Of a stretch of 23,550 nucleotides of DNA, positions 1-23,550 are shown in pieces. The first letter of the stretch is position 1; the number at the start of each line of letters is the position of its first letter. Below the pieces are notes generated by a model, which saw only the letters and a program-made list of their open reading frames with translations, had not been told where the DNA came from and searched no databases. The translations under genes and the position numbers were made by a program. The stretch comes from a virus: positions 1 to 23,550 of the IMG/VR virus record IMGVR_UViG_3300025620_000050. One strand, 5' to 3'.

Positions 1-1
1 T

Positions 2-271
2 ACTGATCACGCTACTGGCTGGGACGTATGTTTCAAGCGAGTAAAGACTGGCCCACTGCCTTACAATGTTGAGTACCAACTCCAAGCATTGAAGTGCAAG
101 CCACGTGCTCTGACTGAAGACGAGCTAGCATCTATTGCTGATCTCAAGTCTATGGACGATGTTATGCCTCGCCCAACAGCAGACGCACAGAAAGAACTGT
201 TAGACCGCCTACGCAATGCAGGCGCAGAAACCGATGACGAAGCACTGGAAGCTGAGTTCAATATCGGATGA
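2..271 (+). CDS. C-terminal part of a probable gp32-like single-stranded DNA-binding protein (5' end outside window)
   Basis: The frame is open from the first bases of the window, so this is the last 89 residues of a longer protein, not a short gene starting at the internal TTG at 89. The visible part begins with a stretch of the form D-H-x-T-G-W-D-V-x-F-K-R followed by a G-P-x-P-Y-x-V-E-Y segment. This resembles the end of the core domain of phage gp32-like ssDNA-binding proteins. It is followed by a helical linker and an acidic tail (ETDDEALEAEF), which in such proteins recruits replication and recombination partners. The stop codon overlaps the start of the SbcD-like gene (ATGA at 268-271), so the two are probably translationally coupled. 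The position just before gp47/gp46-like genes supports the call, but the identification rests on resemblance of a fragment and is only moderate. Confidence 0.5.
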   Translation, partial: TDHATGWDVCFKRVKTGPLPYNVEYQLQALKCKPRALTEDELASIADLKSMDDVMPRPTADAQKELLDRLRNAGAETDDEALEAEFNIG

Positions 272-1227
272 TCTTATATACAGCAGATTGGCACATAAAG
301 CTGGGACAGAAGAACGTCCCAGTATCGTGGGCTTTAAACCGCTATAATCTATTCTTTGAGCAAGTGTACGAGCTTGAGAAAGAGTGCAGTATGCACATTA
401 TAGGTGGTGATCTGTTTGATAGACTGCCAAACATGGAAGAGTTGGAACTTTACTTCAAGTTTATTCGTGGAGTAAAGATTCCAACTGTTATCTATGATGG
501 AAACCATGAAGCTACTAAGAAGTACAAGACCTTCTTTACACAGTTAAAGCAAGTATCGCGGGATATCAACCCTCTGATACACATTGTGGATATTTCTTAC
601 GTTGATGAAGACCTAGGTTACGGCATACTGCCTTATACTGATCTTCACCGTAAGGGTAGCATTGAGCAGTTTAACACAAGTCAACCTCTATTTACTCATG
701 TTCGTGGAGAGATACCTCCTCATGTTAAACCAGAAGTAGATTTAGACAGGTTTGAAGACTTTCCTGTAGTATTTTCCGGAGATCTACACTCCCATAGCAA
801 CAGTCAACGTAACATTGTATACCCTGGTAGTCCTATGACTACTTCTTTTCATAGAAGCATAGTTAAAACAGGCTACTTGCTTATCAATGAACAGGACTGG
901 AGCTGGATGTGGGAAGAGTTTAGACTACCGCAGTTATTGAGAAAGACAGTATCAAATCAATCTGATATGGTACCAACCGACTACCACCATACAATCTATG
1001 AAGTAGAAGGCGATATTCAAGAACTTGCAGGTGTTAAGAACTCAGACCTCCTCGATAAGAAAGTAGTTAAACGAAAATCAGAGGCAAGCCTGATTATAGA
1101 TAAAGATATGTCGATACAAGAAGAACTAGCAGAGTATTTGGCATATATTTTAGAATTACCAGAAACCTCAATACCAGAGATAATAGGAACATACAATGAT
1201 TACGCTTCAAAAGTTGAAATGGGATAA
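268..1227 (+). CDS. SbcD/Mre11/T4 gp47-like metallophosphoesterase, nuclease subunit
   Basis: This 319-residue protein has the calcineurin-like phosphoesterase motifs in order: ADWH (D7, H9), GGDLFD (D48), GNHE (N79, H80), a THVRG histidine (H144) and GDLHSH (H174, H176) followed by a YPGSP segment typical of SbcD and gp47. These residues bind two metal ions. The protein would be the nuclease half of an SbcCD/Mre11-Rad50-like complex that trims DNA ends and hairpins and supports recombination-dependent replication. The length is close to T4 gp47 and shorter than E. coli SbcD. Its ATG overlaps the upstream stop codon (ATGA), and its 3' end overlaps the SbcC-like gene by 32 bases, so the two subunits are probably made together. 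The leucine usual after the first motif histidine (D-x-H-L-G) is replaced here (WHIKLG), a small variation. Confidence 0.93.
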   Translation: MILYTADWHIKLGQKNVPVSWALNRYNLFFEQVYELEKECSMHIIGGDLFDRLPNMEELELYFKFIRGVKIPTVIYDGNHEATKKYKTFFTQLKQVSRDINPLIHIVDISYVDEDLGYGILPYTDLHRKGSIEQFNTSQPLFTHVRGEIPPHVKPEVDLDRFEDFPVVFSGDLHSHSNSQRNIVYPGSPMTTSFHRSIVKTGYLLINEQDWSWMWEEFRLPQLLRKTVSNQSDMVPTDYHHTIYEVEGDIQELAGVKNSDLLDKKVVKRKSEASLIIDKDMSIQEELAEYLAYILELPETSIPEIIGTYNDYASKVEMG

Positions 1228-2986
1228 TTGCTTTAGTTACGGTTCTGGTAACGAGTTAGACTTGGATGATAACACAGTAACACAAATTATTGGTACTAAC
1301 GGAATGGGCAAGTCGTCTATTCCGTTAATCATCGAAGAAGCTCTGTACAACAAGAATTCTAAAGGAATTAAAAAAGTTGATATTCCAAACAGACATATCA
1401 ATGAAGGATACAACATATCTCTTACTTTCACTAAAGACGGTTCGACATATGAGATCACCATCAAACGTAAGTCTAGTATCAAAGTAAAACTAGAGAAAGA
1501 TGGTGAAGACATTAGTAGTCATACGGCTACTAACACATACAAGACTATTCAAGGTATTATTGGAATAGATTTCAAAACATTCTCGCAGTTGGTATATCAA
1601 AATACTAATGCGAGCCTGCAGTTTCTTACAGCAACAGACGCTAACCGTAAGAAGTTCTTAATCGACCTTCTTCAGTTAGAGCATTATGTAGAGTTGTTCG
1701 AAGTATTTAAAGCCGCTTCGAAAGAAGCAACTTCAAAGAGTACAAACGTTTCAGGTCAGTTAGCGACCGTAGAAAAATGGTTGGAAAATAACAAACTTGA
1801 GAGTACCGATGTACTACCCCTGCTAAAAGTAGAAAGTTCGTTGGAAGAACACGAGAAAGATCTCCGTCATTGGACGAATGAACTTGATAAGTGGACTGAA
1901 AATTCTGATAAAATTTCTAAGAATAACGGATATAAAAAGCAGCTCGATGCTATAGATATTGACACTCTAAATGCAGACCAAGTAGAGTTTATAGAGTCCG
2001 AAGATCTTATGTCGGAGATTGGATCAATTAGAGCAGTCGCTGCGGGTGCGAAGACAACCCTAAATAAACTAGGAAAAGTACACGATGAATGCCCTACCTG
2101 TAAGCAACCTATCGACAATTCGGTAGAGAAAGCTATGGTCGAAGTAGAGCAGAAGAAATTTGCAGAAGCAAAGGAGAAATTAGATGAACTTACAGAACAG
2201 CTTAAACAAGTTAAAGCAAATAATGGAAGATTTGAAAGTAACACAAAAGCTATCCGAGATTGGGAAATGCTTTATCAGGCTTATGACAGCTCTATCTCTG
2301 CGGATCATGTGGATAGTGCGGAGCTTGAAGCCAGCGTTGGTGACAGCCGTAGAGGAGTACAAGAAGCAAAAGCGCAGGAGTCAAAACTTAGGGCCGAGAA
2401 CGAGCGTAGAAACAAACTCAACACAAGACTCCAAGTAATCCAAGAACAGACTGACGACTTTAAAGCGCAGAAAGAAAAACATAAAGCAGACCTCGTTGAA
2501 TTACAAAGTAAAGAAACGACTCTGGACATCTTGAAGAAGGCATTTAGTACAAATGGCTTGCTTGCATACAAGATTGAAAATTTAGTAAAAGAGCTAGAAG
2601 AGTTGACAAATACTTATCTAGCCGAACTATCTGATGGTAGGTTTACCCTAGAGTTTGTGGTATCGAACGACAAACTTAATGTACAGATTACAGATGCAGG
2701 AAGCATTATTGATATTCTTGCTCTCTCTTCTGGAGAACTTGCCCGAGTTAACACCGCTACTCTACTAGCTATCCGTCAGCTAATGAGTAGTATTTCAAAG
2801 TCAAGAATCAATGTTTTATTTTTAGACGAGGTTATCAATGTACTCGATGAGACAGGAAGAGAGCGTATGGTAGAAGTATTGCTTCGAGAAGATTTAAATA
2901 CTTATATCGTATCGCATGGTTGGACTCACCCCCTCCTCGAAAAGATTGAAGTCGTCAAGGACGGAAACGTCAGCGTACTGGAGTAG
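1196..2986 (+). CDS. SbcC/Rad50/T4 gp46-like ATPase with zinc hook
   Basis: This 596-residue SMC-type ATPase has a Walker A motif at 33-41 (GTNGMGKSS), two long charged coiled-coil arms, and a CPTC zinc-hook motif (C299, C302) near the middle. The ABC signature is at 510-514 (LSSGE), the Walker B motif ends in D544-E545 (VLFLDE), and the H-loop histidine is H574. The two halves of the ATPase come together when the coiled coil folds back, and the hook dimerises through a zinc ion. With the preceding gp47-like nuclease it would form the end-processing complex. The length is near T4 gp46 and far shorter than bacterial SbcC, as expected of phage versions with short arms. AGGA lies 8 bases before the ATG, inside the end of the upstream gene. 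The signature reads LSSGE rather than the commoner LSGGE. Confidence 0.95.
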   Translation: MITLQKLKWDNCFSYGSGNELDLDDNTVTQIIGTNGMGKSSIPLIIEEALYNKNSKGIKKVDIPNRHINEGYNISLTFTKDGSTYEITIKRKSSIKVKLEKDGEDISSHTATNTYKTIQGIIGIDFKTFSQLVYQNTNASLQFLTATDANRKKFLIDLLQLEHYVELFEVFKAASKEATSKSTNVSGQLATVEKWLENNKLESTDVLPLLKVESSLEEHEKDLRHWTNELDKWTENSDKISKNNGYKKQLDAIDIDTLNADQVEFIESEDLMSEIGSIRAVAAGAKTTLNKLGKVHDECPTCKQPIDNSVEKAMVEVEQKKFAEAKEKLDELTEQLKQVKANNGRFESNTKAIRDWEMLYQAYDSSISADHVDSAELEASVGDSRRGVQEAKAQESKLRAENERRNKLNTRLQVIQEQTDDFKAQKEKHKADLVELQSKETTLDILKKAFSTNGLLAYKIENLVKELEELTNTYLAELSDGRFTLEFVVSNDKLNVQITDAGSIIDILALSSGELARVNTATLLAIRQLMSSISKSRINVLFLDEVINVLDETGRERMVEVLLREDLNTYIVSHGWTHPLLEKIEVVKDGNVSVLE

Positions 2987-2988
2987 AG

Positions 2989-3162
2989 ATGTCGGCAGGT
3001 AGAAGAAGACTATGGTGGAGACACCTTAAAGCACAAGAAGAACTGGAACTCAAAGAGTCCAAGATAAAAGAGGAAGAAGATGGTAGATTCGAGAGCGAAG
3101 GGAGCGAGAGGCGAGTACCTAGTGAGGGATATGTTGAGGGACTCGACGGGTCTCAAGTTTGA
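2989..3162 (+). CDS. Possible small basic/acidic protein of 57 residues, function unknown
   Basis: An ATG at 2989, two bases after the SbcC-like stop, is preceded by GGAG at a good distance (5 bases). It opens a 57-codon frame ending in TGA at 3160-3162. The product starts with a positively charged, tryptophan-rich end (MSAGRRRLWWRH), continues as a lysine/glutamate-rich helix, and ends in a low-complexity acidic part. The last 83 bases overlap the next gene in another frame, so the C-terminal half may be shaped only by that overlap. The good ribosome binding site and the otherwise unexplained 93-base gap in a packed operon favour a real gene. The short length and the overlap count against it. 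I do not recognise a family. Confidence 0.45.
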   Translation: MSAGRRRLWWRHLKAQEELELKESKIKEEEDGRFESEGSERRVPSEGYVEGLDGSQV

Positions 3163-3526
3163 AAGAGTGCCCGCCTCTGGAGCATTAGAGTATTTGAAAG
3201 GGGACTTATATGTCCCTAATCAGCGCAATCATTTTTGTATTGAAGTAAAGAATTATAAAGACTCTGCATTGACAGACAAAGTATTCACACAACCTAAGAC
3301 AAACAATTTGATTCGCTGGTGGAAGAAAGTAGTAATACAAGCGGCAGGTGGCGATCAAAAGCCAATGCTATTTTTTAAATATGACCGTTCTAAAGTATTT
3401 GTATGCACAGAACAGAAGCCTGAGAATACACAACAGTATTTGTATATAGCCTTTCTGGATTGTTATGTATTACTTGCAGAGGATTGGTTAGCAGCAGAAA
3501 AAGTGGAGTGGATAGGTGGCTTTTAG
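3080..3526 (+). CDS. PD-(D/E)XK nuclease, Holliday junction resolvase-like
   Basis: This 148-residue protein has the layout of Hjc/RecU-like resolvases. It has an N-terminal GxRGE (E12) in the first helix, an RVPASGA strand-turn, then KGDLYV (D42) and CIEVKNYK (E55, K57), which form the E...D...ExK catalytic set of PD-(D/E)XK nucleases. It would cut branched recombination intermediates, which suits its place between the SbcCD-like pair and the 5'-3' exonuclease. The ATG at 3080 has AGGA five bases upstream. The 3' end overlaps the exonuclease gene by 11 bases. Holliday junction specificity is inferred from motif layout, so another structure-selective or DNA-degrading nuclease of this fold is possible. 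Confidence 0.72.
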   Translation: MVDSRAKGARGEYLVRDMLRDSTGLKFERVPASGALEYLKGDLYVPNQRNHFCIEVKNYKDSALTDKVFTQPKTNNLIRWWKKVVIQAAGGDQKPMLFFKYDRSKVFVCTEQKPENTQQYLYIAFLDCYVLLAEDWLAAEKVEWIGGF

Positions 3527-4355
3527 TTTTAATGAAGCAACATCAGGTAAAGAAAGTAAGACTATAGTAATTGATGCCTTGAACTTGGCCTTCCGTTGGA
3601 AGCATCAAGGTAGAACAGACTTTCGAGATGACTATGTACAAACTGTAAAATCCTTAGCCCAGTCATACAAATGTGGTAATATTATTATTACCGCAGACTG
3701 GGGCTCTTCCAGCTATAGGAAGGGTATCTTACCAGAGTACAAGCAGAATCGAAAAGATAAGTACGAAACACAAACAGATGCAGAGAAGCAGGCATTTATA
3801 GACTTCTTTGATGAATATGAAGGCACACTAGAACTATTGGCAGAGTCGTTTCCTGTTCTTCGTTATCAAGGTGTAGAGGCAGATGATCTTGCTGCCCACC
3901 TGGTAAAGCGTAAGAAAGAGTACGGTTTAGAAGAGATTTGGCTAGTATCGAGTGACCGAGATTGGGACTTGTTAATTCAGGATGGCGTAAGTAGATTTTC
4001 TTATGTAACCCGTAAAGAAGTCACAATCAATAATTGGAGTGAGCATTACAATGTAACTCCTGAAGAGTACATCTCCTTTAAATGTTTGACTGGAGATAAG
4101 GGCGACAACGTACCAGGCATTAACGGTATAGGCCCAAAACGCGCAGAGTCACTAATCAAAGATTATGGCGATGCAATGACCATCTATGACAACATACCTT
4201 TAGACGGTAAGTATAAGTATATTCAAGAGCTAAATGCAAATGCAGAACTGCTCTTGACAAACTATGAGTTGATGGATTTAGTAACATATTGCGATGACGC
4301 AATTGGTGCAGACAATGTGTCTGATATACAGCGGAGAATGACAAATGCAGATTGA
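3516..4355 (+). CDS. FEN-like 5'-3' exonuclease / flap endonuclease
   Basis: This 279-residue protein is similar in length to T5 D15 and T4 RNase H. The acidic metal-binding residues of the FEN family appear in order: D20 (IDALN), D61 (TADWG), the arch motif YKQNR (75-79), E121/D123/D124 (EADD), D147/D149 (SSDRD), and D194/D197 in TGDKGDNVPG, which runs into a helix-3-turn-helix DNA clamp (GIGPKRAESL, near 204-213). The enzyme would remove RNA primers and 5' flaps and resect DNA ends during replication and recombination. Translation starts at GTG with GGAG 8 bases upstream, inside the end of the resolvase-like gene. The 3' end overlaps nrdA by 11 bases. No DNA polymerase domain is attached. 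Confidence 0.93.
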   Translation: MAFSFNEATSGKESKTIVIDALNLAFRWKHQGRTDFRDDYVQTVKSLAQSYKCGNIIITADWGSSSYRKGILPEYKQNRKDKYETQTDAEKQAFIDFFDEYEGTLELLAESFPVLRYQGVEADDLAAHLVKRKKEYGLEEIWLVSSDRDWDLLIQDGVSRFSYVTRKEVTINNWSEHYNVTPEEYISFKCLTGDKGDNVPGINGIGPKRAESLIKDYGDAMTIYDNIPLDGKYKYIQELNANAELLLTNYELMDLVTYCDDAIGADNVSDIQRRMTNAD

Positions 4356-6114
4356 TTATAAGAGAGACAACTATCTATCAGAGTTTAGTATTAAAACTTT
4401 AGAAGATCGTTATTTAGTAGAAGGGGAAAAGTCTCCCCAGGATGCGTTTGCACGAGCAGCAAGAACCTTCGCTGACGATGAAGCACACGCACAGAGATTG
4501 TATGACTACGCTAGTAAGCTGTGGTTCATGTTTAGTACGCCTGTTTTGAGCAATGGCGGCACTAGCCGTGGCATGCCTATCAGTTGCTTTCTAAACTATG
4601 TTGAAGATAGCCGAGAAGGTATCACTGGTCACTATACTGAGAATGCGTTCTTGTCTAGTGTAGGCGGTGGTATTGGGGGTTGTTGGAACGATGTACGATC
4701 AGTAGGAAGTAAAACCTCTGCGGGGTCAGAGTCAACTGGAGTAATTCCTTTCTTGAAAGTGGTTGATGCAGAAATGCTCGCTTTCTCACAAGGTGTAACA
4801 AGACGAGGTAGTTATGCAGCATATTTGGAAATGTCTCACCCAGAGATTGAAGAGTTTCTGGACATTCGTAAGCCTACAGGCGGAGACGTTAATCGCAAGT
4901 CTACTAACTTGCATCATGCTGTCACTGTTTCTGACGAGTTTATGGAGCTGATCGAAGGAGCTACAAGAGAAGAAGGTTTCGATGATTCATGGGATTTAGT
5001 AGATCCACACAGTGGTGAAGTTACGAAGACTGTATCAGCTAAGACACTTTGGGTAAAGTTGATCCAAAATCGTGTAGAGACTGGCGAACCATACATTATG
5101 TTTAAAGATACAGTTCAGGCCGCTTTACCACAATTTCAGAAAGATGCAGGGTTGCAGGTACATCACTCAAATCTTTGTTCTGAAATTACACTGGCTACAG
5201 ATGATCAGCGCACAGCAGTATGTTGTTTGTCAAGTGTAAATCTGGAAGAGTATGACGAGTGGAGCCAGAATGAGCAGTTCATTCCTGATCTAGTACGAAT
5301 GTTAGACAATGTACTTGATCACTTTATCGCCAATGCCCCTAACGAGCTATACAGAGCGAAGTTAAGTGCAGAAAAAGAAAGAAGTATTGGCCTGGGTGCT
5401 ATGGGTTTCCACGCTTATCTTCAGAGACACAACATTCCGTTTGAGAGCGTGCTTGCAAAAGGTGCAAACAACAGAATGTTTACAAGAATTAAATCGGAGG
5501 CAGTACGTGCAACAAGACAACTTGCAACAGAAAGAGGGGAGTGCCCTGATGGTAAAGGCTACGGCGTACGTAATGCTCACTTGCTTGCCGTTGCTCCTAA
5601 TGCTAGTAGTAGTATTATATGTGGTAATACAAGTCCTAGCATTGAGCCTTACCGGGCTAATGCTTTTACGCAGAAAACTAAAAGCGGTAGTAGCCTTCTT
5701 AAAAACGAATACTTACAGCACGCACTTCAAGAAATAGATATGGACACGGACGAAGTTTGGAAGAGTATCATTACAAACGGTGGATCGGTTCAACAACTAG
5801 AGTTCTTAGATGATTATACTAAGGATGTATTTAAGACAGCAGTAGAGATTGACCAGAAGTGGGTTATTGAGTTTGCAGGGGATCGACAGAAGCACATTTG
5901 CCAAAGTCAGTCACTAAACGTATTCTTCCCTGCTAATGTTTCAAAGCAGGAACTGCACGCGATACACATGGCAGCATGGAAGCAGAAAGTAAAAACTCTA
6001 TATTATCTACGAAGTGAAGCGATAAAGAGAGCCGAGACAGTATCAGATGAAGCACTACGAAAGTATATCTTCGATACTATTGATGAAAATGATTGTTTAG
6101 CGTGTGAGGGTTAA
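4345..6114 (+). CDS. nrdA: Class Ia ribonucleoside-diphosphate reductase, large (alpha) subunit
   Basis: This enzyme reduces ribonucleotides to deoxyribonucleotides. The first redox cysteine is C81 (ISCFLNY). The active-site loop NLCSE gives N276, C278 (thiyl radical) and E280. The partner redox cysteine is C293 in VCCLSSVNL, and the radical-transfer tyrosine pair is Y553-Y554 (KTLYYLRS). The C-terminal tail ends in CLACEG (C584, C587), the swinging dithiol that re-reduces the active site. At 589 residues it is much shorter than E. coli NrdA (761), mainly because the N-terminal region starts almost at the catalytic domain and shows no ATP-cone. Allosteric dATP shut-off is therefore probably absent. 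The next gene is a thioredoxin-like protein and the one after is NrdB, so the window holds a full reductase with its own possible electron donor. Confidence 0.96.
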   Translation: MQIDYKRDNYLSEFSIKTLEDRYLVEGEKSPQDAFARAARTFADDEAHAQRLYDYASKLWFMFSTPVLSNGGTSRGMPISCFLNYVEDSREGITGHYTENAFLSSVGGGIGGCWNDVRSVGSKTSAGSESTGVIPFLKVVDAEMLAFSQGVTRRGSYAAYLEMSHPEIEEFLDIRKPTGGDVNRKSTNLHHAVTVSDEFMELIEGATREEGFDDSWDLVDPHSGEVTKTVSAKTLWVKLIQNRVETGEPYIMFKDTVQAALPQFQKDAGLQVHHSNLCSEITLATDDQRTAVCCLSSVNLEEYDEWSQNEQFIPDLVRMLDNVLDHFIANAPNELYRAKLSAEKERSIGLGAMGFHAYLQRHNIPFESVLAKGANNRMFTRIKSEAVRATRQLATERGECPDGKGYGVRNAHLLAVAPNASSSIICGNTSPSIEPYRANAFTQKTKSGSSLLKNEYLQHALQEIDMDTDEVWKSIITNGGSVQQLEFLDDYTKDVFKTAVEIDQKWVIEFAGDRQKHICQSQSLNVFFPANVSKQELHAIHMAAWKQKVKTLYYLRSEAIKRAETVSDEALRKYIFDTIDENDCLACEG

Positions 6115-6115
6115 G

Positions 6116-6361
6116 ATGAGATTACTTAAATTTAGTGCAGAATGGTGTCAACCTTGTAAGATGTTGGCAAAAACGTTGGAGGGGGCTAATCTCCCCTATA
6201 CTATCTCAAGTATTGATATTGATGATAGCCCAAACTTAGCAGCGGACTACAAAGTTCGCGGAGTACCTACAATGATACTTGTAGATGATAATGATAAAGA
6301 AGTAGGCCGCTTAGTCGGAGTTAAGACTAAAGCCCAGATAGAGGAGTTTATAAGTGAGTAA
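6116..6361 (+). CDS. Thioredoxin/glutaredoxin-like redox protein
   Basis: This small thioredoxin-fold protein of 81 residues has the active site WCQPC (C11, C14) after a beta strand (RLLKFSAEW) and a cis-proline motif VRGVPT (P51). It is smaller than typical thioredoxin (about 105-110 residues) and closer to short NrdH- or archaeal-like forms. It most likely re-reduces the dithiol tail of the adjacent NrdA. I chose the ATG at 6116 because GAGGG (6106-6110) sits five bases upstream. A GTG at 6104 would add four residues and would place the start inside the nrdA tail without a clear ribosome binding site. Its stop overlaps the GTG of nrdB by 8 bases. Confidence 0.9.
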   Translation: MRLLKFSAEWCQPCKMLAKTLEGANLPYTISSIDIDDSPNLAADYKVRGVPTMILVDDNDKEVGRLVGVKTKAQIEEFISE

Positions 6362-7316
6362 TTTACTAGAAGAAAGAGAATACTATAAGCCGTTCAATTA
6401 CCCGTGGGCATTTGAACATTATAAGTCACAGCAGCACATGCACTGGTTGCCTGACGAAGTAAATCTTGCTGATGACTTGAAAGATTTTCGTGAGAACCTT
6501 AGTCCAGGGAACAAGTCACTCTTAGCAAACATCTTTCGTTTCTTTACACAGGCTGATGTAGATGTATGTTGTGGCTATGCTACACATTACCTGCCAACCT
6601 TTAAGCAGCCAGAAGTACGAATGATGCTATCAGCTTTTGCAGCTATGGAAGCAGTACACCAGGAAGCATACTCGTTGTTACTAGAGACACTTGGGTATGG
6701 AGATGATGAGTACAAAGAGTTCATGAAGCATAAGGCGATGATGGACAAGCATGAGCATCTTAGCAACTTCGGTATGGACTCTAAGATGGATATTGCGAAA
6801 ACAATGGCTATCTACTCAGGTTTTACCGAAGGGGTGCAGTTGTTTAGTAGTTTTGCTATTCTGTTGAACTTCCCTCGCCACAACTTGATGAAGGGTATGG
6901 GACAGATTGTTACTTGGTCTGTTCGAGACGAAAGTCTCCACGTTGAAGGAATGTCACAGTTATTCCGTACATTCATTCAAGAGAACCCAGAATTGTGGAA
7001 CGATGATCTGAAGTATGAGATCTATTGTGCCGCAGAGCGATCAGTAGAGCTAGAAGATGCGTTTATTGACTTATGTTTCGAAGGTGCAGATGTCCCAGAC
7101 CTCACGCCAGAAGATGTTAAGTTATATATTCGCTATATTGCAGATCGTAGACTGTTAGGACTAGGTTTGAAGAAGATTTTTGGAAGTGATAAGAATCCTT
7201 TAGATTGGCTAGACTATATGCTAAACGGCGTTGAACACGCTAACTTTTTTGAAAACAGAGCCACCGAGTATTCCAAAGCGAGTACAACTGGAAATTGGCA
7301 AGATATATTTAAATAG
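6354..7316 (+). CDS. nrdB: Class Ia ribonucleoside-diphosphate reductase, small (beta) subunit
   Basis: This 320-residue ferritin-like protein houses the di-iron tyrosyl radical cofactor. The ligands match E. coli NrdB in identity and spacing: D68, E99, H102, the radical tyrosine Y106 (pattern ExxHxxxY), E159, E193 and H196. The spacings D68-E99 (31) and E159-E193 (34) equal those of E. coli D84-E115 and E204-E238. The radical tyrosine is present, which favours class Ia over class Ic, which lacks it. Translation starts at GTG with GAGGAG 6 bases upstream, overlapping the thioredoxin-like gene by 8 bases. Together with NrdA it supplies dNTPs during infection. Confidence 0.96.
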   Translation: MSNLLEEREYYKPFNYPWAFEHYKSQQHMHWLPDEVNLADDLKDFRENLSPGNKSLLANIFRFFTQADVDVCCGYATHYLPTFKQPEVRMMLSAFAAMEAVHQEAYSLLLETLGYGDDEYKEFMKHKAMMDKHEHLSNFGMDSKMDIAKTMAIYSGFTEGVQLFSSFAILLNFPRHNLMKGMGQIVTWSVRDESLHVEGMSQLFRTFIQENPELWNDDLKYEIYCAAERSVELEDAFIDLCFEGADVPDLTPEDVKLYIRYIADRRLLGLGLKKIFGSDKNPLDWLDYMLNGVEHANFFENRATEYSKASTTGNWQDIFK

Positions 7317-7325
7317 GAAATAGAC

Positions 7326-7559
7326 ATGACAGAAGAAGTAAAGACAGTAACACTTAATGATACACAATATAACGTAGATGATATGAGTGAGAGAGGGCAG
7401 TATATTGTAGCTCAGTTAGGCGAGATTCAGCAAGAGAGCCAGGAAATGAAGTTCAAGCTCGATAGACTAGAGATCGCTAGAAAGGGTTTTGTTGAGTTGT
7501 TGCAAGCAGAAGTAGAAGATCAACCTGCCGAAGCAGAGATTCAAGAAGTAGAAGGGTAA
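7326..7559 (+). CDS. Small coiled-coil protein, DUF6447-like
   Basis: This 77-residue acidic protein has a short N-terminal beta part (VTLNDTQYNVDDMSE), then one long amphipathic helix (about residues 25-62, with L/I heptads and the end LDRLEIARKGFVELL), and an acidic tail. The pattern T-x-N-x-x-x-Y-x-V-D-D-x-S-E followed by a helix ending in LxxARxxFVxxL resembles the small DUF6447 proteins found in many phages, whose function is unknown. It follows nrdB by 9 bases with AGGA before the ATG, and it is the last gene of the + operon before the terminator. It may simply ride in the operon, and no role in nucleotide metabolism can be read from the sequence. Confidence 0.8.
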   Translation: MTEEVKTVTLNDTQYNVDDMSERGQYIVAQLGEIQQESQEMKFKLDRLEIARKGFVELLQAEVEDQPAEAEIQEVEG

Positions 7560-7560
7560 A

Positions 7561-7590
7561 AGAAAGGGGGCTATTGCAGCCCCCTTTTTA
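7561..7590. terminator. Bidirectional intrinsic terminator between convergent operons
   Basis: A perfect 7-bp GC-rich stem GGGGGCT / AGCCCCC (7566-7572 and 7578-7584) with a five-base loop is followed by TTTTT on the + strand (7585-7589). It is preceded by AAAAGAAA, which becomes a U-rich tail when read from the - strand. It sits two bases after the stop of the last + gene and five bases before the stop of the tail fibre gene on the - strand, so it can end both transcripts and prevent read-through collisions. Confidence 0.93.
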
Positions 7591-7594
7591 TGTC

Positions 7595-10500
7595 TTACCA
7601 AGTCCCGATTGCGACTCTCTTCCATGTATTAGTTGCAGTACATATGTAAATATAGTTAGTATCCCATACAATTTGTCCTGCTGTTCCTGCAGCAGTAGCT
7701 GACGCAGGTGTCTCATTAGGAATAACAAGATCCCCATCAATAGTTGTAGTACAAGTACCAACCCCGCCACCAATATTGATATTAGTAGTAGAGCCAGAAG
7801 CGCCCGCATTACCAATATTAACAGTATTAGTTTTACCGCTCGCAGTAGCACCCGCACTAATTTTTATAGTTTGAGTATCAGTACTTCGACCAAATTCAAA
7901 CACTCCCGTACTAGAAGTCCCGCCTACCTTAACCGTACCTCCAACAGTACTGAAAGCAACATTACCGCTGGCGGTCAGCCCTGATTGAGAGACAATAGAA
8001 CTTGCAGTTCTGAGTCTGCCGGAAATATATACGTCTTTTTCAAACGTTGCGTTTTTATATACGCCTAAGTTTCCTGTAACTTGAGTAGATCCTGAGGATT
8101 CTATAACAGTACCTGGGTTATTTACAGTATACTGAACAACATTATCGTCTGTTAGGCCCACAATAATTGCGACGTTCGCAGCCTGATTAAGGTAGATACC
8201 TGTAGGGCTTAGCTCTTCATTTGCTGTATTAGCGAAACCTGCAAACGACATAGTTGTAATATCGAAAGCTGTAGCAAGAGCGAAACTAATAATATTTCCT
8301 CTATCTCTACAGGCAATGTGTGCTGTTTTACCGTCTACAGAGAACTCAATAGCCTGTACTAGAGTAATCTCATCCATCATCTCTAGGCTATCTTTAAAGG
8401 TATCGAATTGAACCTCAGCATCTGGCGCGACAGCAATAGTACCACTAGATACTCCGATGCCTGCAATATCATATGCACTGCTGAGATCATAGGAATAAAT
8501 AATATCCTTGCCATTGGCACCCGCCTTACTAGAGCCTACAAGTATAATTTTTGTCCCGTCTGCATTGAATCTAAACCCTGTAGGATTAGTGTCTACGTTG
8601 TCAGAGAAATCACGAGTAACTACAGCGGAACTCGAGAGAGTTGTTATGTCCCAATTTGTACCAACTGTATAATATCTTAGCTGATCAGAGCCTCCGTCAA
8701 GAGTCCAGAGTTTGCTGCCGTCTGCGCTAAATACGAGATCTTGAGGGTTGCCACCATGGGCGACATTGGCCTGCCCTACATGAGCAACTGTGCTGGAAAG
8801 ATCGTAGGCAGAAGATACACTATATTGCTGAACCCTGTCGCTTTGTGTACCTATAACATACAACTTTGTGCCGCTGTCTCCAAAGATAGCACCGCCAGGA
8901 TTAGTCTCCTGCCCCGCTGTACTAAACTCTTTACCTGTGTACTCCCAGTTTACAGCTGTTTTATTCGTGTCTTCTCTAATAATACTAGAGCCAGTCTTAA
9001 ATTGAGTAGCTTTTGCTGTGCCTACAACATCAAGAGCTTCTTGCGGACTTGAAGTGTTAATACCAACACGATTCTGGTCAGCATCTGTTTTTAGAAGATT
9101 AGTGCTGCCATCATCTTGAAAAACTATAAAGTCTCCGTTTGTGCTAAACTTAAATGTGGCTTTAGCATCCGCAGGAGTCTTATTCCTGTAGAAAGTCATT
9201 GCTCCAAAATCGGAACCGCTTCCGAAGGAGCTTATATAGCTATTACCGCCTTGGTGACTGATCTTAAACTGCTCATTGCCATCACTATCGTTCATAAGAA
9301 GTATAGGGTTGTCGTCGAGTACAGTAAGACTGGTAAACTTACCCGTACTAGGAGTAGCAGCTCCGATAGTTGCACCATCAACCGTACCACCGTTAATATC
9401 TGGCGAATTGATAGCAGGAGTATTTAGTGTTTTATTATTTAGTGATAGTGTATTGCTTGCTGTAGCCACGACTGCTGTATCAACGGCTACGGTTACCGCA
9501 CCACTAGTACCACCACCAATCAATCCATTACCAGTAATAACATTAGTAATGTCACCTTGGATGTTAGCGGTTTGATCAGCTACGTACGCTTTTACAGATT
9601 GTTGAGAAGGTGCACGAGTGGCACTATTAGTACTAAACCCATCTTCGTCTATAATATTATTTGCGATTCGAGCATCTGCACGAGTATTTGTGAAGTACAG
9701 ATTTGAACCTTCTGAAAGGTCTGTTGTAGTGGCTGCTGCTATACGAGCATCTGCACGAGCATTTGTAAAGTAAAGATTTGAACCTTCTGAAAGGTCTCCA
9801 GTGTCTGCGGCCTGTATACGAGCATCTGCACGAGCATTTGTAAAGTAAAGATTTGAACCTTCTGAAAGGTCTCCAGTGTCTGCGGCCTGTATACGAGCGT
9901 CTGCACGAGCATTTGTAAAGTACAGATTAGTACTACCTTCGGTAATTTCGTCTGTGTTATCTTTGCCTGCAACTTGTGAATCTACATATGCTTTAATCGA
10001 CTCAGAAGTAGAAAGAGTAGTAGCACTTGCACCAGACATATCGTCGGCATCAAGAATATCTGTAATTGCTACAGCACCAGTACCGGACAAGGAGTCAAAC
10101 TCAACTAGTCCAGTTACGTCGATACCGTTAGAGGTAGTCTCGAACTTTTTACCGTAGTTGTGGTATAGGTTAATCGCACCACCTGGTACAAACGTGGCAG
10201 AGAGTGCGAGATTATTCGAGGTACTTCCAAGCGTAATACTTGGGCCGTCCGTCTGAATAAATAAAGTGCCTGCGCCTGTGTCTCGAATATAGCTCTCATT
10301 AGATACATGGAAGATTTCCATATCTGTATCCTGCAAGCTTGTTGATGCTCCAAAACCAAGTATACTACCATCGTGCACTTTTAGAGTGTTTGCATTGCCC
10401 TGCCAGCGAATATTTCCGCCATTAGTACCTTGCATAGTAAAGAAGTCCGTAGCAACACCATTGCTAGCGTTCATCTTCTCAGAGTCCACTTCTGCAAGAG

Positions 10501-10666
10501 CAGCCTGTACATTTGTAGCGGCAATGCCTCCAGTAGGAGTAAAAGTTACACCTGTCGCAGTGGTAGAGGCAGCAGCAGAAAGGGTATCACCTACGAGGGT
10601 GATAGGAGTTTCTGTAATACTTACCCCATTAACAACTTCTGTAATTTCTAAAGTAATCTTTGACAT
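7595..10666 (-). CDS. Tail fibre protein with tandem repeats and a beta-propeller-like domain
   Basis: This protein of 1023 residues is read from 10666 down. The N-terminal part contains GIAATNVQAALAEVDSEK (about 48-65), a motif very common at the base of phage tail fibres. Residues about 240-335 hold four 25-residue repeats around NLYFTNARADARI. The middle includes a VGINTSSPQEALDVVGTAKA segment typical of phage fibres. Residues about 575-850 contain about five blade-like repeats with the forms DGTKLYV and AYDLSS/NWDITT/AYDIAG, which suggests a beta-propeller. The C-terminus ends in a GTAGQIVWDTNYIYICTATN stretch and WKRVAIGTW, a widespread marine phage fibre ending. It most likely binds the host surface. 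No S74 autoprotease was seen. Its ATG shares one base with the upstream stop (TAATG), with GGAGG ten bases upstream. Receptor specificity cannot be read. Confidence 0.9.
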   Translation of the reverse strand: MSKITLEITEVVNGVSITETPITLVGDTLSAAASTTATGVTFTPTGGIAATNVQAALAEVDSEKMNASNGVATDFFTMQGTNGGNIRWQGNANTLKVHDGSILGFGASTSLQDTDMEIFHVSNESYIRDTGAGTLFIQTDGPSITLGSTSNNLALSATFVPGGAINLYHNYGKKFETTSNGIDVTGLVEFDSLSGTGAVAITDILDADDMSGASATTLSTSESIKAYVDSQVAGKDNTDEITEGSTNLYFTNARADARIQAADTGDLSEGSNLYFTNARADARIQAADTGDLSEGSNLYFTNARADARIAAATTTDLSEGSNLYFTNTRADARIANNIIDEDGFSTNSATRAPSQQSVKAYVADQTANIQGDITNVITGNGLIGGGTSGAVTVAVDTAVVATASNTLSLNNKTLNTPAINSPDINGGTVDGATIGAATPSTGKFTSLTVLDDNPILLMNDSDGNEQFKISHQGGNSYISSFGSGSDFGAMTFYRNKTPADAKATFKFSTNGDFIVFQDDGSTNLLKTDADQNRVGINTSSPQEALDVVGTAKATQFKTGSSIIREDTNKTAVNWEYTGKEFSTAGQETNPGGAIFGDSGTKLYVIGTQSDRVQQYSVSSAYDLSSTVAHVGQANVAHGGNPQDLVFSADGSKLWTLDGGSDQLRYYTVGTNWDITTLSSSAVVTRDFSDNVDTNPTGFRFNADGTKIILVGSSKAGANGKDIIYSYDLSSAYDIAGIGVSSGTIAVAPDAEVQFDTFKDSLEMMDEITLVQAIEFSVDGKTAHIACRDRGNIISFALATAFDITTMSFAGFANTANEELSPTGIYLNQAANVAIIVGLTDDNVVQYTVNNPGTVIESSGSTQVTGNLGVYKNATFEKDVYISGRLRTASSIVSQSGLTASGNVAFSTVGGTVKVGGTSSTGVFEFGRSTDTQTIKISAGATASGKTNTVNIGNAGASGSTTNINIGGGVGTCTTTIDGDLVIPNETPASATAAGTAGQIVWDTNYIYICTATNTWKRVAIGTW
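9668..9945 (-). repeat. Four tandem 75-bp repeats inside the tail fibre gene
   Basis: The string AGC(A/G)TCTGCA recurs at 9671, 9746, 9821 and 9896, an exact 75-base period that keeps the reading frame (25 codons). Each unit encodes NLYFTNARADARI plus a linker such as QAADTGDLSEGS. The two units beginning at 9746 and 9821 are nearly identical at DNA level across the fibre repeat and linker, which points to recent duplication or gene conversion. The outer units are more diverged. Such units form repeated segments of the fibre shaft in many marine phages. Confidence 0.93.
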
Positions 10667-11001
10667 TAACGAGTGACCTCCTGCGTAACAGTAACAGTGC
10701 CTTCGAGAAGGCGAGTTACGATACCTGAATCTACAAGCTCCAAGTCATAGTAATAGCGTCCTGCTGCAATTGCAGAGGTTTCGCTGTTTGATAACTTAGC
10801 TGTGATTTTTCCTGTGACACTGCCGTCTTCTACGAGGCAAGTGAAAGTTTCCGTAAGTGTGGAAGAGTCTTTGGTTGGTCTAAGTTGCGCTCGCGCAGTA
10901 TCACCGGAAAGACTCTTAGCTGTTCCTGACTCCTTTACGATAAATTCCAGGGCAAAGTCGGTCCCTTGGTCGATGATTAGGTTATAGCGTGCTGCGCTCA
11001 T
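10666..11001 (-). CDS. Small Ig-like tail accessory protein (BppU N-terminal-like)
   Basis: This 111-residue, beta-rich protein begins with RYNLIIDQGTDFALEF, continues with a TARAQLRPTKDS turn, and ends in AAGRYYYDLELVDSG and a VTRLLEGTVTVTQEVTR strand pair. Proteins of this form occur next to tail fibre or baseplate genes in many phages and resemble the N-terminal beta-sandwich of the lactococcal phage upper baseplate protein BppU. A role in attaching the fibre to the tail tip is plausible but inferred. It is the first gene after the strong promoter at 11022-11050. GGAGG (11013-11009) lies seven bases before its ATG, and its stop overlaps the fibre start by one base. It and the fibre form a two-gene unit. 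Confidence 0.82.
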   Translation of the reverse strand: MSAARYNLIIDQGTDFALEFIVKESGTAKSLSGDTARAQLRPTKDSSTLTETFTCLVEDGSVTGKITAKLSNSETSAIAAGRYYYDLELVDSGIVTRLLEGTVTVTQEVTR

Positions 11002-11021
11002 ATGATTTCCTCCATTACAGA

Positions 11022-11050
11022 ATTATAACTAAGTTGACATTCTATGTCAA
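11022..11050 (-). promoter_or_regulatory. Perfect-consensus sigma70 promoter for the accessory protein and tail fibre
   Basis: On the - strand, TTGACA (11050-11045) and TATAAT (11027-11022) are separated by exactly 17 bases. All twelve box positions match the bacterial housekeeping consensus. The expected transcription start is near 11015, a few bases before the GGAGG of the 111-residue gene, giving a very short leader. It lies in the only real gap of the tail operon, just after the J-like gene, so it would give the receptor-binding genes expression independent of the upstream structural genes. Recognition by host RNA polymerase with the main sigma factor is inferred. Confidence 0.85.
11034..11050. 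promoter_or_regulatory. 17-bp palindrome overlapping the -35 box, operator candidate
   Basis: TTGACAT-TCT-ATGTCAA is a perfect inverted repeat with 7-bp arms and a 3-base centre. One arm contains the -35 box of the promoter at 11022-11050. A dimeric repressor or activator bound here would block or touch RNA polymerase directly. No regulator gene is visible in the window. I saw no second copy of the full palindrome in the other intergenic gaps. Confidence 0.55.
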
Positions 11051-11061
11051 GGTTTATTTTT

Positions 11062-11086
11062 GAGAACCCCTCTATGAGAGGTTCCC
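11062..11086 (-). other. Hairpin across the stop codon of the J-like tail gene
   Basis: In the - strand RNA, GAACCUCUC and GAGGGGUUC pair around an AUA loop, with a further G-U and G-C pair outside. The stem is about 11 bp with two wobble pairs. The TAG stop of the J-like gene (11074-11072) lies in and beside the loop. The sequence after it on the - strand is A-rich, not U-rich, so it is not a standard terminator. It might stabilise the 3' end of the mRNA or weakly stop transcription. Read on the + strand it is followed by TATTTTT, but the stem then has two mismatches. Confidence 0.35.
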
Positions 11087-14000
11087 TATTTTTACTCGCG
11101 GTGTGCTTTCCGTACCGCTATAGATTTCGATAACATCATTCACTATCTCAAGTCGAGAAGTGTTTGTAGAAGATGTACTCTTTAATGTGAAGTCTCCATG
11201 ATTTTTTATAGAGAGGTTCGTACCGTCAAACTTAATAAAATCATTATTATCTCCAAGAGCAAACTTAGCTTTGTGATCGACAACCTCGCCATTGCCCTCC
11301 CAGCCTAAAAAGAATCCATTAGTACCGCTGCTGAAAGTACTCTTTCCTGCGGAGTATATTTTACCTTTGTTGGAACTACTCTGGGTAGTACCAGAAGTAC
11401 CTAACACCATACTACTCTCTACCAACAATGTCTTCGTTCTCACATCATTCGCATTAACTGCATTGGCAGAAAGTGTTCCGTCAACGATCATACTTCCGTA
11501 GACTTTCTCCGCTACTAGAGTACTCCAAAAATTATGGTCTCTTGCGGTAGCACCTAGTGCAGCTGCTTCTGCCTCAGTTATGTGAGGTCCAATATATATG
11601 CGCTCACCTGCTATATACGTATCACCCATATAGGGATCGCCGGTGGCATCCTCTACCACTTCAATTCTGAAACGGTCTCCGTTACGAAGCCTTTTTACTC
11701 CATCAGCGTCAGGAGTAACGAGAGTGGAGGCTATTTTTATGGCGGAAGTCGAGGTGCTGTTTGCCATTTCTGTATGCCCAATATGTACGTTTACCCCTCC
11801 GCCACACCAATCTCGTGTACGTCCGAATGTAAGTGCAGCCGGGACAGTCCCTGGGGTGGTTATCGTAGAGTGTTGGTACTCAGTAAATGTATCGCCCCCT
11901 GAAGTAGTCTCAGTAGGAGTTCCTGTAATAGAAAGCGTAAGATTACCAATATCGCGAAGCCCGGGGATTTTTTCAATTGAATAACGTACCGCACCAATTG
12001 TAACATTTTGATCGTCTTCAATAGCTACATCAAACTCTATAATATTTTGGTCAGTATTAGCATTATAGAAAGTGCCAGTTAGCGTCAAAGAGGCAGACCC
12101 CAGTTGTACCGCAAATCTAGAGCCGCCGGTTATTTCGGTAACGGTTCCCCAGTGCCAAGTACCACTAGCAGGAGAGTTACCTCCATCGTATGGCATATTA
12201 CTGCCGTTCTTTACTATCTTAACAACAGAAGCAAACTGCTCTGCCGCAGGTACAGCACCCGTAGAAAGTGCACGTAGTTTCTGCCCCATGTTAGTAGCAG
12301 TTACAGTAAATGTATTGCCTGGTATGCCCTGATTACCATCACTTGTAATTCTGTTACCTGTAAATGTAACCTCGGCCGTAGCAAAATACTCTGACCCTAG
12401 ATACGTATCTCTGAAGGTTACTCTAACTGTCCCTGGTGTCGCGGTAAAGGCATTTGGAGGAGTAAACACCAAGTCTGCATCAGTACTGAAATCCTGTAAC
12501 AAAGTCGTTGAACCTACACCAGTTACTTGTTCGAATTTATAGGCAGCAGTGCCTAATCCGTTAATGCCTTGTGCAGTAATAGTCGCAGTTGCATTGTAGT
12601 TAGAGTCTATACCAGTACCGTCTGTTTCATAAGTGAAACTAGTACCAGGCTCGACTCTTAAATCTACGCCTCTTAATACGTTTGCAGCCAGGTTTGTGCC
12701 TTCTATACCCGCTACCGTTGCAGGTTCGAACACAGAAAACTGTCGTCTGGATACAGCACCTGCGATATTCTGTACAGGCGCATCAACAGCATAACGTATC
12801 CAATAGTATCTTGTAGTATTACTCTGTGAGACCTCTGTTACAGGGTCGGTAAAAGTACTAGTATCAAGTCTGCCTGCTAGTAAAGTAGCTCTAAAAGTAA
12901 TAGTTTGGTCGTTTGTCCAAGTAAAGGGGCTACTAAGAGTTATGACATTACCATTAACTGCGGTGACTTCGATAGTTTGATTGATTTCTCGCATCTGCCC
13001 AGTACCTGAAAAAGTTCCGGTGCTGCTTGGTACTACTAAGTCCCCTACACCAAAGTTAGTCTCAGAGCCTGCATCCAAGGCGGCCCAGTTGGTGTCTCCT
13101 ACAACCGAGATTTCATATACCGCAATAGGGTAGGAGTCTCCACTAGCTATAGTTTTAATACTAGTGCCGTTAGCCAGAGTGGTTCCTACTGCAACATCTG
13201 AAGCGTTATCAACAGTTAGGGAGGTAGACTCTGTTCCTGCACCATTTGCTACAACATCAACTGTTCGTTTATTTTTTGTGCTACTAAATACTTGGACATC
13301 ATGAGTTGCTGGATTGTATCCTGCTCCATGTCTCCAAAGTAGTTTAATACCTCCAATACCTGCTTGCGAGCCTGTTGTTGCAGTTAGACTGTTAGGCGGC
13401 TGCATTTGGTCTAGGACTACTGTGCCTGGTCCTGACTGTTTGTTGGCTACTCCATCTGAGTCTTTTGTTGCATTAACAATATAAGCACCATCAGAGTGTT
13501 CCTCTGCTGTTACGGCTACCTGGCCGTTCTCTAAAAAGTTAAGGTTAGTTATTCTCCACAGCTTATCGTCCCATCCAAATCTCTCGTAGGTTAATGCAAT
13601 AATCTCACCTGCTAGCAGTAATATCCCTGAAGGTCTAGTATTGAATTGAATCTCAAGGCCGTTTCTAGACTCATCAAGAAACTGTTTTATATTGAATCTG
13701 GCGTTAAAGTAATTACTTATGCTAGGAGTGGCAAAGCTGCCTTTCTTAGGCACTCCGTTATCTTCTCTCAAGTAGGTTGAGTTAAAAAAGCTTACGGATC
13801 GTGTTTCGAACCCGTTCTGAGGATCTACTATACTTGCACTAACGCTGTTATAGGTCTTCTTGCTGCCCTTATCTGTCAGCTTTATCTGGCCTACAATATC
13901 TTCTTCTTTGACTTTTTCATATGCTGATAGCGAAGGAGACTTGCTCTTAACACTTAACTGATAAGAGCCGTTGGCGTATCGAAGGATACCGTTAAACTGC

Positions 14001-17000
14001 CTCAACATACCGTTGATATTTTCAAATACAGTATTCGTGGTCTGAATAGTTTGGTTTAACTGGTGTCTGGTTACATTTCTTTGAGCCCTGCTATCCCAGC
14101 CTAGGTATTTCCAATATTTTACATTGTCCGAGTCATATAAGGTATACCCGGAGGCCGTTAAAGATCCTCCACCATCTCTGCTTTTTACAAGAGGGTTGCC
14201 GTCTCCTGCAGTTATGTCTGGATCTCCATCTACTAGTAGTGCACTCACTCCAGACCCTGAGACTATGTTTAGCTGTAGGCCTGTTATGTCACTGCTGGTT
14301 CCTCCAACAAAGTCGGGTAGTGTTCCTCCAGTGCCACTTTTTCTACGTAAACGTGTTACTCCGGAGCTGTCTATCTTCCATACCGCCTGCCCCTCCGCAT
14401 AGTAGTTATAGCTGTCCCACTTTTGTGCAATTTTACCTATAACATCTGTGAAGGTCACTTCTCTATAATCAGCAGTTTTACCTTCTATATTAAAAGAAGC
14501 ACTAACACTCTTAACAGTGCCTTGGAAATGTAAACTACCTCCGAAGCTTCTCTGATATACACTCCCTATACCAGGGATAGCACCAGATATAACTACTATA
14601 ACATCAGAGCGAGTATCACATTGCTGTGCTGCCGCTTTGAATGTAGCCAAATCAATATCCGACTCTTTTAGTCCTTTACCATATCTTTTACTTTGCATAT
14701 AATCTAACAGTTGCATTGCAGGGTTGATACTAACTCTTGCATCTTTTTTAGTTGTAATGCTATATAAATCTGATGCTTTAGGCTCATACCCAGGATCCCA
14801 GGCCTCTCCTACAAAGGCTACAACATCATTAGATGATGTAAGCCACGAAATTATCTCTCTTTCTTGTACATAAGGAACATTTGTAGTAGAGTCAAATCTA
14901 TAAAGAGTTACAGTGGCTCCAACATACTCAAGAGAGTTCGAAGCAGTACTAGCTAAGTTAGGTGTGCCGCCTGAGGGAAATTGTATAGCATTACGTAGAA
15001 GTATTTCATCTACGTCTATCTCGGATATATCTGGTGTAACATCAGAAGGTAGGTTAACTACATCAGAAAGTTGGTTCGATGAGCTGTCGTAATCACCAAA
15101 ACCAAAGGAAGAAGTAGATAAAATACCTCTTGGATTATTACCTTTTCTTAGTCCGAACATAGCCTTTCTTTTAGGCGCAGGGTCATTTACTCCCGGACTA
15201 AGCTCATAAACATCAGGAGCATTCACTGCTAGTTCGAATGCGGAACTTACGTTACTATCAACCACGAATTTGCCCGCAGCTTGAGTAGTTGCAAGATCTG
15301 CGGAAAGTTTAGAGGTAATTGACCCTGTTTTAATTATAGCACTGCCGACGTGCATATGCCACTCGGTACCGCCTTCGCCACTTTGAGTAGACATACGAAG
15401 CTTATAGCCTGTAGGCGTAGGTGAGGTAGCCCATCTAAAACGATGTTGGGTCTCCCCGTCTCCATCAAGGAAAGACCACTTATCTATAATTGTTGTTGTT
15501 ATTTCAGAAAAGCCCTCCCCTGTTAGGTAGACGGTATCCCCTGCATTAAAGTTATTAGGATTCTCGTTGGAAAAAGCGGCACGATGAGAGTAACTACCAT
15601 CATAGTTATAACAGTCTACGTCCCTGCCCCTTACGACGAAGTCCAACGAAGGAAGCTGAAATTCTCCCGCTGCGATTTGATACTCTCCTACACAATATGC
15701 AGTATCTAGAACCCTATGGTTAGGGGTCCAATAAGACGAAGGGTTTCCTTCAAAATAGTCATTCTGAATCTTAAATAATCCACCATCTGCTTTTTCGACG
15801 AGCATATGATTAGCTCTTTGGCTAGAAGTACCTTTATGAAATACTAAAGTACAGTTAATAGGAGTTGTGAATCTATAAGCCTCTTCGTGTTGTATGCCTT
15901 TAAAACCTACCCCTCCCGCATCCATAGTTCGCGTTTCTTGTGTATAGTAATGGCTGCCATAAATGGGCTCGTCCTGAGCACCGTCATTGGCTAGCTTAGC
16001 TTGAAACATATTGCTAAGCCTGCCGGACAGGGAGGGCCTATTAGTAAAAGTAGTGTGCGTATATATACCTACACCCTGCGAAGCAGGTGTGCCAACCAAG
16101 CTATTTCCTGCATCTTGTCTTCCTTTACAAACTACCTCAACATTTTCCTCTTCAGACTGAGAAGAGCGGGCAGCAGAATCCTTTTCGTCCACACAAATAG
16201 TCGACTTGTCGTCAATAATAATATCCAGCACGCCTCCGATGCTTCCCTCACATAAGGCGTATCCTGCGTACACTCTTGTGGTGTTATTCTTTAAGTTATC
16301 AAAAAAGAAAGGGATACTATCAATTTTCTGGACGCCATAAACCACAGGAAGAGCCTGGGCCTTAAGATTTAGTTTCAGATCCACATCTGTTGGTACATCT
16401 ACCTCATACTCTTCTTGTATTGCCTTTTTACTCAGTCCCAGATTCTTCTTTTTATATCTCAGGCGAGTTCTAGTTTCTTTTTTATTATAAGTAGCTATAA
16501 GATTAAGTGCAAGCTCTGAGTGTGCGAAACCCATATCTCCCGCATACTCTTGTCGAAGTAGCATATTTTTATCTGGACGACCTGTAACGTCTAAAGCTCT
16601 GTGCTCAGCGTCTTGGGTTATTCTATTTTGTACTCTTACAAAGTCTCCCCAATGGCTGGAAAGGCTCCATGTCATTACAGTACCCTTTTTCGGGTCTTCG
16701 GTCAGGGCAGCATTAGAAATTATGCCTTTAAATAAAAGCATAGCACCGCCAGAAGTATAAGTAGATCCTGGACCTGTAAAGCCGGGTCTTCCTCCTATAA
16801 TTGCATTCGTATTAGGGTCCATATGTACACGATATATAGTGACTTCTCTATTGATATAATTTGTGTAAGATACATTGCCATTACCTAAAATCAAAGTATT
16901 AAGTTCTTCAGAGATCTGTGAGATAGTATATAGACTAGAGGTGTTTTGAGTATTCCAGGTACCTCCTGCGGTGGTTGCCTTGAGTGTGGTACCTCCACTT

Positions 17001-17530
17001 GTAAATCTATTAACTATAACAGATAAACCTGTGTTAGTTCCCCCTCCGCCAAATAGGAGCTTATCTCCTTCCACAAACCCTTGCTCTGACAGATCAATAT
17101 CTGTAACAATAGTATTCTGATCAGCATTAAAAGTACAGCTAGCACTTATAGTAGTACCCAAAGAAGTAGCGTCTAGGTTCAGTGAGAGCGTGGAGGCTTT
17201 TGCCTCGATCCCTTCGTTAATAGTACCTACCTTTAGTACTTTATTGGCATGGTAGATTTGCTCTCCGTTTGCGAGAGGCGCAGATAGGCTTGAGTCAAGA
17301 GCGTAAGCATCTTGTTGATATTGCTCTCTTCGACTAAAGGTTCCATCATCAAAGGAGATATCTACTGCAGCGTCTGTCAAATAGCTGTAATCTAGCACGG
17401 TCTCTGCGCTTATGCCGCTGTAGTTAGTCGATATACTAGGCTTCTCAAACTTTATTAGGTGTGCTACTATATAGGGTTCGTTGTTGTACAATGAGTCGCG
17501 TAGCTCATTATTTAAAGGGCGATATGACAT
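11072..17530 (-). CDS. Giant tail tip / central fibre protein, lambda gpJ-like
   Basis: This 2152-residue protein is nearly twice the size of lambda J (1132). The N-terminal 330 residues form a beta-rich region (YIVAHLIKFEKP start, later GTVMTWSLSSHW) that resembles tail hub domains of the DUF2163 kind. A J-type motif NPAMQLLDYMQSKRYGKGL lies at 936-954. A region around KVKEEDIVGQIKL to LAGEIIALTYERFGWDDKLW is typical of the central hub. Near 1393-1590 is a fibronectin-III-like domain (LLWRHGAGYNP to RYYWIRYAVD) split by inserts. The C-terminus has LFLGWEGNG-like fibre strands and ends SRLEIVNDVIEIY...PRVKIGNLS, a common J-family tail end. It would form the tail tip that contacts the receptor and opens the path for DNA. 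Its ATG shares one base with the upstream TAA, with GGAGG 10 bases upstream. Domain borders are approximate. Confidence 0.88.
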   Translation of the reverse strand: MSYRPLNNELRDSLYNNEPYIVAHLIKFEKPSISTNYSGISAETVLDYSYLTDAAVDISFDDGTFSRREQYQQDAYALDSSLSAPLANGEQIYHANKVLKVGTINEGIEAKASTLSLNLDATSLGTTISASCTFNADQNTIVTDIDLSEQGFVEGDKLLFGGGGTNTGLSVIVNRFTSGGTTLKATTAGGTWNTQNTSSLYTISQISEELNTLILGNGNVSYTNYINREVTIYRVHMDPNTNAIIGGRPGFTGPGSTYTSGGAMLLFKGIISNAALTEDPKKGTVMTWSLSSHWGDFVRVQNRITQDAEHRALDVTGRPDKNMLLRQEYAGDMGFAHSELALNLIATYNKKETRTRLRYKKKNLGLSKKAIQEEYEVDVPTDVDLKLNLKAQALPVVYGVQKIDSIPFFFDNLKNNTTRVYAGYALCEGSIGGVLDIIIDDKSTICVDEKDSAARSSQSEEENVEVVCKGRQDAGNSLVGTPASQGVGIYTHTTFTNRPSLSGRLSNMFQAKLANDGAQDEPIYGSHYYTQETRTMDAGGVGFKGIQHEEAYRFTTPINCTLVFHKGTSSQRANHMLVEKADGGLFKIQNDYFEGNPSSYWTPNHRVLDTAYCVGEYQIAAGEFQLPSLDFVVRGRDVDCYNYDGSYSHRAAFSNENPNNFNAGDTVYLTGEGFSEITTTIIDKWSFLDGDGETQHRFRWATSPTPTGYKLRMSTQSGEGGTEWHMHVGSAIIKTGSITSKLSADLATTQAAGKFVVDSNVSSAFELAVNAPDVYELSPGVNDPAPKRKAMFGLRKGNNPRGILSTSSFGFGDYDSSSNQLSDVVNLPSDVTPDISEIDVDEILLRNAIQFPSGGTPNLASTASNSLEYVGATVTLYRFDSTTNVPYVQEREIISWLTSSNDVVAFVGEAWDPGYEPKASDLYSITTKKDARVSINPAMQLLDYMQSKRYGKGLKESDIDLATFKAAAQQCDTRSDVIVVISGAIPGIGSVYQRSFGGSLHFQGTVKSVSASFNIEGKTADYREVTFTDVIGKIAQKWDSYNYYAEGQAVWKIDSSGVTRLRRKSGTGGTLPDFVGGTSSDITGLQLNIVSGSGVSALLVDGDPDITAGDGNPLVKSRDGGGSLTASGYTLYDSDNVKYWKYLGWDSRAQRNVTRHQLNQTIQTTNTVFENINGMLRQFNGILRYANGSYQLSVKSKSPSLSAYEKVKEEDIVGQIKLTDKGSKKTYNSVSASIVDPQNGFETRSVSFFNSTYLREDNGVPKKGSFATPSISNYFNARFNIKQFLDESRNGLEIQFNTRPSGILLLAGEIIALTYERFGWDDKLWRITNLNFLENGQVAVTAEEHSDGAYIVNATKDSDGVANKQSGPGTVVLDQMQPPNSLTATTGSQAGIGGIKLLWRHGAGYNPATHDVQVFSSTKNKRTVDVVANGAGTESTSLTVDNASDVAVGTTLANGTSIKTIASGDSYPIAVYEISVVGDTNWAALDAGSETNFGVGDLVVPSSTGTFSGTGQMREINQTIEVTAVNGNVITLSSPFTWTNDQTITFRATLLAGRLDTSTFTDPVTEVSQSNTTRYYWIRYAVDAPVQNIAGAVSRRQFSVFEPATVAGIEGTNLAANVLRGVDLRVEPGTSFTYETDGTGIDSNYNATATITAQGINGLGTAAYKFEQVTGVGSTTLLQDFSTDADLVFTPPNAFTATPGTVRVTFRDTYLGSEYFATAEVTFTGNRITSDGNQGIPGNTFTVTATNMGQKLRALSTGAVPAAEQFASVVKIVKNGSNMPYDGGNSPASGTWHWGTVTEITGGSRFAVQLGSASLTLTGTFYNANTDQNIIEFDVAIEDDQNVTIGAVRYSIEKIPGLRDIGNLTLSITGTPTETTSGGDTFTEYQHSTITTPGTVPAALTFGRTRDWCGGGVNVHIGHTEMANSTSTSAIKIASTLVTPDADGVKRLRNGDRFRIEVVEDATGDPYMGDTYIAGERIYIGPHITEAEAAALGATARDHNFWSTLVAEKVYGSMIVDGTLSANAVNANDVRTKTLLVESSMVLGTSGTTQSSSNKGKIYSAGKSTFSSGTNGFFLGWEGNGEVVDHKAKFALGDNNDFIKFDGTNLSIKNHGDFTLKSTSSTNTSRLEIVNDVIEIYSGTESTPRVKIGNLS

Positions 17531-18462
17531 TATTTTTGTGCCTCCTGCAATTTAAGGGAAATTTGGTATAAGTTTTTACTGTCGAGAGAGTATCTCTGAG
17601 TTGAATCATTTATAATAACTCTCATTAAGGGATTGTGGAATACAAGTTTTGCGCCATCATAAAGATTTCTTTGAAGTGCCGGAACTGTGTATAGTCTTGT
17701 AGTCTCGTTGGAGCCGTCCAACGGAGGCTGGTTTTCATAGTTTGTTCGGGTCTCTGCTCTCACTACTTGGTACATTTTTGTGTGGTTTGAGTCAGAATCA
17801 TCATCAATAGTAAAAAAGTCTCCAGGCTTTGGAGCACCATGAGTACCGTCATCATAACCTGTAAAAGACATCAATATATTATCAGCACCTGCTTTTGTAT
17901 ATGTAGGTTCGGCAGAGGTTAGAGCAGAGGTTCCTGCTGCGGTCGCTACAAACAGCTGACCCACCGATGCACTTGTCGAGCCTCCTACACTGCTCCAGTT
18001 AGTTCCGCCAGTCACATCAGTAATCTTGTACTGCTGTCCAACTATAAAGGTGCCGCCTGCCTGAGGCACGTGAGCAGCTAAAGGCTCTTTTCCTAGGCCA
18101 TCTACGCCCCCTACGGCTTCTGTCGTGGGTCTTACAGTTGTTGCAAAAGTAGCAGACTGGGGTGCTTTGTTTTGAGGGAGGGAAACAAAGAAAGGAAGAA
18201 GTCTGCCCTTCTTATGTAATAAGAAACTATTCAAAGGCTCAAACTCTGATCTAGTCAAAGGGTTATAAGTTATTGCTAATTCCCAAGAGTGCCCAGAAGC
18301 GATACGAGTAATCACACGACCAGAGTTAGTTCGATCGTTCATTACGTCTTGTTTAGAGGTAACAGATACCGACTTATAGCCGGGACCTGCTCCATTCACT
18401 GTAGCTTTACCTGTGTCGCCTATCGTATTATTAGGGTCTGGTAGTATATTTTGAAAAGCCAT
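17530..18462 (-). CDS. Minor / distal tail protein
   Basis: This 310-residue protein sits between the tape measure and the J-like tip genes, the place of distal tail or minor tail proteins (lambda M/L, SPP1 Dit region). Residues 30-100 (SVSVTSKQDVMNDR to KKGRLLPFFVSLP) and 225-308 (HTKMYQVVRAETR to YSLDSKNLYQISLKLQEA) read as two halves of one beta-rich fold. Between them lies a segment at about 136-178 with the form YKITDVTGGTNWSSVGG...VGQLF, a small beta module seen in many phage proteins. A related copy lies in the downstream J-like protein. The start ATG overlaps the tape measure stop by one base (TAATG), with GAGG 13 bases upstream, so coupling probably drives initiation. The family assignment rests on position and fold impression. 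Confidence 0.7.
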   Translation of the reverse strand: MAFQNILPDPNNTIGDTGKATVNGAGPGYKSVSVTSKQDVMNDRTNSGRVITRIASGHSWELAITYNPLTRSEFEPLNSFLLHKKGRLLPFFVSLPQNKAPQSATFATTVRPTTEAVGGVDGLGKEPLAAHVPQAGGTFIVGQQYKITDVTGGTNWSSVGGSTSASVGQLFVATAAGTSALTSAEPTYTKAGADNILMSFTGYDDGTHGAPKPGDFFTIDDDSDSNHTKMYQVVRAETRTNYENQPPLDGSNETTRLYTVPALQRNLYDGAKLVFHNPLMRVIINDSTQRYSLDSKNLYQISLKLQEAQK

Positions 18463-21400
18463 TATAGTCTAGTTTCCTCTACAGCTTCTAAAAATAGCTG
18501 TCCTTGTTCGTTTGCCGCCTCTCTAATCATTCTGATTATGTTTCCTCGTTGTATTATTAGCATATCTTCCACTCCGGAGGCATCAATAGCCTGTATAGAG
18601 AAGTTTACGTTAGTTGGTGCCATATTTTGCATATCTGCGGTATCATCTGCCGATGTAATATCTCCAGGTACTGCGGGGGTAAATAGCTCTGGCCCTTGCT
18701 CCCCTACGATGAATCCTGTATTGCCGCCTGAAGCTCTATTCTTATACCCTGTAAATGCAGGAGTGAAGTTTTGCATTCCTCCCTGACCAGAAGCCCCTCT
18801 CATGTATCCAGTCTCTCCAGCCTGGTTATTGCCTTTGGCAAGATCTACAGAATTAGACCTAGAGCCGACCGACATTGATGAAACACCTCCGCCTACACTA
18901 CCGCCTCCGCTGAAGCTAGTAGCTTGAATCATTGAGACCTGCTTTGCACCCATAGCGACAACCATAGCTGCCGCGGCCGCACCAAGTGCTGGACCTACAA
19001 TAGGAATCATCGCTAGAGACGTATACGCAGCAATTGCGCCTTGAGCAGTAGAGATGATTGTTTGAGCAATCTTCATCTTCTTTTCGTCTTCAAAAGCTTT
19101 TCGAGCTACCGCGGTTTTCTTGGCTTCCAGAGCCTTTATTTTGCCTGCGGAAGCGGCTGATTGACCATCACGAGCTTTTTCTGCTGCGATTTCTTGATCA
19201 ATTCCTCTCAGTTTATCAGCAGTAGCAGCTTGCTGCATCTTCATCATTCCACCGATTAAGGAGGAGGCAACCCCTAATCCTGCGCTGATCTTTTCAGAAT
19301 TTGTAGCACTTGAGTCCGCCATTGTTGAGAGTGCAGTATCGAAAGAAGCTGAGAATCCTTCGATCATCTCCATACCTGCAGAAAGGCTTTCTCCTTCTGG
19401 ACCTAGGCCTGCCATCGTAGAAGCCGCGCTACCTAGAACCTCTCGCGCTCTATCTCTTTTGTCAAGCGCTATGTTTTTGTCTTCATCTTCTTTTGCAATA
19501 TTAGTAGTGACCCCTTCTACCCCTATATCAGAGATCGCAGCGGTTGCTGTTTTATTAGCGGCCATTTGTGCATCCATTCGTGCACTTGTTTGCAGTTGCA
19601 GTAGCTGATCGTATATTGCAGTATCTAGACCAGCATCTTCGGCCTGTGCTCTTGCAAGCTTGGTTTGTGCTTCTAAAAGCTTATACTCCATTTTAATCGT
19701 CTGATGCTTAGCTTTTCTTTCGCTCTCAATAATAGCAAGTCTGTCTTTCTTTGTTTCATCAAAAAGCTTTTTCGCGGCTGCAGCAGGGCTTTTTTCCTTA
19801 GCATCTTTTTTCTCAAGCAGATTAGCAACTTTAAGATCGTTCTGCTTTATTTTTAAATTCGATTTTGCAAGAGAGAGGCTGGAAGCGGCCGACTTAGACA
19901 ATAGATTAAATTTTGCTTTTTCTTGCTGAACCTCTGCTATGGCTACTTTTAAGCTGTCATTTTTATGTGCTGTAATTCGGCCCGAGACTCGGTCTATTTC
20001 TGCCTGAACCTTGAGCATATCATTGGTTATAACACCTTCTTTGGTTGATGCTGCTAGGTTTTCATATTTAGCTTGCAAGCCATTGCGGGTCTGTATAAGA
20101 GCTTGCTTAGTGAAGCTCAATTCTTCTTTTTTTGCTTCTGCGTTGGCTGAGGAAAATTGAGAAAGAAGTTGGGCGCTGTCGCTCAACTTCTTGCTCTCTA
20201 TCGCAGAAGTTGCTATAAGAACATTATTTGCAGCTATTTTATCTTGAATGACCTTTAACTGGTCGACAAAACTTCCTGCAAGAGCATCACCGTCCAGCTT
20301 TAGGGCCTTCTGTAGTCTGCCTATTTGCTCTATAGTATCTTGTGGTACGGGACGTATTTCTGTCTCTCCAACTAGCTTTGCCTGCTTAGCTACGTTTACT
20401 AGGCCCGTTCGTAGACCCTTTACAGAGTCAAAAAGTTCTCCATACTTTCCTGCTTGTTCGTTAGTAGCTTTAGTAGTTTCATTAGCCATTTTAGTCGTAA
20501 TTTCAATTACTCCAGCTGTTTCTTGTTTAAGAGCCGCTAGAGGATCACTTACGCCTTCGAGAGCTTCTGTAAGGGCTGCAGAGGAGATATTGCCGTCACC
20601 GGACAGAACACCACTCTCTACTAAAGTATTATATTTGTCTATCTCAATCGCAAGAGCCTCTGTCATACCGCTAGCTTTTGCTTTTGCTTTTGCCTCTGCT
20701 AAGAGCATCCTAATGCTTTCTTTACTTACACTATTATTATCCGCTACTATCCTATTATACTCTTTTTCGGCACCTGACGCGAGCAGGATAGACCTAGACA
20801 GGTTAGCGTTTAGAGTCGCCGAGAGCTTTTTATTAGTGGCATCTGCGGCAGCGAGCTTGGCCCGATTTCTTGCCACGTTGTTCTGTCTTTCGGCCAAGTT
20901 AGTGAGGGCGTCTGCTTCATCCTCGAGGTCGTCCTCATCTTTGGCCGCTATCATTTTTGCAATGCCTGCGGTAATCTGCTGAGTAACACCTACACGAACA
21001 GCTAGTGTTGAAGCGAAGGCTTCTTCTGCATCCTTTACAGATCTCAAGTGCTCAGCTAGCTGTGCGCTGATTCTTGCAAAACTAGAAAAGGAATCGACTA
21101 CCTCGTCCGTGGCCTTTGCCAGGCCGCTTTTCTTAAACATGTTTCCAAACAAAGGAAGAAGAAGCGATCCAAAGAAAAGTACTTGTCCAATAATAGGGAC
21201 AATGTTTAGCAATGCAGAACCGAAGAGAGCAGCACTAGCACCAGCAGCCTGAAAGCCGACACGCAAAACATTAAGAGGGCCTGCAGTCCTACCTACAGTA
21301 GCCATGTGGCCTCTAGCTGCTCTGGCAGCAACTCGGAAGCCTTCTGCTGGGCCGGACTGCCCAATCATATCTTGAGCAACACTCTGTCTCCGAGCAATGT

Positions 21401-22703
21401 GAGAAGTGGATCGTGCTCTAGAACCTGCGGAACTTATCTGGCCTCTTCGACCTTCTGTAGCAATTAACTGCTCGGTAGCAATTCTCAATTCTCTTATCTG
21501 GTTAAGCTCTATCTGTCTTTGTGCCCGTGTGGCCTCGTTTCCTGTGTTAAGTCGTGCTGCTCTCTGAGTCTCTGATCTTTGTAAGGTCACTAGGTGTGCT
21601 CTATACTCCGCCAGACTTAGAGAGCCTGAACGAAACCCAGCTTCAACCGCACGAAGACTTGCAGGTACTGTTTTGAAAGCAGTATTTACTTGTGCAACTG
21701 CATTTACATACTGTGTTGATATTGCTCTACCTGCTCTACTGGCCTCAGCAGCTGCAACAGACGCCATAGCTTTATTACTTGCAGAGAGATCTCCAAGTGC
21801 GGGTAATATTTTCTTTGTAACAGAGCTTGCAAGGAGCAAAAGCCCTCCGACCATTGCAGTAGGAAAGCTTGATAAAAAATTAACAAGAGGTATAGCACCT
21901 TTGTTAATAAAAGTAGTAATATCTTTTACCATGTCTCTAAATTGAGCGGATAACTGAGCAAAAGGCTCTGCATCTACGTTCTCAAAAATCATCGAGAATT
22001 TTTTCTGACCTTGTTCAAGAGTAGCATTTAGAAATGCTTGCTGCTTTTGAAAACGGGATAAATCACTTACCACAACACCAATACTATCAGCATATTTTTG
22101 TGAGGCTTCATCAAGACGTACCATGATACCCAATTCATCAAGAATTTCAGGTTCAAGTTTTGCAGTACCTTTTACAAGACGAGTAAGTGCATCTCCCATA
22201 TCTCTTCCGAGAGCGAGAGAAGCACCTTTTGCGACTTTTGTTAGACCTTCTAATTGACTAGTACTAAATCCCGCACTTGTTGCAAGTGCGGTTGCTTCCA
22301 TTGCCTCTTTCAGAGTAATAGCGCCCTCAGTTATATTTTGAAGATTTTGGGCTACAAACGGAAGATTTTGACCTGCGGCATTACCTACGGCGATCAAACC
22401 TTGTTCGAGTTGGTCAAGAGCGGAAGCTCTTTGGAGAGCACCAAAAGCGGCAGTAAGAGCAAATGTGTGTGCCATCAAGGTAGCGTATGCAGCAACAAGA
22501 CCACCAGCACTACTTGCTGTAGCAGCAAAGGCACGTGTCTGATTGCCCTGCATATTTGAAGCACCGCGGGTAGTTTTATGCAAACGCGCATTAGCTTCCG
22601 AGGTTCTATCTATACCCGCAGCTGCTTGGTTTGCTTGATTTGCTATCTGCTGAAGACTTCCATCTTCAAGGACTCTGAACCGCATGGTTACTGTATTGGC
22701 CAC
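18462..22703 (-). CDS. Tape measure protein
   Basis: This 1413-residue, helix- and alanine-rich protein sets tail length and is probably ejected with the DNA. The N-terminal part (AFAATASSAGGLVAAYATLMAHTFALTAAFGAL) and the region to about residue 270 match the usual tape measure start. Hydrophobic segments lie near 280-300, 480-522 and 1220-1256. The long middle part (about 560-1150) is rich in coiled-coil heptads. The C-terminal part holds glycine-rich repeats and GFIVGEQGPELFTP (about 1330-1343), a hallmark of tape measure C-termini. No lysozyme or peptidase domain was recognised. The GTG start at 22703 shares its first base with the upstream TAG (TAGTG). An ATG six codons in is an alternative. 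Using the usual 0.15 nm per residue, the tail would be up to about 210 nm long. Confidence 0.95.
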   Translation of the reverse strand: MANTVTMRFRVLEDGSLQQIANQANQAAAGIDRTSEANARLHKTTRGASNMQGNQTRAFAATASSAGGLVAAYATLMAHTFALTAAFGALQRASALDQLEQGLIAVGNAAGQNLPFVAQNLQNITEGAITLKEAMEATALATSAGFSTSQLEGLTKVAKGASLALGRDMGDALTRLVKGTAKLEPEILDELGIMVRLDEASQKYADSIGVVVSDLSRFQKQQAFLNATLEQGQKKFSMIFENVDAEPFAQLSAQFRDMVKDITTFINKGAIPLVNFLSSFPTAMVGGLLLLASSVTKKILPALGDLSASNKAMASVAAAEASRAGRAISTQYVNAVAQVNTAFKTVPASLRAVEAGFRSGSLSLAEYRAHLVTLQRSETQRAARLNTGNEATRAQRQIELNQIRELRIATEQLIATEGRRGQISSAGSRARSTSHIARRQSVAQDMIGQSGPAEGFRVAARAARGHMATVGRTAGPLNVLRVGFQAAGASAALFGSALLNIVPIIGQVLFFGSLLLPLFGNMFKKSGLAKATDEVVDSFSSFARISAQLAEHLRSVKDAEEAFASTLAVRVGVTQQITAGIAKMIAAKDEDDLEDEADALTNLAERQNNVARNRAKLAAADATNKKLSATLNANLSRSILLASGAEKEYNRIVADNNSVSKESIRMLLAEAKAKAKASGMTEALAIEIDKYNTLVESGVLSGDGNISSAALTEALEGVSDPLAALKQETAGVIEITTKMANETTKATNEQAGKYGELFDSVKGLRTGLVNVAKQAKLVGETEIRPVPQDTIEQIGRLQKALKLDGDALAGSFVDQLKVIQDKIAANNVLIATSAIESKKLSDSAQLLSQFSSANAEAKKEELSFTKQALIQTRNGLQAKYENLAASTKEGVITNDMLKVQAEIDRVSGRITAHKNDSLKVAIAEVQQEKAKFNLLSKSAASSLSLAKSNLKIKQNDLKVANLLEKKDAKEKSPAAAAKKLFDETKKDRLAIIESERKAKHQTIKMEYKLLEAQTKLARAQAEDAGLDTAIYDQLLQLQTSARMDAQMAANKTATAAISDIGVEGVTTNIAKEDEDKNIALDKRDRAREVLGSAASTMAGLGPEGESLSAGMEMIEGFSASFDTALSTMADSSATNSEKISAGLGVASSLIGGMMKMQQAATADKLRGIDQEIAAEKARDGQSAASAGKIKALEAKKTAVARKAFEDEKKMKIAQTIISTAQGAIAAYTSLAMIPIVGPALGAAAAAMVVAMGAKQVSMIQATSFSGGGSVGGGVSSMSVGSRSNSVDLAKGNNQAGETGYMRGASGQGGMQNFTPAFTGYKNRASGGNTGFIVGEQGPELFTPAVPGDITSADDTADMQNMAPTNVNFSIQAIDASGVEDMLIIQRGNIIRMIREAANEQGQLFLEAVEETRL

Positions 22704-23107
22704 TAGTGTTTTCTCTTTGCCTTATCCATCTCCCGTTTCATTGCTTTGCGGGAGTCTTCAATGGCCCTTGAGTCTAACCAAGACAATATGTCTAGAAAGT
22801 ACTCGTTATCCGTTACTTCGTAAATTTCCATGTAATAAGGAAGGTTTGTATAGTCCTTACCCATAAACCCTAGGTCGGGTATGTATCTATCTCCTAAGGC
22901 GTTAAATGTATTTAGTGCGTTCTGTATTGTGGGTGGAAAGTCTAGCCAGTCAGGAGGTATCTCACTCTCAACTGGCTCCTTTCCTAACTGATCGCACATC
23001 TCAAGATAACGCTCTCTTGTCATCTTTGAGCCACTCTGTTTAAAGAAGCGATCAAGCCTCTGAATCGCTTCCTCTCGCTGGTCCTGCACGAAAGTTATCA
23101 AGATCAA
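22703..23107 (-). CDS. Tail assembly chaperone, T-like second ORF (GT extension)
   Basis: This open frame of up to 134 codons lies between the G-like ORF and the tape measure gene, the classic place of the T part of the siphovirus G-GT chaperone. It contains EIPPDWLDFPPTIQNALNTFN, then LGDRYIPDLGF, GKDYTNLP and a lysine-rich helical end, all typical of this family. It overlaps the G-like ORF by 56 bases in the +1 (equivalently -2) frame and has no ATG near its beginning. The first possible start is TTG at 23107 with GAGG six bases upstream. The frame is open only from 23110 because a TAG lies at 23113-23111. It may be made as a frameshift fusion with the G-like protein, by separate TTG initiation, or both. 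Confidence 0.78.
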   Translation of the reverse strand: MILITFVQDQREEAIQRLDRFFKQSGSKMTRERYLEMCDQLGKEPVESEIPPDWLDFPPTIQNALNTFNALGDRYIPDLGFMGKDYTNLPYYMEIYEVTDNEYFLDILSWLDSRAIEDSRKAMKREMDKAKRKH

Positions 23108-23483
23108 AGACTACCTCATTAAGCCAGGTATCAAATTCAGTTGATGAACTTACCAAGGTCTCTGCATTATCTAATGTATAAGGCAGCTCTTGCTCCGAGT
23201 CTTGATCGCCGTAGTCTACTAGTAGTAGTGTTTCAAGGTGTCCTAAAGTTAACCCTTTCCAGTCTTTAACTACAGCTTTAGTGAACTCTGTTACGAACTT
23301 TTCTTCATCGAGACTCTCTACAACTGCACGAGTTTTACGGTCAAACTTTTGTCCAGTACAACGCTTACGTAAACCATTCAATTCTTTTCGTGAAAGGTTT
23401 GCTACTTCTACGGAAAATCCGCTCAAGCCTGGGAAATCTACCCATACGGCTTTGGTGTCGACCATTAACTTCTTTAGGTCCAT
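23052..23483 (-). CDS. Tail assembly chaperone, G-like
   Basis: This 143-residue acidic protein has the family pattern of siphovirus tail assembly chaperones: VDFPGLSGFSVEVANLSRKEL, CTGQKFDRKTR, VVKDWKGLTLGHL and a C-terminal ELPYTLDNAETLV...STEFDTWLNEVVFDLDNFR. These proteins coat the tape measure and guide tail tube polymerisation, and are absent from the mature virion. The ATG at 23483 has AGGAG nine bases upstream; another ATG slightly upstream runs straight into a stop codon. It is the first complete - strand gene in the window, and the major tail protein gene would be expected just beyond 23550. Confidence 0.85.
   Translation of the reverse strand: MDLKKLMVDTKAVWVDFPGLSGFSVEVANLSRKELNGLRKRCTGQKFDRKTRAVVESLDEEKFVTEFTKAVVKDWKGLTLGHLETLLLVDYGDQDSEQELPYTLDNAETLVSSSTEFDTWLNEVVFDLDNFRAGPARGSDSEA
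23090..23093 (-). other. Candidate +1 frameshift site UUU-C in the chaperone overlap
   Basis: The G-like frame reads AAC TTT CGT here. A tRNA-Phe on TTT can move one base forward to TTC and pair fully again, which leads into the T-like frame (ACT TTC GTG). The site lies within the only window where switching works, between the T-frame stop at 23113-23111 and the G stop at 23054-23052. No pausing element or downstream structure was established. The assignment is a guess based on re-pairing alone. Confidence 0.3.
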
Positions 23484-23529
23484 ACTACATTACTCCTATA
23501 TCTATTTTTGTTTATTAAGTTTTGATGAC

Positions 23530-23549
23530 ACCCAACAAGTTTGTTGGGT
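23530..23549. other. Hairpin upstream of the tail chaperone gene
   Basis: ACCCAACA and TGTTGGGT form a perfect 8-bp stem around AGTT (- strand loop AACT). It lies 47 bases upstream of the chaperone start, at the edge of the window. On the - strand it is followed by GTCATCAAAA with no U-run, so it is not a standard terminator for incoming tail gene transcripts. On the + strand a T follows at 23550, but the sequence then ends. It could partly stop transcripts from the upstream tail gene or protect an RNA end. Confidence 0.4.
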
Positions 23550-23550
23550 T

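Follow-up and report, generated by a model that had tools for sequence, protein, structure and literature searches.

A consensus sigma-70 promoter at an exchange seam between the J-like and fibre genes of a T5-like phage

Organization of the tail region

The window (the whole stretch of DNA that was analysed, 23,550 bases) is an IMG/VR virus record. Its minus strand encodes two tail assembly chaperones, a tape measure protein (TMP), a distal tail protein (Dit), a J-like protein, a 111-aa protein and a putative fibre, while SbcD, SbcC, RusA, an exonuclease, NrdA, thioredoxin and NrdB are encoded convergently on the plus strand. The same order of genes is seen in T5, Vibrio phage JSF10 and Proteus phage RP7. 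As in T5-like (Demerecviridae-type) phages, TMP, Dit, J, fibre accessory and fibre genes follow one another and converge with genes for an exonuclease, a RusA-type resolvase, SbcC and SbcD; NrdA, thioredoxin and NrdB occupy the place of dut in T5. Residues ~201-1435 of the J-like protein align to T5-family J/pb3 proteins (28-32%). The 111-aa protein matches two PHROGs (E-values: 3.6e-26 and 1.3e-14), and the putative fibre gene has the same position as T5 ltf and the JSF10 tail fibre gene. A tblastn search of the Dit protein against known phages gave no match. From these comparisons of sequence and gene order, the phage, a marine T5 relative, can be classified as having a T5-type tail and gene order. 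One relative, G001 (40 kb), has nearly the same sequence as the window and also carries head genes.

At the convergent junction between the ribonucleotide reductase operon and the fibre gene is a strong, symmetric hairpin, AAAGGGGGCTGCAATAGCCCCCTTT (7559-7595; ~-22 kcal/mol on either strand). It is probably a bidirectional terminator and is in the same place as the bidirectional terminator adjoining ltf in T5.

The features around the promoter are as follows, in the direction of transcription.
11072..17530, minus strand: 2152-aa J-like central tail protein (phrog_31, central tail fibre J), the last gene before the promoter
11062..11086, minus strand: 11-bp hairpin spanning the J-like stop codon (-16.6 kcal/mol, z -5.5), with no U-tract
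11062..11066, no strand: mosaic boundary next to the upstream end of the A-tract; similarity to near relatives stops here, ~63 bases ahead of the ATG
11053..11061, minus strand: A-tract AAAAATAAA, directly upstream of the -35 box and placed like an UP-element proximal subsite
11050-11022, minus strand: promoter core TTGACATAGAATGTCAACTTAGTTATAAT, with -35 box TTGACA (11050-11045), 17-base spacer and -10 box TATAAT (11027-11022), 12/12 consensus bases
11034..11050, minus strand: 7-bp perfect dyad TTGACAT-AGA-ATGTCAA covering the -35 box, a candidate operator
11015, minus strand: predicted transcription start, A, seven bases after the -10 box, giving a 14-base 5' UTR
11009..11013, minus strand: Shine-Dalgarno sequence GGAGG, +3 to +7 of the predicted transcript
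10666..11001, minus strand: 111-aa fibre accessory protein, the first gene past the promoter (phrog_1084 and, more weakly, phrog_3304, L-shaped tail fibre assembly)
7595..10666, minus strand: 1023-aa putative tail fibre, overlapping the 111-aa gene by one base (weak structural/tail PHROGs)

The promoter lies in the 70 bases that separate the J-like gene (17530-11072) from the 111-aa gene (11001-10666). At the remaining tail junctions (10666, 17530, 18462 and 22703), the genes overlap by one base, in agreement with the coupling of tail genes noted in a preliminary description of this DNA; the exception is the pair of tail-assembly-chaperone frames, which overlap by 56 bases. That description had also reported a perfect TTGACA-17-TATAAT promoter at 11022-11050 and predicted a start near 11015 on the minus strand. 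The promoter is confirmed: a search of the whole window for exact TTGACA/TATAAT pairs with spacers of 15-19 bases gave this single match, at 11050-11022 (minus strand). An A lies at the predicted start, so that the locus has the hexamers, the spacer near 17 bases and the purine start about seven bases downstream of a sigma-70 consensus promoter.

Such a match could in principle arise by chance and have no function. Looser sigma-70-like sites are as frequent in the window as expected from shuffles (31 vs. 30.9), such that a consensus scan alone is weak and it is the exactness and place of the promoter that carry weight. From the hexamer counts of the window itself, the expectation for exact spacer-17 pairs, both strands taken together, is just 0.006 (0.0055 for the exact pair under a first-order Markov model), and the pair found is correctly oriented and lies in the one gap of the tail genes. 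As described below, the hexamers are also kept in homologous loci with diverged spacers. The chance explanation is refuted by this conservation, and its probability is negligible.

Conservation of the promoter and its associated signals

A first protein search with the 111-aa protein recovered the promoter in most close relatives, while three more distant relatives from this search (L020, L024 and L027) lack it. A further protein search, run with an alignment of the family, gave a sample of 80 loci that involved no DNA-based selection. The promoter is present in 80/80 of these homologous loci, as TTGACA-17-TATAAT in 71 and as TTGACT-17-TATAAT in nine. The distance from the end of the -10 box to the ATG is 19-21 nt in 79 loci and 49 nt in the remaining one. 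After removal of loci with 111-aa genes at least 80% identical, 39 lineages were left. Their mean pairwise identity is 0.975 in the hexamers, 0.754 in the A-tract and 0.563 in the spacer. It is 0.407 in the bases immediately preceding the A-tract, and 0.487 when only the third codon positions of the 111-aa gene are compared. Because the hexamers are so much more similar than the spacer and the third positions, shared ancestry is not sufficient to explain their identity, and these alignments indicate strong purifying selection on the promoter across the 39 diverged lineages. This supports the independent start for the 111-aa protein and fibre proposed in the preliminary description.

The signals surrounding the core are also conserved. 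Four adjacent columns of the A-tract are A in all 39 lineages; from its position, the A-tract would act as an UP element. The predicted +1 base is A in 38 of the 39, and the GGAG block is conserved across the 80-locus set. As the Shine-Dalgarno sequence starts about two bases past this conserved +1, the leader is predicted to be just 13-15 bases long. A conserved mini-ORF starting from a 5'-terminal AUG was considered and dropped: such an AUG is frequent, its third base being G in 33/39 lineages, but the frame is not kept because the leader varies between 13 and 15 bases. The 11-bp hairpin at the J-like stop codon is a possible transcript-end element. It occurs in the near-clone lineage of the window and is missing upstream of the promoter in other relatives; with no U-tract and no conservation in most relatives, its role as a terminator splitting two transcription units is not supported.

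The dyad over the -35 box raises the possibility that a repressor or activator controls the promoter, such that the fibre genes are timed differently from other tail genes. The dyad is perfect over 7 bp, and its GAC..GTC core is found in 19 of the 39 lineages while adjacent spacer bases vary. Two copies, ahead of two fibre modules, are present in L083 and L160, and no other promoter among the perfect ones listed from related contigs has GACATnnnATGTC. However, about half of the lineages in the protein-based sample lack the dyad (e.g. TAACACCCCAAGTTAGC as spacer), and the dyad as a universal operator was rejected on this basis. The IMG/VR pattern scan that first suggested an operator was selected for the dyad and so was run with a scrambled-arm control; it gave at least 119 dyad sites, many of them from the same promoter family, but the control still gave 79. 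Covariation can say little about the dyad, because its GAC is fixed by the -35 box. Control of the promoter through the dyad is considered unlikely; in one branch, the dyad could serve as an operator.

The dyad-pattern promoters include two further groups. In L063, L066, L104, L112, L114, L121, L134 and similar loci, which belong to other viruses, TATAAT is just 6-7 bases ahead of the start ATG of a long gene (~430-630 aa), for which leaderless mRNAs are predicted. In L106, L124, L130, L133, L152 and L172, which are related contigs, the pattern precedes a lipoprotein-like gene (MKKMILALAILSLVACGES...).

More distant homologues of the gene, from marine and mostly T4-like phages, have a different upstream signal. 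ATAAATA is found within 80 nt upstream in 28/32 of them, compared to 3% of background stretches, and none has an upstream sigma-70 promoter within one mismatch. In T4, a phage late sigma factor recognizes ATAAATA-type motifs. This gene family thus has a promoter of its own under two different transcription systems.

The relatives also bear on the identity of the host. An 11/12 version of the promoter is found in a relative from assembly AG-333-E20, labelled uncultured gamma proteobacterium; a literature search for this assembly name found nothing. Host labels conflict for two loci of near-identical sequence, L382 (uncultured gamma proteobacterium) and L381 (a MAG labelled Bacteroidetes). Because Bacteroidetes promoters differ from TTGACA/TATAAT, a gammaproteobacterial host is favoured.

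Relationship to sigma-70 promoters of T5-type phages

In T5, transcription of every gene class depends on the host RNA polymerase with sigma-70, and both early and late genes are preceded by strong sigma-70 promoters (PMC7472727). The preliminary description regarded such promoters as rare in phage structural regions and the present one as surprising, given that late promoters usually need phage factors. Neither statement applies to the T5-type lineage, which uses sigma-70 for late genes (PMC7472727): T5 itself has the internal promoter P-G25, and relatives of the window carry several promoters of this kind. Three related contigs have 7, 11 and 3 perfect promoters, where approximately 0.02, 0.02 and 0.01 are expected (the contigs with 7 and 11 are 94 and 98 kb, respectively). 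These are mostly intergenic, and several start head, tail or fibre modules. A late phage factor may nevertheless act on the sigma-70 promoter; the timing of the T5 late promoters, and with it the late switch, is described as unexplained (PMC7472727).

P-G25 is an annotated promoter inside the T5 tail operon, between the tape measure and Dit genes, and follows a terminator hairpin with a T-run. Like the window promoter, it has an A-rich stretch, a C just before the -35 box (TTTC before TTGATA), a 17-base spacer, TATAAT and a short Shine-Dalgarno leader, and it starts distal tail/fibre genes. Equivalent TMP-Dit promoters (TTGAAA-17-TATAAT) are found in Proteus phage RP7 and Klebsiella phage vB_Kpn9-P3. 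The window promoter differs from this type in having a perfect -35 box rather than TTGATA or TTGAAA, and in lying two genes past the TMP/Dit junction, between the J-like and fibre accessory genes. It thus shares with the P-G25 type its place in the tail operon, the A-tract and the short Shine-Dalgarno leader, but neither the TMP-Dit location nor the preceding intrinsic terminator, as the hairpin before it has no U-tract. Because the Dit and TMP genes of the window overlap by one base, leaving that junction without room for a promoter, and the promoter is instead found at the J-like/fibre module, it is best described as P-G25-like in a new place. It is ordinary in kind for T5-like phages and unusual in its place and in its location at an exchange seam.

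Another promoter of the same late set, T5 P-J5 (TTGACA-17-TATACT), is located upstream of the major tail protein gene, as is its counterpart in G001; this position is outside the window. In L290:7592-10707 (G001 27592-30707), two paralogous major tail proteins of 379 and 626 aa adjoin one another, with TTGACA-17-TATACT between them as in P-J5. L298 and L299 (G020, ~54000-60900) have repeated perfect spacer-18 promoters (TTGACAAGTATGGGATGGGGATGGTATAAT) among small ORFs, most of which lie on the other strand.

Gene exchange upstream of the promoter

Similarity between the window and its relatives ends abruptly next to the promoter: blastn matches stop at -63 relative to the ATG in most comparisons. 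Among 62 pairs of loci with at least 85% gene identity, 23 remain co-linear as far as -390 and the other 39 show a break. In 31 of those 39, it lies 60-74 bases upstream of the ATG, where the upstream end of the A-tract is; as the pairs are non-independent, this clustering is given as a description and carries no P value. Where relatives share 111-aa proteins of 99-100% identity, their J-like proteins are 34-46% identical or below detection, and their fibres reach ~62% identity or less, over parts. The J-like gene itself stops directly ahead of the A-tract in many relatives. Downstream, the next ATG overlaps the stop codon of the 111-aa gene by one base in 69/80 relatives. These alignments indicate that the J-like gene is swapped at the seam, as are small cargo genes, with the promoter and 111-aa gene nearly invariant. 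The genes swapped around the promoter are probably host-recognition genes.

Other relatives have one to four extra genes at the seam, including those for a 2OG-Fe(II) oxygenase and a glycosyltransferase, and the interval separating the J-like gene from the promoter resembles a hotspot for the insertion of tail-associated genes. The cargo in L301-L380 comprises genes for 61-67-aa proteins (several ending in WLDPL), 181-185-aa proteins (one tested, a 2OG-Fe(II) oxygenase), 382-383-aa proteins (one tested, a glycosyltransferase) and a 336-aa protein, as well as other genes.

Two explanations for the position of this boundary can be considered. The first is that the promoter, ribosome binding site and 111-aa gene form a portable joint. 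It would offer recombination a homology block shared between the variable genes that flank it, which are probably involved in host recognition, and would let an incoming fibre or cargo module be expressed independently of its neighbour; its use at the seam and its duplication ahead of second fibre modules would be selected for fibre turnover. L083 and L160 each have a near-identical copy of the promoter cassette at the head of a second fibre module, 5-7 kb downstream. A second cassette in L108, upstream of a second fibre gene, retains the first codons of the 111-aa gene, which indicates that the block was copied as a unit between modules. The portable joint is proposed here tentatively. The second explanation is that the boundary lies only where recombination is tolerated, the promoter having no role in exchange and being conserved for expression. 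This opposes only the exchange-joint reading and leaves the promoter itself unaffected. Phage mosaic joints are generally at gene borders, and breaks are also seen within the fibre gene itself (L302 vs. L303), both of which fit tolerated recombination; the cassettes duplicated as units before second fibre modules, and the 111-aa codons in that of L108, argue against it. It has about an even chance of being correct. A literature search for phage promoters as mosaic boundary sequences found nothing on this phage group.

Whichever applies at the seam, independent transcription of the fibre is well supported by the comparative sequence data. The site is very probably a functional, strong host sigma-70 promoter from which a short-leader mRNA encoding the 111-aa protein and fibre is started separately, alongside read-through. 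The model proposed for its function is the following. Host RNA polymerase would load at the promoter, aided by the A-tract, and would presumably do so late in infection. The resulting mRNA would add to read-through from the tail operon, raising the fibre dose and potentially giving more fibre per tail. Expression of the fibre would also be freed from the J-like and cargo genes that are exchanged just upstream.

For T5-type phages, it is normal to find consensus sigma-70 promoters in structural regions; what is new here is that similarity breaks at the upstream edge of the promoter and that its position differs from that of the T5 internal promoter. Uncultured, mostly marine T5-like phages thus appear to separate fibre expression from that of the rest of the tail, using a near-invariant promoter whose neighbours are swapped. 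The promoter provides an easy sequence tag for fibre-module seams in metagenomes. If it is a built-in exchange joint, it would give these phages a simple route for trading fibre genes without upsetting their expression.
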